From: Haladaptatus sp. R4
Lineage (GTDB): Archaea > Halobacteriota > Halobacteria > Halobacteriales > Haladaptataceae
Assembly (NCBI RefSeq): GCF_001625445.1
Contig: NZ_LWHG01000011.1
Coordinates: 682,001-746,000 of the forward strand
Length of the DNA stretch: 64,000 nt
Direction of reading: 5' to 3'
Shown here: in pieces, positions 1 through 64,000 of the stretch
How positions within the stretch are numbered: the first letter of the stretch is position 1
How the letters are laid out: each line of letters begins with the position of its first letter
Program-made: the position numbers and the translations under genes
The notes under the pieces: generated by a model
Told to the model about the DNA's origin: nothing
What the model saw: the letters and a program-made list of their open reading frames with translations, nothing else
Database searches by the model: none

Positions 1-181
1 GGCCGTTTCTGTCGGTTGTGTTTCCACCAGTGGTTGCGACCAGTCTCGCACAGTCGTTTTCCGAGCCAACAGTCACTTCGAGTTCGTTACCATCCGGGTC
101 CGAGAAGTGAATGCTCGTCTCGGCCACCCTGACTTTGATGTCTCGTTCCCGAAGTCGAGCGGCTACCGGAAAGTGGACAAA
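1..181 (-). pseudogene. C-terminal fragment of a VOC/glyoxalase-like protein, running off the left edge
   Basis: Read leftwards from 181, the minus strand is open to the edge and encodes a stretch with the family-typical phrase SIHFSDPDGNELEVTV (about nt 60-110), the last beta strand and metal-ligand region of vicinal-oxygen-chelate proteins. An in-frame TGA at 182-184 blocks it upstream and no plausible start lies between, so only a remnant or a frameshifted C-terminus is present. No function can be given beyond the fold. Confidence 0.4.
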
Positions 182-225
182 TCATGTATCAGCATGGGAA
201 TAACCGCTAGTCGCTAGAACTCTCT

Positions 226-379
226 CCGGAAAATCGGAGATTTTCCGGGCCGAGGAACCCTCGAAGAAACGCGACGACTCGCGGAGCGAGTCCGTCGGCG
301 TGACTGAGGGGGTGACGAAGTGCTTTTGGTGCAGATTTTTCCAGGGAGCCAGCAGGAACGACGCGGTTGTCGTTCCTGC
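226..379. repeat. Three perfect hairpins downstream of cdc48
   Basis: Three perfect inverted repeats follow each other: 226-235/239-248 (10 bp, loop GGA), 276-282/286-292 (7 bp, loop GGA, extended by CGAC/GTCG at 272-275/294-297) and 352-362/369-379 (11 bp). They lie 3' of cdc48, which is read towards them, and could act as terminator or transcript-stabilising structures. Two share the arrangement c-GGA-g at the tip, also seen at 8584-8604. Confidence 0.6.
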
Positions 380-400
380 CTGCGACCGCAGAAAAAGGTG

Positions 401-2623
401 CTATTGGAAGCCAATGCGGCCGCCGGTCTGGCGCTGCGGACTGGACGACCCGCCCTTGAACTCCTGTTCCATCTGGGAGTAGTAATCGAGCAGGTCCTCG
501 GTGATGGTCGCGCGGACGCTCTCCATCGCGGCGCGGAAGTGTCGCATCTCGACCTCTTCGGCGTCGTCGTCCTCGCGCAGGGCCTCGATTGCGGCCTCGC
601 GGGCGATGGATTCCAGGTCGCTGCCGACGTAGCCGTCGGTCATCTCCGCGAGTTCGCGCAGGCTCACGTCGGGCGCGAGCGGACTGTCCTCGGTGTGGAT
701 CTTGAGGATCTGTTCGCGGCCTTCCTCGTCGGGTTGACCGATCATGACGAGACGGTCGAACCGACCGGAGCGGATGAGCGCCGGGTCGATCATGTCCGGG
801 CGGTTGGTCGCGCCGATGACCATCACGTCGCCCTTGTCCTCCAACCCGTCGAGTTCGGTGAGGAGTTGGTTGACGACGCGTTCCGAGACGTTGCTCCCGA
901 CTTCCTGTCCCCGTCCGGGGGCGAGGCTGTCGAGTTCGTCGAAGAAGATGACCGTCGGGCTGACCTGCCGCGCCTTGCGGAACGTCTGCCGGATGGCCTT
1001 CTCCGATTCACCGACCCACTTCGACAGCAGTTGCGGGCCACGGACGCTGATGAAGTTGGCGTTCGTCTCGTTGGCGACGGCCTTCGCCATGAGCGTCTTC
1101 CCGGTTCCGGGCGGCCCGTAGAGCAGGACGCCGGATGGGGGTTCGATTCCCATCCGTTCGAACTTCTCGGGCGAGGAGAGCGGCCACTCGACGCTCTCTT
1201 TGACCTGACTCTTGGCGTCTTCGAGGCCACCGACGTCGTCCCACGACACCTTCGGGAGTTCGACCAGCACCTCGCGCATCGCGGAGGGTTCGACCTCGTT
1301 CAGCGCGCCGCGGAAGTCCTCGCGCTTGACGATCATCCGGTCGATAAGCGACGGCGGAATGGACTCCTCGTCCAGGTCGATCTCCGGCAGGTAGCGCCGG
1401 AGCGCCTTCATCGCGGCCTCCTTGGTCAGGCTCTCGATGTCGGCACCGACGAACCCGTGGGTGTCGTTCGACAGGCCGGGGAGGTTCACGTCGTCCGACA
1501 GCGGCATCCCGCGGGTGTGAATCTGCAGGATCTCCGTGCGGCCCTCTTCGTCCGGCACGCCGATCTCGATCTCGCGGTCGAAGCGACCGGGGCGACGGAG
1601 CGCCGGATCGACCGAATCGACGCGGTTCGTGGCGGCGATGACGATGACCTGTCCCCGTGCCTCCAACCCGTCCATCATCGTCAGCAGTTGGGCGACGACG
1701 CGGCGTTCGACTTCGCCGGTCACGTCCTCGCGCTTCGGCGCGATGGAGTCGAGTTCGTCGATGAAGATGATGGAGGGGGACTCCTCGGCGGCGTCCTCGA
1801 AGATTTCACGGAGTTGCTGTTCGGACTCCCCGTAGTATTTCGAGATGATCTCCGGACCAGCGATGGAGAAGAAACTCGCGCTGGTTTCGTTGGCGACGGC
1901 CTTCGCCAACAGCGTCTTCCCGGTGCCCGGCGGACCGTGCAGGAGCACACCCTGCGGCGGTTCGATGCCGAGCTTTTGGAAGATCTGCGGGTGCTTCATC
2001 GGGAGTTCGACCATCTCCCGCACGCGCTGGATTTCGTTCTGGAGGCCACCGATGTCCTCGTAGGTGATGCCGCCGCCGGTCTTCTCGAAGCCCGATATCG
2101 GCTCCTCTCGGAGTTCGACTTCGGTGTCCTCGGTGATGAGACAGACGCCCTGCGGGTCGGTTTCGACCGCGATGAGCGGGATCGCCTGTCCCGGCGAGCG
2201 CATGAATGGGTGGTTCGTGCTCGACATGACGGGCACGATATCGCGCTCGACCACCGGGCGCTTCAGAATCTGTCGTTTGACCATTCCGGCCGCGTCGCTG
2301 CCGAACTGGACGCTCGCTTCCTCCGGCGGTGCGAGCACGAGTTTGTCGGCCTTGTCGGCCTCTGCTTTGCGGATTTCGACACGTTCGCCGATCCCGACGT
2401 CCGCGTTCTGGCGGGTGAAGCCGTCGATACGGACGGTGTCGGTGTTCCAGTCCTGTCGGTCGGCACGCCAGACCTTCGCGGCGGTCGTATCGCCTCCTTC
2501 TATCTCGATGATATCTCCGGGGCTCAGCTTCAGATGCAAGAGCGTGTCCGGGTCGAGACGGGCGATGCCGCGTCCCGAATCGTTCGGATACGCCTTCGCC
2601 ACCTCCAGTTGCACTTCGTTCAT
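401..2623 (-). CDS. cdc48: CDC48/VCP-family AAA+ ATPase
   Basis: Encodes a 740-aa double-ring AAA+ ATPase that unfolds or extracts protein substrates, in archaea thought to feed the proteasome. The order is classical: N-terminal double-psi barrel (about residues 1-90) and CDC48 domain 2 (about 100-170), then D1 with Walker A GPPGTGKT near residue 230 and Walker [10 protein letters not shown], then D2 with a second GPPGTGKT near 500 and [12 protein letters not shown]. Length equals the family norm. The ATG at 2623 begins [15 protein letters not shown], the usual family start. The gene stands alone, divergent from larC, and is followed by three hairpins. Constitutive housekeeping role; very sure of the family, substrates unknown. 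Confidence 0.97.
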
Positions 2624-2823
2624 GATTGTTCAGTCACAGGGGGGATAGTTGTGGGTGATAGTTCGCAGGGCATAAGTCCTGTGTTACCGGGAACTTCGGC
2701 CATCTCCGATACCGTCGGACGGTGCCCGCGTTCGATGGCTGTCACTACGTGGGGGCAGTACAAAGGGATAGTGGTGGCGACATGACCGCAGGGACTTTCC
2801 CGTTCCGCGTCGGGGAGCGACGT

Positions 2824-4241
2824 ATGAGAGCGCTTGCGTTCGACGGGCGAATGGGTGCCAGCGGTGATATGATTCTCGGGGCGCTGCTCGACGCGGGAGC
2901 GAGCAGGGACGCACTCTCCCCCGTCGAAGACGCGTTGCCGGTGGCGTATTCGGCCGAGAAAACGGTCAAAAACGGGATTTCCTCGACACGCGTTCACGTT
3001 CTCCTGACGGAGGGTGATGGAAAATCGGATCGTTCCCACGACCACACTGACGACCACGATCATCACGACGACCACCATAACGACCAGCATCCCACGACGA
3101 CCACACACACAGCCACCAGCACGAACATAGTCACGATCACGATCACCAGCATTCCCACGACGAGCACCACGACCACGAACACGACCACCACCACCACAAT
3201 CACGACCACGACCACGATCATCACGATCACCACCACGCCGAGGGTGCCGGTCAGGCCCGAACCTACCGCGAGGTCATCGACGTGCTCGAATCGATGGAAC
3301 TCGACTCACCCATCGAGCGGGACGCGAAAGCCGTCTTCCGGATCCTGGGCGAAGCGGAGGCGAGCGTCCACGACACCGACCTCGAATCGACGCACTTCCA
3401 CGAGGTCGGCACCGACGACGCCATCGCGGACATCGTCGGCGCGTCGCTGCTGTTCGCGGACCTCGACGCCGAGCGAATCGTGACGACGCCCCTCGCGACC
3501 GGCGGCGGCGAGGTCGGGATGAGTCACGGAACGTTCCCGATACCCGCGCCAGCGGTGGTCGAAATCGCGGCCGGGGCCGAGTGGTCGCTCTCCGGCGGTC
3601 CCGTCGAAGCGGAACTGCTCACGCCGACCGGGGCCGCGATTCTCGCCCACTTCGCGGACGGGGTCGAAACCCTGCCGACGCTGAACGTCGAGGACTCGGG
3701 CTACGGCGCTGGCGGCTACGATTTCCCGGAGCATCCGAACGTCCTGCGGGTTCTCGTCGGCGAATCGTCGGGTGGCCTCGTGCGCGATGACATCTCTATC
3801 CTCGAAACGAACCTGGACGACACGTCGCCGGAGGTGCTCGGCGGGCTACAGGAAACCCTCGCGGATTCGGGTGCGCGGGACGTCTCGGTCGTCCCACTTT
3901 CGATGAAGAAATCCCGCCCCGGACACCTCGTGAAGGTCGTCGTCAAACCGGAGGACGCAGCGCGAGTGGCTCGAAAACTGGCCGAGGAGACGGGAACGCT
4001 CGGCGTTCGGCAATCGGGTGGCAGTTATCGGTGGATCGCTCGCCGGGAGTTCGAGACGGTGACGCTGGATATCGATGGATCGGAATACGACGTGACGGTG
4101 AAGGTCGCGAGCGACGATTCCGGGTCGGTCTTCGACGTGAGCGCGGAGTTCGACGACGCGCAGTCTGTTGCAGAAGAAACGGGAGTGGCGGTGCGGGAAG
4201 TCATGCGTCGAGCGGAAGGAATCGTTCACGAAAACGAGTGA
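2824..4241 (+). CDS. larC: LarC, nickel-pincer cofactor biosynthesis protein, with an apparent -1 frameshift in the His-rich linker
   Basis: LarC inserts nickel, using CTP, into the pyridinium dithio-dicarboxylate precursor of the nickel-pincer nucleotide. The N-terminal part (ATG 2824) has the signature DGRMGASGDM at residues 7-16; the C-terminal part (clear from about 3250) carries the LarC C-domain (LETNLDDTSPEV). They are joined by a long His/Asp linker (about 3035-3235). The first frame turns Thr-rich after about 3090, while His-rich coding and the C-domain continue in the -1 frame, which has a stop at 3078-3080, so the switch lies at about 3081-3093. One extra C at CCC 3091-3093 would restore a 472-aa protein. 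In Lactobacillus plantarum larC1/larC2 are joined by programmed -1 frameshifting, but a homopolymer error is at least as likely here. No larA, larB or larE lies nearby. Confidence 0.88.
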
Positions 4242-4251
4242 CTGCGAATTT

Positions 4252-4979
4252 TCACTCCTCGCGGTGTTCCGCGAGCGCCTCCTCGATGTCAAATCGCCCG
4301 CGGCGACCCGCCGTGCGAGTTCCTCGTCTATCTCGCGGTTGTCGGCCGACCGCTCGCGCGACCGGCGTTTGATCACGCCGAGTTCGCCCGCCGTCGGTTC
4401 GATGTCGCGCTCCTCCACGATTTCACCTTCCATTCGGGCGATGTTGACCGCCGCGAGAACGTCGCCCATGCCCCGCGCGCCGGTCCCGAGGTACGGCGTC
4501 GTTCCGGTTTCGTCCACCAGTTCCACTTGCACGTCTTCGAGTTCGCGGATGAGTTGCGCTCCTTGAAGCCGTGCCCCGTCACCGATTCTGACCACCGGGT
4601 CGATGGCATCCTCTATCTCCTCGTGGACCACCTCCGCGGCGTCCGCGAGCGGGACGTGAAACGACGCGATCACCATCTCGCCCGAGAGGACGGCGATACC
4701 GGGGCGCGTGCCGGGGTCGATGCCGATGACGGTCCGTCCGTTCTCACCACGGAGCGCGGTCAACGCTTCCTCGACGGCCTTTCGAGGCCGCTTCGGGTCG
4801 GCCACGATGACCGGGAGTCCGGTCTGCACCTCGTCGTCCTCCGCCCGGATGACGATCCGTGCACCATCCGGGAGGTCCGAACCCGGTTCGACCGTGGTGA
4901 AGCGAACACCCCTGTCGCGTAGCTCGCCGACCACGTCGTGGTACACCTCGAAGTCCTCCGTCGCAACGACGACTGTCAC
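4252..4979 (-). CDS. Archaeal RNase H-fold (RuvC-like) protein of unknown function, 3' end frameshifted
   Basis: The core has the RuvC/RNase H-like opening strand IGIDPGTRPGIAVLSG (about nt 4690-4735), followed by a conserved alpha/beta region and a charged tail. No catalytic role is established for this haloarchaeal family. I take GTG 4979 (MTVVVATEDFEVYHD); an ATG at 5078 would add an arginine-rich extension without family character. At AAA 4291-4293 one base seems missing: as read, the frame runs on antisense through larC to 3846, while adding a base gives the natural ending IEEALAEHREE and a stop at 4252-4254, 10 nt from the convergent larC stop. The repaired product is 242 aa. Confidence 0.65.
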
Positions 4980-5171
4980 TACCGGGAGTTGGTCGGGGTG
5001 GAATAAAGTCGCCACGGTCGCGACGAACACGGATAGAAAACGTAGCGGGACGTTGCGTTCGGTGCAACGACAAAGCAAACCCGCTGACGATTCTCGAACT
5101 CGTCGTCGGTCTCGTCTTCGTGTTTAGCTGTTCGCCGGGGGATTTACGACGGTTGCATGTGAGTGTTCCCC

Positions 5172-5507
5172 ATGGATACGAATGCCCTCTCGGATCGTGA
5201 GGCGACGGAAGTTGCGGACGGCGTGTATCTCGCACAGTTGGCCGTCGGCCAGCGGATGAGCATCCAGCACTTTCACATTGAACCCGGTGCGACCGTGCCG
5301 GAACACAGCCACGAACACGAGCAAACCGGCTTCATCTATGGGGGTGCGCTGACGTTCATCGTGGACGGCGAGGAGTTCACCACCGAACAGGGTGACTCCT
5401 ACGCGATTCCGAGCGATGAACCCCACGCGGCGGAGAACCGAACCGACAAGCCGGTTCGCGGTATCGATATCTTCAGTCCGCCGCGACTCGACGTACCCTG
5501 GGAGTGA
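5172..5507 (+). CDS. Small single-domain cupin protein
   Basis: A 111-aa cupin beta-barrel. Cupin motif 1 is PEHSHEHEQTGFIYGG (histidine and glutamate metal ligands, about residues 41-57) and motif 2 is the region IPSDEPHAAEN (about 83-93). Such stand-alone cupins bind a metal and act as isomerases, dioxygenases or sensors; the substrate cannot be read from sequence. ATG 5172 is chosen over an upstream GTG (5163) because the family starts close to this point. The gene is monocistronic, between an RNase H-fold gene and the E1 operon. Confidence 0.85.
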   Translation: MDTNALSDREATEVADGVYLAQLAVGQRMSIQHFHIEPGATVPEHSHEHEQTGFIYGGALTFIVDGEEFTTEQGDSYAIPSDEPHAAENRTDKPVRGIDIFSPPRLDVPWE

Positions 5508-5560
5508 TGGAAGTAGCCAGAATCGTGTCGGGTGCGATTCACGTCGCGTCGTAACTGAAA

Positions 5561-5570
5561 CTTATTATCG
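5561..5570 (+). promoter_or_regulatory. TATA box of the E1 operon
   Basis: CTTATTATCG lies 32-41 nt before the ATG at 5602, fitting an archaeal TATA box with a short leader. It is the only A/T-rich promoter-like block between the cupin stop and the E1 alpha start. Confidence 0.5.
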
Positions 5571-5601
5571 TGAGGGTTGTCCCTCTGCGTGGTAGTGTGC
5601 C

Positions 5602-6624
5602 ATGATAGGAATCAGCGGACTGGAGGAGATGTTCGAAAACATGGTGACGGCGCGTCACTACGAGGAACGACTACAGGAGGAGTATCTGGAGGGGAAACAA
5701 CCGGCGTTCGACATTTCTGCCGGGCCGATACCGGGGGAGTTGCACCTCGCCGCAGGCCACGAGGCGTCCGGCGCAGGTGTGTGTCAGCATCTGCGTGACG
5801 ACGACACGGTGACGGGACCGCACCGACCGCATCACATCGCCATTGCCAAGGGCGTGGATTTGGAGCGGATGACCGCCGAGATATTCGGCCGTGAGACGGG
5901 CCTCTGTCGGGGGAAAGGCGGGCACATGCACCTGTTCGATCCGGACGTGAACTTCGCGGCCAGCGGCATCATCGCCGAGGGGTGTCCACCGGCGGTCGGT
6001 GCCGGACTCGCGGCGAAGATTCGAAACGAGGACAGCGTGGCCGTGGCGTTCCTCGGCGAGGGAGCCATCGACCAAGGTGGGTTCCTCGAATCGTTGAACC
6101 TCGCCAGCGTCCACGACTTGCCGGTCGTGTTCGTCGTCGAGGACAACGACTGGGCCATCAGCATGCCGAAGGGACGCGTGACGGACGTGGAAAGCGGTGC
6201 CCAGCGCGCGGACGGGTTCGACATGCACGGTGAACGTGTCGATTGCGACGACGCGGTGGCCATCTACGAGGCGGCGGGTGAAGCCATCGGCCGCGCCCGG
6301 GACGGCAACGGGCCGACGCTGTTGGAGGTGCAGGTACACCGCCGGATGGGTCACTTCATGGGCGACGCCGAAGGGTATCGCCCGACGGAGGACACCGAGC
6401 GCGCACAGCGACTCGACGCGATCGACCGACTGGAGGAGGATTTGCGCTCGATGGGAACCGACGATGAAACCATCGATGACATCCGCTCGCGCGCAACGGA
6501 GCGCGTCGAGGACGCCATCGCGTGGGCGAAGGAGCAACCGGAACCCGACCCGGAGGAGGCTTACGAGGACGTGTTCGTGAATCCGCCGGACGGCTACGCG
6601 GAAACCCTGCGAGGTGATGAGTGA
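5602..6624 (+). CDS. Thiamine-diphosphate-dependent dehydrogenase E1 component, alpha subunit
   Basis: A 340-aa E1 alpha subunit of a pyruvate/acetoin/branched-chain 2-oxoacid dehydrogenase-type complex; with E1 beta it decarboxylates the 2-oxo substrate and passes the acyl group to a lipoyl domain. The ThDP/Mg2+ motif appears as GEGAIDQGGFLESLNLAS (about residues 152-169) and the phosphorylation-loop region as RMGHFMGDAEGYR (about 248-260). It overlaps the next gene (TGATG at 6622-6626), so the subunits are co-translated. The C-terminal extension is acidic. Neighbouring genes do not identify the substrate: no E2 acyltransferase or E3 follows, and acetoin-type use is possible. Confidence 0.92.
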   Translation: MIGISGLEEMFENMVTARHYEERLQEEYLEGKQPAFDISAGPIPGELHLAAGHEASGAGVCQHLRDDDTVTGPHRPHHIAIAKGVDLERMTAEIFGRETGLCRGKGGHMHLFDPDVNFAASGIIAEGCPPAVGAGLAAKIRNEDSVAVAFLGEGAIDQGGFLESLNLASVHDLPVVFVVEDNDWAISMPKGRVTDVESGAQRADGFDMHGERVDCDDAVAIYEAAGEAIGRARDGNGPTLLEVQVHRRMGHFMGDAEGYRPTEDTERAQRLDAIDRLEEDLRSMGTDDETIDDIRSRATERVEDAIAWAKEQPEPDPEEAYEDVFVNPPDGYAETLRGDE

Positions 6625-7643
6625 TGGCTGAATCGGACGGAAAGGAACTGACGATGAGTCGTGCGATGGTGGACGCCATCGCCCACGAGATGCGCGAAAG
6701 CGACGACGTGTTCGTCATGGGCGAGGACATCGCCGACTACGGCGGCATCTTCGACAGCACGCAGGGACTCCTCGACGAGTTCGACCACGACCGAATCATG
6801 GACGTGCCCATCAGCGAAACCGCGTTCATCGGCGCGGCGGTCGGCGCGGCCCAACAGGGGATGCGCCCGATTGCCGAGTTGATGTTCGTGGATTTCTTCG
6901 GCGTCGCCATGGACCAGATCTACAACCAGATGGCCAAGAACACCTACATGAGCGGCGGGAGCGTCACCGTCCCGATGGTGTTGATGACGGCCGTCGGCGG
7001 CACGTACAACGATGCCGCACAGCACTCCCAAACCCTCTACGGAACGTTCGCCCATCTGCCGGGCATGAAGGTGGTCGTCCCGTCCACGGCGTACGACGCC
7101 AAAGGACTCATGCACGCGGCCATCCGCGACGACGACCCGGTCGTCTTCATGTTCCACAAGCGCCTGATGGGTATCGGGTGGATGCCCGCCCCGGAGGGAC
7201 CGAAAACGCCCGTTCCGGACGAGGACTATACCATCGAGTTCGGCGAGGCGGACGTGAAACGTGAAGGCGATGACGTCACCGTCGTCACGCTCGGCCTGCA
7301 CGTGCACCGTGCGATGGAGGCCGCCAAGGAACTGGCGGATGAGGGCGAAGTGGACGCGGAAGTCATCGACCTCCGGACGTTGGTGCCGCTGGATACCGAG
7401 ACCATCGTCGAATCGGTGGCGAAGACCGGCCGACTCGTCGTGGTGGACGAGGATTATCACTCGTTCGGCGTCTCGGGAGAGATCATCGCGCGGGCCGCGG
7501 AGAACGGACTCTCAGACCTCGACGCGGTCGAACGCGTGACCATGCCGGACGTGCCGATTCCGTACGCCCGCCCGCTGGAACAGGAGGTCAATCCCGGAAC
7601 CGAAGACATCGCAGACGCCATCCGCTCCGTGAACGATGAGTGA
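6624..7643 (+). CDS. Thiamine-diphosphate-dependent dehydrogenase E1 component, beta subunit
   Basis: A 339-aa transketolase-like beta subunit partnering the preceding alpha subunit. Family phrases are MGEDIADYGGIF (about residues 31-42), DVPISETAFIGAAVGAA (about 60-76), MADFFGV-like FVDFFGVAMDQIYNQ, and the C-terminal transketolase domain with EVIDLRTLVPLD (about 244-255). ATG 6624 shares one base with the E1 alpha stop; a GTG three bases earlier is also possible. It overlaps the lipoyl-protein start by 8 nt at 7636. The heterotetramer forms the E1 active site. Confidence 0.93.
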   Translation: MAESDGKELTMSRAMVDAIAHEMRESDDVFVMGEDIADYGGIFDSTQGLLDEFDHDRIMDVPISETAFIGAAVGAAQQGMRPIAELMFVDFFGVAMDQIYNQMAKNTYMSGGSVTVPMVLMTAVGGTYNDAAQHSQTLYGTFAHLPGMKVVVPSTAYDAKGLMHAAIRDDDPVVFMFHKRLMGIGWMPAPEGPKTPVPDEDYTIEFGEADVKREGDDVTVVTLGLHVHRAMEAAKELADEGEVDAEVIDLRTLVPLDTETIVESVAKTGRLVVVDEDYHSFGVSGEIIARAAENGLSDLDAVERVTMPDVPIPYARPLEQEVNPGTEDIADAIRSVNDE

Positions 7644-7896
7644 CGGAGACCTCGTCCCGGTCGATTCGGCCGCCGTCTGGCCGGAGGATGCGATGGACGT
7701 CGAGGAGGCGGTCGTCTCGAACTGGTTCGTCAGCGAGGGAACGCAGGTCGAGGAGGGCGACACCATCGCCGAGATTCAGATCGAGAAGGTGAGCGTGGAC
7801 GTGCCCGCGCCCGCGACGGGCGAGTTGATGGAACGACTGGTCGGCGAGAACGGTGAGTTCGAACGCGGTGACGCGCTGGCGCGAATTCGGCCTTAG
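7636..7896 (+). CDS. Free-standing lipoyl (biotinyl-lipoyl) domain protein
   Basis: An 86-aa protein consisting only of a lipoyl-type beta barrel. The attachment lysine lies in IEKVSVDVPAP (about residue 55), and the swinging-domain features EGTQVEEGDTIAEI and GELMERLVGENGEF surround it. It overlaps E1 beta by 8 nt, so the three genes form one operon. In classical complexes this domain is fused to an E2 acyltransferase; here the polypeptide ends at residue 86 and no E2 or E3 gene is next to it. It could serve as a mobile acyl carrier, as GcvH does in the glycine cleavage system. Confidence 0.9.
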   Translation: MSDGDLVPVDSAAVWPEDAMDVEEAVVSNWFVSEGTQVEEGDTIAEIQIEKVSVDVPAPATGELMERLVGENGEFERGDALARIRP

Positions 7897-7930
7897 CACG
7901 TCGCTGATTTCCGTTTGTTTTCAGAAAGAT

Positions 7931-7939
7931 TTTATTATC
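7931..7939 (+). promoter_or_regulatory. TATA box of the 7959 lipoprotein gene
   Basis: TTTATTATC lies 20-28 nt before the ATG at 7959, so transcription would start at or next to the start codon (leaderless mRNA). Confidence 0.5.
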
Positions 7940-7958
7940 GCTCTTATTTCATATCTAC

Positions 7959-8426
7959 ATGTCTCGGCTGACACGTCGGGGATTGCTCAAATCCGGTGGG
8001 GCGGCGTTCATCGTCGGTCTTGCTGGCTGTTCAGCGCTCAGCGAGCAGTCGCCACCCCCACTTCTGTCGAAACTAGAGGCCGTAAATCACGACCGTCGAC
8101 CCCACACTCTTCGCGTCCTCTTTCTTGACGATGGAAAGCCTATCTACCGGGCTTCGAAAGAGATCCCCCCGGCCGACGGGTCCAATACGGGACCCATCCG
8201 TTTCGAAGGCTACCCGACCAAACCGGACGGGTATGTGCTCCACGTTCGCATCCAAGACCAGCCCAAATCCGGTTGGAGACGGTTCAATTTCGACCAACCG
8301 AACACCTCGTGTTACGGATTGTTGTTATGGATCAGTGCCAAGAACGGACATCCGTTCGTCGATCTCTGGCAGACAACTGGGACGCTCTCGTGCGAAGGAG
8401 TCCGAACGACGAACGAGAGCGAGTAA
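7959..8426 (+). CDS. Tat-exported lipoprotein of unknown function
   Basis: A 155-aa protein whose first 27 residues are a Tat signal with twin arginine (LTRRGLLKSGG) and a lipobox (GLAGC), so it should be exported folded and lipid-anchored to the outer face of the membrane. The mature part is a single small domain containing paired hydrophobic strands (HTLRVLFLDDGKPIYRAS, YVLHVRIQDQ) and two further cysteines, compatible with an immunoglobulin-like beta sandwich; haloarchaea have many such proteins. No function is assignable. It has its own TATA box and is not in an operon. Confidence 0.75.
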   Translation: MSRLTRRGLLKSGGAAFIVGLAGCSALSEQSPPPLLSKLEAVNHDRRPHTLRVLFLDDGKPIYRASKEIPPADGSNTGPIRFEGYPTKPDGYVLHVRIQDQPKSGWRRFNFDQPNTSCYGLLLWISAKNGHPFVDLWQTTGTLSCEGVRTTNESE

Positions 8427-8552
8427 GGGAGTCATCCAGTTAACCGATAGCTCCGACGAGTCGAGCAGTAAGAATATAACGAGATAGTGGAGCCCAAAAA
8501 CATTCTACGAAAGTTTCTCGATATTCCCAGAAATCTTCGATTTATGGGCGCA

Positions 8553-8634
8553 CGAAAAGTTGTATATAACAACTTTTCGATGTCTTCGCGGCGGAGCCGC
8601 GAAGGTCAGAAAAACTCTCTACGAGAGTTTTTCT
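8553..8634. terminator. Three strong hairpins between the lipoprotein gene and icd
   Basis: Perfect stems at 8553-8563/8569-8579 (11 bp), 8584-8592/8596-8604 (9 bp, loop GGA) and 8608-8618/8624-8634 (11 bp); the last includes the icd stop codon region and is flanked by runs of A and T. They lie between convergent genes and probably end both transcripts. Confidence 0.55.
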
Positions 8635-9884
8635 ATATTCTCGACGATGGCGTCAGCGTACTCGCTGGTGGCGAGTTTGTTGCCGCCTTCGATCTGGCGT
8701 TCGAGGTCGTAGGTGACGTCGCCGGAGGAGATGGTCTCCTCGACGGCGTCGTAGACGAGTTGGCTGGCGTCCTTCCAACCCATGTAGTCGAGCATGAGAC
8801 GGCCGGAGAGGATCATCGCGGTCGGGTTGACCTTGTCCTCACCGGCGTATTTCGGGGCGGAACCGTGGACCGGTTCCGCGAGACAGCGGTGTTCACCGAA
8901 GTTCGCACCCGGTGCGATGCCGAGACCACCGATTTGGGCACCGGCGGCGTCGGACATGTAGTCGCCGTTCAGGTTCATCGTGGCGATAACGTCGTACTCG
9001 TCGGTACGGGTCAACAACTGCTGGAGCATGTTGTCCGCGATGCGGTCCTTGACCACGATCTTGTCCTCGGGCTGTTCGCCGTCGTACTCGTCCCAAAGCT
9101 CGTCCTCGGTGATGGTGACGTCGCCGAACTCCTCCTCCGCGAGTTCGTAGCCCCAGTCACGGAACGCGCCTTCGGTGAACTTCATGATGTTACCCTTGTG
9201 GACGAGGGTGACGGAGTCGAGTTCGTTCTCGATGGCGTACTCGATCGCTTCGCGGACGAGACGCTTCGAGCCGAACTCCGTGATGGGCTTGATGCCGATG
9301 CCGACCGGACCGTCGTGGATCACGTCGTCGTAGCCCATGTCCTCCTCGACGAAGGTCTTGACTTCCTCGACTTCGTCGGTTCCGGCTTCCCACTCGATAC
9401 CGGCGTAGACGTCCTCCGTGTTCTCACGGAAGAAGACCATGTCCATCGCCTCGGGGTGTTTGACGGGCGACGGGACGCCGTCGAGGTGGTAGGTCGGGCG
9501 CACGTTCGCGTACAGGTCGAGCGTCTTGCGGAGCGCGACGTTCAGGCTGCGGAAGCCCGCGCCGACGGGCGTCGTGAGCGGCCCCTTGATCGCGATGTTG
9601 AACTCCTTGATCGCCTCGACGGTGTCGTCGGGGAGGTTCTCGTCGTACTTGTCGCGGGCGCTCGAACCGGCGTAGACGCGCATCCAATTGATCTCTCGGC
9701 CGGTCGCTTTCGCGGCGGCGTCGAGAACTTTCTGTGCTGCCGGGCCGACGTCCGTCCCGATTCCGTCCCCGTGAATGATGGGGATGATGGGGTTCTCCGG
9801 TACGTCGAGTTCGCCTGTCTCCTCGTCGTACGTGATTTGGGCCCCGTCTTCTGGAACCTCTACTTTGTCGTACTCGTAGCTCAT
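8619..9884 (-). CDS. icd: Isocitrate dehydrogenase (NADP-type)
   Basis: A 421-aa enzyme of the citric acid cycle converting isocitrate to 2-oxoglutarate and CO2. Family features: the start of the fold IIPIIHGDGIGTDVGPA (about residues 33-49), the substrate-binding SLNVALRKTLDLYANVRP (about 112-129), the metal/adenine region GDYMSDAAGAQIGGLGIAPG (about 310-330) and HGSAPKYAGEDKVNPTAMI (about 345-363). Length and motif order match the homodimeric bacterial/haloarchaeal type; an adenine-pocket pattern with KY rather than an acidic residue suggests NADP. ATG 9884 lies about 27 nt after a TATA box. Monocistronic, ended by a hairpin at 8608-8634. Confidence 0.96.
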   Translation of the reverse strand: MSYEYDKVEVPEDGAQITYDEETGELDVPENPIIPIIHGDGIGTDVGPAAQKVLDAAAKATGREINWMRVYAGSSARDKYDENLPDDTVEAIKEFNIAIKGPLTTPVGAGFRSLNVALRKTLDLYANVRPTYHLDGVPSPVKHPEAMDMVFFRENTEDVYAGIEWEAGTDEVEEVKTFVEEDMGYDDVIHDGPVGIGIKPITEFGSKRLVREAIEYAIENELDSVTLVHKGNIMKFTEGAFRDWGYELAEEEFGDVTITEDELWDEYDGEQPEDKIVVKDRIADNMLQQLLTRTDEYDVIATMNLNGDYMSDAAGAQIGGLGIAPGANFGEHRCLAEPVHGSAPKYAGEDKVNPTAMILSGRLMLDYMGWKDASQLVYDAVEETISSGDVTYDLERQIEGGNKLATSEYADAIVENIEKLS

Positions 9885-9910
9885 GAACGTGTGAACATCG
9901 GAAGGTGGAG

Positions 9911-9918
9911 GATAAAAG
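9911..9918 (-). promoter_or_regulatory. TATA box of icd
   Basis: On the minus strand CTTTTATC stands 27-34 nt before the icd ATG, placing the transcription start at or close to the start codon. Confidence 0.5.
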
Positions 9919-10041
9919 GCCTGCCGTTTGTCTTTGCGTGTGCGATATACTCCCTTTGATTCCTAGAATGTTGTGACGGGAACGGTCGCAATCTCCTCCC
10001 ACACACAAAATATTTGTTCGGATAAAATTGAGCAACTCTCG

Positions 10042-10581
10042 ATGAAATCAATAGGACCACTGAAACTTCGACGGTTGGGTCTCGTCGTCGCAGCGTTCGG
10101 GTTGTTTTTCACCCTGTTCGGTCTCTATCAAGTGTACGTCTTTTGGAACTCACCGCCTCCGTCGATCACTTCCGGAAATTCTCCTTCAGCCACGAAGATC
10201 GGAATCGTTTTGGCTGGAATCATCTTCCTCGTGGTCGGTTTATACCTCACATGGAAGATTTATCGGTGGTCTCTCGCCCCCCCAACCGGGCCTCGTTCTA
10301 CAGCAGAGACATCTCCGACGGAATCGACGGTACCGCTGAAAATCCGACGATTAGGGCTTGCCGTCGCGGCGTTCGGGCTGTTTTTCACACTCGCTTTGCT
10401 TCATAAGGTGTACGTATTTTGGACCGCTCCACCTCGGCTATTCACTGCGCACACTTCGCCTCTCATCGTGAATGCCTCGCTCGTTTCGACGGGAATCATC
10501 GTTCTCGTGGTCGGCCTGTACGTCACGCGGAACATCTATCGGTGGTCCGTCGCAACCCCGGACTCTCGTCGTTCCGAGTAG
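10042..10581 (+). CDS. Four-TM membrane protein made of two tandem copies of one unit
   Basis: A 179-aa protein built from two similar halves. Each half begins PLKxRRLGLxVAAFGLFFTL (about residues 6-25 and 97-116), continues with VYVFW and a PP loop, and has a second hydrophobic helix ending GLYxTxxIYRWS. Four transmembrane segments are predicted by eye. I choose ATG 10042 because the upstream alternative (9973) adds a non-hydrophobic tail absent from the repeat unit. No homolog is recognised. It is convergent with the PQQ-type gene that follows, and the DNA identity of the halves suggests a fairly recent duplication. Confidence 0.75.
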   Translation: MKSIGPLKLRRLGLVVAAFGLFFTLFGLYQVYVFWNSPPPSITSGNSPSATKIGIVLAGIIFLVVGLYLTWKIYRWSLAPPTGPRSTAETSPTESTVPLKIRRLGLAVAAFGLFFTLALLHKVYVFWTAPPRLFTAHTSPLIVNASLVSTGIIVLVVGLYVTRNIYRWSVATPDSRRSE

Positions 10582-10665
10582 CCGCTTCGGATTCGCTCTC
10601 GAATCACTGTCCGAGGACGATTACGACGTATCCTCCAACACGATCAAAAATATGAATCGCGTGCG

Positions 10666-12054
10666 TCAGCAACCGTCGTCCGAGTCGTCGGAACCACCCT
10701 CATCGGAATCGTCGGAGCTGCTGTCTCCGCTTCCGTCGCCGGACTTGGCAGCGGTCAACGCGACGAGGTCCACCCCCGCAGCCGTCATGTAGATGGTGTT
10801 CCCGACGGGAATCAACTCCTCTGGAAGTGTATTCTCGAACGTATGCTTCGAGATTCGTTCACCGGTCTCGGCGTCACAGGCGACGATGGAATCCGGCGAC
10901 GGGTCGTACGTCGAGTCGGGGTCGGGGGCTGGTGCCTCGGTGTAGTACACCACATCGCCGCTGACGACGAGTTCCTGCTGTCGTTCGCCGAGGTCTTTTG
11001 TCCACAGTTCGTCCCCGGTTTCCGCGTCGAGCGCGTGGTGTTGCGTACTCTCGACGTGTAGGTGTACCCGTCCGTCGCCAACCGAACGTACGTCGATGTA
11101 CTTGTTCTCCGGTTCGCCTTGCGGCGTGTACGTCCACGACCAGACCGTCTCTCCGGTTTCGGGGTCGAGGGAGAGGAGTTCGTCGAATGCGTCGTAGAAG
11201 AGGTCCGACTCGGTCGCCAACAGTTCCACCACCCCTACGTCTTCGAATTCTCGGCCCCACTCGGTCTCCCCAGTGGCAGCCGACAAGGAGTACAGTGTCC
11301 CCGCCTGGCCATCGTCGGACTTGACGGAGACGTACACTGAGTCGTCCGTCGCTACTACCAGACCGTCGAATCTACTCCCGAAGTCTTGCGTCCACTGTAC
11401 GCCCCCGTCTTTTCTCGATACGGACGTGAGGCCTCGCCCTCCGACCGCATCCTCGAAGACGAGTCCGTCGTGGGTCAAGACGAGCCAGCTGTTTCCGTTC
11501 TCGATCGACCACACCTCGTCACCAGTTGCCGCGTCGAACGCCCGTGTTCCCTTGCCCCAATCTTCGTTCCAGCTGAGATAAACCCGACCGTCGGCGACGG
11601 CGAGGTTGTTACTACCGAAGTTCTTTTGAATACCACCCGCTTCGACTTCGACGTTCCACCGTTCTGTACCAGTGGCCGCATCGAGCGCGTACAGCGTTTG
11701 TTTGTACGGTTCGCTCGTGGCATCGTGAATATTGGTTATCGCGTAGACGGTGCCGTCCGAGACGAGTGGCAAGTCGATGCCGTCGTCCGAGAGGTCGAAC
11801 TCCCACCGCGACGTCACCGCTCCCGTCGGGGGATTCGGATTCTGATTGTAGCGCGTCATACCGCTGTCCTGCTGCAGTAGCGCCCACCCCGTGTCGTCGA
11901 AGCTTAGTTCGAAATCGGCGTACTCGGCAAGAACGGACTTGGAGGAACTGGTACTGTTGGCGGTTCGTTTGGCGATGGCGGTCCCGCTTCCGACGAGACC
12001 GAGGGCGGCCATCGACAGCACGGTTCGTCGGTTTGCTTTGAGTCGGTCGCTCAT
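10666..12054 (-). CDS. Tat-exported PQQ-like beta-propeller protein
   Basis: A 462-aa secreted protein. Residues 1-35 form a Tat-type signal (ANRRTVLSMAALGLVGSG). The rest is a chain of WD-like PQQ repeats, each with an Ala-Leu-Asp-Ala-x-Thr-Gly core such as YALDAATGTERWN and HALDAETGDELWT, making a beta propeller; the Asp/Ser-rich tail ends DDSDDGC. These haloarchaeal proteins generally lack quinoprotein catalytic residues and may be surface scaffolds or binding proteins; no enzyme activity can be claimed. Two relatives occur at 31680 and 33262. Transcription is leftwards, convergent with 10042-10581. Confidence 0.88.
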   Translation of the reverse strand: MSDRLKANRRTVLSMAALGLVGSGTAIAKRTANSTSSSKSVLAEYADFELSFDDTGWALLQQDSGMTRYNQNPNPPTGAVTSRWEFDLSDDGIDLPLVSDGTVYAITNIHDATSEPYKQTLYALDAATGTERWNVEVEAGGIQKNFGSNNLAVADGRVYLSWNEDWGKGTRAFDAATGDEVWSIENGNSWLVLTHDGLVFEDAVGGRGLTSVSRKDGGVQWTQDFGSRFDGLVVATDDSVYVSVKSDDGQAGTLYSLSAATGETEWGREFEDVGVVELLATESDLFYDAFDELLSLDPETGETVWSWTYTPQGEPENKYIDVRSVGDGRVHLHVESTQHHALDAETGDELWTKDLGERQQELVVSGDVVYYTEAPAPDPDSTYDPSPDSIVACDAETGERISKHTFENTLPEELIPVGNTIYMTAAGVDLVALTAAKSGDGSGDSSSDDSDEGGSDDSDDGC

Positions 12055-12258
12055 GCAACTACTGATGAATATTAATACATTTTAATTATCAGTATTATAA
12101 TTAAATATCCAGGCAAAATACTCCATTAGCAGTCAGATAATCCAACAGTATCCGTGGGAATATTGTCGTATCCATTGAACTGGTTCGAAGGGAAACGAAT
12201 TCGCGTACCGGACTGCCGTTTGACGTGTATTTAAGCCACCGCACGCGAGAGCACCCCC

Positions 12259-13158
12259 ATGAACGTCATCGTGCACGGCGGTGCGGGCGGCGAACCCGAC
12301 GAACCGACACCTCGACAGGGCGTCCTCGACGAAGCGGCGCAGGTCGGCGGCGAAGCGGAAACGGTCGTGGACGCCGTCGAAGCCGCGGTCCACGTCCTCG
12401 AATCCTCGCCGCGATTCAACGCCGGTGTCGGCGGTGCGGTCCAGAGCGACGGGGTAGTCAGAACCGACGCGGGAATCATGACGAGCGACCGCGAAGCGGG
12501 CGCGGCCTGTTCCATGCCCGGCGTCGAACACGCCGTCAGCGCGGCCCGCGTCGTGATGGAGGAGACGCCGCACGTGTTCGTCAGCGGCGAGCACGCGGTG
12601 GACCTCGCCGCCGACTTCGGCGTCGAAACGGGCGTCGACCTCTGGAGCGAAAAAAGCCGGGAGCGATGGGCGGAGGAGGATACGCCCGAGGGGTCGCCGA
12701 GCGAGCATCTCGATTTGCTTCGCGAGAAATTCGGGGGGAGCGCGGCGCGCAGCGCCGCGGAGGAGTCGAGCGGGGGCGACCCGCGAGACCACGATACGGT
12801 CGGCGCTGTCGCCTACGACGGCACGCAGTTCGCGGCGGCGACTTCGACCGGCGGTAGATGGCTCGCGCTCGCTGGGCGGGTCGGCGACGTGCCGCAAATC
12901 GGAAGCGGGTTCTACGCGGCCCCCGCCGGTGCGGCGAGTTCGACCGGTGCCGGTGAGGACATCGCCAAAGCGACGCTCACCCGCCGAGCGGTTCGCCACC
13001 TCGAATCGGGATACGATGCAGGGGAAGCGGCGGACCGCGCAATCGAGGAGTTCGCGGAACTCACCGGATCGGAAGCGGGCGTCATCGTTCTCGACCGCGA
13101 TGGTAATTCCGGAAGCGCGTTCAACACCGACGCGATGCAGACCGCCGTGAACCGGTAG
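12259..13158 (+). CDS. Isoaspartyl peptidase / L-asparaginase (Ntn-hydrolase family 2)
   Basis: A 299-aa plant-type asparaginase-like precursor that should cleave itself before a threonine and hydrolyse L-asparagine or isoaspartyl dipeptides. The N-terminal HGGAG motif (residues 5-9), RFNAGVGGAVQSDG (about 54-67) and the nucleophile in HDTVGAVAYDG (Thr about 178) are visible, followed by GRVGDVPQIGSGFYA with the substrate-binding arginine. The linker before the cleavage site is Ser/Ala-rich and contains a G/C-rich palindrome near 12740. Immediately upstream of map; 67 nt separate them. Confidence 0.92.
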   Translation: MNVIVHGGAGGEPDEPTPRQGVLDEAAQVGGEAETVVDAVEAAVHVLESSPRFNAGVGGAVQSDGVVRTDAGIMTSDREAGAACSMPGVEHAVSAARVVMEETPHVFVSGEHAVDLAADFGVETGVDLWSEKSRERWAEEDTPEGSPSEHLDLLREKFGGSAARSAAEESSGGDPRDHDTVGAVAYDGTQFAAATSTGGRWLALAGRVGDVPQIGSGFYAAPAGAASSTGAGEDIAKATLTRRAVRHLESGYDAGEAADRAIEEFAELTGSEAGVIVLDRDGNSGSAFNTDAMQTAVNR

Positions 13159-13225
13159 ATTCGTCGCATTGCCCCCGTTTCGCCGTAACGCAAACTCTTT
13201 CCGGCGTTCGGATGAATAACGGAGT

Positions 13226-14119
13226 ATGAGCGAAGAGGTAGACCTCTCTGCCGAGAAGTACGAAAAGCATCGGGAAGCCGGTGAAATCCTCGCACAGGTG
13301 CGAGCGGAGGCGGCCGAAAAAGTCGACGTCGGCGTGACCCACCTCGAAGTCGCGGAGTTCGCCGAGGACCGAATCCGCGAACTCGGCGGGAAACCGGCGT
13401 TCCCCGTCAACATCAGCATCGACGAGGAGGCCGCCCACGCGACGCCGGGCATCGACGACGAAACCACGTTCGGCGAGGACATGGTCAACCTCGACATCGG
13501 CGTCCACGTCGATGGCTGGCTGGCGGACACCGCGATTACGGTGGACCTCTCCGGGAACGACGACCTCGTGGAGGCGAGCGCGGAAGCGCTCGACGCCGCG
13601 CTCGAAATCGTCGAACCGGGAGTCGAGACCGGCGAAATCGGGGCGAAAATCGAGTCCGTCATCGACGGATACGGCTACAACCCCGTCGTCAATCTCTCGG
13701 GACACGGTCTCGCCCACTACGAACAGCACACGGACCCGAACATCCCGAACCTCGCCGTCGAACGCGGCGTCGAACTGGAAGTCGGTGACGTTGTCGCCAT
13801 CGAACCGTTCGCCACGGACGGCAGCGGGAAAGTCGGCGAAGGAGCGGAGGAGGAGATTTTCGCCCTCGAACGGGAATCGTCGGTTCGTGATCGAAGCGCC
13901 CGGAAAGCGCTCTCACAGATCACCGAGGAGTTCCGTACCCTTCCGTTCGCCACTCGGTGGTTGGACGTCTCCCGACCGACGATGGCACTCCGCCGCTTGA
14001 AGATGAACGACATCGTTCACGGCTACCCGGTGCTCAAGGAAGAGGACGGCTACCTCGTCAGCCAGAAGGAACACTCGGTCATCGTCACCGAGGACGGTTG
14101 TGAAGTGTTCACTGAATAA
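13226..14119 (+). CDS. map: Methionine aminopeptidase, type II (archaeal)
   Basis: A 297-aa metalloprotease that removes the initiator methionine from nascent proteins. The five metal ligands are recognisable: Asp in NLDIGVHVDG and in ADTAITVDL, His in LSGHGLAHYEQH, Glu in VVAIEPFATDG and the final Glu in QKEHSVIVTEDGCEV. The insert after about residue 200 (EEIFALERES...) is the type II helical subdomain. Start ATG 13226 gives the expected length. It may be co-transcribed with the asparaginase-like gene; housekeeping function. Confidence 0.96.
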   Translation: MSEEVDLSAEKYEKHREAGEILAQVRAEAAEKVDVGVTHLEVAEFAEDRIRELGGKPAFPVNISIDEEAAHATPGIDDETTFGEDMVNLDIGVHVDGWLADTAITVDLSGNDDLVEASAEALDAALEIVEPGVETGEIGAKIESVIDGYGYNPVVNLSGHGLAHYEQHTDPNIPNLAVERGVELEVGDVVAIEPFATDGSGKVGEGAEEEIFALERESSVRDRSARKALSQITEEFRTLPFATRWLDVSRPTMALRRLKMNDIVHGYPVLKEEDGYLVSQKEHSVIVTEDGCEVFTE

Positions 14120-14214
14120 TCAACTTTTCTGTAGTCATATTTCGGTGACACGTGCTCCGGAACGACCACGAGATCGAGGATAGTGACTGCCGCCGACTAG
14201 AATCAGCGATTCGA

Positions 14215-14415
14215 TTACGCGTTGTTCATCCGCTGGCTTTTCTCCTCACCACACGACTGACATCGCGTGACTCGGTACGGTTCTCGGGAGAACTCGGCGT
14301 TTTCCCGTTTCTTGCTCTCGGTTCTGATTTCCACGGAGACCTCGTGTGACGTCTCGCGGCCGCAATTATCGCACAGTTCTACCATTGCCGAGAACCCCTG
14401 ATTTTTTGTTGCCAT
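14215..14415 (-). CDS. Small zinc-ribbon protein
   Basis: A 66-aa protein with two CxxC knuckles, CDNCGRE (residues 15-21) and CQSCGEE (about 52-58), separated by a charged strand region: a one-domain zinc beta ribbon common in haloarchaea. A start at the internal ATG (residue 12, MVELCDNC) is equally possible. Function unknown; it stands alone, antiparallel to map. Confidence 0.8.
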   Translation of the reverse strand: MATKNQGFSAMVELCDNCGRETSHEVSVEIRTESKKRENAEFSREPYRVTRCQSCGEEKSQRMNNA

Positions 14416-14620
14416 AGTGACTTCCTGCTCGGATCATACAAGCCCTGACACGAGCATAAAAACCCCTCTCTGTTGGGTGGCGTTCGAACCGTTTATTCCA
14501 ACGCCTTCTTGCGGTTTTGCCATTCCACGGGTTCTGAGTGTCCCATTTCGTTTATAGAGCTCCCTGAACCGTTAATGAGGCTGGAACACTCTACAACAGC
14601 CGAATACTTTAAATACTTGA

Positions 14621-16294
14621 TTAGGGGTTAAGTCCGAGGACGGCCGAGCGGAGAAATACGAGAACCGGGATTATCTCCAGACGACCGACCCACATGTTAA
14701 GAACGAGCATCCCCTCGCCGAGCGACGACATCGTCGGGCCGACGATTCCGGTCGAGAGTCCGACGTTCCCCTGTGCGCTGGCGACTTCGAACAACGAGTC
14801 CGCGTAACCGTGCCCCGGCGCGACGTTGACGAGAACGAGGCTCCCCGAGATGAGCAGGATTATCCACAGCATACTCACGATTGACGCCTCGCTGAACTCC
14901 TCGAACATCTGGTCTCGCTTGAGCACGCGGTCCCCGATTCGGACGTTGACGACGGCCGAAGACGGGAGGAAGACACGGGTGAACTCCCACTGAATCCCTT
15001 TGCTTATCATGTAGCCACGGATGATTTTGATGCCGCCGACCGTGCTCCCGGCGGCCCCGCCGAGCACCATCGCCGCGCTGAGGATGAGTTTCCCACCGGC
15101 GCTCCACTTCCCGATATCAGAGGACTGAAAGCCGGTGCAGGTCAGCGCGCTCACGAACTGAAACGTCGCATCGCGGGCCGCGTCGGCCGCCGTCGGCGAC
15201 ACTCCGAGATTTCCGAGTCCGATCCAACCGACCGCGCCGAACGCCTCGCTCGCGGTTGGGAGTGCGACGATGTTCTGGATGGAGAGACCGAGGATGCCGA
15301 CGGCGTAGAGGATGAACAGCCAGCGCGTCTGGGTGTCCGAAATCAGCGGTTTCGCGTCCCTGTTCCGAAGCATGACGTAGTGAATCGGGAACGCGATTGC
15401 GCCGAGCGTCATGATGGGGAGCAACACCCCTTCGACCAGCGGCGAATCGTAGGACTGGATGGAGTTGTCCGTCACGCTGAACCCGCCCGTCGAAAGCGCG
15501 GTCATCGCCTCGTTGAGCGCCTGCCAGAAGACGTCGAACAGCGGTAACTCCGGCTTTGCGACGAGGATGGCGAGAAACAGCGCCGACACGGAAATCGCGG
15601 TGTAGAGCAGGAAGATACGCCACACGGTCTGGACGGTGTGGATGATGCTCGGATGAATCCGCTCCTCCCGTGCTTCCGCCCGGTAGAGCGCGTAGCTCCC
15701 GCTCCCGGGTCGGGCGAGGATTGCGGTCGTGAGGACGATAACGCCGACGCCGCCGACCCACTGGATGAACGACCGCCACCACTGGACGGCACGCGGCAAC
15801 GACGGTTCGTGTACCGCCATCGTCAGGCCGCTCCCCGTCCACCCGGACATGCTCTCGAACAGCGCGTGAAGCGGGTTTTGGAAGTACGCGAGGCTCGACA
15901 TCGTGGTCGCGCCGCCGACCTGGATCGGTTGATACTCCGCCCCGACCGGAACGTAGGTGTTCATCACCGAAACCGGCGTGAGGTGTGCGGCGAGAAACAG
16001 CGGCAATCCACCGAACACCGCGGTGGCGAACCACCCTCCGGCGGCGATGACCATCCCGTGTTTCATCACCGGATCGGGTGCGTCCTCGAAGAGCCTCCGG
16101 GCCGCACCCCCCATTCCGGCCGTGATTCCCCCGGAAAGCAGGAACGCGAGCGCCACGTACCACTCCCGAAACGCCAGCGCGACGACGACGGTGAACGTCA
16201 TCATCACGGCCTGTATCAGGACGAGTGCACCCACGTCCCGAAGGATGGTTGCGAGGTGTGCCGGAACGCCCGCGACCGTATTGCGTCGAACCAT
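14621..16294 (-). CDS. trkH: TrkH-family potassium uptake channel subunit
   Basis: A 557-aa membrane protein with the four M1-P-M2 repeats of the TrkH/KtrB superfamily. P-loop segments are visible: ESMSGWTGSGLTMAV (about residues 148-162), EAMTALSTGGFSVTDN (about 265-280), SALTCTGFQSSDIGKWS (about 390-406) and SAQGNVGLSTGIVGP near 510. Together with TrkA, whose gene ends 1 nt upstream of this start, it forms the regulated K+ (Na+) uptake system central to the salt-in strategy of haloarchaea. The C-terminus LGLNP is close to the membrane. Confidence 0.95.
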   Translation of the reverse strand: MVRRNTVAGVPAHLATILRDVGALVLIQAVMMTFTVVVALAFREWYVALAFLLSGGITAGMGGAARRLFEDAPDPVMKHGMVIAAGGWFATAVFGGLPLFLAAHLTPVSVMNTYVPVGAEYQPIQVGGATTMSSLAYFQNPLHALFESMSGWTGSGLTMAVHEPSLPRAVQWWRSFIQWVGGVGVIVLTTAILARPGSGSYALYRAEAREERIHPSIIHTVQTVWRIFLLYTAISVSALFLAILVAKPELPLFDVFWQALNEAMTALSTGGFSVTDNSIQSYDSPLVEGVLLPIMTLGAIAFPIHYVMLRNRDAKPLISDTQTRWLFILYAVGILGLSIQNIVALPTASEAFGAVGWIGLGNLGVSPTAADAARDATFQFVSALTCTGFQSSDIGKWSAGGKLILSAAMVLGGAAGSTVGGIKIIRGYMISKGIQWEFTRVFLPSSAVVNVRIGDRVLKRDQMFEEFSEASIVSMLWIILLISGSLVLVNVAPGHGYADSLFEVASAQGNVGLSTGIVGPTMSSLGEGMLVLNMWVGRLEIIPVLVFLRSAVLGLNP

Positions 16295-16295
16295 C

Positions 16296-16973
16296 TCAGC
16301 CGTGATCCTCGTAGTGACCGAAGATGTCGGTCACTTTCGGCGTCGCACCGTTTTCGGAGAAGACGGTGACCACGTCTCCGCCCTCTATTTTCGTGTTTCC
16401 GCGGGGCGTGATGACCTCGTTCTCGCGGTCGATAGCGACGACGAGCATTCCCTCGTCGAACAACCCGTCGTCCGCCGCTTCCGACAGCGTGAGACCGGCG
16501 ATGGGGGCGTAGGAATCGACCGTGATTTCGAACACCTCGGCCGTCTTTCCGACCTTCATGTAATCCTTGATGGACGGGCGTTTGACCGCCCGATAGAGGT
16601 AGTTCGCGATGAGTCGTTGCGGGTTCTCGATGACGTTCACGCCGAGTTGGCGGAAGATGCTCATGTGCTCGGTGTTGTGCACCACCGAGACGAGCGACGG
16701 GATTTCCAGTTCCTGTCCCAGCAGGCAGACCATGATGTTCGTCGCGTCCTGGTCCGTCGTACTGATGAGCGCGTCCGCGCGGTTCGCCCCCGCTTCCTCC
16801 AACGTGTCGAGAATCGTCGCGTCGTTGTGGAGGACGAGACAGTCGAACTCCACCGACGCGCGTTCCGCCCGCTCGGCGTCCTTTTCGATTACCACCACGT
16901 CGTTGTTGTCCTGTGTCGCAATGCCGATGAGTTGCGAGCCGATATCGCCCGCGCCGACGATGATGAGATACAT
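16296..16973 (-). CDS. trkA: TrkA-family potassium uptake regulator (RCK)
   Basis: A 225-aa cytoplasmic regulator. The N-terminal Rossmann RCK_N domain starts with YLIIVGAGDIGSQLIGIA (residues 2-19) and binds NAD(H) or ATP; the C-terminal RCK_C domain (about 135-217) contains DGLFDEGMLVVAIDRE and GDVVTVFSENGA. It is the first gene of the trkA-trkH operon, with a 1-nt gap, so subunits are probably made together. Only one RCK_N/RCK_C pair is present, as in KtrA-like regulators. Confidence 0.95.
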   Translation of the reverse strand: MYLIIVGAGDIGSQLIGIATQDNNDVVVIEKDAERAERASVEFDCLVLHNDATILDTLEEAGANRADALISTTDQDATNIMVCLLGQELEIPSLVSVVHNTEHMSIFRQLGVNVIENPQRLIANYLYRAVKRPSIKDYMKVGKTAEVFEITVDSYAPIAGLTLSEAADDGLFDEGMLVVAIDRENEVITPRGNTKIEGGDVVTVFSENGATPKVTDIFGHYEDHG

Positions 16974-17233
16974 TCGTTACTCCTTCCTCCGGAGTCATCG
17001 GTTGAAAAGATACTGTTGTCACGTCTCTCTGACATCGTCCTCCGCCGGTCGTGACGGCGGTTCGATTCCGGTAAGTGTTCCTTTCGACACGGTTATGAAT
17101 GGCTTAAATCGACTGTAACCGCTGTTTAGAGGGAAATTCGTTCACTTCGGGACTAGCCCTGCACTTCCCGCTCGAAACGACCGCCCCCGAGACGAGTCTG
17201 AAAACCTAAACCGTCCCCCGACGACATCCCGAT

Positions 17234-17770
17234 ATGAAACAGGTCTTCGCACCGTGGCGGATGGAGTGGGTCGAGCGCGATAGCGACGAGGAGTTCGACG
17301 GCTGTGTTTTCTGCGAGTTCCCGCGTCGGGAGAACGCGCGGGAACATCTTGTCGTCGCGCGCAACGACCGCGCGTTCGTCATGCTCAACAACTACCCGTA
17401 CAACCCGGGGCACGCGATGGTGATTCCGGACGTGCACGAGAGCGACTACGCGAACCTCGACGACGAAACACTGCTCGGCCACGCACACCTGAAACAGCGG
17501 ACGTTCGACGCGATGGAGGCCGCGTTCGGGCCGGACGGCTTCAACGCCGGACTGAACATCGGCGAGGGGAGCGGCGGGTCCATCGACCACCTGCACACGC
17601 ACGTCGTCCCGCGCTGGAGCGGCGACACGAACTTCATGCCCGTCATCTCGGACACGAAAGTCATCGTGGAGGGGCTCGATGACACCTACGAGAAACTGCA
17701 CGCCGCGTTCGCCGAACAGGAGGGTGCGACCGTGCCGAACCCGGACGCGGCGGTTTCGTTCGAGGAGTGA
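17234..17770 (+). CDS. HIT-family nucleotide hydrolase
   Basis: A 178-aa histidine-triad protein. The triad HLHTHVVPRW (about residues 118-127) supplies the catalytic histidine, and the N-terminal CVFCEFPRRENAREHL (about 23-38) contains a CxxC of the Fhit/AP4A-hydrolase branch. It probably hydrolyses AMP-lysine/AMP-NH2-like or diadenosine compounds. Its TGA overlaps a possible GTG of the next gene, so the two may be one transcript. Confidence 0.92.
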   Translation: MKQVFAPWRMEWVERDSDEEFDGCVFCEFPRRENAREHLVVARNDRAFVMLNNYPYNPGHAMVIPDVHESDYANLDDETLLGHAHLKQRTFDAMEAAFGPDGFNAGLNIGEGSGGSIDHLHTHVVPRWSGDTNFMPVISDTKVIVEGLDDTYEKLHAAFAEQEGATVPNPDAAVSFEE

Positions 17771-17862
17771 GTTCGTCGCCGACTCCCGCCGACAACGATC
17801 CGCCCGCCGACAACGACCCGCCCGCCGACATACCCATACGGCGTGCGGTCCAATCACGAACG

Positions 17863-18819
17863 ATGAATCGGGCGGGGGCTATTCGAACGGCGGGAGCCAT
17901 CATCCTCACGGCGAACCTCCTCTTAGCCGTCGCCAAAGGAGCCGTCTGGTTCCAGACCGGGAGTCTCGCGGTCGGTTCGGAGGCCATCAACAGCCTCTCG
18001 GATGCGATTTACAGCGTCGTCGTTCTCGCCGGATTGTACCTGACGACACAGCCGCCGGACTTCGAGCACCCGCACGGGCACGAGCGAATCGAGCCGTTCG
18101 TCTCGCTGTTCGTCGCGCTCGGGGTGTTCGCGGCGGGCGGGTTGGTGCTGTGGCGGGCCGGAACCTCGATCCTCTCCGGCGACATCACGACGACGACGAG
18201 CGTTCTCGCGGTCGTCGTCCTCGCCGGTACGGGCGTCGTGAAATACGGACTCTATCGCTACTGCCTGCGAGTCGGTGAGGCGGTCAACTCGCCCGCGGTG
18301 GTCGCGGCCGGGTTGGACAACCGAAACGACATCCTGACCGCCACGGCGGCCCTCGTCGGTGTGCTCGGCGCTCGGATCGGGCTTCCCGTCCTCGACCCCC
18401 TCGCGGCGGGCGTGGTCTCGTTCGGGATTCTGTACACCGGCTGGGAAATCGTCCGCGACAACGTGGACTACCTGGTCGGCCGCGCACCGCCGGAGGACCT
18501 CCGTGCGATCATCGTCCAACGCGCGCTCTCACATCCGGACGTCGAGGGCGTGCACGACGTCGTCGCCCACTACGTCGGCCCGGAAATCGACGTGAGCATG
18601 CACATCGAGGTGGAAGGCGACCGGACGCTCATCGAAGCCCACGACATCGAAACCGACCTGATGAACAGCATTCGGAACATTCCAAACGTGGACGACGTTT
18701 TCATCCATATCGACCCGAAGGAACTCGGCGAATGGAAATCGGACGCCGAGGCCGACAGGTTGGCGGAGACGCCGGTCGGCGACGAGGAGGGGCGAACGGA
18801 TGGGTCATCATCGCAATAA
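17863..18819 (+). CDS. Cation diffusion facilitator (CDF) family metal efflux protein
   Basis: A 318-aa transporter that exchanges divalent metal (Zn2+, Mn2+, Co2+ or Fe2+) for protons. The signatures are GSEAINSLSDAIYS (TM2 metal site), HPHGHERIEPFVSLF (after TM2-3) and VVAAGLDNRNDILTA (TM5), followed by a cytoplasmic C-terminal domain with SHPDVEGVHDVVAHYVG and a His/Asp-rich dimer interface. I use ATG 17863: the family normally begins just before TM1. The alternative GTG 17767 overlaps the HIT stop and adds a repeated ADNDPP segment. Confidence 0.93.
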   Translation: MNRAGAIRTAGAIILTANLLLAVAKGAVWFQTGSLAVGSEAINSLSDAIYSVVVLAGLYLTTQPPDFEHPHGHERIEPFVSLFVALGVFAAGGLVLWRAGTSILSGDITTTTSVLAVVVLAGTGVVKYGLYRYCLRVGEAVNSPAVVAAGLDNRNDILTATAALVGVLGARIGLPVLDPLAAGVVSFGILYTGWEIVRDNVDYLVGRAPPEDLRAIIVQRALSHPDVEGVHDVVAHYVGPEIDVSMHIEVEGDRTLIEAHDIETDLMNSIRNIPNVDDVFIHIDPKELGEWKSDAEADRLAETPVGDEEGRTDGSSSQ

Positions 18820-18909
18820 ACTAAGGAGAAACGTCCTTCGGGTTTTCAGTAACTGAGAATCGGTATCAGTATTCTTTTATCGAGAGGAGAGAGTGACGAA
18901 CGTACTCTC

Positions 18910-19434
18910 ATGACTCCCTCTCTTAGCAGGCGGATGCTACTGAAGGCGACCGGAACGACGGTCGTCAGCGCGACGCTCGCTGGCTGTTCGAGCAGCCAGC
19001 CCGAGCCGGACGAGACTCCTGCGGACACGACTGTGATAGTCGGTGCGAACGGCAACTACCGATTCGACCCCGAGAACCTCACCATCACCGCCGGAACGAC
19101 GGTCGCGTGGGAGTGGAAATCGAACAGACACAACATCGTCGTCAACAAGCAACCCAAGGACGCGAACTGGGAGGGGACGCCCGGCGGGAAGGGCAAACTG
19201 TACCACGACGGCTATCGCTACACCCATTCGTTCGACGTTCCCGGCTACTACCACTACTACTGCAACCCCCACCGTTCCATCGGGATGGTCGGCTCCGTGA
19301 CGGTGAAGGAGAGTTCGAAAAACGGCGGGACGAAAACCAACGAAACGGACGGCGGTAGCGGGAAGACGACGACGGGAAGCAAAGCGACGACGACGTCCGG
19401 AGAGACGACGACAACGACCGGAAACGGGAACTGA
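18910..19434 (+). CDS. Halocyanin-like blue-copper lipoprotein
   Basis: A 174-aa exported cupredoxin. Residues 1-25 are a Tat/lipoprotein signal (RRMLLKATGT... LAGC). The type 1 copper ligands are present in order: His in KSNRHNIVV (about residue 79), then Cys, His and Met in YYCNPHRSIGMVG (about 119-131). It should carry electrons at the outer membrane face. A Thr-rich linker of about 40 residues closes the protein, probably O-glycosylated; some relatives have this linker next to the anchor instead. Confidence 0.92.
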   Translation: MTPSLSRRMLLKATGTTVVSATLAGCSSSQPEPDETPADTTVIVGANGNYRFDPENLTITAGTTVAWEWKSNRHNIVVNKQPKDANWEGTPGGKGKLYHDGYRYTHSFDVPGYYHYYCNPHRSIGMVGSVTVKESSKNGGTKTNETDGGSGKTTTGSKATTTSGETTTTTGNGN

Positions 19435-19490
19435 CTGACGTCCTTCGATATCCATCGTCCTCGGTTCGTCCCGCCGCTCCGATATTCGTT

Positions 19491-19876
19491 CTACTCCTCG
19501 ACGTCTACTTTTGCGGTGCCGGTCACGGCCCCATCGATGCGAGTGCTTACCGTCCCGGTCGTGTACTCCGTCCCGAACTCCTTCGACCACTCGACCGTTC
19601 CGTCGGCCGCGACCGAGCGCTCGATGATAGTCGATTCGTCGTCGTCGGACATCTCGTCCGTCGGCCAGTACAGCGCCGCGAGGAACCGTCCGTCGTTCTT
19701 CGAGACTTTTTTCGCCGTGAACGTGAGTTTCGCGTTCGAACCTTCCATCGTCGCGTCGAACGACTGGAGTTCGAACTTCGGAGCAGGCTTGGAGAGTTTC
19801 GCCACCGCGTCGTCGGGGAGCGACCACTCGGCGCTGTCGTCGTTGTACCGACATCGAATTCGTCCGCATAACCCAT
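19491..19876 (-). CDS. Hypothetical small acidic protein, frameshifted near the start
   Basis: The clean frame (from ATG 19805) encodes a 104-aa beta-rich protein with FELQSFDATMEGSNAKLTF and a C-terminal GAVTGTAKVDVEE. Upstream, the same coding pattern continues in another frame: MGYADEFDVGT from ATG 19876, then DDSAEWSLPDDAVAKL. Adding one base at about 19840-19848 joins the two into 128 aa. No family is recognised. If the base is really absent, the shorter protein from 19805 could still be made. Confidence 0.55.
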
Positions 19877-19977
19877 GCCGTAACGAACCTCACCACGTTC
19901 CGCGAACCGTCGGGTTTACAACGGCAACCCACGCCTCGCCGACGGCTCAGAAGCCTGACCGTTCGCGGAAAACATAA

Positions 19978-20001
19978 TTGAATAGTTGAACAGCTATTCA
20001 A
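19978..20001. promoter_or_regulatory. Palindromic site, possible operator
   Basis: TTGAATAG (19978-19985) and CTATTCAA (19994-20001) form a perfect 8-bp inverted repeat with an 8-nt spacer that itself repeats TTGAACAG. It stands about 100 nt upstream of the minus-strand gene at 19491-19876 and in a gap. The size and symmetry suit a dimeric winged-helix regulator. Confidence 0.35.
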
Positions 20002-20163
20002 CTGGCAGTATCGGTCTCGAAACCGTCCGCCTGATCACGCGAGCGTCGCTCAGTGACTTCGGTGATTTCTGGACCGGTATCGGAGTCGCTACTGAAATCG
20101 CGGGAAAACAGAACGCGCTCGCTCGAAGAAAACGATAGAGCCGAAATCCCCGCTATCGACGCT

Positions 20164-21417
20164 TCAGACCGGTTTGCCGAACGCGTAGACGGTCTGGTGG
20201 CTGGTGATCTCCACGTCGAGGAAGTCGCCGGGTTCGATGCCGTGCTCGGAGGCGTGCTGGACGATGATCTGTCGGTAGGCTCCGTCCCGGCATTTCACGG
20301 AGTCGCCGGTGCCTTCCTCCACGACCATCACGCGCTTTTCGGTGCCGACCATGTCGTCGTAGGCCGCGCCGACGATGTCCATCTTGAGTTCGGACATCGC
20401 CTTGGAGCGCTCCTTCTTGATCGTCCCGCCGAGACCCTTCATGTCCGCGGCGTCGGTCCCCGGCCGCTTGGAGAACCGGGTGACGTTGAGCTTCTCGGGG
20501 CGCGTTTCTCGCAGGAGCGCCATGCTCTGTTCGTGGTCCTCGTCGGTTTCGGTGGGGAACCCGACGATGAAGTCCGTCGAGAGCGTCCAGTAGTCCAGAT
20601 ACTCGTCGAACGTCTCGACGATTTCGACGTACTCCTCGACCTGATGCTGACGGCGCATGTCGCCGAGCACGTCGTTCGACCCGGACTGCACCGGCGCGTG
20701 GATGAAGTTGTACAGTTCGTCGTTCTCGGCGAACACCTGTGCGAGTTCTTCGCGGATGCCGTGAACGCCCTTCGGGTTGGCCATGCCGACCCGAACCCGG
20801 AAGTCGCCCTCTATCTCGTTGCAGATGCGGTCGAGCAGGACGTGGAGTTTCCGCTCGCCTTGGTCCCATCCGTAGACGCCGGTGTCCTGTCCGGTGATCC
20901 GGAGTTCCTTCGCGCCCGCGTGGACGAGCGCCCGGGCCTTCTCGACGTTCTCCTCGACGGACGGCGACTCGATTCTGCCCGTCGCGTGCTTCGTGATGCA
21001 GTACGAGCAGTTCGACATGCACCCGCGGGCGATGGGGAGGATGCCGACGACGCCGTCCAACACGGGTTCGACGCCGGGGCCGGGGGTCGGACATTCGCCG
21101 TTCGTGACGGCCGTGGGCACGTCGTCCCAGTGGAGGATTTGAGCGTCCACGCCCTCGGTTCTGAACTCCTCGCCCTGTGCGAGCGCCATACAGCCTGTGA
21201 TGATGAGATCCGCCGTCTCCGATTGCAGTTCTTTGGCCCGGCGAACCATGTTCCGCTCCGTCTTCTCGACGACGGTGCAGGTGTTCATGATAGCGACGTC
21301 CGCACCCTCTGGTCCCTCGACGCGGTAGTGGCCAGCGTCGCGCAGCGCGGACTCTATCTGGCGACTCTCACCTCGGTTCGAGGTGCATCCGTAGGTTTCG
21401 ATGTGATACCGGGCCAT
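20164..21417 (-). CDS. tRNA N6-threonylcarbamoyladenosine methylthiotransferase (archaeal MtaB/CDKAL1 type)
   Basis: A 417-aa radical-SAM enzyme that adds a methylthio group to t6A37 of ANN-decoding tRNAs. The N-terminal methylthiotransferase domain has YGCTSNRGES (Cys 10) and NTCTVV (Cys about 46), with a third Cys in ITGCMA (about 75). The radical-SAM cluster motif is CMSNCSYC (about 132-139). The C-terminal TRAM domain begins near residue 355 (VMVVEEGTGDSVKCRDGAYRQIIV region). Length and architecture match the archaeal subfamily; monocistronic. Confidence 0.95.
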   Translation of the reverse strand: MARYHIETYGCTSNRGESRQIESALRDAGHYRVEGPEGADVAIMNTCTVVEKTERNMVRRAKELQSETADLIITGCMALAQGEEFRTEGVDAQILHWDDVPTAVTNGECPTPGPGVEPVLDGVVGILPIARGCMSNCSYCITKHATGRIESPSVEENVEKARALVHAGAKELRITGQDTGVYGWDQGERKLHVLLDRICNEIEGDFRVRVGMANPKGVHGIREELAQVFAENDELYNFIHAPVQSGSNDVLGDMRRQHQVEEYVEIVETFDEYLDYWTLSTDFIVGFPTETDEDHEQSMALLRETRPEKLNVTRFSKRPGTDAADMKGLGGTIKKERSKAMSELKMDIVGAAYDDMVGTEKRVMVVEEGTGDSVKCRDGAYRQIIVQHASEHGIEPGDFLDVEITSHQTVYAFGKPV

Positions 21418-21974
21418 TCACTCCTCGCTTTCGCCTACGCGGGCAAAAGGGCGACGATTGGGTGGCGTTCGTGCCGCAAACGGTGTGATACGTGCACATT
21501 CCGCGATGGAGAACTCGGGCGGCGGGGACACCCGGTTCGACGCGAAGCGTTGGAAACGCGAGTTCGAGAATTCGGTCCGGAACGCGTCCGTCATCGCGGG
21601 CGGAACGCCGTTCGTCGCCACCGAGGAGACGGGGGACTGCATTGATGTTGTACGCGCTCCGAGAGGACTGAATCTTCCCCAAATCCTGTCATCGGTTTCG
21701 CATCCGACGGTAATGGTTCGTGTCCCCGCACCCGGAGACGACCGAAATCACAGCGAAGGCTGACTCTTTCGTCCACGCCGTTTCGCGCTCAGATTGTCCT
21801 TATTCTGTCAGTATTCCGGATTTCGTTCCCTTTTTCGGACACCATTCGATGAGAAACGTAACCGGATTCATTCGACGTTACCCTTCTACTCGCACGATTT
21901 AGGCGGCCAACAACAAACTGGCTGTGGCCCAACCAACGTGTGAACCACGCGACTGCGTGGGGAGAGAACAAACC
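21418..21974. other. Intergenic region without a convincing gene
   Basis: A short plus-strand frame (ATG 21506, about 57 codons, containing DTRFDAKRWKREFENSVR) has haloarchaeal-looking codons but no start signals or recognisable family; it could be a remnant. The rest, 21670-21974, is lower in G+C, presumably the promoter region of the following channel gene. Nothing else is seen. Confidence 0.4.
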
Positions 21975-22702
21975 ATGACACAATACGACATCCTTTTACA
22001 AGCTAGTGGACTCCCAGGATGGGTCCAAGACCCCGTTTCGGGGTTCATCGCACTGCTTCCGCGTCTCGTCGGCGCGATCGTCATCCTGCTCATCGGCTGG
22101 GTTATCGGTCGCGGCGCGGCCGCCGTCGTCCGCCGAATCGCCGACAGGATCGAACTCGACAGAATGGTACTCGACACGCCGCTCGGCCGGATGCTCGGCG
22201 GAACGGAAAGCGCCGTGTCGGGCGCGTTCGGCAAACTCGCCGCGTGGTTCATCTACGCACTTGCCATCCTCGCGGCGGCGAACGTGCTCGCCATCTCGAC
22301 GCTGTCACTGTGGGTTTCGACGGCCGTCTCGTACCTTCCGGCGCTGATCGCCGGACTGCTCGTCATCGTGCTGGGCTTCGTCGTGGCCGACTTCATCGGC
22401 GACGCCATCATGCGAACCCGCGCGGCGACCACACCGACTACACGACGTGGTTCGCCACGGGTACCCGGATGTTCCTGTACTTCACCGCCATCGTCATCGG
22501 CCTCGATACGATGGGAATCGACGTGGGCATCCTCTACCTCTTCGCTCGCGCCCTCGCGTGGGGCGTCGCCGCCGCCATCGCCATCGGTGCCGGTGTGGCG
22601 TTCGGTTGGGGCGGACGGGACTACGTCGCCGAGCACATCGACGGCTGGATGAGCAGCGCTCGACAGGGCACGCCCAGTCCGCAACCGAGCGACGACGACT
22701 GA
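21975..22702 (+). CDS. MscS-like membrane channel protein, apparent one-base deletion
   Basis: Reads as a haloarchaeal mechanosensitive-ion-channel-like protein: three to four transmembrane helices (LPRLVGAIVILLIGWVIGRG, then FGKLAAWFIYALAILAAANV) and a terminal unit with FLYFTAIVIGLDTMGIDV and GWGGRDYVAEHIDGW. At 22423-22429 the frame is lost; adding one G (AAD before HTDYTTWF) gives a 242-aa protein ending SPQPSDDD. Without repair the product has an unrelated tail of about 70 residues. Family proteins relieve osmotic downshock or are of unknown function. Confidence 0.75.
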
Positions 22703-22724
22703 AAGATGGGTGGGTTTTCGCGGC

Positions 22725-23360
22725 CTATCCGCGGAAATCCTCGACGATTTCCACGCCGCTGCTCGCGCCGATGCGCTCCGCACCGGCGTCGAGCATGGCC
22801 TTCGCTTTTTCGTAGTCGCCGATACCGCCGCTGGCTTTGACCGGCAGGTACTCCGCCATCAGTTCCACGTCCTCGACTTCAGCGCCGCCGTCGGCGAACC
22901 CGGTCGAGGTCTTGACGAACGCCGCGTCGGCCTCCTTCGCCAACCGGCAGGCGTCGTGTTTCTCCTCGTCGGTGAGGAGCGCCGTCTCGATGATGACCTT
23001 CACCGGGACCGGCACGGCGGCGACGACGTCCTCGATATCCGCCCGCACCGCGTCGTGTTCGCCCGCCTTCAGTCGTCCGACGTTGATGACCATGTCCAGT
23101 TCGTCCGCGCCGTCGTCCCACGCGACCACCGCTTCCTCGCGCTTCGCGTCCGTCGCGTGCTGCCCGTGCGGGAACCCGACGACCGTCGCGAGCGTCACGT
23201 CCGGTTGATATTCGGCCGCCTCGGCGAGGTAGCACGGCGGAATACAGGCGTTCATTCCGTACTCCTCCGCTTCGTTCATCACCTTCTCCACGTCCGAGAG
23301 GGTCGTCTCCGGTCCCAACACCGTGTGATCGATTTTTTCCGCGAGTTCGGCTTCGTTCAT
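22725..23360 (-). CDS. deoC: Deoxyribose-phosphate aldolase
   Basis: A 211-aa class I aldolase converting 2-deoxyribose 5-phosphate to glyceraldehyde 3-phosphate and acetaldehyde, in deoxynucleoside catabolism. The TIM-barrel core shows [12 protein letters not shown] (about residues 9-20), [14 protein letters not shown] (about 87-100), [14 protein letters not shown] (about 123-136) and the Schiff-base lysine in [14 protein letters not shown] (about 177-190). I start at ATG 23360; the longer frame to 23555 adds a basic, non-homologous extension. Ends 22 nt from the convergent MscS-like gene. Confidence 0.95.
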
Positions 23361-23660
23361 AGCCGGTGGGATGGACCCGCAGGGTAAAAATCCCGCTATC
23401 ACGATGGTGATGAATGGGTGTTTCGTGGGTTGGTGGCGGTTCGGTTCCAGTTTACTTGCGACGAACCGACGTTTTCGATTCTTCCGCGGCTTCTGTTGCC
23501 GAGAGGAGACTTCGTCACGCTCGCTTCGAAATGACCCTACTTTTCGTGAGAACACAGCTACTGCGACGAAGTCTTAGAAAGCCCCTGTCCGGTTCACGAG
23601 GACTTCGCGTGCCGCAGCGGCTGTTCGTCTCGATCAGCTCGTCCAACAGGGTGGCGCGCG
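23361..23660. other. Gap with no gene seen
   Basis: Between the deoC start and the structured repeat. The region is open in some frames but none has a plausible start, composition or family; it must contain the deoC promoter just right of 23360. Confidence 0.5.
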
Positions 23661-23936
23661 GGCAGCAGGACGAGGATGAATACTATCCTCGGTCCTGCTG
23701 GCTATCGTGCGAGGGATGACGGAGGGAAAGCTTTGCTCTCCCGGAGGAATCGGCTGGGGAGGTGTGTGGTCCGGTGCTGTCGTGTGGGTGGGGGTGAAAG
23801 GGGCCGCCCGTTCGCGCACCGCCTGGTCGTCTCAGTGACCCCTCTCGCCGAGGCAGGCGGTTATGCCGAGGCGAGATGTCGCTGAGCGACCGCGAGCGGG
23901 CGGGGGCTTTCGAGGAAGTCTTCCTCGTAATTGCAA
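23661..23936 (+). repeat. Dispersed structured element, copy 1 (candidate ncRNA)
   Basis: Shares blocks with 29283-29592: CGTGCGAGGGATGAC, GGAATCGGCTGGGGAGG, GAAAGGGGCC and CGCGAGCGGGCGGGGGCTTT followed by CGAGGAAGTCTTCC. It folds as a long nested hairpin: 23805-23816 pairs with 23891-23902 (12 bp, one G-U), 23826-23839 with 23878-23890, 23843-23849 with 23870-23876, 23852-23855 with 23864-23867. A separate 14-bp stem lies at 23663-23676/23686-23700. The strand is my guess. It contains no credible ORF. Confidence 0.65.
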
Positions 23937-24095
23937 CTACACATCAGCCAGACACGACCCGTAGCGAACGGACGGGGGCTTTCTCCGTCTCCCTCGAAGA
24001 CGCTGTGCTCCCGATAAAACGACCACCCAACGAATCGAATCCGTCATCCATCCCGTAGCGCAACCCTTACCCACGCGCTCTCGCAATCGCGGGTA

Positions 24096-25568
24096 ATGAG
24101 CAGAGAGAACTTCGAGATCCGCGATCAGGACGGCGGGGGTCGAATCGGCGAACTCACCGTCCCACGGGCGGGCGTGACGGTGGAGACGCCCGCGCTGTTG
24201 CCGGTGGTCAACCCCCACATGCAGACGGTCGAACCGTCGCGACTCGAATCCGAATTCGGGGCGGAAATCCTCATCACGAACTCCTACATCCTCTACAAGA
24301 GCGAGGACTTCCGCGACGAGGCGCTCGATGTCGGCCTGCACGAACTGCTGGACTTCGACGGGGCCATCATGACGGACTCGGGGTCGTTCCAGTTGGCAGA
24401 ATACGGCGAAATCACGGTGACGACCGAGGAAATCCTGCAGTTCCAACACGACATCGGTTCGGACATCGGGACGCCGGTGGACATCCCGACGCCGCCGGAC
24501 GTGGACCGCGAACAGGCGGAGGACGAACTCGCGACGACCCAAGAACGCCTCGAACTCGCGGAGACGGTCGATGTGGGCGACATGCTCGTCAACGCGCCGG
24601 TACAGGGATCGACGTATCCTGACCTGCGCGAGGCGGCGGGCCGCCACGCGGAGGACACCTCGCTGGACGTGTTCCCGGTCGGTGCGGTCGTCCCGCTCAT
24701 GAACGAGTACCGCTACGGCGACATGGTGGACGTGGTCGCGGGGGCAAAGCGCGGGCTGGGCGCGGACGCGCCGGTGCACCTGTTCGGTGCGGGTCACCCG
24801 ATGATGTTCGCGCTGGCGGTCGCCATGGGTTGTGACCTGTTCGACTCAGCGGCGTACGCGCTGTACGCCCGCGACGACCGCTATCTGACGGTTCGCGGGA
24901 CGGAGCAGTTGGAGGACCTCGATTACTTCCCCTGCTCGTGTCCGATCTGTGCGAACCACACGCCCGCGGAGATTCGAAGTCGTGGCGACAAGGAGCGGGA
25001 GCGACTGCTGGCGGAGCACAACCTCCACGTCACCTTCGAGGAGATTCGGACCATCAAGCAGGCGATTCGGACGGGCAACCTGTTCGAACTGGTCGAGAAC
25101 CGCGCGCGCGCCCACCCGGCCATGCTCGACGGCTATCGGGCGCTCGGCGACCACGCGGCGCAACTCGAACGCACCGACCCGGCCTCGAAGGGAGCGTTCT
25201 TCTATCTCTCCGGCGAGAGCGCGGCCCGGCCGGAAGTCGTCCGTCACCATCAGCGACTCTCGCGGCTGAATTCCGAGGGACGGGTGCTCCTGACCGAGGG
25301 CAACCCGAGCAGTCGCTACGACGAATCGTGGAACGTCGTCCCGCCGTTCGGTCCGTTCCCGCGTGCGCTCTCGGAGACGTATCCGCTTACCGCCGAGATT
25401 CCGGACCGGATGGACACGGCGGGGTACGAGTCGGCGGCCCGCGGCGTGGCTCGGTTGGTCGAGGAGAACCCGGAGACGGAGTTCACGCTCGCACACCGTG
25501 GCTGGCCCGAATCGGCGCTCTCCGTCGTTCCCGATGCGGTGCGAACCGTAGACCTCTCGACCGTTTGA
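24096..25568 (+). CDS. tgtA: Archaeal tRNA-guanine transglycosylase (archaeosine pathway)
   Basis: A 490-aa enzyme that replaces guanine-15 in the tRNA D loop by preQ0, the first tRNA-bound step to archaeosine. The TIM barrel contains the catalytic MTDSGSFQL (about residues 89-97), the second aspartate in [11 protein letters not shown] region and [20 protein letters not shown] (about 225-244); the zinc site is CSCPICANH (about 279-287). The C-terminal part is the archaea-specific extension; the PUA domain itself is absent here, as in haloarchaeal TgtA. ATG 24096. It lies near arcS and raSEA. Confidence 0.96.
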
Positions 25569-25649
25569 GCGACCGCGGATCCTCGTCGGCATATATATTC
25601 CATTAATTCGAAAGCGAAACCATTGGGACGGCTCCATCCTTTATTTCAG

Positions 25650-25953
25650 GTGCCGGGATGGTATGGGTCCCGGTACTGGACAACTTATATTGGCTGTCAC
25701 GGACTCGCTGTGGAGGGCGAGTACCTTCCGTGACCAGCGTTGCCCATCCGGGTCGGTGGCGGCGTCAACTCACTTCGACCCGACGGCTACGCTGTCCTTC
25801 TCTTCGGCCGTTACTTCTCGCGATCAGTAGCGTGGCTACTCCACGGAGCTTTGGACCCCTCGTCGTTCAGATAAACTGCCTGCCATGGAAGCCAGAGTTC
25901 CCCTCCGGACGCATACCGTAGTAGGAGTGCCGGGAAAACCCGGTACGAGGTGA
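25650..25953 (+). ncRNA. Hairpin-rich leader of the SPW-repeat gene (possible cis-regulatory RNA)
   Basis: About 300 nt after a TATA-like CTTTATTTC (25639-25647) hold a row of perfect stems: 25650-25658/25668-25676; 25696-25703/25727-25734 with inner 25704-25708/25717-25721; 25749-25755/25776-25782 with outer 25736-25740/25789-25793; 25831-25835/25841-25845; and 25927-25934/25939-25946. The first and last use the same arm sequences (GTGCCGGG and CCCGGTAC), so a switch between local and end-to-end pairing is possible. The last stem ends right before GAGGTGA, the ribosome-binding site of the SPW gene. It matches neither RNase P nor SRP RNA motifs. Confidence 0.5.
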
Positions 25954-25959
25954 CTATCA

Positions 25960-26358
25960 ATGAGTTCGACCAACGAATCTACACCGTCGAAATGGGTGTC
26001 CGGTGCGAACGTTCTGCTCGGGTTGTGGCTGTTCTTCGTCCCGACGTTCGTTTGGTCGGCCAGTGGCACGAGCTTCTGGAACGACATCATCATCGGTGCG
26101 GCCATCACCATCATCGGCGCGTACGGCGTGTATAGCGCGACGAACGGCGGTTCACCGGCGAACTGGAGCAACGGACTCAACACGCTACTCGGCTTGTGGA
26201 TGATCGCGTCCGCGTTCATCTGGGCTGTGACGAACCTGTTGTTCTGGAACGACATCGTCGTCGGCGTCGTCGTCGCGGTCCTCGCCGGGTTCGCGACGTT
26301 CACCGGTTCCGGTACCCGGACGGAGACCAGTCAGGAAGCGAACGCGGGCAGTGAGTAA
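25960..26358 (+). CDS. SPW-repeat membrane protein
   Basis: A 132-aa integral membrane protein with two tandem SPW repeats: PSKWVSGANVLLGLWLFFVP ... FWNDIIIGAAITIIGAYG and PANWSNGLNTLLGLWMIASA ... FWNDIVVGVVVAVLAGFA. Each repeat gives two transmembrane helices, four in all, with hydrophilic tails. Function of the family is unknown. ATG 25960 is preceded by a good GAGGTGA (25947-25953), unusual among the mostly leaderless genes here and consistent with its long structured leader. It sits between tgtA and arcS. Confidence 0.92.
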   Translation: MSSTNESTPSKWVSGANVLLGLWLFFVPTFVWSASGTSFWNDIIIGAAITIIGAYGVYSATNGGSPANWSNGLNTLLGLWMIASAFIWAVTNLLFWNDIVVGVVVAVLAGFATFTGSGTRTETSQEANAGSE

Positions 26359-26499
26359 GTATCGTCTCCACCCAGTAGTTGCCCTTTTTTCGAAAACGAT
26401 AGTTCGAGGGAGTCACGTCCCCTGCCGGACATCGCGGTCTCGATGACGGACTCGCGGAGTTACGCAAGATAGTTCAATCCGCTTCCCCGAAACACGGGT

Positions 26500-28251
26500 A
26501 TGACCGACTATTTCGAGGTTCACGGCCGCGACGGGGCGGCCCGAATCGGGGAACTCCGCCTCTCCGAGTCAGTGACCACGCCCGGACTCGCTGACGACGT
26601 GGTTTCCGACGGCGGAAGCCTCTGGTTCAAGGAGCGCGACGTGCCGGAGGGTGACGAGTCGAAACTGACCGTACTGCCACACCGCGCGTTCCCGAGCGGT
26701 ACCGACGACGAAGTGATGGAGTCGTTCGCCGTGGACTACCCGGACGTGGAGTTCCCGAGCGCCGCCGTCGTCTCCCCCGAGACGGCCGAGGACTTCGGTG
26801 CTGACGCCTACATCGTCTCGGGTGCCCGTGGTTTCGTCGGCCACGGAGCGGGATTCAAGGATGCCGTCATCGAAACCCGCGACGCGATTCCCGGCGACAG
26901 CGCGCTCATGCTGTCGGGCGTCGCCACGCCGGAAAACGTCGCCACGCTGGTGTACGCCGGAGTTGACCTCGTGGATTCGGATTTGGCCGTCGTCAAGGGA
27001 ACCCAAGGCAAGTATCTCACTACCGAGGGTCAACACTATCTCGACGACCTCCACGAACTGCCGTGTTCCTGCCCGGCCTGCCAGCGTCCGCTGGACGAGT
27101 TCACGCGCGAACACTGCGTCGAACACAACGTCAACGCGCTCCGGGCCGAGTTGGCCATCGTCCGCGAGCGAATCCGCGCGGGGCGACTCCGGGACTACAT
27201 CGAGGGGCAGGCCCGCCACGAGCAGTGGCTCACCGCGGCGTTCCGCGAGTTCGACCAGGAGTGGAGCTACGTGGAGGAACGCACCTCAGTCATCCGCAAT
27301 TCGGAACTCGCGGCCGCCACCGAGGACAGCCTGCGCCGCGTCGAGATTCAGCGCTTCGCCGACCGCGTGACGACGCGCTACCGAAATCGGTTCGACCGCC
27401 CGCTGGTGCTTCTTCCCTGCTCCGCAAAAAAGCCCTACAGCGAATCCCAGAGCCACGGTCAGTACCACGACGCCATCCAGTTCCGCGCGCACAAGGTGTC
27501 GATGACGAGTCCCATCGGCGTCGTCCCGCAGGAACTCGAACTCACGTACCCCGCACAGCACTACGATTCGGTCGTGACCGGTCGCTGGAGCGAGGACGAA
27601 AAGGAGTTCGTCGCGGAAGTCCTCCGGCGGTACTTGGAGCGAAACGAGTACCCGAGGGTCATCGCGCACGTTCCCGGTGAAGGCTACCGCGACGTCTGTG
27701 AGCGCGTCGAGGACGCGCTGGACATGGAGTTCGAGTATACCGTCGAGGACCACCCGACGACGACCGAATCGCTCGCCAACCTCGCCAGCACCCTGACCGG
27801 CGAATCGAAGTACGGCAAGCGCGACCGACAGCACAACACCGTCCGGGCGATGGCCGACTACCAGTTCGGTGACGGCGCGGGCGACGAACTGTTCTCGGAA
27901 CTCAACATCCAGAGCCGCTACCCGAAACTGCGCGTGCACGACGACGACGGCGAGCAACTCGCCGCGATGGTTCCCCAGTACGGAATCCTCTCGTTCACGC
28001 TCAACGGTGCACGCCACTGGGTCGAGAGCGGCGCGCCGGTCAAGCGCGTCGAAATCGACGCCTTCGCCCCGCACGGAAGCGTCCTCGCACCCGGCGTCGT
28101 GGACGCGGACGACGACATCCGCCCCGGCGACGAAGTCGTCATCGAGGGCCCGAAGGCGTTCGCCATCGGCCGCGCCGAGATGAGCGGCCCTGAAATGGTC
28201 GAATCCACCCGTGGCATCGCCACCGAGGTTCGACACGTCGAAGAAAAGTAG
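26500..28251 (+). CDS. arcS: Archaeosine synthase subunit alpha (ArcS)
   Basis: A 583-aa paralog of TGT that, with RaSEA, turns preQ0-15 in tRNA into archaeosine by adding lysine and splitting it. The TGT-like barrel lacks the catalytic DSGSF motif; the zinc motif is CSCPACQ (about residues 188-194). The ArcS-specific core domain carries PCSAKKPYSESQSHGQYHD (about 305-323). The C-terminal PUA domain, about 510-583, reads EIDAFAPHGSVLAPGVVDAD... GDEVVIEGPKAFAIGRAEMS. Full length. ATG 26500; separate transcription unit from SPW. Confidence 0.94.
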   Translation: MTDYFEVHGRDGAARIGELRLSESVTTPGLADDVVSDGGSLWFKERDVPEGDESKLTVLPHRAFPSGTDDEVMESFAVDYPDVEFPSAAVVSPETAEDFGADAYIVSGARGFVGHGAGFKDAVIETRDAIPGDSALMLSGVATPENVATLVYAGVDLVDSDLAVVKGTQGKYLTTEGQHYLDDLHELPCSCPACQRPLDEFTREHCVEHNVNALRAELAIVRERIRAGRLRDYIEGQARHEQWLTAAFREFDQEWSYVEERTSVIRNSELAAATEDSLRRVEIQRFADRVTTRYRNRFDRPLVLLPCSAKKPYSESQSHGQYHDAIQFRAHKVSMTSPIGVVPQELELTYPAQHYDSVVTGRWSEDEKEFVAEVLRRYLERNEYPRVIAHVPGEGYRDVCERVEDALDMEFEYTVEDHPTTTESLANLASTLTGESKYGKRDRQHNTVRAMADYQFGDGAGDELFSELNIQSRYPKLRVHDDDGEQLAAMVPQYGILSFTLNGARHWVESGAPVKRVEIDAFAPHGSVLAPGVVDADDDIRPGDEVVIEGPKAFAIGRAEMSGPEMVESTRGIATEVRHVEEK

Positions 28252-28353
28252 GCTGATTCGCTCAGAATTTATAATTCGTTCGCGAGTTTATAATTCGAGG
28301 CGCGACTTTTTAGGCGATAAATAATAAATCCCCTCGGGGTGGTATCCTCTCCT

Positions 28354-29157
28354 ATGGGAGCACCTGCCGACCTCGAGTTCGAAGACGCGATTCAACAACG
28401 TATCTACCACCACGTCGAGACCAGCGGGGCGGCCACCATCGGGGAGGTTCGCGACGAGGTCCGAATCGACTCGCCGTCCGGGTCGAAACCGGCCCGCTCG
28501 GGTACGACCGAGCCACGGGTTCGAATCCCGGCGGAGGAGTTCCACAACTCCGTCGCCGCGCTCGTGGATTCCGGTCTCCTCGTCCAGAGTGAAGGGGAAC
28601 TCCACCTCGCGATGGACGACGACGTCGAGGAGTACGACGAAACCGACCTCTCGTACCGAATCCGGCAAGCCCACCAGTCCGACTGGCGGGGCATCGAAAC
28701 CGCGATTCGTGAGGTCGCCGACGAGGGCGCGTCGATTTCCGCCAAACGCGTCGCGGCCGACATCGGCGACGAGGGCGCGCTCCTCCGGCGCAACGACCGC
28801 CGCTCGCGCATGTTCTACGTCGCCACCGTCACCGGCGGCGAGAACGACGGCGAAGTCGCCGGATGGGTCCACTTGGACGCGCCGGAACTCGACGAACTGC
28901 GCCACACCGCCGAGTTGACCGTCGGCGTCCGCGGCCCCTACCGCGAACACGGCATCGGCGGCCGCTTGCTCGAACGCGCGATGAACTGGGCCGCGGAGAC
29001 GGATTTCACCAAGGTTTACCAGAGCCTCCCCGCCACCAACGAAACCGCCATCGAACTGCTGCAGGACTACGGCTGGGAGACCGAGGCCGTCCGTCCGGAC
29101 CACTACCTCGTCGGCGACGAGTTCGTTGACGAAGTCATGATGGCCCGAAAGCTCTGA
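28354..29157 (+). CDS. GNAT-family N-acetyltransferase with N-terminal winged-helix-like region
   Basis: A 267-aa protein. Residues about 5-90 (FEDAIQQRIYHHVETSGAA, IGEVRDEVRID) look like a winged-helix-like N-terminal region common in haloarchaeal relatives. The GNAT fold follows: acetyl-CoA motif A is LTVGVRGPYREHGIGGRLLE (about 190-209) and motif B VYQSLPATNETAIELLQDYG. The acceptor is unknown. ATG 28354 is preferred over the upstream 28339. A T-arm-like DNA string at 28517 lies inside this coding region and is not a tRNA. Confidence 0.88.
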   Translation: MGAPADLEFEDAIQQRIYHHVETSGAATIGEVRDEVRIDSPSGSKPARSGTTEPRVRIPAEEFHNSVAALVDSGLLVQSEGELHLAMDDDVEEYDETDLSYRIRQAHQSDWRGIETAIREVADEGASISAKRVAADIGDEGALLRRNDRRSRMFYVATVTGGENDGEVAGWVHLDAPELDELRHTAELTVGVRGPYREHGIGGRLLERAMNWAAETDFTKVYQSLPATNETAIELLQDYGWETEAVRPDHYLVGDEFVDEVMMARKL

Positions 29158-29282
29158 TTCGAGAAATACGTCTCCGATAAACGTGACAAGCCGTGGTCTT
29201 CGTGTTTTTCGTCAGTCGTCAGTGACGACGAGATGTGTTTGGTGGTTTTGCGATTGCAGTTGCTAGGAGGTAGACCCCGAAA

Positions 29283-29592
29283 GCTCGCCCGTCCAAGCGA
29301 GTGGCCGCGCGCGAGAAACGCGTGCGAGGGATGACTGAGCGACCTAGAACGAGCGAGGGAATCGGCTGGGGAGGCGTGTGGGCGGTAGTGGTGCTGTCGT
29401 TTGGGTGTCCCTGTGAGTGTGCGAACTGGCTCGTCGGAGCGTGTCTCCGACGGGTGGATTGAAAGGGGCCGTCCGCTCGCGCATCGTTTAGTCGCTGTGG
29501 AGGCCCTATCCGCGCGGTTGTGTGGAGAGCGCGGATATCTTCCACAGCGACCGCGAGCGGGCGGGGGCTTTCGAGGAAGTCTTCCCAGCAAC
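29283..29592 (+). repeat. Dispersed structured element, copy 2 (candidate ncRNA)
   Basis: Same ordered blocks as 23661-23936. Outer helix 29470-29481/29552-29563 (12 bp, one G-U at a different step from copy 1), then 29491-29501/29541-29551 (11 bp, perfect) and 29508-29515/29529-29536 (8 bp, perfect); these inner stems differ in sequence from copy 1 but keep its architecture. An extra hairpin (CGTCGGAG...CTCCGACG, about 29432-29452) sits in a loop that is short in copy 1. No credible ORF. Confidence 0.65.
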
Positions 29593-29670
29593 TGCACCCG
29601 TAAAAGTACCAAAATATCTCCGACGAAACGAACGTAGCGGGAGTGTTCGAGGACGTCGTTGTCGGTCTGT

Positions 29671-29763
29671 CTATCGCGTCAGCAGTTTCCACACTGCGCT
29701 GACGATGAGGACGCCGACGAAAAGCAGGACGAACGGCCACAGAGCGACCGGTTCGACGTACAT
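29671..29763 (-). CDS. 30-aa single-TM micro-protein
   Basis: The frame MYVEPVALWPFVLLFVGVLI ends VSAVWKLLTR and is a single hydrophobic helix with a basic C-terminal cap. Its ATG (29761-29763) shares one base with the TGA of the preceding 40-aa gene (29763-29765), the classic TGATG of coupled translation. No family recognised; possibly a small membrane partner of the upstream protein. Confidence 0.5.
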   Translation of the reverse strand: MYVEPVALWPFVLLFVGVLIVSAVWKLLTR

Positions 29764-29885
29764 CAGCGCTGTACCTCGGTCGGTGTGTCCGTGGCTATCC
29801 ACTCCGCGGTTCGCTCCGGATGCCGTATTTCCATCCAGCCGTTCGAGCAGAACACCGTCTCGTACGTACCCCCTGTCTTCGTCAT
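29763..29885 (-). CDS. 40-aa hypothetical protein
   Basis: ATG 29885 opens a 40-aa frame, MTKTGGTYETVFCSNGWMEI..., ending IATDTPTEVQR. Short haloarchaeal proteins ending in a Trp-Ile-x-x-Asp...Val-x-Arg phrase are common, which supports it. It overlaps the 30-aa membrane micro-protein by 1 nt and lies downstream of raSEA on the same strand. The competing 122-aa frame (30039-29671) has no such features beyond the shared C-terminus. Confidence 0.5.
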   Translation of the reverse strand: MTKTGGTYETVFCSNGWMEIRHPERTAEWIATDTPTEVQR

Positions 29886-29974
29886 CACTACGGGCTGGTG
29901 CCCATCCCCCGTCCGACGAATGGCGTGGAACGTACTTTGTTATCCACGCCGTAGCCCCGATAAGTCGGCCCTGA

Positions 29975-31045
29975 CTACCGGGCCAGCGGGAGGCTATAAC
30001 TCGTTTCCCGCTCCATGACCGCGTCCCACGTGTGCTCACACTCGCAGGTCACTTCCTCGAACACGGAGGGGTCCTGGCGCAGGTCGAAGTCCTTGATGGC
30101 CTTCTGGACGAGGTCGTCGCACTCGCCGCAGTTGTGTGCGCCACGGTCGCTGCCGTGCCCGACGGGATCGGAAACGACGATTGCCGGGGCGTCGGCGGTG
30201 TCCTCCAGCACGTCACAGACGCTCCAGAGCCACGGCGGACGGTAGCCGTTCCGGAAGTACAGTTCGTCGACCATCGTGTACCGTTGGACGTTCGTCGGGT
30301 TCATCGAGACGGTGTGGGCGTACTCGGCGCACTTCCGGATGGACTCCTTCATGTCTTGGACGGCTTCCGGTTCCGAGAGAAACGGCGGCTTCATCAGCAG
30401 GTATGCTTTGATACCCGCACCGACCGATGCGGCGTTCTCGCTGGCCTGGATGAAATCGTCGAAGTCGAAGTACTTGTTCACACAATCGTGGCGAACGCGG
30501 TCGTTCGCCGTCTCCAACCCGATGGCCACGTCGGTCTCCAGTCCCTCCTCGCGGAAGTCCCGTAGCTTCTCGGGGGTGACGAAGTCCGGCAGGCTCTCCA
30601 CGACGATCCGGTCGCGGTCGGAAAACGTCTCGGCGATGGCCTTCCGCGTCTCCGCGTCGACTTCGCGCTCGTCCAAGAACGACCCCGAGGTGTAGATTTT
30701 GATGAGGCCGCTCTTTTCGTCTGTGCCCTCGCGTTCGTGTTCGAGACAGACACCGATCTGATCCATCAGCGCGTCGTGGGGGACGCTGCCCCCCTCGACG
30801 GATTCGGCGACGTACCCGCACATCGTACAGCCACCGGCGCGCGCCCAGCGACAACCGCCGGTGTTGAGGATGATGGTCAAACTCTGGTACACGCCGTCGG
30901 GCGTGTTGTCCTCGTCCAACCACACCCGCGTCGGTTCGTGTGGGTCGTAGTGCTTCTCCTTCCGGGAGCGAATATCGCGCATCACGGAGTTGTGGGCGTC
31001 CATGCCCTTGCCCCGCTCGTAGCTCTCGGGCGTCGGCGTACTCAT
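29975..31045 (-). CDS. raSEA: Archaeosine biosynthesis radical-SAM protein RaSEA
   Basis: A 356-aa radical-SAM enzyme that, in complex with ArcS, cleaves the lysine adduct of preQ0-15 to give archaeosine. The N-terminal ILNTGGCRWARAGGCTMCGY (about residues 57-76) holds the cluster cysteines in a C-x7-C-x2-C spacing; GLETANDRVRH (about 176-186) and KAYLLMKPPFLSEPEA follow as in the Elp3-like radical-SAM barrel. The C-terminal CGECD...CECEHTW cysteines may bind zinc. ATG 31045; 15 nt after the VanZ-like gene's stop. Its nearness to tgtA and arcS supports the call. Confidence 0.9.
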   Translation of the reverse strand: MSTPTPESYERGKGMDAHNSVMRDIRSRKEKHYDPHEPTRVWLDEDNTPDGVYQSLTIILNTGGCRWARAGGCTMCGYVAESVEGGSVPHDALMDQIGVCLEHEREGTDEKSGLIKIYTSGSFLDEREVDAETRKAIAETFSDRDRIVVESLPDFVTPEKLRDFREEGLETDVAIGLETANDRVRHDCVNKYFDFDDFIQASENAASVGAGIKAYLLMKPPFLSEPEAVQDMKESIRKCAEYAHTVSMNPTNVQRYTMVDELYFRNGYRPPWLWSVCDVLEDTADAPAIVVSDPVGHGSDRGAHNCGECDDLVQKAIKDFDLRQDPSVFEEVTCECEHTWDAVMERETSYSLPLAR

Positions 31046-31060
31046 TGTCGGAGAAAACGG

Positions 31061-31483
31061 TTACGAGCGTAAATCGGCTTCGTCTCGTCGGGCGACGCGC
31101 CGCGAGCAGGCGAGGGCCAGCGCGCCGACGATTGCTCCGACCGTATCGGCGAGCGCGTCCCACACCGACGGGTCCCGAGGGACCGGTATCTGTGCAATCT
31201 CCATGGCGATGCCGAAGACGACGGCCGCCACGACCCCGACCGCGAAGACCACGACCCGTCGATAGTCGGGGCGAGACGCCGAGAGCGCGGCGGCGATGGT
31301 GGCGGCGAGCACGGCGTAGCCGCTCGCGTGAAACCACTTGTCCCGGCCGACGACCCCGAGCGGACCGAGTTTCTCCACGCCGACGTCCGGCGACGCGAAC
31401 ACCGAGAAATAACAGATGACGGCCGCGACGAAGATCACGAGGAGCCATCGGAGGCGGGCGGATTCGATTCGGGGCCGGGTCAT
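31061..31483 (-). CDS. VanZ-family membrane protein
   Basis: A 140-aa protein with four transmembrane helices. The VanZ signature is visible as DKWFHASGYAVLAATIA (about residues 48-64) and GIAMEIAQIPVPRDPSVWDALADTVGA split over about 92-118, with the Asp-x-x-x-Asn/Asp patch for metal or headgroup contact. Function in archaea unknown. Start ATG 31483 follows an RNase-type short leader; same strand as raSEA, gap 15 nt. Confidence 0.85.
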   Translation of the reverse strand: MTRPRIESARLRWLLVIFVAAVICYFSVFASPDVGVEKLGPLGVVGRDKWFHASGYAVLAATIAAALSASRPDYRRVVVFAVGVVAAVVFGIAMEIAQIPVPRDPSVWDALADTVGAIVGALALACSRRVARRDEADLRS

Positions 31484-31679
31484 TCGTTCGACTCATTGGC
31501 GGGAGATTTGTAAAGGACGACGGTTCTCCTGCGAACACGGTGCGACGCTGGTCAGTTCTTCGATCGCCGGTCCCCCACTCCTTCATTACAGATCTCCAAT
31601 CCTCGATTGATTATATGTATTCAAATAGTCAATTTAACGGATAGATAGTAAATATAGTATCTGTCCATCTTCATCACGC

Positions 31680-32855
31680 ATGCGTAAGAACTCACGTAGA
31701 ACGTTCCTGAAGGTCGCCAGTGTGACCATCGGTGCTGGTTCCCTCGTCGGAACCGGCGCGACGAAAAGCGCGGTTCGAGCCGCGGACCTGCGGGACGCAT
31801 CTTCCGATTCGGAGAACGACGCTCCCGCCGATTCGAATCCCGATAGTAACTGGACGGTTACCACATCCAGTACCATCTACGAACCGGCGGCCGTCTCCGA
31901 CGAGGCCGTCTTCGCAGGGTCGATCGATGGCTTCGTGTACGCGATCGACCGGGCGACGGGCGACGAGCGCTGGACTGCCCAGCCGAACGACCAGCCGAAG
32001 TTCACGCCGGTTTACGCGGACGGAATGCTCTATACGAGGGGGAACACGACCTTCTCTGCGTTGGACGCCGACTCCGGAAGCGTCGTGTGGAGTACGACCA
32101 TCGAAGACGGCACCTCCGCGGAGCCGGTCGTCCGCGACGGCGTCGTGTTCGTCCCGTCACCCCACTTCGACGCTCCGGAGAAACTGTACGCGTTCGATGC
32201 GGAGACGGGCGAGACGAGATGGACGTTTAAGGGAGACGGCTGTAAGTACGCCCGTGGCACTCCTGGCGTGCAGTTCGCGGGCGACGAACTTCTCCTCCTC
32301 GACGAAAAGACGCTCTGGAAGCTCGATCCGGACGACGCGAGCGTCCTGGCATCGTACAACTATGGGAAGTACGACGACTTCTACAGGTTGGCGACGAACG
32401 GCGAAATGGCGTATCTCAGTACGAGTACCGACACCCCGACGGACACGTTGGCGATCGATGTGAGCGACGGGTCGAAACGGTGGATGAAATCGTTCGGGAC
32501 CGATACCCCCGTCCACACGATCTCGATGGACGACACGCTCTACGTCTCGAACGCACAAACCGGCGACAGTCGGCTCTTCGCGCTCGACGCCACGACCGGC
32601 GACCGACGCTGGCGGTTCGACGAACCGCGCGGAAACGTCAACATGACGCGGGCAACCGTCCGGGGCGATGCCGTCTTCGTCGGATCCGAGCGACGAGTGT
32701 ACGGACTCGACCCGAGCGACGGAAGCGAACGAACCCACTGGGAGACGTCTGCGAGCGTGACGACCACGCCAGTCGCCACCGAGGATGCGGTCTACTCCAC
32801 CAGCCACGACTTCGACGGCAACGGCTACGTCTACTCCTTCGAACGGGACGAGTAA
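31680..32855 (+). CDS. Tat-exported PQQ-like beta-propeller protein
   Basis: A 391-aa protein. The signal is Tat-type with twin arginine (SRRTFLKVASVTIGAGS, about residues 5-21). The mature part consists of about seven PQQ/WD-like blades with the recurrent phrases YAIDRATGDERW, SALDADSGSVVWST and YAFDAETGETRWTF. No catalytic residues of quinoprotein dehydrogenases are visible. It is a shorter relative of 33262-35568 downstream and of 10666-12054; the three share the same signal style. It has its own promoter region. Confidence 0.88.
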   Translation: MRKNSRRTFLKVASVTIGAGSLVGTGATKSAVRAADLRDASSDSENDAPADSNPDSNWTVTTSSTIYEPAAVSDEAVFAGSIDGFVYAIDRATGDERWTAQPNDQPKFTPVYADGMLYTRGNTTFSALDADSGSVVWSTTIEDGTSAEPVVRDGVVFVPSPHFDAPEKLYAFDAETGETRWTFKGDGCKYARGTPGVQFAGDELLLLDEKTLWKLDPDDASVLASYNYGKYDDFYRLATNGEMAYLSTSTDTPTDTLAIDVSDGSKRWMKSFGTDTPVHTISMDDTLYVSNAQTGDSRLFALDATTGDRRWRFDEPRGNVNMTRATVRGDAVFVGSERRVYGLDPSDGSERTHWETSASVTTTPVATEDAVYSTSHDFDGNGYVYSFERDE

Positions 32856-33261
32856 ACGCCGTCGAGTTCTTTTTCTGATTCACTGCGGTGCGTCCGTCAT
32901 CCTGCGAGAATCGTCGCCGTATCTGTGTATATCGACATGTTCACCAACCGCGACTCAGCGAACGAAATCCACCGGTTTATTCATCATTATCGGACAGTTA
33001 GATGTGCAACGATGAGAGGAAAACTGACAACGTGTTCGATCCTGATTTTAAACAGAGTAGATGGATGGAGAAAAATCGTCCGTCAGTCGATGTCGTCGAG
33101 AAGTTGTCGAGGATCCCTTGATGACAAATGTACAACTGTTGTCTGCGATCTAGCACCCATCTGACCTATATCTACGATATCACTTATGGTGACCAGAAAT
33201 CCGGCGGGAGAGTATTTAGAAACTCGATAGCAAAGATGGTTCGGTTGAATGAACTATCTGT
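32856..33261. other. A/T-rich gap between two propeller genes
   Basis: No supported gene. TATTTAG at 33213-33219 is about 45 nt before the next ATG and could be its TATA element. Composition is lower in G+C than the flanks. Confidence 0.45.
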
Positions 33262-35568
33262 ATGTCCAAGGATACACGACGGACGTTTCTCAAGACGGTC
33301 GGTCTCGGCGTCGGGACCGTAGGTATCGTCGGTGCGGCCACCGAAACGAATATCGGCGTTCTCGCTGACGACGGTACCCCCTCCACACCCCCCGTATCCG
33401 AGGAGAATTGGTCCACGTTCCAGTACGATGCCGCGAACACCGGTCACTCACCGGGTAGTGCGCCGTCGGAGTATCCCTTCGTCGAATGGAGCAAGCAAAT
33501 CGGCGACGGTGGATACATCATCTCCCCGCCGACCATCGTCGACGGCACGGGATACACCGTCGACACCAACGGGACGCTGACCGCGTTCGATTTGGAGACG
33601 AGGGAAACCGACTGGCAGGTATCGCTACAGAACGGTACGCCGCAGAAAGACGGACAGCAGACGCACAATCTCAGTCCCACCGTCGCCGGTGACGTGGTAC
33701 TCGCGTCCGTCCACGGCGTCCTCCACGCTCGCAATATCTCCGACGGAAGCGTAAAATGGACGAAGTCCTTCGACAACGCGGACACGGAAAACAACTGGAT
33801 CCTCTCCCCGACGACGGTCACCGACGGAACGGTGTACGTCTCCGCGGACGAGGACGGACTGTACGCCCTCGATTTGACGGACGGATCCGAGCGATGGTCC
33901 GTCGACGCCTCGGGGGAGATGTACGCTCCCGCCGTCGTCGATGGAGTGGCCTACTTCGTCGCGGACGACGGAATCCACGCACTCGATGCCGACGACGGTA
34001 CCGAACAGTGGCACGTCGAAGAAAATCGCAACCCGCACGCAGCACTGACCGTCGCCGACGGCCGTGTCTACGCGGACAATCGAGAGTACGTCATGGCGTA
34101 CGACGCGGACGACGGAACGGAACGCTGGTCGTACGATGGCTCCGACTATTTCGGCGGTTCGTCCGCGTACGCGGACGGAACGCTGTTTTGCATCACGGAG
34201 TCGGGTAATCCGTTCGCTCTCGACGGTGCGACCGGAACGAGGTTGTGGCACTCGTCGGAAGTCGGTGGTTCGTCGTCGTCGCTCAGCGTCGCCGATGGCG
34301 TCGTGTACGTCGTTAACGACGGCGTGTTCGCCACGAACGACGAAATCGGTGCGTTCGGACTCGACGCGAAAACCGGCGACGTGCTGTGGCGATACCAACC
34401 GCGTGACGTGAGTCACTACGCCTACCAACCCGCGTCGCCGACCATCGCGGACGGGACGCTCTACGTCGGCGACGACATGGGCTACGCCTACGCACTCGCG
34501 CCGACGGCACCGGACGGCACGAACTGGCGGTTCGAAATCGCGTCCGAGACGACAGAGGAATTCATCCGGAATTCGCACCTTTCACCCGCCGTCGGCGAGG
34601 AGACGGTGTACAGCAGAACCGGCTGGGACGTGGTCGCCATCGACGATGAGAGCGGAACGGAACGATGGCGGTTCGAGGAGGAAATCGAACTCTATCTCGC
34701 TCCCGTCTCCGCCAACGGAACCGTTTTCGTCGTCGGCGAGGGCGACAACACCGGCGAGGACTTGCTGTACGCGCTGGACGAACAGGCCGGAACGGTGCAA
34801 TGGAGACACTCGTTCGACAGTCGAGTTCATCAGATAACCGCCTCCGAGGACGGAACGGTGTACGCGTACTCCGACGAACAACTCTTCGCGCTGGACGCCG
34901 ACACCGGAAAACAGGAGTGGGTCCTCACCGGCGATGATTGCTCGCCCATCCACTCCCCCCGAACCGACTTCGTCGTAACCGACGACGACATCCTCTATGG
35001 GGCGTACAGCCACCTCTACGCGATCGACCGAACCGACGGGACGATTCGATGGTCGGAGTACCACCGTCTCATGTACACCGGTCTCGCCGTCGAGGACGGA
35101 ACCGCCTACGTCGGCGTCAACGGCACGAGCGACGACGAACCGAACAACGTGTTGGCGTTCGACGTGGCCGACGGAAGCGAATTGTGGAGTACCCAAGTGA
35201 CAGACATGCCTATCGACGGAATCGCCGTCGACGGCGATTCCCTGTACGCGACGCTCGGGTTCGGGAAAACACCGCTACTCGTCCAACTGTCGGCCGACGA
35301 CGGAACCGAACGATGGCGGTTCGAGGGCAACGCGAAAGGAGATGGCGTCGTCACCGCACCCGTCACCGTGGACGATACCGTCTACTTCGCGGCGAACAGG
35401 CGGGTGTATGCGTTCGACAGTGACGGGAACCGAACCGAACGCTGGGAGACGACCGGGACGATAGCCGAACCACCCGTCGTCGCGGACGACGCGGTGTACG
35501 TCCCGAGCGTGGAACAGGTCGGTAGTGGACTCCTCTGCTTCGTCTACTCCTTCGACCGCAACGAATAG
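33262..35568 (+). CDS. Large Tat-exported PQQ-like beta-propeller protein
   Basis: A 768-aa secreted protein with a Tat-type N-terminus (KDTRRTFLKTVGLGVGTVG, residues 3-21). At least 14 propeller blades follow, with phrases such as YALDLTDGSERWSV, HALDADDGTEQWHV, FALDADTGKQEWVL and LAFDVADGSELWST, which fits two propellers in tandem. The acidic surface is typical for an extracellular haloarchaeal protein. Function unknown; likely binding or adhesion. It is about twice the size of its upstream paralog (31680-32855) and probably arose by duplication of the propeller. Confidence 0.9.
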   Translation: MSKDTRRTFLKTVGLGVGTVGIVGAATETNIGVLADDGTPSTPPVSEENWSTFQYDAANTGHSPGSAPSEYPFVEWSKQIGDGGYIISPPTIVDGTGYTVDTNGTLTAFDLETRETDWQVSLQNGTPQKDGQQTHNLSPTVAGDVVLASVHGVLHARNISDGSVKWTKSFDNADTENNWILSPTTVTDGTVYVSADEDGLYALDLTDGSERWSVDASGEMYAPAVVDGVAYFVADDGIHALDADDGTEQWHVEENRNPHAALTVADGRVYADNREYVMAYDADDGTERWSYDGSDYFGGSSAYADGTLFCITESGNPFALDGATGTRLWHSSEVGGSSSSLSVADGVVYVVNDGVFATNDEIGAFGLDAKTGDVLWRYQPRDVSHYAYQPASPTIADGTLYVGDDMGYAYALAPTAPDGTNWRFEIASETTEEFIRNSHLSPAVGEETVYSRTGWDVVAIDDESGTERWRFEEEIELYLAPVSANGTVFVVGEGDNTGEDLLYALDEQAGTVQWRHSFDSRVHQITASEDGTVYAYSDEQLFALDADTGKQEWVLTGDDCSPIHSPRTDFVVTDDDILYGAYSHLYAIDRTDGTIRWSEYHRLMYTGLAVEDGTAYVGVNGTSDDEPNNVLAFDVADGSELWSTQVTDMPIDGIAVDGDSLYATLGFGKTPLLVQLSADDGTERWRFEGNAKGDGVVTAPVTVDDTVYFAANRRVYAFDSDGNRTERWETTGTIAEPPVVADDAVYVPSVEQVGSGLLCFVYSFDRNE

Positions 35569-35865
35569 CGACGGGCACGCTCCGGACCCGTTCGTTTCTC
35601 CTCGTCTTGAAGTGACCGTTCTTCCGTCGCCGACGCGGTCATCCTAACCGGTATTGAACCGCACGACGTACAACCGGAGAGCACGCGCGCGAGCGAATCG
35701 CCGTCCGAAACCGCCGATTCGACGCCTGAGTTTAGCCGAAACACCTCGGAAATTTTCCATCCCGATGTCCCACGATAATTCAAAATAAATCGCCATTCTC
35801 GCGGCGCATGGCAACATCTGCCGGATCGAAAGCTTCTAAGTCTGGTTCTCGAACGGGACGATAGG

Positions 35866-37086
35866 ATGTCCGACGAATCCGGAGACTCCCCGAAATTCGA
35901 AACGATGGCGGTGACGCACGCGGAACAACCGCCCCACCACGAACGAGCAGGCGACGTGACGATGCCGATTCACCTCGCATCGACGTACGAGGCGGGCGGT
36001 ATCGACCCGGACGTGGGTCTCGAGGATTTGGATCCCGACGAGAACCAGTATCTCTACTCGCGTCTCGCCAACCCGACCCGCAATGCGCTGGAACACCGAC
36101 TTGCGGCGCTCGAAGGCGGCGACTACGGGATGGCCTTCGCCTCCGGAACCTCCGCAATCGTCGCCACCATCACGGCGTCGGTTCGGCCCGGCGACCACGT
36201 CGTCGCGTTCGACGACCTGTACGGCGGCACCAAGACGATGCTCAAGGAGTTGTTCCGCGAGCGCCTCGACGTGGCCGTGGATTTCGTGGACGCCCGGGAC
36301 ACCGACGCCGTCTCCGACGCCGTCCGGGACGATACCGCTCTCATCTGGATGGAGACGCCGACGAACCCCCTGCTCCGACTCTGTGACATCGAAGCCATCG
36401 CCTCCATCGCCGAGTCCGTCGATGCGACCCTCGGCGTGGACAACACCTTCCTCTCGCCGTACTTCCAGCAGCCACTGGAACTCGGCGCCGATGTGGTCGT
36501 CCACAGCACGACCAAGTACCTGAACGGCCACAGCGACTCCATCGGCGGTGCCGTCATCACGGACGACGCCGACCTCGCCGACGAAATCGGCTTCCTCCAG
36601 CAGGTCGGCATGGGCAACATGCTCGCGCCGTTCGACGCCTTCCTCACCCTCCGCGGGTTGAAGACGCTCCCGCTCCGGATGCGTCAGCACGAGTCCAACG
36701 CCGCCGAAATCGCCGCGTACCTCGACGAACACGACGCGGTCTCGACGGTGTACTACCCCGGACTCGAATCCCACCCGCAGTACGAACTCGCCCAGCATCA
36801 GATGGACGGCGGCGGTGGCGTCCTCTCGTTCGAAATCGACGGCGGCCTCGAAACCGTGGAGCGCTTCGTCGCCGAACTGGAGGAGTTCCCGCTGGCCGTC
36901 AGTCTGGGCGGCGTCGAATCGCTCATCGAGCACCCGGCCAGCATGACCCACGCGCCGCTGACGCCGGAGGAACGTGAGGAAATCGGCATCTCGGATTCGT
37001 TGTTGCGCGTGTCCGTCGGCGTGGAACACCCGAAGGACCTCATCGCCGACCTGGAGTCGGCCTTCGAAGCGCTAGAATCGCGTTAG
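35866..37086 (+). CDS. Cystathionine gamma-synthase/lyase family PLP enzyme
   Basis: A 406-aa Cys/Met-metabolism enzyme. PLP sites are present: the opening HLASTYEAGG region, YSRLANPTRNALEHRLAALE (about residues 65-84), the Schiff-base lysine in HSTTKYLNGHSDSIGGA (about 209-225), and the C-terminal SLGGVESLIEHPASMTH (about 346-362). It forms or breaks cystathionine, or is a methionine gamma-lyase-like enzyme; family members cannot be separated by motif alone. ATG 35866. Its last 4 nt overlap the convergent small membrane protein gene. Confidence 0.93.
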   Translation: MSDESGDSPKFETMAVTHAEQPPHHERAGDVTMPIHLASTYEAGGIDPDVGLEDLDPDENQYLYSRLANPTRNALEHRLAALEGGDYGMAFASGTSAIVATITASVRPGDHVVAFDDLYGGTKTMLKELFRERLDVAVDFVDARDTDAVSDAVRDDTALIWMETPTNPLLRLCDIEAIASIAESVDATLGVDNTFLSPYFQQPLELGADVVVHSTTKYLNGHSDSIGGAVITDDADLADEIGFLQQVGMGNMLAPFDAFLTLRGLKTLPLRMRQHESNAAEIAAYLDEHDAVSTVYYPGLESHPQYELAQHQMDGGGGVLSFEIDGGLETVERFVAELEEFPLAVSLGGVESLIEHPASMTHAPLTPEEREEIGISDSLLRVSVGVEHPKDLIADLESAFEALESR

Positions 37087-37352
37087 AGGTACCAGAACAC
37101 CGCCATTCCGACGAGGAACGAAGCGGCGGCGAGGGCTAAAATCGCGAGTCGCTGTGCTACGCTCGCGGACTCCGGGTCCGCGACGCGGTTCGAGCCACGG
37201 AACTGCATGACGCCGATGGCGACGAGCGGTAGCCCGACAATCGAACCGAGTATCGCGTACGGCGAAACGAGAGTGGAACCGACGAGAAACGCGAGGGCCG
37301 TCGTGACACCGATGATGATGGACCCGATTCCCCGCTTTTGATGTCGTTCCAT
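37083..37352 (-). CDS. 89-aa two- to three-TM membrane protein
   Basis: MERHQKRGIGSIIIGVTTAL starts a strongly hydrophobic protein with three helices (about residues 9-25, 29-46 and 67-88). No family recognised; similar small membrane proteins are common in haloarchaea. ATG 37352. It ends within the final codons of the convergent cystathionine-type gene and is followed upstream by another membrane gene on the same strand, 24 nt away. Confidence 0.7.
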   Translation of the reverse strand: MERHQKRGIGSIIIGVTTALAFLVGSTLVSPYAILGSIVGLPLVAIGVMQFRGSNRVADPESASVAQRLAILALAAASFLVGMAVFWYL

Positions 37353-37376
37353 ACGTGAATTCCCCGTTCGAATCAG

Positions 37377-37856
37377 TTAGTCGTTCGGTTGTCTCGATGA
37401 CACCCGCTTCGAACCGAGTGCACCGGTGAGGACACCAACCAGCAACAGACAGACGACCGTTCCGGCGAGGACGGTGATGTCGCTGTCGGCGACGAGCCAT
37501 TTTCCGAGTTCCGCGACCAGTCCGTCGCCCCCGACGAACAACGCGGACCCTCCCGCGAGAATCACGAGCGATATGGCGGCGGTGAGCAGTCCGTGAACCC
37601 CACCGCGAACCGAATTACCCCCGGCGAATTTCCCCGTGACGTAGCTACCGACCGGAAACGCCAGCGTGCTGGCCAGGGCCGCCGCGCCGAACAGCGTGTC
37701 GAACACGCCGACGAGCACGAGGAGCGCGGGAACGAGATGTGCTCCCAGCGTGATGATCAGTCCGACTGCGACCGCCCCGCCGTCGATTCGGGACGGTGCC
37801 GACGGCCGACTCTTCGCCCGGCGAACCCTGGTCAACGGCGGGTCGTCGTCGCTCAT
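37377..37856 (-). CDS. Four-TM membrane protein, possibly DUF5518-like
   Basis: A 159-aa protein. A basic cytoplasmic N-terminus (VRRAKSRPSAPSR) is followed by four hydrophobic segments, including GGAVAVGLIITLGAHLVPAL, GAAALASTLAFPVG and VLAGTVVCLLLVGVLTGALG. The glycine-rich helices with a YVTGKFAGGNSVRGGVHG loop resemble haloarchaeal small membrane proteins that keep a conserved Gly-Gly pair at helix ends. Function unknown. Likely first gene of a two-gene unit with 37083-37352. Confidence 0.75.
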   Translation of the reverse strand: MSDDDPPLTRVRRAKSRPSAPSRIDGGAVAVGLIITLGAHLVPALLVLVGVFDTLFGAAALASTLAFPVGSYVTGKFAGGNSVRGGVHGLLTAAISLVILAGGSALFVGGDGLVAELGKWLVADSDITVLAGTVVCLLLVGVLTGALGSKRVSSRQPND

Positions 37857-37938
37857 TCGTCATCCCCCCGTTCGATGGTCGGTTCCGTCCATACTATCGA
37901 ATCGTTCGCTATCCCTCAAAAACGCTTGGCTCCGGAGA

Positions 37939-38904
37939 TTACGCCGATTTCGCGTCCGTCAGTCGTTTGAACTGGTCGTCGGTGAGCGACACCTCGGTCG
38001 CGGCGAGGTTCTCGTCCAACTGTTCGACGGTTCGTGCGCCGATGATGGGTGCGGTGACGGCGTCGTGTTCGAGCAACCACGCGAGGCTGACCTTCGCGGG
38101 CGTCGTCCCGATTTCGTCGGCCACTTCTTCGACGACGTCCAGCACGTCGAAGTTCTCCTCGGTGAGGTAACTGTCACGGAACTGCTGGTCGGTCGCACCG
38201 CGGGTGCCCGCCGCCGGTTCCTCGTCGCGTTCGTACTTGCCGGTCAGGAAGCCACCGGCCAGTGGCGACCACGGAATGATACCCATGTCGTACTCCTCGC
38301 ACATCGGGATGTAGTTCGGTTCGGTTTCCCGGTTGACGAGGTTGTAGCGGGGCTGTGCGAGGCGGAACGGCTCGTACTCCATCTCGTTGGCCTTGACGAC
38401 CTTCCACGCGTTGGGTTCGAGCGTCGAGGTGCCGAGATAGTTCACTTTCCCGTCGCGGACGAAGCCATCGAGCGTCCGCATGAACTCGTCCGCGGGCGTG
38501 TCGTCGTCCCAACGGTGGATGTAGAGCAGGTCGACGTAGTCGGTGCCGAGGCGGTCCAGAATGAGGTCCATCTGTCGTCGCAGGTGCTTCCGGGAGAGAC
38601 CGCGGCCGTTCGGGTCGTCCTTCCGGGTCGGCCAGTATATCTTGGACGCGATGACGAAGTCCTCGCGGTCGCGGTCGGCGAGCCAGTTGCCGATGTATCG
38701 CTCGCTTTCCCCGTTGCCGTACATGTCGGCGGTGTCGATGAAGTTCCCGCCCGCGTCGGCGTAAGCGTCGAGCAGTTCGTGAGCACGGTCCTCGTCGATT
38801 TCGACCTCGCCTTCGTCGTTTTCGTGACCGAATCGCCACGTTCCAAACGCGATTTCGCTTACTTTCGTTCCGGTGTTCCCTAGCGATACGGTTTCTAGCT
38901 CCAT
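37939..38904 (-). CDS. Aldo/keto reductase
   Basis: A 321-aa NAD(P)-dependent TIM-barrel oxidoreductase. The catalytic tetrad region is DTADMYGNGESERYIGNWL (Asp and Tyr, about residues 58-76), the lysine lies in VIASKIYWPT (about 84-93) and the histidine in LLYIHRWDDDTP (about 125-136). The C-terminal cofactor part contains PIIGARTVEQLDENL (about 291-305). Closest in style to the voltage-gated K+ channel beta/YajO-like AKR group. Substrate unknown. Start ATG 38904, monocistronic. Confidence 0.93.
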   Translation of the reverse strand: MELETVSLGNTGTKVSEIAFGTWRFGHENDEGEVEIDEDRAHELLDAYADAGGNFIDTADMYGNGESERYIGNWLADRDREDFVIASKIYWPTRKDDPNGRGLSRKHLRRQMDLILDRLGTDYVDLLYIHRWDDDTPADEFMRTLDGFVRDGKVNYLGTSTLEPNAWKVVKANEMEYEPFRLAQPRYNLVNRETEPNYIPMCEEYDMGIIPWSPLAGGFLTGKYERDEEPAAGTRGATDQQFRDSYLTEENFDVLDVVEEVADEIGTTPAKVSLAWLLEHDAVTAPIIGARTVEQLDENLAATEVSLTDDQFKRLTDAKSA

Positions 38905-38970
38905 ATCGCATCGTATTCGTGCGTGACGGTTAAATCGAGCGAAGGAAGGCGGCTAGCCGAGCAGAACGGC

Positions 38971-39040
38971 AGGGACCGGAGGGCGACAGCGGGGACCGGA
39001 GGGCGACGACGGGGACCGAAGAGCGACAGCGGGGACTCGA
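38971..39040. repeat. Short tandem repeat, 20-bp period
   Basis: The unit (a/g)GGGACCGGAGGGCGACAGC is repeated three times at 38971, 38991 and 39011 with few changes, then half a unit at 39031. Noncoding, between the aldo/keto reductase start and a small membrane gene. Copy number probably varies between strains. Confidence 0.7.
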
Positions 39041-39061
39041 ATGGGGCGGACGAGTGGTCTG

Positions 39062-39325
39062 TTACTTCCGTCCGTACGCGTGTCCGATGAGGAGGGAGAC
39101 GACGTTACAGCCAAGCAGGCATAAGAAGGCGGTCATCTCTGCGTCAGAGAGACCATTCAGGAGTAAAACGAAATAGCAGAACGGAAAGACGACTGCCGAC
39201 CAGAAGCCAACGAACTGGATCGGCGTCGTCAGCGAATGCTCGTTGAATCGCGCGTGCAGTGCGGTGAGTTTCCGGCGGCCGACGGCGAACGACTCGCCAT
39301 CGTCCTTGTAGGTTGTTCCCGACAT
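39062..39325 (-). CDS. 87-aa membrane protein, paralog of 40713-40970
   Basis: The C-terminal half (about residues 33-84) holds two helices and reads TPIQFVGFWSAVVFPFCYFV ... GCNVVSLLIGHAYGRK. The identical layout appears in the gene at 40713. The N-terminal part is charged and variable. Haloarchaeal family of unknown function. ATG 39325. The two paralogs flank the ZIP transporter gene on the same strand. Confidence 0.78.
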   Translation of the reverse strand: MSGTTYKDDGESFAVGRRKLTALHARFNEHSLTTPIQFVGFWSAVVFPFCYFVLLLNGLSDAEMTAFLCLLGCNVVSLLIGHAYGRK

Positions 39326-39544
39326 GGTAGCACACCCGTGCCCGGCTAAATCGTAGACGAGATACCCCTTATAACGGGCAGAGCGTTAGGATGGATTCAC
39401 ACCGTTTACCGTTGATGAACGGACCTGTCTATTCCCCTCTAACTCCCTCCAATCGTCCTATTTGATTTAAAATCGTTTTTGAACCGGTCTGAGAAACCGC
39501 GTTTTTGTGAAGGACCGTATCAGTGGACAGGTTTGCATCAGGGT

Positions 39545-40351
39545 TCAGATGAACGCTAGCGGGAGCATCAACAGAACGCCGAGGGTGAGCCCTGAAACCA
39601 GTTCGCGGTGTCCATCCCCCGGTAGGCTCTGCCCGACTTCGAGCGCTTCGGGGATGAACTCCGAGAGGACGAGGTAAATCATGGCACCCGCGGCGAATCC
39701 GAAACCCATCGGAAGGAACCCGCGTGCGCTACGCACGAAGTAGAAGGCGATGACCGCACCGATCGGTTGCGGAAGGCTGGAAAAGACCGACCACCAGACC
39801 ATCCGCCACTTTCCCACGCCCATCGCGTTGAGCGGGATGGAAATGGCGACCCCCTCCGGGATGTTGTGAATCGAGATGGCAGCGGTCATGAAGATGGCGA
39901 GCAGGGGGATCACGAATCCGTCGAAGTGGTAGCCGCCTTGGAATCCGAGGTCCGCGAACGAGACGCCGATGGCGACACCTTCCGGAAAACTGTGGACGGT
40001 GAGAACGCCGAGGATGAGGACGAGTTTCTTGAAATCCGCCTCTTCGTACTTCTTCGGGTTCACGTCCGCTCCGGAGATTACGTAGTCGCTGACGACGACG
40101 AGTGCGACGCCGACCAGTAATCCGATGACGACGCCCTGTACGCTGCCGCCGTTTGCACTCGATAACCCTTCGGAGATAAGCCCGAAGACGGATGCCGAGA
40201 CCATGATTCCCGATGCGAGTCCCCAAAGGACGACGTTCCAGCGGTCGTTCACCTCTCGGACGAGAAAGAACGGGAGCGCACCGATCCCGGTCGCCAGTGC
40301 CGTGATCAAGCCCGCGATGAACACCAACGTCAGATTCGCAAAGAGATCCAT
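39545..40351 (-). CDS. ZIP-family metal transporter
   Basis: A 268-aa transporter bringing divalent metals (probably zinc) into the cytoplasm or across to efflux. The two metal-binding helices are visible: LTVHSFPEGVAIGVS (about residues 116-130) and SIHNIPEGVAISIPLN (about 158-173), typical of the GufA/ZupT group, and eight hydrophobic segments fill the chain. ATG 40351, monocistronic on the minus strand. Regulation not visible. Confidence 0.93.
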   Translation of the reverse strand: MDLFANLTLVFIAGLITALATGIGALPFFLVREVNDRWNVVLWGLASGIMVSASVFGLISEGLSSANGGSVQGVVIGLLVGVALVVVSDYVISGADVNPKKYEEADFKKLVLILGVLTVHSFPEGVAIGVSFADLGFQGGYHFDGFVIPLLAIFMTAAISIHNIPEGVAISIPLNAMGVGKWRMVWWSVFSSLPQPIGAVIAFYFVRSARGFLPMGFGFAAGAMIYLVLSEFIPEALEVGQSLPGDGHRELVSGLTLGVLLMLPLAFI

Positions 40352-40484
40352 ACTTCGGGTAGGTACTCGATGCGGTTAATAGTTATCATCCTAGTTACCA
40401 TTTTTTGGTGGGCCTAAACTCTATCGGGCTATTGTGGGAACAACAGTTTAAGAATAGGAAAAATTACTTTCGTCATTCTCGGAT

Positions 40485-40607
40485 ATGTCTCGTCAAGCGA
40501 AGTTCCTCGGAGGCAAAAAACGAGTGACCGACGACGAGAATCGATGGCGAACCGATGGCGAACCGTCGGAAGATATCCGGAGTATCGAGACGAAGCCGGG
40601 AAAATAG
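40485..40607 (+). CDS. 40-aa charged micro-protein (tentative)
   Basis: ATG 40485 opens MSRQAKFLGGKKRVTDDENR and ends SIETKPGK at 40607. It follows an A/T-rich block (TTTAAGAATAGG, 40448-40459) at a promoter distance. Inside, GATGGCGAACC is directly repeated. The strong charge and short length fit haloarchaeal small proteins, but no family is recognised and chance cannot be excluded. Confidence 0.35.
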   Translation: MSRQAKFLGGKKRVTDDENRWRTDGEPSEDIRSIETKPGK

Positions 40608-40712
40608 AATGTCGGGGAGTGGGGGCGTAGATTCAGGGCGTGAAACCGGGGGGTGTTGGCACGGGGTTGGTGTCCCGATGCAGGGGACACGGGCGATTCG
40701 TGTTCGTCGTCC

Positions 40713-40970
40713 TCAATCGCTCTTGTAGCCGTGGCCGACGAGCATCGCGACGAGGTTGAGCACGAGGAGCGGGCCGAGCGCGTCGATGGAGGGGGCGAAG
40801 CGGCTCCCGTAGAGCAGGGGGAGGTATCCGAACGGAAGCGCGACCGCCGACCAGAAGCCGACGAATTGGACCGGGGTGAGGAGTTTTTTCACCGCCGTCC
40901 CGACGCCGCGCTGGTCGGGGAATTCGAAGTTCGATGCGCGTTCGTTCCGTAGCGTTGGAGGACTGGACAT
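40713..40970 (-). CDS. 85-aa membrane protein, paralog of 39062-39325
   Basis: Two-helix protein with TPVQFVGFWSAVALPFGYLP and a C-terminal LLVLNLVAMLVGHGYKSD, matching the 39062 gene closely in the hydrophobic core but not in the charged N-terminus. ATG 40970. Function unknown. The gene lies on the far side of the ZIP gene from its relative. Confidence 0.78.
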   Translation of the reverse strand: MSSPPTLRNERASNFEFPDQRGVGTAVKKLLTPVQFVGFWSAVALPFGYLPLLYGSRFAPSIDALGPLLVLNLVAMLVGHGYKSD

Positions 40971-41325
40971 GATTTCTCCGGGATGTATTTCTCTCTATGA
41001 CTGGAGGGGACATATAACAGGTCGAGAGTAAACAGAAATTCACGACATTTCACCCGCCTCTGTCGATTTAGCGACGTTTCATAACGGCTTCAAAATTCCT
41101 TAGACCTTTTAATATTCGATTAGAACCCATATCATCGATCTGGTAGTGTATGGATCAGTTATTGACATTCTCGGCTATCTTGACTGATTCATTCTGTGTC
41201 GGATCGAATTACATTTCTTCCCGATTGGTCGCGTACTGATCATTGGTCGCTCTCCGCGCCGTTCCAAAATCGGATCCCATTCGGGCGGCGGAGGAGGGAC
41301 GGGAGAATCGTGGTCGATCGCTTCG
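40971..41325. other. Gap with no gene seen
   Basis: The left part includes the promoter of 40713-40970; 41090-41220 is A/T-rich. No reading frame with family features. The region ends at the stop of the FilR1-type regulator. Confidence 0.5.
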
Positions 41326-42207
41326 TTACCGTTCGAAGTTCGGGAGCATCTCCACCCGATGGCCGTCCTCCCGTCGTGTCTCGTACGTGTTCGTTGCCCA
41401 CTCGATCAAATCAGTACTTTCGCCGTCGAGACACGCCCGTACGTTTCCGAGGTCGTCGAACACGCACACCAGAACCCGTTCGCCGTCGAGGATCAACACA
41501 CCGAACGGGAGTTCCCCCGCGACGCTGTGGAGGTCGAAGTCATCGATCGATTCGGCGGGTTTCAGTTCCGTGGAGCGCTCCATGGACGATCTGAGGCTCT
41601 CTTCGGAGACGACGAGTTCCGTTCGTGCCCCGTTATCGAGGAGTTGCCGACCGGCGTCGGCGAACAGGGGACTCATTATGGGCGTGAGTCCGCGAACCCG
41701 CTCGATCGATGGCGTCGTGAGCACGTCGATGAGGTACGTGATCGTTCGATACGGATCGCTTTTCGTCGACGCGACCATCGTCGCATACGTCGTCGCGTGT
41801 ATCGGAAACGGGTCTTCGGTGTCGCCGAGGTGCGTGAGAAACTCGTCGTACTCTTCGACCCACTCTATCGTTCGGATCAATTCCTCGTACGCGCCCAAAA
41901 CGAGTTCACCCGCTTCTGTAAGCCGGTATGCGCCATCGACACGCCGAATCCAGCCATAATCGGTGAACGTTCGGAGGGTTCGGTGCACGGTCGAACGCGA
42001 CATCGAAAGGGTGTCCGAGAGCGCCCCGACCGTTTCCCCATCCTCCTCGCGAAGCGCCTTGACGAGGCGGATTCGGTTCGACGAACTGGTGAGAAACGCG
42101 GCGGATTCGTACGACGTCATCCGTTTTCGAGACCCGTTCCTGCCGAGTAGTCCGTAGTGAGACCCGCCACTTGCTGCTGTTCGTTCCATGCCGCGTGTCG
42201 CATCCAT
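41326..42207 (-). CDS. Winged-helix transcriptional regulator, FilR1-like
   Basis: A 293-aa regulator. The winged HTH (about residues 34-100) includes AAFLTSSSNRIRLVKALR and SMSRSTVHRTLRTFTDYGWI, with wing VDGAYRLTEAGELVLGAY; the remaining 190 residues are the haloarchaeal FilR1-type sensor domain with TELVVSEESLRSSME and FGVLILDGERVLVCVFDD. Start ATG 42207 (MDATRGMERTA); an internal ATG near 42120 (MTSYESAAFL) would fit the family better. It is divergent from the large subtilase gene, which it may control. Confidence 0.85.
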   Translation of the reverse strand: MDATRGMERTAASGGSHYGLLGRNGSRKRMTSYESAAFLTSSSNRIRLVKALREEDGETVGALSDTLSMSRSTVHRTLRTFTDYGWIRRVDGAYRLTEAGELVLGAYEELIRTIEWVEEYDEFLTHLGDTEDPFPIHATTYATMVASTKSDPYRTITYLIDVLTTPSIERVRGLTPIMSPLFADAGRQLLDNGARTELVVSEESLRSSMERSTELKPAESIDDFDLHSVAGELPFGVLILDGERVLVCVFDDLGNVRACLDGESTDLIEWATNTYETRREDGHRVEMLPNFER

Positions 42208-42299
42208 CGACTGTGTGTGTCACGGTCCGCATCGCGTCTCAGATATCGAATTGATTGCATCGTCTGAAGTTTTATTCATTACATAGATATATATTAATT

Positions 42300-45200
42300 A
42301 TGTGTGGACATCGTTATGTGCTACACAAAAAACGGAAAATAATGGCACTCGCACTCGTTTGGGTGCTTCTGATTTCATGCAGTGCGCCGTTCGCCGGTGC
42401 CGCTGCAAGCGCACAGACCGAAAAAACGACCACGACTCTCGATACCCGGGGGACGTCGGTGGCCGATACGTCCGCCGCACCGATCGATCCGGCGCTGACC
42501 AAAGCCTCCGGAACGGTGACGGTCGTCGTGAGAATGGAGGAAGCGAATCCTTCGGTAAGCGCCGACCGTGCCGCCGCGATCGACACGCTCCGAACCCACG
42601 CGGAACGGAGCCAACGTCCGGTTCTCTCGTACGCGAAGCGACACCCGGACAGCGTGACAGTTCTCAACCGACTGTGGATCACCAACGCCGTCGTCCTTCG
42701 CGTCGACAAGAGTACCGTCGACCTGAAGAAGATCGCAATGATCGACGGCGTCACACAGTTACACGAGAACTTCGAACTCACGCTCCCGAAACCCGTCGAT
42801 TCCAGCGCGGACGACACACCGGTTGGGATGTACGGCGCGAACGCGTCCGACTCCGCCGAGTCGAGCGAGTACAACACCACCTACGGTCTCGACCAGATCA
42901 ACGCGACGGACGTTTGGGACGCCTACGGCACGAAAGGTACCGGCGTCAAGGTCGCGGTGCTGGACACCGGCGTTGACGTGGACCACCCGGACATCGACCT
43001 GTACACCGAAAACGAAAGCGACCCGACCTATCCCGGCGGATGGGCCGAGTTCGACAGCGACGGAAACCGCGTGCAGGGAAGCGTCCCGCACGACACCGAC
43101 ACGCACGGGACCCACACGAGCGGCACCGTCTCCGGCGGAAGCGCCAGCGGCGAATACATCGGCGTCGCCCCGAACGTCAGCCTCATGCACGGCCTCATCC
43201 TGCCCAGCGGGAGCGGGTCCTTTACCCAAGTCGCTGCGGGAATGCAGTGGGCGGTCGAACAGGACGCCGACGTCATCAGCATGAGTCTCGGCGCGACCGG
43301 GTACTACAGCCAGATGATCGACCCCGTTCGGAACGCCGAAGCGGCGGGTACCATCGTCGTCGCCGCTGCCGGAAACAGCGGCGAAGGGACGAGCGGGTCG
43401 CCCGGCAACGTGTACGAATCGTTCGCCATCGGCGCGTCGAACGAGAACCGCGGCATCGCGTCGTTTTCGAGCGGAGAGGAAGTCGATACCGCGAACGACT
43501 GGGGAAGCGACGCACCGGATTCGTGGCCGGATTCGTACGTCGTCCCCGACGTTTCCGCACCCGGAGTCGACGTGAAAAGCTCCGTCCCCGGTGGCGGCTA
43601 TGCGGAGTACTCTGGAACCTCGATGGCGACGCCACACACCGCCGGTGCGGTGGCGTTGATGATCGCCGCGGCGGGCGGTGACCTCCAACCGTCTCGGATT
43701 CGGTCCGCCTTCCGAGAGACGGCGACCAAACCCGAAAGCTGCTCCCCGAGTTGTTCGCCGCGCGACGGGAACGACACCCGGTACGGTGCGGGTATCATCG
43801 ACGTGAAGGCGGCGAGCGACCTCGTCGCACTCGAAAGCGGCATTACCGGAACGGTGACCAACCAAAGCGGAGCGCCCATCGCGGGGGCGTCCGTCTCCCT
43901 CGGAAACGGCCACTCGACCGTGACGAACGCGTCGGGCGGCTACACGCTCCTGGAGGAACCGGGGACGTACGACGTCACGGTCGATGCGTTCGGGTACCAA
44001 CCCACGACTGCGACGGTCGATGTCGAAAACGAGACGTTCACCGATCACGACGTCTCGCTGTCACCGGCACTCGGCGTTCGCCTCCTCGACGGCCAGTCTG
44101 ACGCGGTCGAAGGCGGGGATTCCGTCACCGTCACCGCCGCCGTCCGGAATCTGGACACGTACACCGCCGACCTCACCGGCGACTACGACACGGCCAACGC
44201 GACGCTGCTCGTCAACGGCGAGGAGCACCCGTTCGGCCAAGCCATCGACATGGACGGCTACTCCGGCGAACTCAACGTGACGGTTCGGACGAAATCCGGC
44301 ACCCACGGCTCGTTTTCGCTCGCCCACACCTTCGAAGGGATGGGTGACAGCGTCGAGAAAACGACCGGCCCGACGAACGTCTTCGAGGAGTTCACGACCA
44401 TCGCCGTGGTCGATTCGGACGAGGGCTACGGCGACCAAACCGCGGCCGCCCTCGATGCGTCGCTTCCCGCGAACTACCAGGTGACGGTCGTACAGGACGA
44501 GAACGCGATGGACGCCGTCGGCGAGTACGACTCGTTCGTCATGCAGGACTTCGACCCCGCGCAACTCGACGCACAAGCGTTCGTCGATGCGACGAACAGT
44601 CCGAGTACGGGTGTCGTCTGGCTCGAACAGTGGGGTGACGCGAGCGACACCGTCACGTCCCGGTCCGCCGCCGTGGGTGACCCGGCGAGTACGGACGACG
44701 AAGGGTTCGGTGCCGGAAACCCCTACTTCACCATCACGAAGTCGAGTCCCCTGTTCGAAGGTGTCGGGTCGGTCGGCGACAACGTCACCGTTCACACCGG
44801 AAGTTGGGGCGACCACGCGTGGTACAGCGGCTACAGCGGCACCACCGTCGCCACGGTCGGCGACGACGACGGCACCAAAGGGTCCGCCATCGGCGTGGAC
44901 CGACAGACCGGAACCGTGCTCGCGTCGTCTCTCGGTCGAACCTCCTACGTGGGGAACGACGACTACACCGAAGAAGCGGACCTGATCCTGGCGAACGCCG
45001 TGCAGTACGTGAGTACCGCCCCGGCGGTCGTCGTGAAATCCGGACAGCCACGGCACGTGAACCCCGGCGAGGAGGTGCAGGTGAACCTGTCCGTGAACCA
45101 ACTCCGCGATATCGAGGTCGATCTGAGCGAGAACTCTACGCTCTCGGAGGACGACCTCTCCCTCTACATCGACGGTTGGGGACCGCTCCCGTTCGGCCTC

Positions 45201-47167
45201 CCCATCCTCGAACGGCCGCCGGAAACGACCGACGACTACACCATCACCGTCGTACCGGACGAGGACGCGGTCGGTTCGTTCTCGCTCGAAACGACGGCGA
45301 CGGCGGGCCCGACGCGGAGCGGGTTACGCTCCGAACCGGACCGACCGCCGTCTACGACGCGCCGATAAACGTCCCCGGCGACGTGAAGTCGCTGCAGGAA
45401 GCCGTGGACCTCGCGCCCCCGGGCGCTGAAATCGTCGTCGGAAACGGCACGTTCGCCGAACAGGTGGACGTGGACACGCCCAACGTCACCATCCGCGCCG
45501 CCGACGGTGCCAGTCCAGTCCTCACGGCGCCCGAGAACGCGACGGGAAGCGTTCTCACCGTCTCCGCACCCGACGTGACCCTCGACGGCTTCACGGTGGA
45601 CGCGGGCGGACGGACGACCGGTCTCACCGTCGATGGTGCCGACGATGCGACCATCGACGACGTCACGGTTCGTAACGCGACGACCGGAATCGCGCTCGAT
45701 GCCGCGAACGGCGCAGTCGTCGACGGCAACGCAGTCCGGAACGCGGCCGTCGGCATCGACGCGAACGCACCCGGTGCATCCGTCACCGACAACACCGTCG
45801 AGGACGTGACCACCGGTCTCAGGTTCGGCACCGCGAACGCGACCGACGTGCGGCAGAACGACGTTTCGGCGGAGACCGGCGTGCTCGTGGACGGCGCGGA
45901 CGCCGACGCCGTCTCGCTTCGATTCAACGACCTCGAAGCGACGGACGTCGCGGTCGAATCGACGGTGGACGAGACGTTCGACGCGCGACTGAACTACTTC
46001 GGCGACCGCGGTCCGGCGAACACGACGTTCACCGGCGACGTGGCCCACGAACCGTTCCTGACCGCACACCCCGAGAACGTGAACACCGACTCGCCGACGA
46101 AAATCGGTGTCGACCTCGACATGCCCGCGACCGCGGGTAACGGGCAGGCGACCTACTACACGGTCGGCATTCCCGGCCCGACGGACCAGACCGTCGGCGA
46201 CATCTTGGGTCCGTTCGACGGAACGGTCTACGGCTACGACGCTGGATCGAGTCAGTGGGAGCAACTGACGGACGACTCGTCCGTCGATGCGCTCGATGCG
46301 CTGTTGGTCGCGACGACGAGCGACGCTCGCGCCATGCTGACCTTCCAGCACACGCAGGGACCGCCGTCCCCGCCGGGACAGGCGACCCTCGGTGAAGGCT
46401 GGAACTTCGTCGCGGCACCGCAGTACGCCGGAGCGGACGACGCGTTCGGCGTCTCCTCCGGCGACCCGTCGCTCGTGCAGGAGTACGCGACGCAACCGAA
46501 CGGGCAACTCGGTCCACGCAGCGAACTGACCGGGACCTACGAACTCGGAAGCGACGAACCCGGCCCGAATGTGAGCGCGTTCACGGGTTACTACGTCTAC
46601 TCGGAGTCCGCTGGAACGCTCCCGACGTATCTCACGAGCGATCCGACGATGCAGGAACTGTACGACGGGCTGAACATCGCGACCGACGACCGCGGACTCC
46701 CGATCAGTGACGCCTCGGTGACGACGATGCGAACCGTCTCACCCGAGGACGTTACCGTCGATTCGAAGGCGAACGCCGAACCGCTCCCTTCGCTCCCGGC
46801 GACGTTCTACGGGACCGTCACCGTCGACGGCGAACCGGTACCCGCCGGAACGACCGTCACGGTCAAAGTCGGCGGCGAGAAGCGCGGTACGTTCACGGTC
46901 GGCGAGAACGGTAAACTCGGGGTCGCGAGCGGAACGGCGAAGAAACTCGTCGTGGCCGGAACGAAGGACGACGCGGGTGCTCCCGTGACGTTCTCCGTGG
47001 ACGGCACGACGGCGACCACCGATTCGAAAGTCACGTGGCATCAGGGACAGGTCGAATCGGTTCACCTCTCGGTCAAGTCGGGCACGTCGTCGCGAACGAG
47101 CGACGATTCGAAGGCGTCGTCCGACGAGAAACAGCAATCGAAGGAACGCCACCCACTGCTCGCATAA
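42300..47167 (+). CDS. Very large secreted subtilisin-like protease with beta-helix C-terminal half; apparent one-base deletion
   Basis: After a signal peptide (ALALVWVLLISCSAPFAGA) comes an I9-like pro-region and the S8 domain with Asp (42963, VAVLDTGVDVD), His (43104, DTHGTHTSGT) and Ser (43620, GTSMATPHTAGAV). A carboxypeptidase-regulatory-like domain follows (ITGTVTNQSGAPIAGASVSL), then a large extracellular region. At 45308-45310 the frame is lost; one more C in GGGCCC continues the protein (TAGPDAERVTL) into parallel beta-helix repeats (DDVTVRNATTGIALDAANGA) and ends at 47167, ERHPLLA. Repaired length is about 1620 aa. ATG 42300 or 42342 is possible. An exported surface protease; substrate unknown. 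Confidence 0.88.
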
Positions 47168-47380
47168 TCGCCATCCTCGGCGGTTTTCACGACGGCCGAT
47201 GACGACCGGTTGACGAACAGTGAACCGTTCCGTCCTCTTTTTCTATCGACGCTACCGCTCGATCCTTCGTTCGATGAGTTCCCCTGCCGGACCCGGACTT
47301 CACGACTTCGCTACCACGGTCCGCGTGAAAAAACGAACAAAACCGTGCGTTCTCAGAAAATCGTCCGTTCTCGGCCGTCG

Positions 47381-48154
47381 TTAGCAGTCGTCCGTGTCAC
47401 CGCTGTTCGAGTCGTTCGACGATGTGCTGATGTCGGAATCCGACCCGCTGGAACTGTCACTGGTGGTGGTGTCGCTCGATCCGCCGGAAGTCTCGTCGCT
47501 CGTCGTGGTCGTCTCGTTACCGTCGTCGGTAGTGGTCGCCGTTGTCCCGTCGGTATCGTCAGTCGTGGTCGTTTCGTCGCTCGTCGTGGTCGTCTCTTTC
47601 GTCGTGGTCTCTTCGCTCGTTGTCGTGGTGTCCTCCTCCGTCGTCGTGGTGCTTTCGTCCGTGGTCGATGTCTCGTCGGTCGTCGTCGAGGTGTCGTCGC
47701 CACCGCCGGAACCACCGGAACCGCCACCGAACATGTCGTCCTCGCTGTTTGCGACCTCGTTGCCGTTGGAATCGAGGAGTGCAATCACGTCGCTGCGATT
47801 CCGCTCGATGACCCGTTCGTCGAACGACGGTTGAACGACGACGTCGGCGTCGTCGACCGATACCGCACCGGAGGCAATTTTGATTATCCCACCGGACCCG
47901 ACCGTCGTCCCACTTGGAATCGTGCCGGTCTGGTCCACGCTGTCGTTTCCGTATTCGAAGTCGACGGTCCACCCGGAGAGATCGACCGATCCACTGCTAT
48001 CGTTGTAGAAGGTGATGGTATCCTCGGTTGCCGATACGTTCAGCACCTTGAACGCCGGTGTCCCGTCCTGCTGTCCGAACGCTTGTGTTGCACCGCCGCC
48101 GATCGCGAGTGTCGCTCCTATCCCAGCAAGAACTGTTCTTCGAGTGGGTTCCAT
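47381..48154 (-). CDS. Tat-exported lamin-tail-domain surface protein with Ser/Thr-rich stalk
   Basis: A 257-aa protein. A Tat signal (MEPTRRTVLAGIGATLAIGG) is followed by a lamin-tail-like beta sandwich (about residues 30-130) with VSATEDTITFYNDSSGSVDL, SGWTVDFEYGN and RNRSDVIALLDSNGNEV. From about residue 145 the chain is nearly all Ser, Thr, Asp, Glu and Gly, a likely O-glycosylated stalk of about 110 residues, ending DTDDC. ATG 48154; an upstream Met adds a Cys-rich decapeptide. Convergent with the subtilase gene. Confidence 0.82.
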   Translation of the reverse strand: MEPTRRTVLAGIGATLAIGGGATQAFGQQDGTPAFKVLNVSATEDTITFYNDSSGSVDLSGWTVDFEYGNDSVDQTGTIPSGTTVGSGGIIKIASGAVSVDDADVVVQPSFDERVIERNRSDVIALLDSNGNEVANSEDDMFGGGSGGSGGGDDTSTTTDETSTTDESTTTTEEDTTTTSEETTTKETTTTSDETTTTDDTDGTTATTTDDGNETTTTSDETSGGSSDTTTSDSSSGSDSDISTSSNDSNSGDTDDC

Positions 48155-48625
48155 GATACATTCGCACCAACACAGATTATACACTTAACATGATTTGGTC
48201 ACTGAAGTTCATATCTACGGGAATATAATTTAGGGATGAGTTGACAACTTTAGCGATAAATTCCTAAAATTGAGCTCATTCCATTGAGTCACTAACGGTG
48301 TCGTCCGGCGATATTGGGGTGGTATCGCGGATGGACATTTCGAATCAGAAACTAGACAATATTCTTCCAGGAATCTATTTTTGGATCGTGATGGGAAATA
48401 AAATCACGACAGATCGCCGTTATGTGGTTCGCTCAAGAAGGCGGCGTTTCGTGTCGAAAGAACCCGATGTACTAGCCGTTCGACACCATTACACGACCGA
48501 CCACACCTTCGGCTACGAAGGAGTAGTTTTTCGTAAGAATACGATGCCCGGGGAGGGCACGGAACACGAAGTTCCGAATCCCACTTTAATAGTATAAGTC
48601 AGCACCCGATTTTGGCCTCGATCCG
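48155..48625. other. Composition boundary, no convincing gene
   Basis: G+C drops here relative to the chromosome to the left. A plus-strand frame at 48298-48597 (99 codons) has no family features or start signals. The left edge of the mobile region is probably in or near this gap. No tRNA is visible. Confidence 0.4.
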
Positions 48626-48832
48626 TCATCGGTCGTCCTCCGAGTAGTACGCGCCACCAGAAGCACCGCCGTTTGGGAGATGATCGGGACGGTTAGGGCA
48701 ACCATAACGGTGACCCACTTCGAGATTTTCTGGGGTACGGGTACAGCGAGCCCGGCAGGTCGAACAGCGGAACTCATTCTCATGTTCAACTGAACGCGCG
48801 TACGAGGCGAGCAGTTTCTCGGTGGACATCAC
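48626..48832 (-). CDS. Small zinc-finger protein of the mobile region
   Basis: A 68-aa protein with FRCSTCRARCTRTPENLE (two CxxC-type pairs) and HRYGCPNRPDHLPNGG, so likely a zinc-binding domain. Its ATG overlaps the stop of the upstream gene (ATGA at 48829-48832). Third member of a tight minus-strand operon that starts near 49547. Function unknown; accessory DNA- or RNA-binding is plausible. Confidence 0.65.
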   Translation of the reverse strand: MMSTEKLLASYARSVEHENEFRCSTCRARCTRTPENLEVGHRYGCPNRPDHLPNGGASGGAYYSEDDR

Positions 48833-49026
48833 CCCATCACCTCCTGGGCGAGTTCCAGTTCGCGTTTGACCTGCTCGATGTCGGGATCGCTTCCGCAGTG
48901 CATGAGTGCCGTAAGTGCACAGGCGCGTGCAAACTCATCGTCACAGTGACGGAGGATACTCACCAACGTATCCTGATTCTCCTTTAACCAGCGCCGCGCG
49001 TCTTGGGGTGTATCGAATCGGCTCAT
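48829..49026 (-). CDS. 65-aa helical protein of the mobile region
   Basis: Reads MSRFDTPQDARRWLKENQDT and continues with helices to LELAQEVMG; it has no metal motif or membrane segment. Starts and stops overlap its neighbours by 4 nt (49023-49026 and 48829-48832), so the three genes are co-translated. No family recognised. Confidence 0.65.
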   Translation of the reverse strand: MSRFDTPQDARRWLKENQDTLVSILRHCDDEFARACALTALMHCGSDPDIEQVKRELELAQEVMG

Positions 49027-49547
49027 CGGGAATCACCTCCCACCCGAGACTCGAGATTCACTTTCGATTCGGTAGCAACTCTTAGGTATGTGTCGTGTTT
49101 CTGTCTGCATGCTTCTCTCGCAAGGGAAGTGCGGTCTCGGTGCTTCACCACCGAGGTTTTGTCATGAGTGCACTCCGATATGTCTCTTTGAGTACCTTCG
49201 TTATCAAACCGTGCCTTACGTCCAGTGAAAGTGAAATCGTTGCCGTCCTCAGCTGAGTCGGCGTTTTCAGGCACAATATCTTGAGAGCTGATTGCAAGCT
49301 CGCGTGCGGTGATCGGGCTGACCGGACAACCACACGGGCTAAGAATGTGCGCGGATGGCCCACACGTGACGAGCGCAAGGGTCGGTTCGTCGCAGTAGGG
49401 GCAGTTAGTAGTCGATTCGTTCGGACAGTCGGGGCTTTCAAGACCCCGCGAGTTTTCTTCGTACATGGCTTCCGTACCTGAGTTACGGAGGCTATCGCGG
49501 ATCCGGTGCCCTAACACCGATCCGCTTGCTTTCTGCAATGGATCCAT
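49023..49547 (-). CDS. Cys-rich zinc-ribbon protein of the mobile region
   Basis: A 174-aa frame with an N-terminal ribbon NCPYCDEPTLALVTCG ... LSPCGCPV (about residues 48-79 of the longest frame) and a charged C-terminal part rich in Arg, Asp and His. Start could be ATG 49547 or ATG 49466 (MYEENSRGLESPD); the latter is closer to the ribbon. It heads the minus-strand operon, divergent from the PhiH1-like regulator. Similar short ribbons occur in haloarchaeal plasmids and proviruses. Confidence 0.55.
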   Translation of the reverse strand: MDPLQKASGSVLGHRIRDSLRNSGTEAMYEENSRGLESPDCPNESTTNCPYCDEPTLALVTCGPSAHILSPCGCPVSPITARELAISSQDIVPENADSAEDGNDFTFTGRKARFDNEGTQRDISECTHDKTSVVKHRDRTSLAREACRQKHDTYLRVATESKVNLESRVGGDSR

Positions 49548-49701
49548 CGGAGCGACAGATCCGCGTGTAGCTTCCGTTATCAGACAAGTCTATAGACCGA
49601 GGTAATAAACCTACTGCATATACGTAGTTTACAACACACATTCATGAACCCGAATGGTAAAGAACAGTAGAACTAAGCGCGCTTCCTCTTGATTCTGGTT
49701 T

Positions 49702-49962
49702 ATGCGCCCGCGAGTAGACTGGATGACTCGTGCAGACGATTACATCCTTGAGTTACTAGATGAGGCGGGTATCGCGGCAAATCCCAGTACAATCGGGTTC
49801 AATATCGACTACGACCGCCGATACGTTTCTCAACGTTGTCGGGTCCTCTCTAAGAATAGCCTGCTTGAGCGAGTCGATGAGGCGAAAGCCATGTACCAAA
49901 TCACGGATAAAGGGCGGCAGTATCTTGCTGGCGGGCTCAATGCGGGTGAGCTTGAAGACTAA
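49702..49962 (+). CDS. PhiH1-repressor-like winged-helix protein
   Basis: An 86-aa DNA-binding protein. MTRADDYILELLDEAGIAANP opens the winged helix; the recognition helix region is YDRRYVSQRCRVLSKNSLLE and the wing reads YQITDKGRQYLAGG. The family includes the repressor of Halobacterium virus PhiH and many provirus regulators. The divergent arrangement with the minus-strand ribbon operon (49547) suggests that it controls the shared intergenic region 49548-49701. Confidence 0.8.
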   Translation: MRPRVDWMTRADDYILELLDEAGIAANPSTIGFNIDYDRRYVSQRCRVLSKNSLLERVDEAKAMYQITDKGRQYLAGGLNAGELED

Positions 49963-50004
49963 AATTCAGAACCAGATGTTCTGGATATCGTATTTGAAAT
50001 CCAC

Positions 50005-50018
50005 TACATTTATGTAAT
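50005..50018 (+). promoter_or_regulatory. TATA box of the 50045 operon
   Basis: TACATTTATGTAAT is centred about 33 nt before the ATG at 50045, giving a leaderless or near-leaderless transcript for the four-gene operon. Confidence 0.5.
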
Positions 50019-50044
50019 TATGTTACCAATCCAAAGATTAGCTA

Positions 50045-51106
50045 ATGGCGGTAGATGATCAAGTACCTGAATCACGATTTAAATATGAAGGTCATCTAAT
50101 ATTCAACGGCCTTTATACAACAGAAGTAGAATCTATCTTCGATAAAGCTGAATCAAATGAGGCATTAGAAGCTCGTTTAGAGGATAAACTTCCCTCATTA
50201 AAAGAGAAATATAACGGCGGCCCACGCAAGGGCTACAGAGACATGGATTTGAGCTATCATCTCAATCTTGAGGAAAGTGACAGTTTAACATCTCACCACA
50301 AAAATCTTGCTGAGAAGCTGGTCGCAAAAGAATATCTTGATGAAGAACTCGGTGACGCGACAACGGTTTTTTCGGATGACAAGGGAAGAGTTTCTGGGAA
50401 GAGATTAGATAAAGATAATGCATATATCTACTGGTTGTTACCTAAACTTTTGATGGTACAAGGTTCTAAGCCAGAAGTAGAGACAACGCTAAGTGATCTC
50501 TATTCTTCACTCGGTCTTACGCAGGATCAGCAGGAAGCATATGCCACTCTTCGTCCAGTGGAGTTTGATAAACATTTCTTATTGTGGCTTGTTTACCGAG
50601 ATTATATCGGAAAAGACATTGGAAAGAATGTTTCTCTTCATAGTATTAGTGAGATAACTATTAAAGGGGGCAGAGATTTCTTTGGTGAAAGTGCTCAGGT
50701 TACAGAATCGACTGATATCCTGCGCTCCACTGCTTTTATTGAAGGATTGTTTAAGAATAAACTGCCAGTGCATCTCAAAGCGATCTTCAAGGTAGGTGGG
50801 CAAAATCTCATGGTAGATATCTCCAAAAGCGGCCGCATACATATATTGTCTAAAGAAGATATAAATAGTTCAACGAAGTTAGAAAGAGTTATGATTGGGT
50901 TACACTTTGTGAGCGAGTTCACCACTCTTCGACAAGATTGGGAATTCTATGATCCTGATAAAAAATATGTTCCTCCAACATTCATAGAGGAACTAAATGA
51001 TGTTGCTAAAGACCAAGGTGCCGAAATAACATTCCGCCGGGAAATCATACCAGAGTTGTTAGATAAGAGAGGAGAGGATCTGGAGGATTGGGACCTTGAT
51101 TTTTAG
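50045..51106 (+). CDS. Unrecognised 353-aa protein A, paralog of 52631-53608
   Basis: First gene of a four-gene A/T-rich operon. Begins VPESRFKYEGHLIFNGL (about residues 7-23) and in its second half has KHFLLWLVYRDYIGKDIG, LHSISEITIKGGRDFFGE and MVDISKSGRIHILSKEDI. These stretches return, in the same order, in the gene at 52631, so the two are diverged duplicates. Acidic, soluble, no transmembrane helix, no nucleotide-binding or nuclease motif that I recognise. The following gene starts 76 nt downstream. Base use differs sharply from the chromosome, a sign of transfer. Confidence 0.72.
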   Translation: MAVDDQVPESRFKYEGHLIFNGLYTTEVESIFDKAESNEALEARLEDKLPSLKEKYNGGPRKGYRDMDLSYHLNLEESDSLTSHHKNLAEKLVAKEYLDEELGDATTVFSDDKGRVSGKRLDKDNAYIYWLLPKLLMVQGSKPEVETTLSDLYSSLGLTQDQQEAYATLRPVEFDKHFLLWLVYRDYIGKDIGKNVSLHSISEITIKGGRDFFGESAQVTESTDILRSTAFIEGLFKNKLPVHLKAIFKVGGQNLMVDISKSGRIHILSKEDINSSTKLERVMIGLHFVSEFTTLRQDWEFYDPDKKYVPPTFIEELNDVAKDQGAEITFRREIIPELLDKRGEDLEDWDLDF

Positions 51107-51182
51107 AAGGGATAACGAAAGAGAGATGTGTTGCCCAAAAATATACCCTCTACCAGCGACTAGTCTAATTGGAGGATAGAAA

Positions 51183-51854
51183 ATGCCTAGAACTCGTGAT
51201 AGCGTTAGACAGGCTGATTTCTCTTCACTTCCAGTAGAAAACTCTATCCAAGATGTCTCTGATGAAATTGAGCTATATGATGTAAATACAATCTCCATCG
51301 AAGTCTATTTGGAAGACTCTGAGGAGTATCCATTTGAAGAACCAAAAAAAACAGAAGGGAAATTCAAATATGAATATTCAGACCAATTGGGTACTGAAAC
51401 AGCGAGCGGGACGTTTCAACTTCGTCACTCATCTCAGTTGTTTGTTGTAAGGAAAGAAAGTGGCACTGCAAGATTAGATCGTATTGTTAGTGTACTTAAT
51501 AATTCTTTAGATGATGCTTTAGAGAGCGATGTCACCATTCACAATCGTTTCCGACCTACTAGAGAAGGTATTTGGACGTTTATTGAGAACGCAACTTGGA
51601 GAAATTACGTGGAAATTCTCACAGATCTTGGTGAAGAGAAACGTGTGAGTGAATATTGTGAAGAAACAGGAAAGAGCTTCGAGAGTATTGTAGGTCGATA
51701 TCCTATACTAAGAGCAGAATTTGTTCTAGAATTGCCTTGGAATGATTCAGTTGACGTGGTATATGATCAAGGACACTTAGAAATATCTACTGATAATATA
51801 GAAGACTACGAATATGTTCTACAACGTTTCGAGACAGATGTATTCAGTAATTAA
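51183..51854 (+). CDS. Unrecognised 223-aa protein B of the same operon
   Basis: Second gene of the operon, with a good ribosome site (GGAGGAT at about 51172-51178) before ATG 51183. Contains a beta-rich front (ISIEVYLEDSEEYPFEEP), a middle with FRPTREGIWTFIENATWRNY, and a last part AEFVLELPWNDSVDVVYDQG then HLEISTDNIEDYEYVLQRFE. The closing strand-strand-helix order is reminiscent of the one in proteins A and A', which may mean a shared small module; this is a weak resemblance. Soluble; no catalytic motif seen. Ends 3 nt before the membrane-protein gene. Confidence 0.7.
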   Translation: MPRTRDSVRQADFSSLPVENSIQDVSDEIELYDVNTISIEVYLEDSEEYPFEEPKKTEGKFKYEYSDQLGTETASGTFQLRHSSQLFVVRKESGTARLDRIVSVLNNSLDDALESDVTIHNRFRPTREGIWTFIENATWRNYVEILTDLGEEKRVSEYCEETGKSFESIVGRYPILRAEFVLELPWNDSVDVVYDQGHLEISTDNIEDYEYVLQRFETDVFSN

Positions 51855-51857
51855 ACT

Positions 51858-52607
51858 ATGACGATATTAGGTTGGGTTGCAAAGAAGATAAGCAAACGGA
51901 CTTCAAAGCCATACGATTTGATTTATGAGAGCTTCCACGAATCCTATAAATCATCCTATCACAAACAACTTGCGCATACTCTTCAAACAGTTCTTTGGGT
52001 GATCGCTTCGATTTTGAGTGGATATCTTGCTTATCGAACTGGGGATGCTACTAAGCTACTCCCCACTCTTACATTCGTTATTATTGCTCTCTTGGGTGTT
52101 TTATTTGTATTCCCAATCTTTCCTTATATACATTGGAGATATGCGAAACCATTCAACTTTATTCCTAAATGGTTCCCGTTAACACAAGATCCAAAAGCAC
52201 TCCAGCAAGCGCACTATGATAAGCTTCGACTTCCAGATGAAGATTCATACCGGATAGTAGTTTTCTTTGATATACCCGGTCATATTGAGGAATATGACTT
52301 CAAACTAATCTCTTCACATGAGGAGTTGGAATTCGAGGTCTTCCCAGAAAAGCAAGGAATGTCTCAAACAATCTATCCAGATGACAAGGGAATCTACAGT
52401 AGCACCGAAATCAATAATGACAATGTTTTCAATATATACACTGTTCAGAAGCGATCCCCCTTTGGAGGAGACCCAAGCCATTTTCTAGAGATTTTAGAGG
52501 TGTCAAATATATCTGGTTTAGCGCGTGGAGATTCTGGATATAATCTTGACGAGGAAATCGCTCGTGAAGAAGGAACTAATATACTGCACATTGATGTTGA
52601 CGAATGA
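51858..52607 (+). CDS. Unrecognised 249-aa membrane protein C of the same operon
   Basis: A basic N-terminus (about residues 1-40), two transmembrane helices (about 41-59, TLQTVLWVIASILSGYLAY, and 67-90, LTFVIIALLGVLFVFPIFPY) and a soluble C-terminal domain of about 155 residues with YRIVVFFDIPGHIEEYDFKL and SHEELEFEVFPEKQG, probably beta-sandwich. A membrane-anchored partner of A, B and A' is the natural reading. No known family. The ATG is 3 nt after the previous stop. Confidence 0.72.
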   Translation: MTILGWVAKKISKRTSKPYDLIYESFHESYKSSYHKQLAHTLQTVLWVIASILSGYLAYRTGDATKLLPTLTFVIIALLGVLFVFPIFPYIHWRYAKPFNFIPKWFPLTQDPKALQQAHYDKLRLPDEDSYRIVVFFDIPGHIEEYDFKLISSHEELEFEVFPEKQGMSQTIYPDDKGIYSSTEINNDNVFNIYTVQKRSPFGGDPSHFLEILEVSNISGLARGDSGYNLDEEIAREEGTNILHIDVDE

Positions 52608-52630
52608 ACCAACAATGCTGGTGATATAGA

Positions 52631-53608
52631 ATGAGCGGAAAATCCTTCTCTTATGATGGGCACCTAATATTTAATCGCATTGCTAGATTCCCTAGTGAGC
52701 TAAATTCCGTATTAGAAAGGTTAGCATCTCATGATGAAGACGAAGAGTCAAATTACAGCATGAGAACATCATTCGAGGAATTAGAATTGTCAAAATATGA
52801 TGGATTTCCCGAATTAGACCCATCTTTTCGGATTCTTTCTGAAGAACTTAATTTACTGCGATTTACTAAAGAAAGCGCCGGGTCTATTTCTACAGTACTT
52901 ACTGAAGATGGATCACGGGTCAAGGCACGCCCCATCCATCAATCAGTTGTTGATGTCATTTGGAAGACACCAGAAAGAGTTTTTTTCTTCGGAGGCCGAT
53001 CTGAGACGGATAATGCGTTCAAAGAGATCATAAAGCAATCTAATATAGATCGCCCTAAGCAAATATCGTTCAATCCATTCTTTTTCCTTTGGGTATTCTA
53101 CAAGTATTTTGAAGATGACAAAATAGGGGACATAGATATACTCTCGCTGAAGGAGGCAAAATTTGATGGGGACGGGTCTGAATTTGGTCGCCAACTTTCA
53201 GTCAATGGGTCTGATTTAGAAAAAGATATGAGCGTCATAGCGGGTCTGTTAACGGGAAAAAAGTTAAATCAATTAGGAGGTGTATTTTCCATTGAAGGCC
53301 ATTATGTTGATCTTACACTACATTCAAATGGCAGAATACATATCAAAGCTGCAGAGGATATTCAACGATCAAACAGTCTCGTACGCTATCTAACTGCTAT
53401 CAATACAATCGAATCGATAACAAAGTTATACGAGAGTTGGACTCATAGACCAGATGAACGCCGATACCCTCCCCCTGATTTTTATTTGAATCTTCGAGAA
53501 TATGCCAAATCAGAAGGGGTAGATATTCAGTACAATATTCGTCCCCCCATGGAAGAGCTGGCTCAAAAGCGAGGCAATGAATTGGATAGTTTTCTAGAGG
53601 ACGATTAG
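52631..53608 (+). CDS. Unrecognised 325-aa protein A', paralog of 50045-51106
   Basis: Fourth gene, 23 nt after protein C, with GGTGAT at about 52619-52624 as ribosome site. SFSYDGHLIFNRIARF at its start and later FFLWVFYKYFEDDKIGDI, DILSLKEAKFDGDGSEFGR, VDLTLHSNGRIHIKAAEDI and RYPPPDFYLNLREYAKSEG match protein A in order. It ends LAQKRGNELDSFLEDD, as A ends LLDKRGEDLEDWDLDF. Having both diverged copies in one operon suggests a heteromeric complex rather than a redundant pair. Confidence 0.72.
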   Translation: MSGKSFSYDGHLIFNRIARFPSELNSVLERLASHDEDEESNYSMRTSFEELELSKYDGFPELDPSFRILSEELNLLRFTKESAGSISTVLTEDGSRVKARPIHQSVVDVIWKTPERVFFFGGRSETDNAFKEIIKQSNIDRPKQISFNPFFFLWVFYKYFEDDKIGDIDILSLKEAKFDGDGSEFGRQLSVNGSDLEKDMSVIAGLLTGKKLNQLGGVFSIEGHYVDLTLHSNGRIHIKAAEDIQRSNSLVRYLTAINTIESITKLYESWTHRPDERRYPPPDFYLNLREYAKSEGVDIQYNIRPPMEELAQKRGNELDSFLEDD

Positions 53609-53726
53609 CCAACAAGGACTCAGCTTCTATTGAACTTCAAAGGACGTCCTATACACTCTATAGCCGCTTGTAGAGATAATAATCTGTCAGCGTAGCACGA
53701 TAGCTCGGCAGATCGAAAATTCTGAC

Positions 53727-54044
53727 CTACCCTACTGTAACCCCCACGAAGTGCGACAACGTATTTCTCCCACCAACAAACGGCGGATACGCCAACAGGA
53801 CCAGCACGTACCAAACCGACACAACGGCCCCGAGAACGAGTAGACCAACCGTAAATGATTGTCCGTGATGCCACCCACCGACTCGCAGTGAGCCACGAAG
53901 CTCGTAAGTCGCCTCGACGTTCCGCAGCAACCATGACGCGTAGCAGACCGGCACCAAGATCAGTACGAACGCCAGCGGCGTCGTCGTGTACTGAAGCACG
54001 TTCCAAAACGCGCCATCGAGCGCAAAATCTCGATTTTCTACCAA
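53727..54044 (-). CDS. 105-aa three-TM membrane protein, low confidence
   Basis: MVENRDFALDGAFWNVLQYT leads into TPLAFVLILVPVCYASWLL and FTVGLLVLGAVVSVWYVLVL, two hydrophobic helices, and a partly hydrophobic end. G+C is higher than in the flanking operon. After the TAG at 53727, the same frame continues to a YYLYKRL ending at about 53661, similar to the codons that follow 55773, so the gene may be longer and broken. ATG 54044. Confidence 0.4.
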   Translation of the reverse strand: MVENRDFALDGAFWNVLQYTTTPLAFVLILVPVCYASWLLRNVEATYELRGSLRVGGWHHGQSFTVGLLVLGAVVSVWYVLVLLAYPPFVGGRNTLSHFVGVTVG

Positions 54045-54152
54045 AGGGACTGCGTGGAATGGATTTCTGATGAATAGTTAGTACAGAATTAACTAGAATA
54101 TGAAAACATTTCTAACATATGTATTTATATTATTGTGAGATAATTAACAACT

Positions 54153-54506
54153 ATGGCACAATCGATTGATGAGATTCACTCACTGATTCTCGAAGCGATG
54201 GAGCGGCGCAAAACAATCACACTGGAGTATAAAGGCGAAAGTGAACAACGCTATCACGAGAGGGAGTTCGAGCCGTGGTGCTATGGGGTACACCGCACGA
54301 CTGGAAATCGCGTCCTCCGCTGTTATCAAACCAGAGGTCACAGTGAATCTGGTATGCCTGATGAGTTGCCGTTCTGGCGACTTGCTCGGGTAGACCGGAT
54401 GAGATCGGTTTCCATCACAGACAATAATATTCGTGATGACTCTCCCCCGTACTACAACCCCCAGGACAAGGATATGAGAAGTTATTTCGACAGTCTTCCG
54501 AAATAG
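54153..54506 (+). CDS. Free-standing WYL-like domain protein
   Basis: A 117-aa protein with the arrangement of a WYL domain: a front helix (IHSLILEAMERRKTITLEYK), a strand ending in EFEPWCYGVHRTTGNRVLR, then CYQTRGHSESGMP and FWRLARVDRMRSVSITDNN. WYL domains bind nucleic acid or a nucleotide ligand and often control or serve antiviral systems. No fused HTH is present. ATG 54153 follows an A/T-rich promoter block. It lies between the A-B-C-A' operon and another unrecognised membrane gene. Confidence 0.7.
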   Translation: MAQSIDEIHSLILEAMERRKTITLEYKGESEQRYHEREFEPWCYGVHRTTGNRVLRCYQTRGHSESGMPDELPFWRLARVDRMRSVSITDNNIRDDSPPYYNPQDKDMRSYFDSLPK

Positions 54507-54713
54507 ATCCTGAATCCAGTCTCGATTCAAGGTGACTAGTTGTTAGTCCTGCCAACGAGGGCTAAAACAGCATCCACATCAGAGCTCATCCATCAGTCGT
54601 ACTCGTACGCCCGCTTCTCGGTTTCTTCAACAGCGTCTGTCTTACCCATATCGATTGGTTTCATCTCGTTAGCGATGCTGTTTAGAGTGGTCCAGATTAA
54701 TTGTTGATGTAGG

Positions 54714-55550
54714 ATGGGAAAAGAGATGAATGAATACATCGTAAATCTGACTGGTTTAGAAGACTACAAAGAGTTCGTTGATTCATTTTCGATTGAACAC
54801 ACCGATGCGGCAACGCATAGAGCCCGAAGAATCACAAATAACACAAAATGGAGAGAGAGGACAGGTGTGGGTTTGATGTTATTAATGGTTATTTCTACCG
54901 TGCTCACGCTGTATAGTCATGATTTCGAAATAATATTAGCTGGCGCTCTTTTTATAGTATTTATTGTCGTGTTTGCCGATAATATACTTAATTCAGCATC
55001 AAGCTATCAAGCTCGAAAATCGGAGACAACAGATAAAGACCTCATATACTACGAATTTAATTGTGCTATACAAGACTACCAGAGTGAAGATTATAGGGAA
55101 GTCTACAACCATATGTCAAATATCAATTCCGTTATTAGAAGAGGGCAGAGAAAAAGACAGGGTCTTTCCTACCGATCATATCAGTGGTTTAGAATATACA
55201 TTACTGCCTTAGAAAAAGCGCAAGATAAAGAACAGGCAATATCAGAGACATTTGGGCGGTTTGCCGAAGAGCAGCTAAAGAATCTCATGAATAATCAAAC
55301 CGATTTGATAAGAGATATTGTTGATGAAATTGATTATGAAGAAGATAGTATTGAGATGAATGGAACATATAGGGCGATTCTAGATGTCTGGAAGACTTTC
55401 ACAACGTTCGTATCAAGTGGAATCCTTGTGGCAGTTCTCTCGATTATAGGCGGGGTTGTAGTCATATATGTATTCGATGAAAAGGCAATAGGGATCGCAA
55501 TCCCAAGCGTGATTCTATTGATGTATCAGATAAATCTTCAAGAGAAATAG
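54714..55550 (+). CDS. Unrecognised 278-aa membrane protein
   Basis: A soluble, charged front (residues 1-45), two adjacent helices (about 50-90, GVGLMLLMVISTVLTLYS and ILAGALFIVFIVVFADNIL), a long charged helical middle (YEFNCAIQDYQSEDYREVYN, RFAEEQLKNLMNNQTDLIRD) and two C-terminal helices (about 230-272). A/T-rich, so recently acquired. The start may be ATG 54714 or 54726. No family recognised; the layout resembles membrane-anchored effectors of defence modules, but this is only an impression. Confidence 0.65.
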   Translation: MGKEMNEYIVNLTGLEDYKEFVDSFSIEHTDAATHRARRITNNTKWRERTGVGLMLLMVISTVLTLYSHDFEIILAGALFIVFIVVFADNILNSASSYQARKSETTDKDLIYYEFNCAIQDYQSEDYREVYNHMSNINSVIRRGQRKRQGLSYRSYQWFRIYITALEKAQDKEQAISETFGRFAEEQLKNLMNNQTDLIRDIVDEIDYEEDSIEMNGTYRAILDVWKTFTTFVSSGILVAVLSIIGGVVVIYVFDEKAIGIAIPSVILLMYQINLQEK

Positions 55551-55772
55551 TATGCTCTGAAATGTATGGTGTCCAATAATTGAAAACATCTACATACGCC
55601 CTATTTTCGGTCACCACGACTGGATTACCCCCTATAGTCGTGTAGCGCTATCAATTCGCTGTTTTCGATCTCCGGCTGAAGAATGCATCTCTCCGATCTT
55701 TGCTCGCTACATGAAGAGCGCTTGCTTAACTGAACACGCTAAGAAAAGACGCCCTACGCCTTCTGTAGCCGC

Positions 55773-56012
55773 TTATACAGATACCACACCCAACCCGAAC
55801 GTCACACCGACCAGCAGCGGCCACGCATGCATCGGATCACCACCGCTCTCCGAGCGACGTATCGCCGTCACGTTCAGATACATGAAGTACGGGAGGTAGA
55901 GCACGCCTAGTGCGCCAGCGATGAGTCCCACCACGGAATTCGCGAGAATGTACGGTGGAAGGCCGTGGGTGATCAATCCCAAGCCGACGCCTCCAAGTGA
56001 CTCTCTCGGCAT
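55773..56012 (-). CDS. 79-aa membrane protein, probably 3' frameshifted
   Basis: LGLITHGLPPYILANSVVGL continues into IAGALGVLYLPYFMYLNVTA and a closing helix, DPMHAWPLLVGVTFGLGVV. As read it stops at 55773, but in another frame the codons run on with WYLYKRLQKA and stop at about 55740, a natural end for small haloarchaeal membrane proteins. The start ATG overlaps the divergent start at 56011, so the true start may be further in. Confidence 0.45.
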   Translation of the reverse strand: MPRESLGGVGLGLITHGLPPYILANSVVGLIAGALGVLYLPYFMYLNVTAIRRSESGGDPMHAWPLLVGVTFGLGVVSV

Positions 56013-56154
56013 GAATCGCTACATCGACGACCACTGTCCGACGTGCGGCCATCGTTTACTCCTCGGTGTGACTAACTCCAGTCACACGATTTGCCCTCGA
56101 TGCCAGTCTCAGCTGTGTAGGTGTGCTGGCGCAACTGTGTCTTGCGGTCCGTAA
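56011..56154 (+). CDS. 47-aa zinc-ribbon micro-protein
   Basis: MNRYIDDHCPTCGHRLLLGV is followed by TICPRCQSQLCRC and a short tail: two CxxC pairs plus further cysteines, a typical zinc ribbon of mobile elements. ATG 56011 is inside a longer frame from 55921, which lacks a better start. Likely part of a plus-strand cluster of short genes up to 56537. Confidence 0.65.
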   Translation: MNRYIDDHCPTCGHRLLLGVTNSSHTICPRCQSQLCRCAGATVSCGP

Positions 56155-56201
56155 CACCAAGGCGTGTCGATGACAACCACTCACCACGGGGTAGCATCAG
56201 T

Positions 56202-56458
56202 ATGAGCGAGAACGCGGCTACTGTTGTTCGTATGGTCGAGCACAATACGGACGAACAGAATCGAGAGACGATAGATCGCGACCTTATTGGTGTCATTGCA
56301 CGCCATCACGGCCGCTTTGACGGGACCGAGAACTCAACCTTGAAGATCAAATACCGATAGCAGCTGGTGGAAACGGTTACTATGTCATCGAAACCGAGGA
56401 CGAGCTCCAGCACTACATCGATAGCCTGGAAGGAAGGAAGGATGCTAAGTATTGCTGA
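56202..56458 (+). CDS. 85-aa hypothetical protein, one base missing
   Basis: From ATG 56202 reads MSENAATVVRMVEHNTDEQN to HHGRFD; the frame then stops at 56360. Adding one base at 56320-56325 (GACGGG to GACCGGG) continues it as DRELNLEDQIPIAAGGNGYY and VIETEDELQHYIDSLEGRKD to the TGA at 56456-56458. The spliced reading is typical haloarchaeal coding DNA. Function unknown, small acidic protein. The next ORF starts inside its last codons. Confidence 0.6.
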
Positions 56459-56537
56459 CCGGAAGTACGGCGTCCGCAGAGCGACGCAAGCATGGGATGG
56501 TGAAATTGAGCCCTCTGATGATCTCGACTTTCTCTAA
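56442..56537 (+). CDS. 31-aa micro-protein overlapping the previous gene
   Basis: ATG 56442 gives MLSIADRKYGVRRATQAWDG and ends EIEPSDDLDFL, TAA 56535-56537. It overlaps the upstream gene by 17 nt in another frame. The acidic C-terminus with a Trp-Asp-Gly...Pro-Ser-Asp-Asp-Leu phrase is common in haloarchaeal short proteins. Tentative. Confidence 0.5.
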   Translation: MLSIADRKYGVRRATQAWDGEIEPSDDLDFL

Positions 56538-56559
56538 TTCAGAGTGAAGTGAAACCAAA

Positions 56560-56841
56560 TTAGTGCTCTCTATTCCCGACTTCCCAATTCGTCTTGGCTT
56601 CAACCGGAAGCTCGTCAGTATCCAGCAGTTCCGCGATCTCTTCCGCCGTCACACTTCCCTGTTGTTCGGCTTTCTCCATCAGCTCGACGAACGCACCGTT
56701 CGGGACGGCAGCAGTGTCACCTCGCATCTGGAGATAGAACTCGGCGGCGCGATCGAGCGCCTTACTCTTCGTCTTCTCACCGGTCGCCTCGAGGAGATAC
56801 TCCATCCGTCGTTCCCGCGTATCGGTCATTCGGAGACGCAT
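56560..56841 (-). CDS. 93-aa haloarchaeal protein, antitoxin-like appearance
   Basis: ATG 56841 opens MRLRMTDTRERRMEYLLEAT; then SKALDRAAEFYLQMRGDTAA and SVTAEEIAELLDTDELPVEA to the end VGNREH. The front is a short ribbon-helix-helix-like region (basic strand, then two helices), which suggests DNA binding or an antitoxin role; no toxin gene is evident beside it. The longer frame to 56892 adds a non-conserved head. Convergent with the small plus-strand cluster. Confidence 0.6.
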   Translation of the reverse strand: MRLRMTDTRERRMEYLLEATGEKTKSKALDRAAEFYLQMRGDTAAVPNGAFVELMEKAEQQGSVTAEEIAELLDTDELPVEAKTNWEVGNREH

Positions 56842-56899
56842 ATTTTTGCACACGTCCCCCCGAAACCTAGTTTCATCGGGTAACTGGAACAATGATCAT

Positions 56900-57121
56900 T
56901 TATAAAGAACCCTGAGAATCGCTCGATCCGTCTCGTCGAATCGAGTTCGCTCCGATCGCGACCAGCCGGTTTTGCACACGGCAGTCCGAGTAAACGTGTG
57001 CAATTTTGCGGATTCGTTTCTCGCGTTCTACAACCCCCAGGAGAACGTCAGAAAAATCTTCATTCACGCGGTATCGAACTTCTAAGTGGAAGTAGACAAT
57101 CCTCGGCTCCCTTGTCTCCAT
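56900..57121 (-). CDS. 73-aa hypothetical protein, doubtful
   Basis: Reads METREPRIVYFHLEVRYRVN to SDSQGSL; it has plausible codons (VNEDFSDVLLGVVEREKRI) but no recognised family or start signal. It lies upstream of and on the same strand as the 93-aa gene, so the two could be a pair. Confidence 0.35.
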   Translation of the reverse strand: METREPRIVYFHLEVRYRVNEDFSDVLLGVVEREKRIRKIAHVYSDCRVQNRLVAIGANSIRRDGSSDSQGSL

Positions 57122-57477
57122 TTATGCGCCGCATTTCTAAGCCGCAACCTAAACTATGTGTATCTCTATACTAATACACTATTGGCAACTTGGTGCAGTA
57201 CACTAAGTAGCGATGCTGGTAGCTAAGTACAGACAATTGATCTCCGAACCTTCTTTATTGAATATCAAAGTTACACGATGATATGCTCCTAACTCTCTTT
57301 AGTTCCAATCAGCACACGTTTATCCCCATTTATTCAACCGTGTCTGATGATCTCCTTATGACAAGATAATTCTCGTAATACCAGTCTGGGAGACCTGCAG
57401 AAATCTTAACAATGGTGTCATGACATCATATAATGACATAAAGCTATACTTATAGTGCTAACACTTGTGATGGATGT
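57122..57477. other. A/T-rich gap with palindromes
   Basis: No gene seen. Just before the next gene are a 10-bp palindrome TGTCATGACA (about 57416-57425) and ATAATGACATAA, plus an A/T-rich promoter block; this is probably the control region of the 57478 unit. Confidence 0.45.
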
Positions 57478-58385
57478 ATGGGGAAATCACACATTCTCAT
57501 GCGGAAGGTCAATCAGGTCAAGCCCGACAACTATGAGGAGATTCTTCAAATCAATGCGCCAAACGGAGGTCTTTCGGGCGAGGTACAGACTATTGCGATA
57601 ACACATGTATTAAAAAAAGATGCTGAAATGTTAATTCAAGTAGATGGTGGGGGTGTTGAAGGTGGTCTTCTCTGTTCTTCGCTCCGTGAATACGATTCTT
57701 CTGATCTCTCGTTGGGCATCTCATTTGAAGAAGAGTTAGTAATCACTGGAAAAAATATCGCTAAAAGTCCGGGTTCCTTTACTCAATTTTGGGTTATTTA
57801 CAGTGTTGATAAAGGAACTCTTCTCCCGAAAAGGTCAGAGACCACAAAACGACATGGAGTGGAGTATGAGAAGAAGTGGTTCAAAACTAAAGACGGAGTA
57901 GAATACTCCGTCGAAGTGCCTCGTGCTCTCGAGACTGTCTCCCGAACAATTGCTGATGAGGACACCGTCTTTAAAGAAAGGGATGAAGGCCGAATCACGG
58001 GTCGAGTAAAGGCCTATCTTCGAAGACAGGTTACTGAGGACGGTGGACATGATCTACCTTGGTATTATAATACTCCCAGCCAGCAGATGTCTACCAGTTT
58101 GATGATCAAGAACAAGACTGGGAATTAGAGCCTACTGACATCGAAGAAAAGCCAGAGTTATCTGTTACCCTACCTGGATCATCTCGGTCCATACTCACAG
58201 ACGACCAAATAAATTTGGAAGATGAGGGGGTGGAGACTGACGAAGACGAAGGAACAGAAAGCCAGATATTCTCATTTGAATTCAATTTCTATGATACAAA
58301 GATCCCAAACTACCAGGGCCCACTCGAATTAAAAGCGACATTTGAAGAAGCTGAAAACATCCCAGCTATCATTCACTTGGTCTAA
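57478..58385 (+). CDS. Unrecognised 302-aa protein, one base missing
   Basis: From ATG 57478 the protein begins MGKSHILMRKVNQVKPDNYE, contains VEGGLLCSSLREYDSSDLSL and continues to YYNTP, then loses its frame at CCC 58075-58077. One extra C gives QPADVYQFDDQEQDWELEPT and an acidic tail (EDEGVETDEDEGTES) ending IPAIIHLV at TAA 58383-58385. No transmembrane helix or known motif; the middle (SETTKRHGVEYEKKWFKTKD) is basic. It overlaps the next ATG by one base. A/T-rich, so likely recently acquired. Confidence 0.6.
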
Positions 58386-58621
58386 TGGTCACTGAAACTA
58401 CGCTTAAACTGGTCGGAGATTTTTGTCTCTTCTTTGCAGCAACAATTCCACTCGCCGCGCAAGTAATTGGTACGAAATTTGTCGATAAACCAATACCAGG
58501 ACGATCGGAGGAGTATATTGATAAGTATGATGGATTACATGGTGGGGTTCTGATTATGGATGTGCTGTTTGCTGCTGCTGGACTGTTTATTAAAATCCTT
58601 ATTTACGTTCAAGGACCCTAA
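58385..58621 (+). CDS. 78-aa two-TM membrane protein, partner of 57478
   Basis: Helices FCLFFAATIPLAAQVIGTKF (about residues 13-32) and GVLIMDVLFAAAGLFIKILI (about 54-73) with a hydrophilic loop. Its ATG shares a base with the upstream stop (TAATG), a coupled pair. No family recognised; a small membrane subunit next to a soluble acidic protein. Confidence 0.62.
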   Translation: MVTETTLKLVGDFCLFFAATIPLAAQVIGTKFVDKPIPGRSEEYIDKYDGLHGGVLIMDVLFAAAGLFIKILIYVQGP

Positions 58622-58624
58622 CAA

Positions 58625-58729
58625 ATGAGTGAGCTTACTGGTTTGCTGGATCGAAAAATATCTCATCAGTATTTAACTGTATTATTTTCATTCATATGGT
58701 GGATGGTATTGCGGTTCCCTTCTATATGA
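58625..58729 (+). CDS. 34-aa hydrophobic micro-protein, tentative
   Basis: ATG 58625 is 3 nt after the preceding stop and opens MSELTGLLDRKISHQYLTVL, closing FIWWMVLRFPSI. A single membrane helix. Could be the third member of the 57478 unit; also possibly a chance frame. Confidence 0.35.
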   Translation: MSELTGLLDRKISHQYLTVLFSFIWWMVLRFPSI

Positions 58730-58865
58730 ATTTGGTATTGTGGATGCTTCTACAGGGGCAAAAAAAGATAGCAAACATACTGAACGGCTAACAGAGGTCG
58801 TGGTTTCGTTTTTCCCTGAAATTCCATGCCCACCCTTTAACCCTCATTTTTCGGAACCACCACTT

Positions 58866-60113
58866 ATGACCGCTGACCCGGCTGGCTCTATCGAGAGATT
58901 GCGCAACCGCGTCGAAAGATCAGACACGATTACCCCACAAGATCGAGAGAACATCCTCGCGTTCAGTAATCGAATGGCACTACTTCGAAGCGAATACTCC
59001 GACCAACGCCACGAGAAACTGCTCGGCCATATCACTCGAATGGCTGAACAGATCGAGGACATCAGCGATGCGCTCGATGATCGGAAGAAAGCCGAGGACG
59101 TCGTCCGCTGGATCAACCGCAACTACGACAACGAAGAGACGAACAAGGACTACCGGATTGCGTTTCGTGTATTTGCCAAACGTGTCACCGACGGTGATGA
59201 TACGCCGGACAGCATCGATTGGATTCCTTCCGGCTACTCGAACAACTACGATCCGGCACCGAACCCGAAGAACATGCTCCGGTGGGAAGGAGACATTCTC
59301 CCGATGGTCAAGGGAACGCGCAATTCTCGTGACGCTGCTCTCGTCACGGTCGCTTGGGATTCCGGCGCACGTCCTGGTGAGCTACAATCGCTCACCGTCG
59401 GCGACGTCACAGACTACAAACACGGACTCCAAGTCACGGTTGAGGGAAAAACCGGTCAGCGAACCGTCTCGCTAATTCCGAGTGTGCCTTATCTTCAGCG
59501 TTGGTTAACCGACCATCCTGATTCGGGCGATCCGAATGCACCTCTATGGAGTAAGCTCTCTTCCCCGGATCAACTCTCAAATCGGATGCTACGAAAGGCG
59601 CTGAACAGCGCGGCAGACCGAGCAGGTGTGAAGAAGCCCGTAAATCTCACCAATTTCCGAAAATCGTCGGCCTCGTACCTTGCGAGCCAAAATGTGAACC
59701 AGGCACATCTGGAGGATCACCATGGCTGGACTCGTGGGAGCAAAGTCGCTGCACGTTATGTATCGGTATTCGGTGGAGACAGTGACCGGGAGATCGCCCG
59801 CGCACATGGACTCGATGTCGGGGAAGATGAACCGGATCCGATTGCTCCATTAGAATGTCCCCGCTGTAAGCGAGAAACACCGCGCCAGGAGGAGTTTTGT
59901 GTTTGGTGTGGACAAGCAGTTGAACCCGGTGCTATCGAGACGATGGAGAATGATCAGCGAGAAACACGAGCTGCGTTACTTCGGCTTGCACAAGAGGATC
60001 CCAAGCTACTTGATAGAGTCGAGCAGCTACAGGATGTTATGGCCCTTACGGACGAACACCCAGACCTCCTTCCTGATGCTCAGCGATTCGTGAACACGCT
60101 TCGCGAGGACTAA
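58866..60113 (+). CDS. int: Tyrosine recombinase/integrase with C-terminal zinc ribbon
   Basis: A 415-aa site-specific recombinase that probably integrates and excises the surrounding element. ATG 58866 (MTADPAGSIERLRNRVERSD); the frame to 58740 adds a non-homologous head. A helical core-binding region (about 1-140) precedes the catalytic part with Arg in ARPGELQSLTVGDVTDYKH, the second box VNLTNFRKSSASYLAS (where HxxR is replaced by a TNFR-type box), His in LEDHHGWTRGSKVAAR and the nucleophile Tyr in RYVSVFGGD. A zinc ribbon CPRCKRETP ... CVWCGQ follows, with a helical tail. G+C is higher than its neighbours. Confidence 0.9.
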   Translation: MTADPAGSIERLRNRVERSDTITPQDRENILAFSNRMALLRSEYSDQRHEKLLGHITRMAEQIEDISDALDDRKKAEDVVRWINRNYDNEETNKDYRIAFRVFAKRVTDGDDTPDSIDWIPSGYSNNYDPAPNPKNMLRWEGDILPMVKGTRNSRDAALVTVAWDSGARPGELQSLTVGDVTDYKHGLQVTVEGKTGQRTVSLIPSVPYLQRWLTDHPDSGDPNAPLWSKLSSPDQLSNRMLRKALNSAADRAGVKKPVNLTNFRKSSASYLASQNVNQAHLEDHHGWTRGSKVAARYVSVFGGDSDREIARAHGLDVGEDEPDPIAPLECPRCKRETPRQEEFCVWCGQAVEPGAIETMENDQRETRAALLRLAQEDPKLLDRVEQLQDVMALTDEHPDLLPDAQRFVNTLRED

Positions 60114-60376
60114 AATCGGACACCGTACGTCGAAGTCGTTTTTTCGAAGGGGTCGAGCCGGTCGTGTCAAGGAAGATTCAAATTTGTCTCCCTGTCGATA
60201 TGTTGTAGTTAACATCTTCTATGATCCCTGAATTTTGCATATGGGTTTGATGGCTGGTTGTACAATTCGGAGGCTTGTCTTCCCTCGTTTAATGATCAGC
60301 AGATGACACACACAAACCACCTTCCACAAGGGACTATCGAGTAAGTGTTAAGTCAGTTGGATTACCTAATTTAGGT

Positions 60377-60541
60377 GTGGCAAAAGCCAAACAGATTGAA
60401 TTGAGGAAGAATCAACAAGAACGATTCAAACGGGCAAAGATGGCGTTACAACACGATTTGAACGGCCTTGACCTCAATGATAGCAAGACTGTGGAACTGT
60501 TGGAAGAACATTATTTCGTCGAGGGTTCCAGCGATGAGTGA
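60377..60541 (+). CDS. 54-aa helical micro-protein
   Basis: GTG 60377 opens MAKAKQIELRKNQQERFKRA, a strongly basic amphipathic helix, then LNGLDLNDSKTVELLEEHYF and SSDE. Overlaps the next gene by 8 nt (ATG 60534). Lies 263 nt after the integrase. No family recognised; small basic helical proteins of this type often act with element-borne recombinases or as regulators. Confidence 0.55.
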   Translation: MAKAKQIELRKNQQERFKRAKMALQHDLNGLDLNDSKTVELLEEHYFVEGSSDE

Positions 60542-60704
60542 ATCTATTGGTGTTGAACGGAAAGGGCCGTTAGTGCGGTCATCCCCACCTGTGGCATTCG
60601 AATTTGAATTAGGTTCGTGCCAGCGTTGGACGGATGCGGACACAGACGCGATGGCAGTCAATATTGGCAGACATTTTCTTTCGGAGGGAATTGAACTTGC
60701 ATGA
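60534..60704 (+). CDS. 56-aa hypothetical protein
   Basis: ATG 60534 within the end of the previous gene, MSESIGVERKGPLVRSSPPV, then AFEFELGSCQRWTDADTDAM and GRHFLSEGIELA, TGA at 60702-60704. Start-stop overlap with its upstream neighbour supports both. Function unknown. Confidence 0.55.
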   Translation: MSESIGVERKGPLVRSSPPVAFEFELGSCQRWTDADTDAMAVNIGRHFLSEGIELA

Positions 60705-60778
60705 TATATAGTTCGACTCGGGTGGTTCTGACTCACTGCCGCTGAACGGTATAATGAGAAGTTCAAACCTGACACCAC

Positions 60779-60797
60779 GGATTTAGGCGCTAAATCC
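60779..60797. promoter_or_regulatory. 19-bp palindrome before the 60856 gene
   Basis: GGATTTAG (60779-60786) and CTAAATCC (60790-60797) flank GCG as an 8-bp perfect inverted repeat, 60-75 nt before ATG 60856. Suits a dimeric regulator of that gene. Confidence 0.4.
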
Positions 60798-60855
60798 ATG
60801 ATACAGATCTCTCGAAGGCATAAATTCATTAGTTCTAACTATAATACACTGTATC

Positions 60856-61092
60856 ATGGCTCATGAGTGGATCAATCCAGACGGCCCATTCAAATCGTTG
60901 AGGAACCTACTTGGTGCGCTTCTCTTCTTAGGTTTTGGCTTGGGCGTTTTCACTCTATTCGCACCTGCATCGATGGGTGGGGATGACGGTGTGATTTTCC
61001 TCCTGATGCTGTTCATCATCGGACCTGGTATATTGGTACTTATCGGTGCGGCTTGGGTCATCGATAACATTCTCTCGTACATGAAGGGCTGA
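60856..61092 (+). CDS. 78-aa two-TM membrane protein
   Basis: LLGALLFLGFGLGVFTLFAP and GVIFLLMLFIIGPGILVLIG are two hydrophobic helices; the ends are hydrophilic (WINPDGPFKSLR, YMKG). ATG 60856. A palindrome precedes it. Function unknown; small membrane proteins are frequent in haloarchaeal proviruses. Confidence 0.62.
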   Translation: MAHEWINPDGPFKSLRNLLGALLFLGFGLGVFTLFAPASMGGDDGVIFLLMLFIIGPGILVLIGAAWVIDNILSYMKG

Positions 61093-61235
61093 TGAATTGC
61101 TGGCGGAACCGTACACTTCGAATTAGGACGAAAGAGAGAATCGAGACAATGGCACAACAAGATTCAGACACTAATTCACCCGGACGTAGTGTGCGGGCGT
61201 GACAGTAATATACCATAACACATTGGTTTCAAACG

Positions 61236-61403
61236 ATGACAGCCTATGTTTTACCAAGAGCAGACAGGTACCACATCTCGACTGACTGCGAAGTTATTCG
61301 AAACGCGAAAAGCGATCATTACGAGATTCCTATTAAGAGAGCAGAAATGCAGGGCCTTGATCTGTGTACGAAGTGCGAGTCAAGAGACCGATATAATATC
61401 TAA
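61236..61403 (+). CDS. 55-aa zinc-binding micro-protein
   Basis: ATG 61236 opens MTAYVLPRADRYHISTDCEV and ends MQGLDLCTKCESRDRYNI. His, Cys...Cys-x-x-Cys are spaced as in short metal-binding domains (HxSxxC...LCxxC). No homolog recognised; probably a DNA-binding or structural mini-domain of the element. Confidence 0.5.
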   Translation: MTAYVLPRADRYHISTDCEVIRNAKSDHYEIPIKRAEMQGLDLCTKCESRDRYNI

Positions 61404-61579
61404 GTACGGGTGATGAGACGATGACACAAACGTAACAGCAATTCTGATTACACGACTAAGCGGAATTTTCTCACGGTCTGATCCTGTCTTTTCTTAATGA
61501 ATATAATCATGTTGAACAGTACTTAATAGAGGGTAAACTGACACCAGGACGAGGCACGACCTCAACCCCACCCATCATC

Positions 61580-61801
61580 ATGTCAACACAACCACCGACG
61601 TTAGCCAACGACACCGAAGAACCATTGATGTCACTCACCGCCCAAAAACAAGGCGGCTCCATTGCCATCATCCTCCGCGCCGAAGGAGCCCGCGAAATCG
61701 GCCTGGAGCCGGGCGACCTCGACACCGGCGACTCCCTCAAATTCTTCTGCTCAAAATCCACCGTGTACGACGGCCGCCTGATCCTCGACCTCAAATCGTG
61801 A
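61580..61801 (+). CDS. 73-aa AbrB/SpoVT-like small protein
   Basis: The core LTAQKQGGSIAIILRAEGAR then EIGLEPGDLDTGDSLKFF has the swapped-hairpin beta fold spacing of AbrB-like transcription factors. The internal Met at residue 17 is an alternative start. Its stop overlaps the GTG of the next gene (61798), so they are coupled. DNA-binding is plausible but untested. Confidence 0.6.
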   Translation: MSTQPPTLANDTEEPLMSLTAQKQGGSIAIILRAEGAREIGLEPGDLDTGDSLKFFCSKSTVYDGRLILDLKS

Positions 61802-61914
61802 GGCTACGAAACCTCCCGGCAACCCTCCTTTTCCTCCTTGTCTACACCTTCGTAGTCGGCCCGCTCGTCCTGCTGGTCTACGTCGGCCACGCGATCGGCG
61901 TCCTCGACGAGTGA
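61798..61914 (+). CDS. 38-aa single-TM micro-protein
   Basis: GTG 61798 overlaps the stop of the previous gene and opens MRLRNLPATLLFLLVYTFVV, continuing GPLVLLVYVGHAIGVLDE, TGA 61912-61914. Nearly all of it is a hydrophobic hairpin or long helix. Small membrane peptides of this kind are coded in haloarchaeal virus structural regions. Confidence 0.55.
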   Translation: MRLRNLPATLLFLLVYTFVVGPLVLLVYVGHAIGVLDE

Positions 61915-62172
61915 CGCGCTGGTCACACGACTCTAATTTTCCCACGCGCACGCGAGAGAACCGCGACCGTCTCGCCACCCCTCGCGATCGGTCCGAAAAC
62001 GAGTGTGGTAACGCCGCGCCGATCGTGGTCATCACCGAGTCGGTCTCCCCCGTTGGACCAGAAGCGCCGAGCGGGGTGCCTCGCGTGTATAGTAATATGT
62101 CTTCTATCGGGTTGGTAATTGGTAGTCGGTCAAAAATCGCATGCAGGCGTTGCATTCGACGCTGAATGACGA

Positions 62173-63189
62173 TTAATCGCCCATACTTGGCGCTGGCTGT
62201 CCCTCTCGAAGCTGTTGCTTTACGTTCGACACATGGCTTTGACTCATCTTCGCGATATCGCCGATGTCTCCCTGTGAAACATCGAATTTCGGATGTTGGA
62301 GTATCCGAGAAATAATGGCATCGCGCTCGTCACGCCGTGCCTCCTCCCGCACTTGCTCGATAATAGCCTGATGCTCCGCCTGTTCGACGTAGCGGTCTGA
62401 TCCGTCATCGCCCGGATTTCGGAGACGTTTGCGCTTCTCCTTGGTGAGTGCCCGATACACGGGATTACCCTTGTCGATGTCGGACCATTCGAGTCGCTGG
62501 ACCGGCACAGGGTATTTTTTCTTCTCGAATGGGTTGTTCCGCAGGCTGTAAACCCGTGCGAGACCGCGCCTCTGGACCAATATCCAGTAATGCGCCAAAT
62601 CGAGAATGTTCTTATCGATGTGATTCGAGGCGGGCATGTTCAGGGTCACATACTTCTGCTCGACCCGGCCCATACTGACGATCTCGCTCATCATCCGGTT
62701 AATCTTCGTCATCGCCTCCCGGCTGCCAATCCCGGCCTCCGCTTCGTCCAGGGCTAACGCACTCCCTTGGGGATGGTCGGTATACCCGTTAATCACCTTC
62801 TGCGGCACGATAGACGCCTTCTCGGGCGTAAATCCCGCGTCGGTTCGGTCCATTTTCTTACACAAATCAATAGTGAGAACGGTCTTGCCGGTACCCCTGT
62901 CGTTGTGATAATCCGAAATCAGTATCAGCAAGTCCTGGCCGTTCTTGACCCGTCGTTCGTAATCCTGCCAGAACGGCGTTGATTCGAACGGCATCCGCTC
63001 GGGTACGTCGGGTTGGATCGAAAGCAACGAGTCGGGCAACGACATGGCCGGAGGGCGCTGTTGGAGTTCCGGTGAGACCTCCTGGAGAGTTGTGGGTTGA
63101 GACGGTGCGAGCGGCGTCACGGGCGACGTAGAAGCTAACTCCCGGTCATGTTCGATGAATTCCGTCACGTCTTGGGTTTCGGCGCTCAT
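62173..63189 (-). CDS. P-loop ATPase with C-terminal helix-turn-helix (viral/plasmid type)
   Basis: A 338-aa protein. The N-terminal 75 residues are Pro/Gln-rich and low in structure. A P-loop follows as DRGTGKTVLTIDLCKKMD (about residues 97-114), with a Walker B-like SALALDEAEAGIGSREAM (about 146-163); the order resembles the packaging/FtsK-HerA-type ATPases of haloarchaeal tailless viruses and plasmids. The C-terminal QGDIGDIAKMSQSHVSNVKQ is a helix-turn-helix. ATG 63189 overlaps the stop of the upstream gene (ATGA). Exact role (DNA packaging or transfer) not provable. Confidence 0.7.
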   Translation of the reverse strand: MSAETQDVTEFIEHDRELASTSPVTPLAPSQPTTLQEVSPELQQRPPAMSLPDSLLSIQPDVPERMPFESTPFWQDYERRVKNGQDLLILISDYHNDRGTGKTVLTIDLCKKMDRTDAGFTPEKASIVPQKVINGYTDHPQGSALALDEAEAGIGSREAMTKINRMMSEIVSMGRVEQKYVTLNMPASNHIDKNILDLAHYWILVQRRGLARVYSLRNNPFEKKKYPVPVQRLEWSDIDKGNPVYRALTKEKRKRLRNPGDDGSDRYVEQAEHQAIIEQVREEARRDERDAIISRILQHPKFDVSQGDIGDIAKMSQSHVSNVKQQLREGQPAPSMGD

Positions 63190-63797
63190 TCGTCGCTACC
63201 TCCGTCCGCGTGGAATTTGGCCGGTTGCTCTTTCTTGAGGGTGTCCGGGGCGTCATCAAGGTGGCTTTCCGGCACATCGGAGCCGGGTTCGGCGGCGAAC
63301 TCCAATTGAACGATCGCGTCCTGTAGAGCATCGTAGGCGTGAACCGCCATCTCTTTCGGCATATGAATCGGCCGCTCTTCGTCCTGCTCGCTGTTCGGCT
63401 CGCCTAATCGCTCTTCGGTGCTTGGTACATCAACCGACGAGAATCGCCAATTATCGAGCGAATAGAGACCAAACACTCCGATCGGCTGTTCACTGACCGA
63501 CCCATCTTCATGCTTGATCGATCGGGTGCGGAGATTTCCCTCTTCGTCGCGTTCGAGATGCAACGGCTTTTGATTCGCCAATTCGGGAACGTGGGACAGA
63601 TACGGCCGAACTCGGTTGTAGAGGCGCATCACGGCGATGTGAACGCTTTGGAGTGCATCGCGCTGTTGATCGCTTTGGCCGTTTTGGTGGGAGGCGATTA
63701 GCGCGTCGATCGCGTGATCCGCGTCGCGGCGGGCCTCGTGGATGTCGGTTAGTGCGTTTTGGGCGCGAAACGCGGCAATGTCGTGGTCATTCGCCAT
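63186..63797 (-). CDS. Hypothetical 203-aa protein, partner of the ATPase
   Basis: Starts ATG 63797 (MANDHDIAAFRAQNALTDIH; the TTG at 63824 adds nine residues). The first 75 residues are helical (ALIASHQNGQSDQQRDALQS); the later half contains PIGVFGLYSLDNWRFSSVDV and a Pro/Glu-rich tail. No family recognised. It overlaps the ATPase by 4 nt, so the two are co-translated, and its promoter region is the divergent operator array at 63833-63879. Confidence 0.65.
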   Translation of the reverse strand: MANDHDIAAFRAQNALTDIHEARRDADHAIDALIASHQNGQSDQQRDALQSVHIAVMRLYNRVRPYLSHVPELANQKPLHLERDEEGNLRTRSIKHEDGSVSEQPIGVFGLYSLDNWRFSSVDVPSTEERLGEPNSEQDEERPIHMPKEMAVHAYDALQDAIVQLEFAAEPGSDVPESHLDDAPDTLKKEQPAKFHADGGSDE

Positions 63798-63832
63798 ATC
63801 TATCGCCACGGTGTCAGAATCCAAAAGGAATG

Positions 63833-63879
63833 CTTAAACACGATATAATGGTGTTAAACACCGTTCTACTGTGTTTAAG
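63833..63879. promoter_or_regulatory. Operator array between divergent genes
   Basis: Three related sites, CTTAAACAC (63833-63841), GGTGTTAAACACC (63850-63862) and GTGTTTAAG (63871-63879). The middle is a perfect palindrome; the outer two are inverted relative to each other. The array separates the minus-strand ATPase unit from the plus-strand gene at 63915 and should control both. Confidence 0.6.
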
Positions 63880-63891
63880 ATATATATTTTG
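63879..63891 (+). promoter_or_regulatory. TATA box of the 63915 gene
   Basis: GATATATATTTTG lies about 24-36 nt before ATG 63915, next to the third operator site, so binding there would block the promoter. A leaderless transcript is expected. Confidence 0.55.
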
Positions 63892-63914
63892 TAGAGCAGA
63901 TCAATCATAGTGAT

Positions 63915-64000
63915 ATGTCGGCAACGACAGTCAGCACGACCGAACGGAACGGCAAACCTGAGAACAACCATCCTACGATCGAAGCTCAGTCAAACGACGG
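63915..64000 (+). CDS. Start of an unidentified gene, cut by the window edge
   Basis: ATG 63915 opens MSATTVSTTERNGKPENNHP and stays open to position 64000. The short polar N-terminus gives no hint of function. It is divergent from the ATPase unit and is controlled by the operator array. In haloarchaeal elements a replication or regulatory gene is often divergent here, but nothing visible proves it. Confidence 0.5.
   Translation, partial: MSATTVSTTERNGKPENNHPTIEAQSND

Follow-up and report, generated by a model that had tools for sequence, protein, structure and literature searches.

A mobile A-B-C gene cassette of haloarchaea pairs a protein of predicted RdgC-like fold with a membrane protein and may form a membrane DNA clamp

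ORF calling in a 64,000-nucleotide stretch of DNA from Haladaptatus sp. R4 (the window) placed four consecutive genes, here designated A, B, C, and A', among the following features:

49702 to 49962, forward strand: small winged-helix-like gene (86 aa), presumed regulator, ORF with a weak HTH_45 match (E 0.008)
50009 to 50014, forward strand: TATA-like TTTATG, presumed operon promoter element, read from the sequence with no statistical test
50045 to 51106, forward strand: A (353 aa), ORF call
51183 to 51854, forward strand: B (223 aa), ORF call
51858 to 52607, forward strand: C (249 aa), ORF call
52631 to 53608, forward strand: A' (325 aa), ORF call
54153 to 54506: WYL gene (Pfam, E 1.9e-5)
58740 to 60113, forward strand: tyrosine integrase (PF00589, E 2.2e-12), island context, outside the A-B-C-A' system

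The ORF calls confirmed an initial annotation in which four genes ran in one direction with intergenic gaps of 76, 3, and 23 nt. The operon, described there as A/T-rich, had a G+C content of 38–40%, as compared to approximately 62% across most of the remaining window. TTTATG, located 30 nt ahead of the start codon of A, corresponds to the TATA box that had been assigned to the operon, and the neighboring WYL-like gene and integrase were both found to be real by Pfam. The winged-helix-like gene, situated 82 nt upstream of A on the same strand, had been overlooked. HTH_45 was the best Pfam match of its product, below the cut-off, and similar small genes of cluster c3 occur just upstream of A in three other loci (L047, L049, L055).

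The earlier suggestion that the first and last proteins are diverged paralogs was supported by an end-to-end alignment of A and A' at 26% identity (E 1e-35, far beyond chance), in which the motifs GHLIFN, FLLW/FFLW, GRIHI, and KRG were present. In a phylogenetic tree, A and A' fell in separate, well-supported clades, and A' grouped with the fourth genes of two other loci (L034 and L035, support 97/96). These sequence comparisons support the interpretation that A and A' are diverged paralogs that were inherited separately, in line with the previous view of them as likely distinct subunits.

A was detected in 30 of 392 haloarchaeal genomes, representing 21 genera, and B in 28, adjoining A every time. 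The spacing A-[32–95 nt]-B-[-4 to 11 nt]-C was kept at approximately 30 loci across diverse haloarchaea, with both B and C fixed beside A, as had been expected of partners of A. The four-gene form A-B-C-A' was also found in two other families. The conserved core therefore consists of the three genes A-B-C, with A' as one of several occupants of a fourth slot. Of the proposed four-gene operon, A-B-C thus held across loci, and the four-gene unit was rejected as the basic system, since A' is a fourth-slot variant seen at three related loci. A search for B in a housekeeping context, away from A, yielded no instance in the 392 genomes, and a housekeeping role for B was therefore rejected. A trio of genes for a soluble protein, a membrane protein, and A was found in two genomes of a distant archaeal class, in one case next to genes that look like those of a type I restriction system; the first two proteins of the methanogen-class trio showed no sequence tie to B and C.

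The slot after C was occupied, in different loci, by A', by a Shedu nuclease (SduA), or by a Tiamat-like ATPase (TmtA), and a sister cassette combined A with an AlbA_2 (Schlafen) protein and a one-helix membrane protein. The mobile setting proposed earlier was borne out by the integrase and by the patchy distribution of this fixed gene set, which occurred in only 4 of 28 genomes of the host family and on plasmids as well as chromosomes. At the same site, a congener (G736) carried different cargo, lacked the cassette, and had a truncated copy of the window's integrase with 92% identity. A search for attachment-site repeats revealed none that were convincing.

In C, Kyte-Doolittle hydropathy reaches 2.69 at residue 67 and 1.36 at residue 41, marking two hydrophobic segments near the N-terminus. 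A pair of such segments was found by hydropathy in 23 of 29 members of the C family. The usual layout is that of two N-terminal membrane helices followed by a beta domain. In three loci (L053, L059, L061) the third gene encoded no membrane helices, and the homolog in L053 consisted of the beta domain alone. Membrane anchoring of C in most members, with two transmembrane segments as first annotated, is therefore supported by hydropathy.

Searches of A, B, and C against Pfam, PADLOC, NCBIfam, PHROGs, and PDB sequences returned nothing usable, in agreement with the earlier statement that the families were not recognised. Structure prediction was more informative for A. An AlphaFold (AF2) model built on 9 aligned sequences (pLDDT 78.5, pTM 0.81) matched Escherichia coli RdgC (2owl) in Foldseek with E-values of 3e-7 and 1e-6 (probability 1.00; 330 and 326 alignment columns), and A is on this basis predicted to have the RdgC fold, which is composed of center, tip, and base domains. 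TM-scores were 0.42–0.51, so that domain placement may differ. No PDB entry other than 2owl scored below 0.001. In a viral library, 13 matches scored below 0.001; five of them bore the name RdgC or recombination-associated protein, and another two were labelled exonuclease, a name also given to phage RdgC genes. RexA did not appear among the PDB and viral-library fold matches listed, nor did any chain of KwaB among the 50 structural matches listed for A. A, which is strongly acidic, has conserved basic columns at R264, H266, R281, K307, K341, and R342. These results predict that A has an RdgC-like fold, over nearly its whole length and at a size similar to that of RdgC.

Sequence similarity between A and RdgC was not detectable. 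The Pfam family RdgC (PF04381) matched none of 42 A proteins and nothing in the 28 genomes of the host's family, host included. HMM-HMM comparison of A with RdgC was not significant, with 10 of 100 column shuffles scoring as well, and this shuffle control was too lenient and was discarded as support, since a presumably unrelated pair of RdgC and AlbA_2 families also beat all shuffles. HMM-HMM comparisons of A with RexA and with B were likewise not significant, and A showed no sequence match to lambda RexA. RdgC-type proteins of haloarchaea did not come up in a search of the literature.

RdgC forms a DNA-encircling ring and inhibits RecA (PMC11077077). It binds DNA non-specifically as a dimer, and phages and plasmids commonly carry it. 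It is a recombination modulator and itself belongs to a known non-defence family, so that the fold match alone is no proof of a defence function. A-B-C might instead be an RdgC analogue that guards its element, plasmid, or provirus by keeping recombination by RadA in check, with no role in defence. This would fit its occurrence on plasmids and on an integrase island, and the replication genes near some loci (MCM beside L034, a Cdc6-like gene beside L037). We nevertheless consider it unlikely. A is encoded in an operon with B and with C, which is membrane-bound in most members, whereas we know of no membrane partner of RdgC; no homologs of A were found in phage records or in pattern scans of viral contigs; and the swapping of nuclease and ATPase modules beside C would not be expected of such an analogue.

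The order of strands and helices in B is that of A residues 135–300, the second half of A. None of the structural matches of B was significant; at the high end of their TM-scores they included CENP-N/Chl4 chains (7qoo_N 0.25, 8ow1_N 0.24). B is possibly a second, shorter subunit of the RdgC/RexA type, for which the shared strand/helix order is suggestive only. RexA and RdgC share their basic scaffold with Iml3-Chl4 (CENP-L/N), a heterodimer on DNA (PMC11077077), so that an A/B heterodimer of this type, tethered to the membrane, could hold element DNA for inheritance and act in partition or copy control. The plasmid-borne copies of the cassette are consistent with such a role. Iml3-Chl4 itself functions at the eukaryotic centromere. 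Against a partition role, the cassette is also chromosomal, patchy, and accompanied by variable nuclease-type modules, and the window locus is without centromere-like repeats; we regard partition or copy control as very unlikely.

RexA shares the RdgC fold and works with the membrane protein RexB (PMC11077077), and the phage-exclusion system RexAB is present in lambda, phages Sbash and CarolAnn, and a Pseudomonas putida prophage (PMC11077077, PMC12894663). The cassette would resemble RexAB in that a DNA-binding protein of RdgC type, presumed for A from its predicted fold, is encoded beside a membrane protein. It differs in its extra gene B, in the two helices and beta domain of C as compared to the four helices of RexB, for which the window's C gave no Pfam match, and in that it was not found in the phage records or viral contigs scanned, nor was a CI-type repressor seen next to it. 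Kiwa similarly consists of a membrane protein and a DNA-binding protein, which block injected DNA without cutting it (PMC12904381), a composition shared by the cassette if A, as presumed, binds DNA; A and the window's C had no match in PADLOC or Pfam to KwaA or KwaB (DUF4868). The best reading of these comparisons is that the cassette may work like RexAB or Kiwa and is a sequence member of neither.

As proposed for RexAB, C might also be a killing pore that A/B set free once they sense the DNA of a phage, resulting in abortive infection. A DNA binder, presumed in the case of A, and a membrane protein share an operon in both systems (PMC11077077), and most members of the C family have the two N-terminal helices. 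C is unlike RexB in sequence and topology, however, and the helix-free C of L053, with its retained beta domain, favors an anchor over a pore. A channel function of C was consequently demoted, and abortive infection appears improbable.

Defence genes were found in the neighborhood of some loci, including those for a type IIG RM, a DISARM-like helicase, and TmtA. About 8–10 of 30 loci lay close to recognised genes of RM, Shedu, DISARM-type, or Tiamat systems, some of them assigned by clustering only, versus a single DISARM operon across 20 control regions, both samples being small. From these neighbors and this modest control, we infer that the cassette may have a role in defence.

Taken together, A-B-C(-A') is tentatively interpreted as a mobile haloarchaeal cassette that forms a membrane DNA clamp against foreign DNA, a reading that falls somewhat short of probable and in which DNA clamping, complex formation, and the role against foreign DNA are all inferred. 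A, and A' where present, would probably dimerise around double-stranded DNA like RdgC and RexA, as A-A, as A-A', or as A with B, with B as an obligate partner that may itself be a short subunit with this fold. C would tether the complex, its two helices to the membrane and its beta domain to the partners. Upon entry of virus or plasmid DNA, the clamp would load on this DNA at the membrane, blocking its replication or recombination. Alternatively, it might signal through C or through whichever module follows C (A', Shedu-type nuclease, or Tiamat-like ATPase). A more specific version, which we consider possible and rather more doubtful, is that of an archaeal immune system new to the literature. 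Here C would hold an RdgC-fold clamp of two or three subunits (A, B, A') at the membrane, and the clamp would capture incoming DNA and pass it to effectors that can be exchanged (a Shedu nuclease, a Tiamat-like ATPase, or a Schlafen/AlbA_2 protein).

Few exclusion systems have been known for as long as RexAB, and how it works is not yet settled. To our knowledge, no RdgC/RexA-type system has previously been described in archaea. If the proposed function is correct, the logic of RexA-RexB would be general. The RdgC/RexA fold would also be extended into archaea, and three gene families that are blank in current libraries gain a working description. A compact, modular archaeal relative by fold, with an extra partner and swappable neighbors, offers a new and genetically tractable route to the action of RdgC-type clamps at the membrane.

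Four genes on the forward strand of the window, with intergenic gaps of 76, 3, and 23 nt, had exactly the layout described in the initial annotation, and a weakly winged-helix-like gene lay upstream of them:

49702-49962, winged-helix-like gene (weak), 82 nt upstream of A
50045-51106, +, A (353 aa)
51183-51854, +, B (223 aa)
51858-52607, +, C (249 aa)
52631-53608, +, A' (325 aa)

The window spans positions 682001-746000 of its contig, in a genome placed among the haloarchaea by its relatives. G+C content of the A-B-C-A' stretch was 38-40%, versus approximately 62% in most of the remaining window. Homology between A and A' (26% identity, E 1e-35) extended over the length of the two proteins, as had been noted from the sequence.

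A profile built from A and A' detected relatives of A in 30 of 392 haloarchaeal genomes, representing 21 genera. Carriers included Halomarina oriensis, Natrinema hispanicum, Halalkalicoccus paucihalophilus, and Halomicrobium katesii, as well as plasmids of Halobaculum roseum and Haladaptatus halobius. Gene calling around these relatives showed, in approximately 30 loci, A followed after 32-95 nt by B, which was followed after -4 to 11 nt by C. Separate homologs in housekeeping contexts had initially been named as evidence against a defence system. When B was searched alone, none of its 29 occurrences (28 of the 392 genomes) was in a housekeeping setting and every one adjoined A. This constant association and the conserved gene order indicated that the unit is A-B-C. 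From the four-gene unit proposed initially, these three genes are conserved, while the slot of A' holds other genes elsewhere. Two loci (L042 and L044) additionally carried an A-C pair without B.

The slot after C demonstrated the modularity of the system. In L003 it was occupied by a Shedu nuclease, SduA, with a 4-nt overlap with C; in L037 by a Cdc6-like AAA protein; and in L039 (homolog in L040), 85 nt downstream of C, by a 2144-aa TmtA protein, the Tiamat protein. An HNH/SRA-type protein was encoded 336 nt downstream in L055, and in some loci the slot was empty. In a tree of 42 A proteins, A of the window grouped with the gene in first position at L034 and L035 (support 100/100), and A' with the gene in fourth position at these loci (support 97/96). 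Since these three A-B-C-A' carriers belong to three families, the matching clades indicated that A-B-C-A' is an old subtype whose A and A' have been inherited together. This co-inheritance in the tree supports the earlier suggestion that A and A' are likely distinct subunits. An MCM-type replicative helicase adjoining the L034 cassette (L034:11945-14353; NCBIfam E 1e-106, below the curated cut-off) suggests a replicating or formerly replicating element. Directly upstream of A, 10 loci encoded a 230-aa protein (cluster c4, e.g., L036:7630-8298) that was approximately 50% identical between genomes and matched PHROG 18169 (E 1e-41); the Halorubrum viruses BJ1 and Humcor1 encode weak homologs of it.

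In a sister cassette, found in seven loci (L038, L041, L047, L048, L052, L054, and L062), a shorter A was accompanied by an AlbA_2 (Schlafen) protein (PF04326, E 1e-11) and by a second partner whose single membrane helix is C-terminal. The gene for this second partner often ran on the opposite strand in tail-to-tail orientation. Five of the seven adjoined an A-B-C cassette. In two genomes of a different archaeal class, a trio was encoded in the order soluble, membrane, A (A part E 6e-8):

L077:7845-9986, soluble, membrane, and A-like trio
L114:9349-11551, soluble, membrane, and A-like trio

The first two proteins of this trio showed no sequence tie to B and C. The L077 trio adjoined genes that read like type I restriction.

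An AlphaFold2 model of A, built with nine homologs (pLDDT 78.5, pTM 0.81), matched E. coli RdgC (2owl) in a Foldseek search of the PDB (E 3e-7 and 1e-6, probability 1.00; 330 and 326 alignment columns, TM-score 0.42-0.51), with no other PDB match below 0.001. Among 13 viral models matched below 0.001, five bore the name RdgC or recombination-associated protein, and two the label exonuclease, which is also given to phage RdgC genes; most others had no name. The relation was invisible to sequence profile comparison. Similarly, the likeness of RexA to RdgC, a ring that binds DNA non-specifically, escaped sequence-based fold prediction and was revealed by a crystal structure (PMC11077077). Conserved basic columns in A (R264, H266, R281, K307, K341, and R342) stood out against a net charge of approximately -8 per 100 residues and would be compatible with DNA binding. 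A modulator of recombination is one of the main rival explanations.

B, modelled from seven sequences (pLDDT 74), gave no significant structural match in the PDB. From residue 86, its strand/helix order (E-H-E-H-E-E-H-E-E-E-H) was that of A from residue 135, if in each a short helix is counted as part of its neighbour. Profile comparison also placed these parts of A and B in register, but the alignment was not significant (P 0.13). The non-significant structural matches included chains of CENP-N/Chl4, a family with the RexA/RdgC scaffold (PMC11077077). Judged from these comparisons, chances are about even that B is a short RdgC-type subunit.

Two N-terminal hydrophobic segments were present in 23 of 29 C proteins. 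The third gene of L053 encoded the C beta domain alone (E 5e-5), and those of L059 and L061 encoded soluble proteins of unproven kinship with C. The membrane part is thus typical of C rather than essential to it, in better agreement with the membrane anchor of the initial annotation than with a pore acting in abortive infection, a second main rival.

Congener G736 shared the flank at window 44.0-48.8 kb and had the same integrase in truncated form (92% identical to 58818-59287). Its intervening stretch was shorter, lacked A-B-C-A', and instead carried a pair of 120 and 167 aa (L111:6198-7060) that resembles a toxin-antitoxin pair of the ribbon-helix-helix/PIN type. With B in only 4 of 28 genomes of the host's family, this bore out the mobile setting. 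A partition system is the third main rival. Genes near cassettes included type IIG restriction (L045), a DISARM-like helicase (L035), TmtA (L039, L060), SduA (L003), and HNH/SRA (L055). Such defence-type neighbours occurred at about 8-10 of 30 loci, some assigned by clustering only, versus one DISARM operon plus generic matches in 20 control regions, which is suggestive but not decisive.

At 54714-55550, with the WYL gene on one side and the integrase on the other, the window encoded a protein of 278 aa that has predicted membrane segments and matches BrxB weakly (E 0.004). A protein with a GTGKT-like P-loop and a DEAE motif (62173-63189, -) had no convincing library match; by appearance it is an island ATPase of plasmid or virus type. 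Another (47381-48184, -), with a long Thr/Ser/Asp/Glu-rich repeat tail whose repeats are visible in the DNA, is probably a secreted surface protein.

RexA, which shares center and base domains with RdgC, dimerises, binds DNA and, with the membrane protein RexB, excludes phage (PMC11077077). Kiwa uses a membrane sensor to recruit a DNA-binding protein, which stops injected DNA without cutting it (PMC12904381). In RexAB, the dimer that binds DNA works together with a membrane protein. Our evidence is consistent with a DNA clamp tethered at the membrane. The analysis showed the cassette, the predicted fold of A, the membrane segments of C, the modularity, and the mobility, and from these we infer complex formation, clamping, and action on foreign DNA: A, with A' or B, would close on incoming DNA, C would keep it at the membrane, and the extra modules of some lineages would supply cutting or steps driven by ATP. 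Despite its RdgC-type predicted fold, A did not match the RdgC sequence model. Absence of a RexA sequence match and a C unlike RexB indicated that the system is not RexAB, and absence of any match to Kiwa that it is not Kiwa. On present evidence, A-B-C(-A') would work like RexAB and Kiwa without being a member of either.
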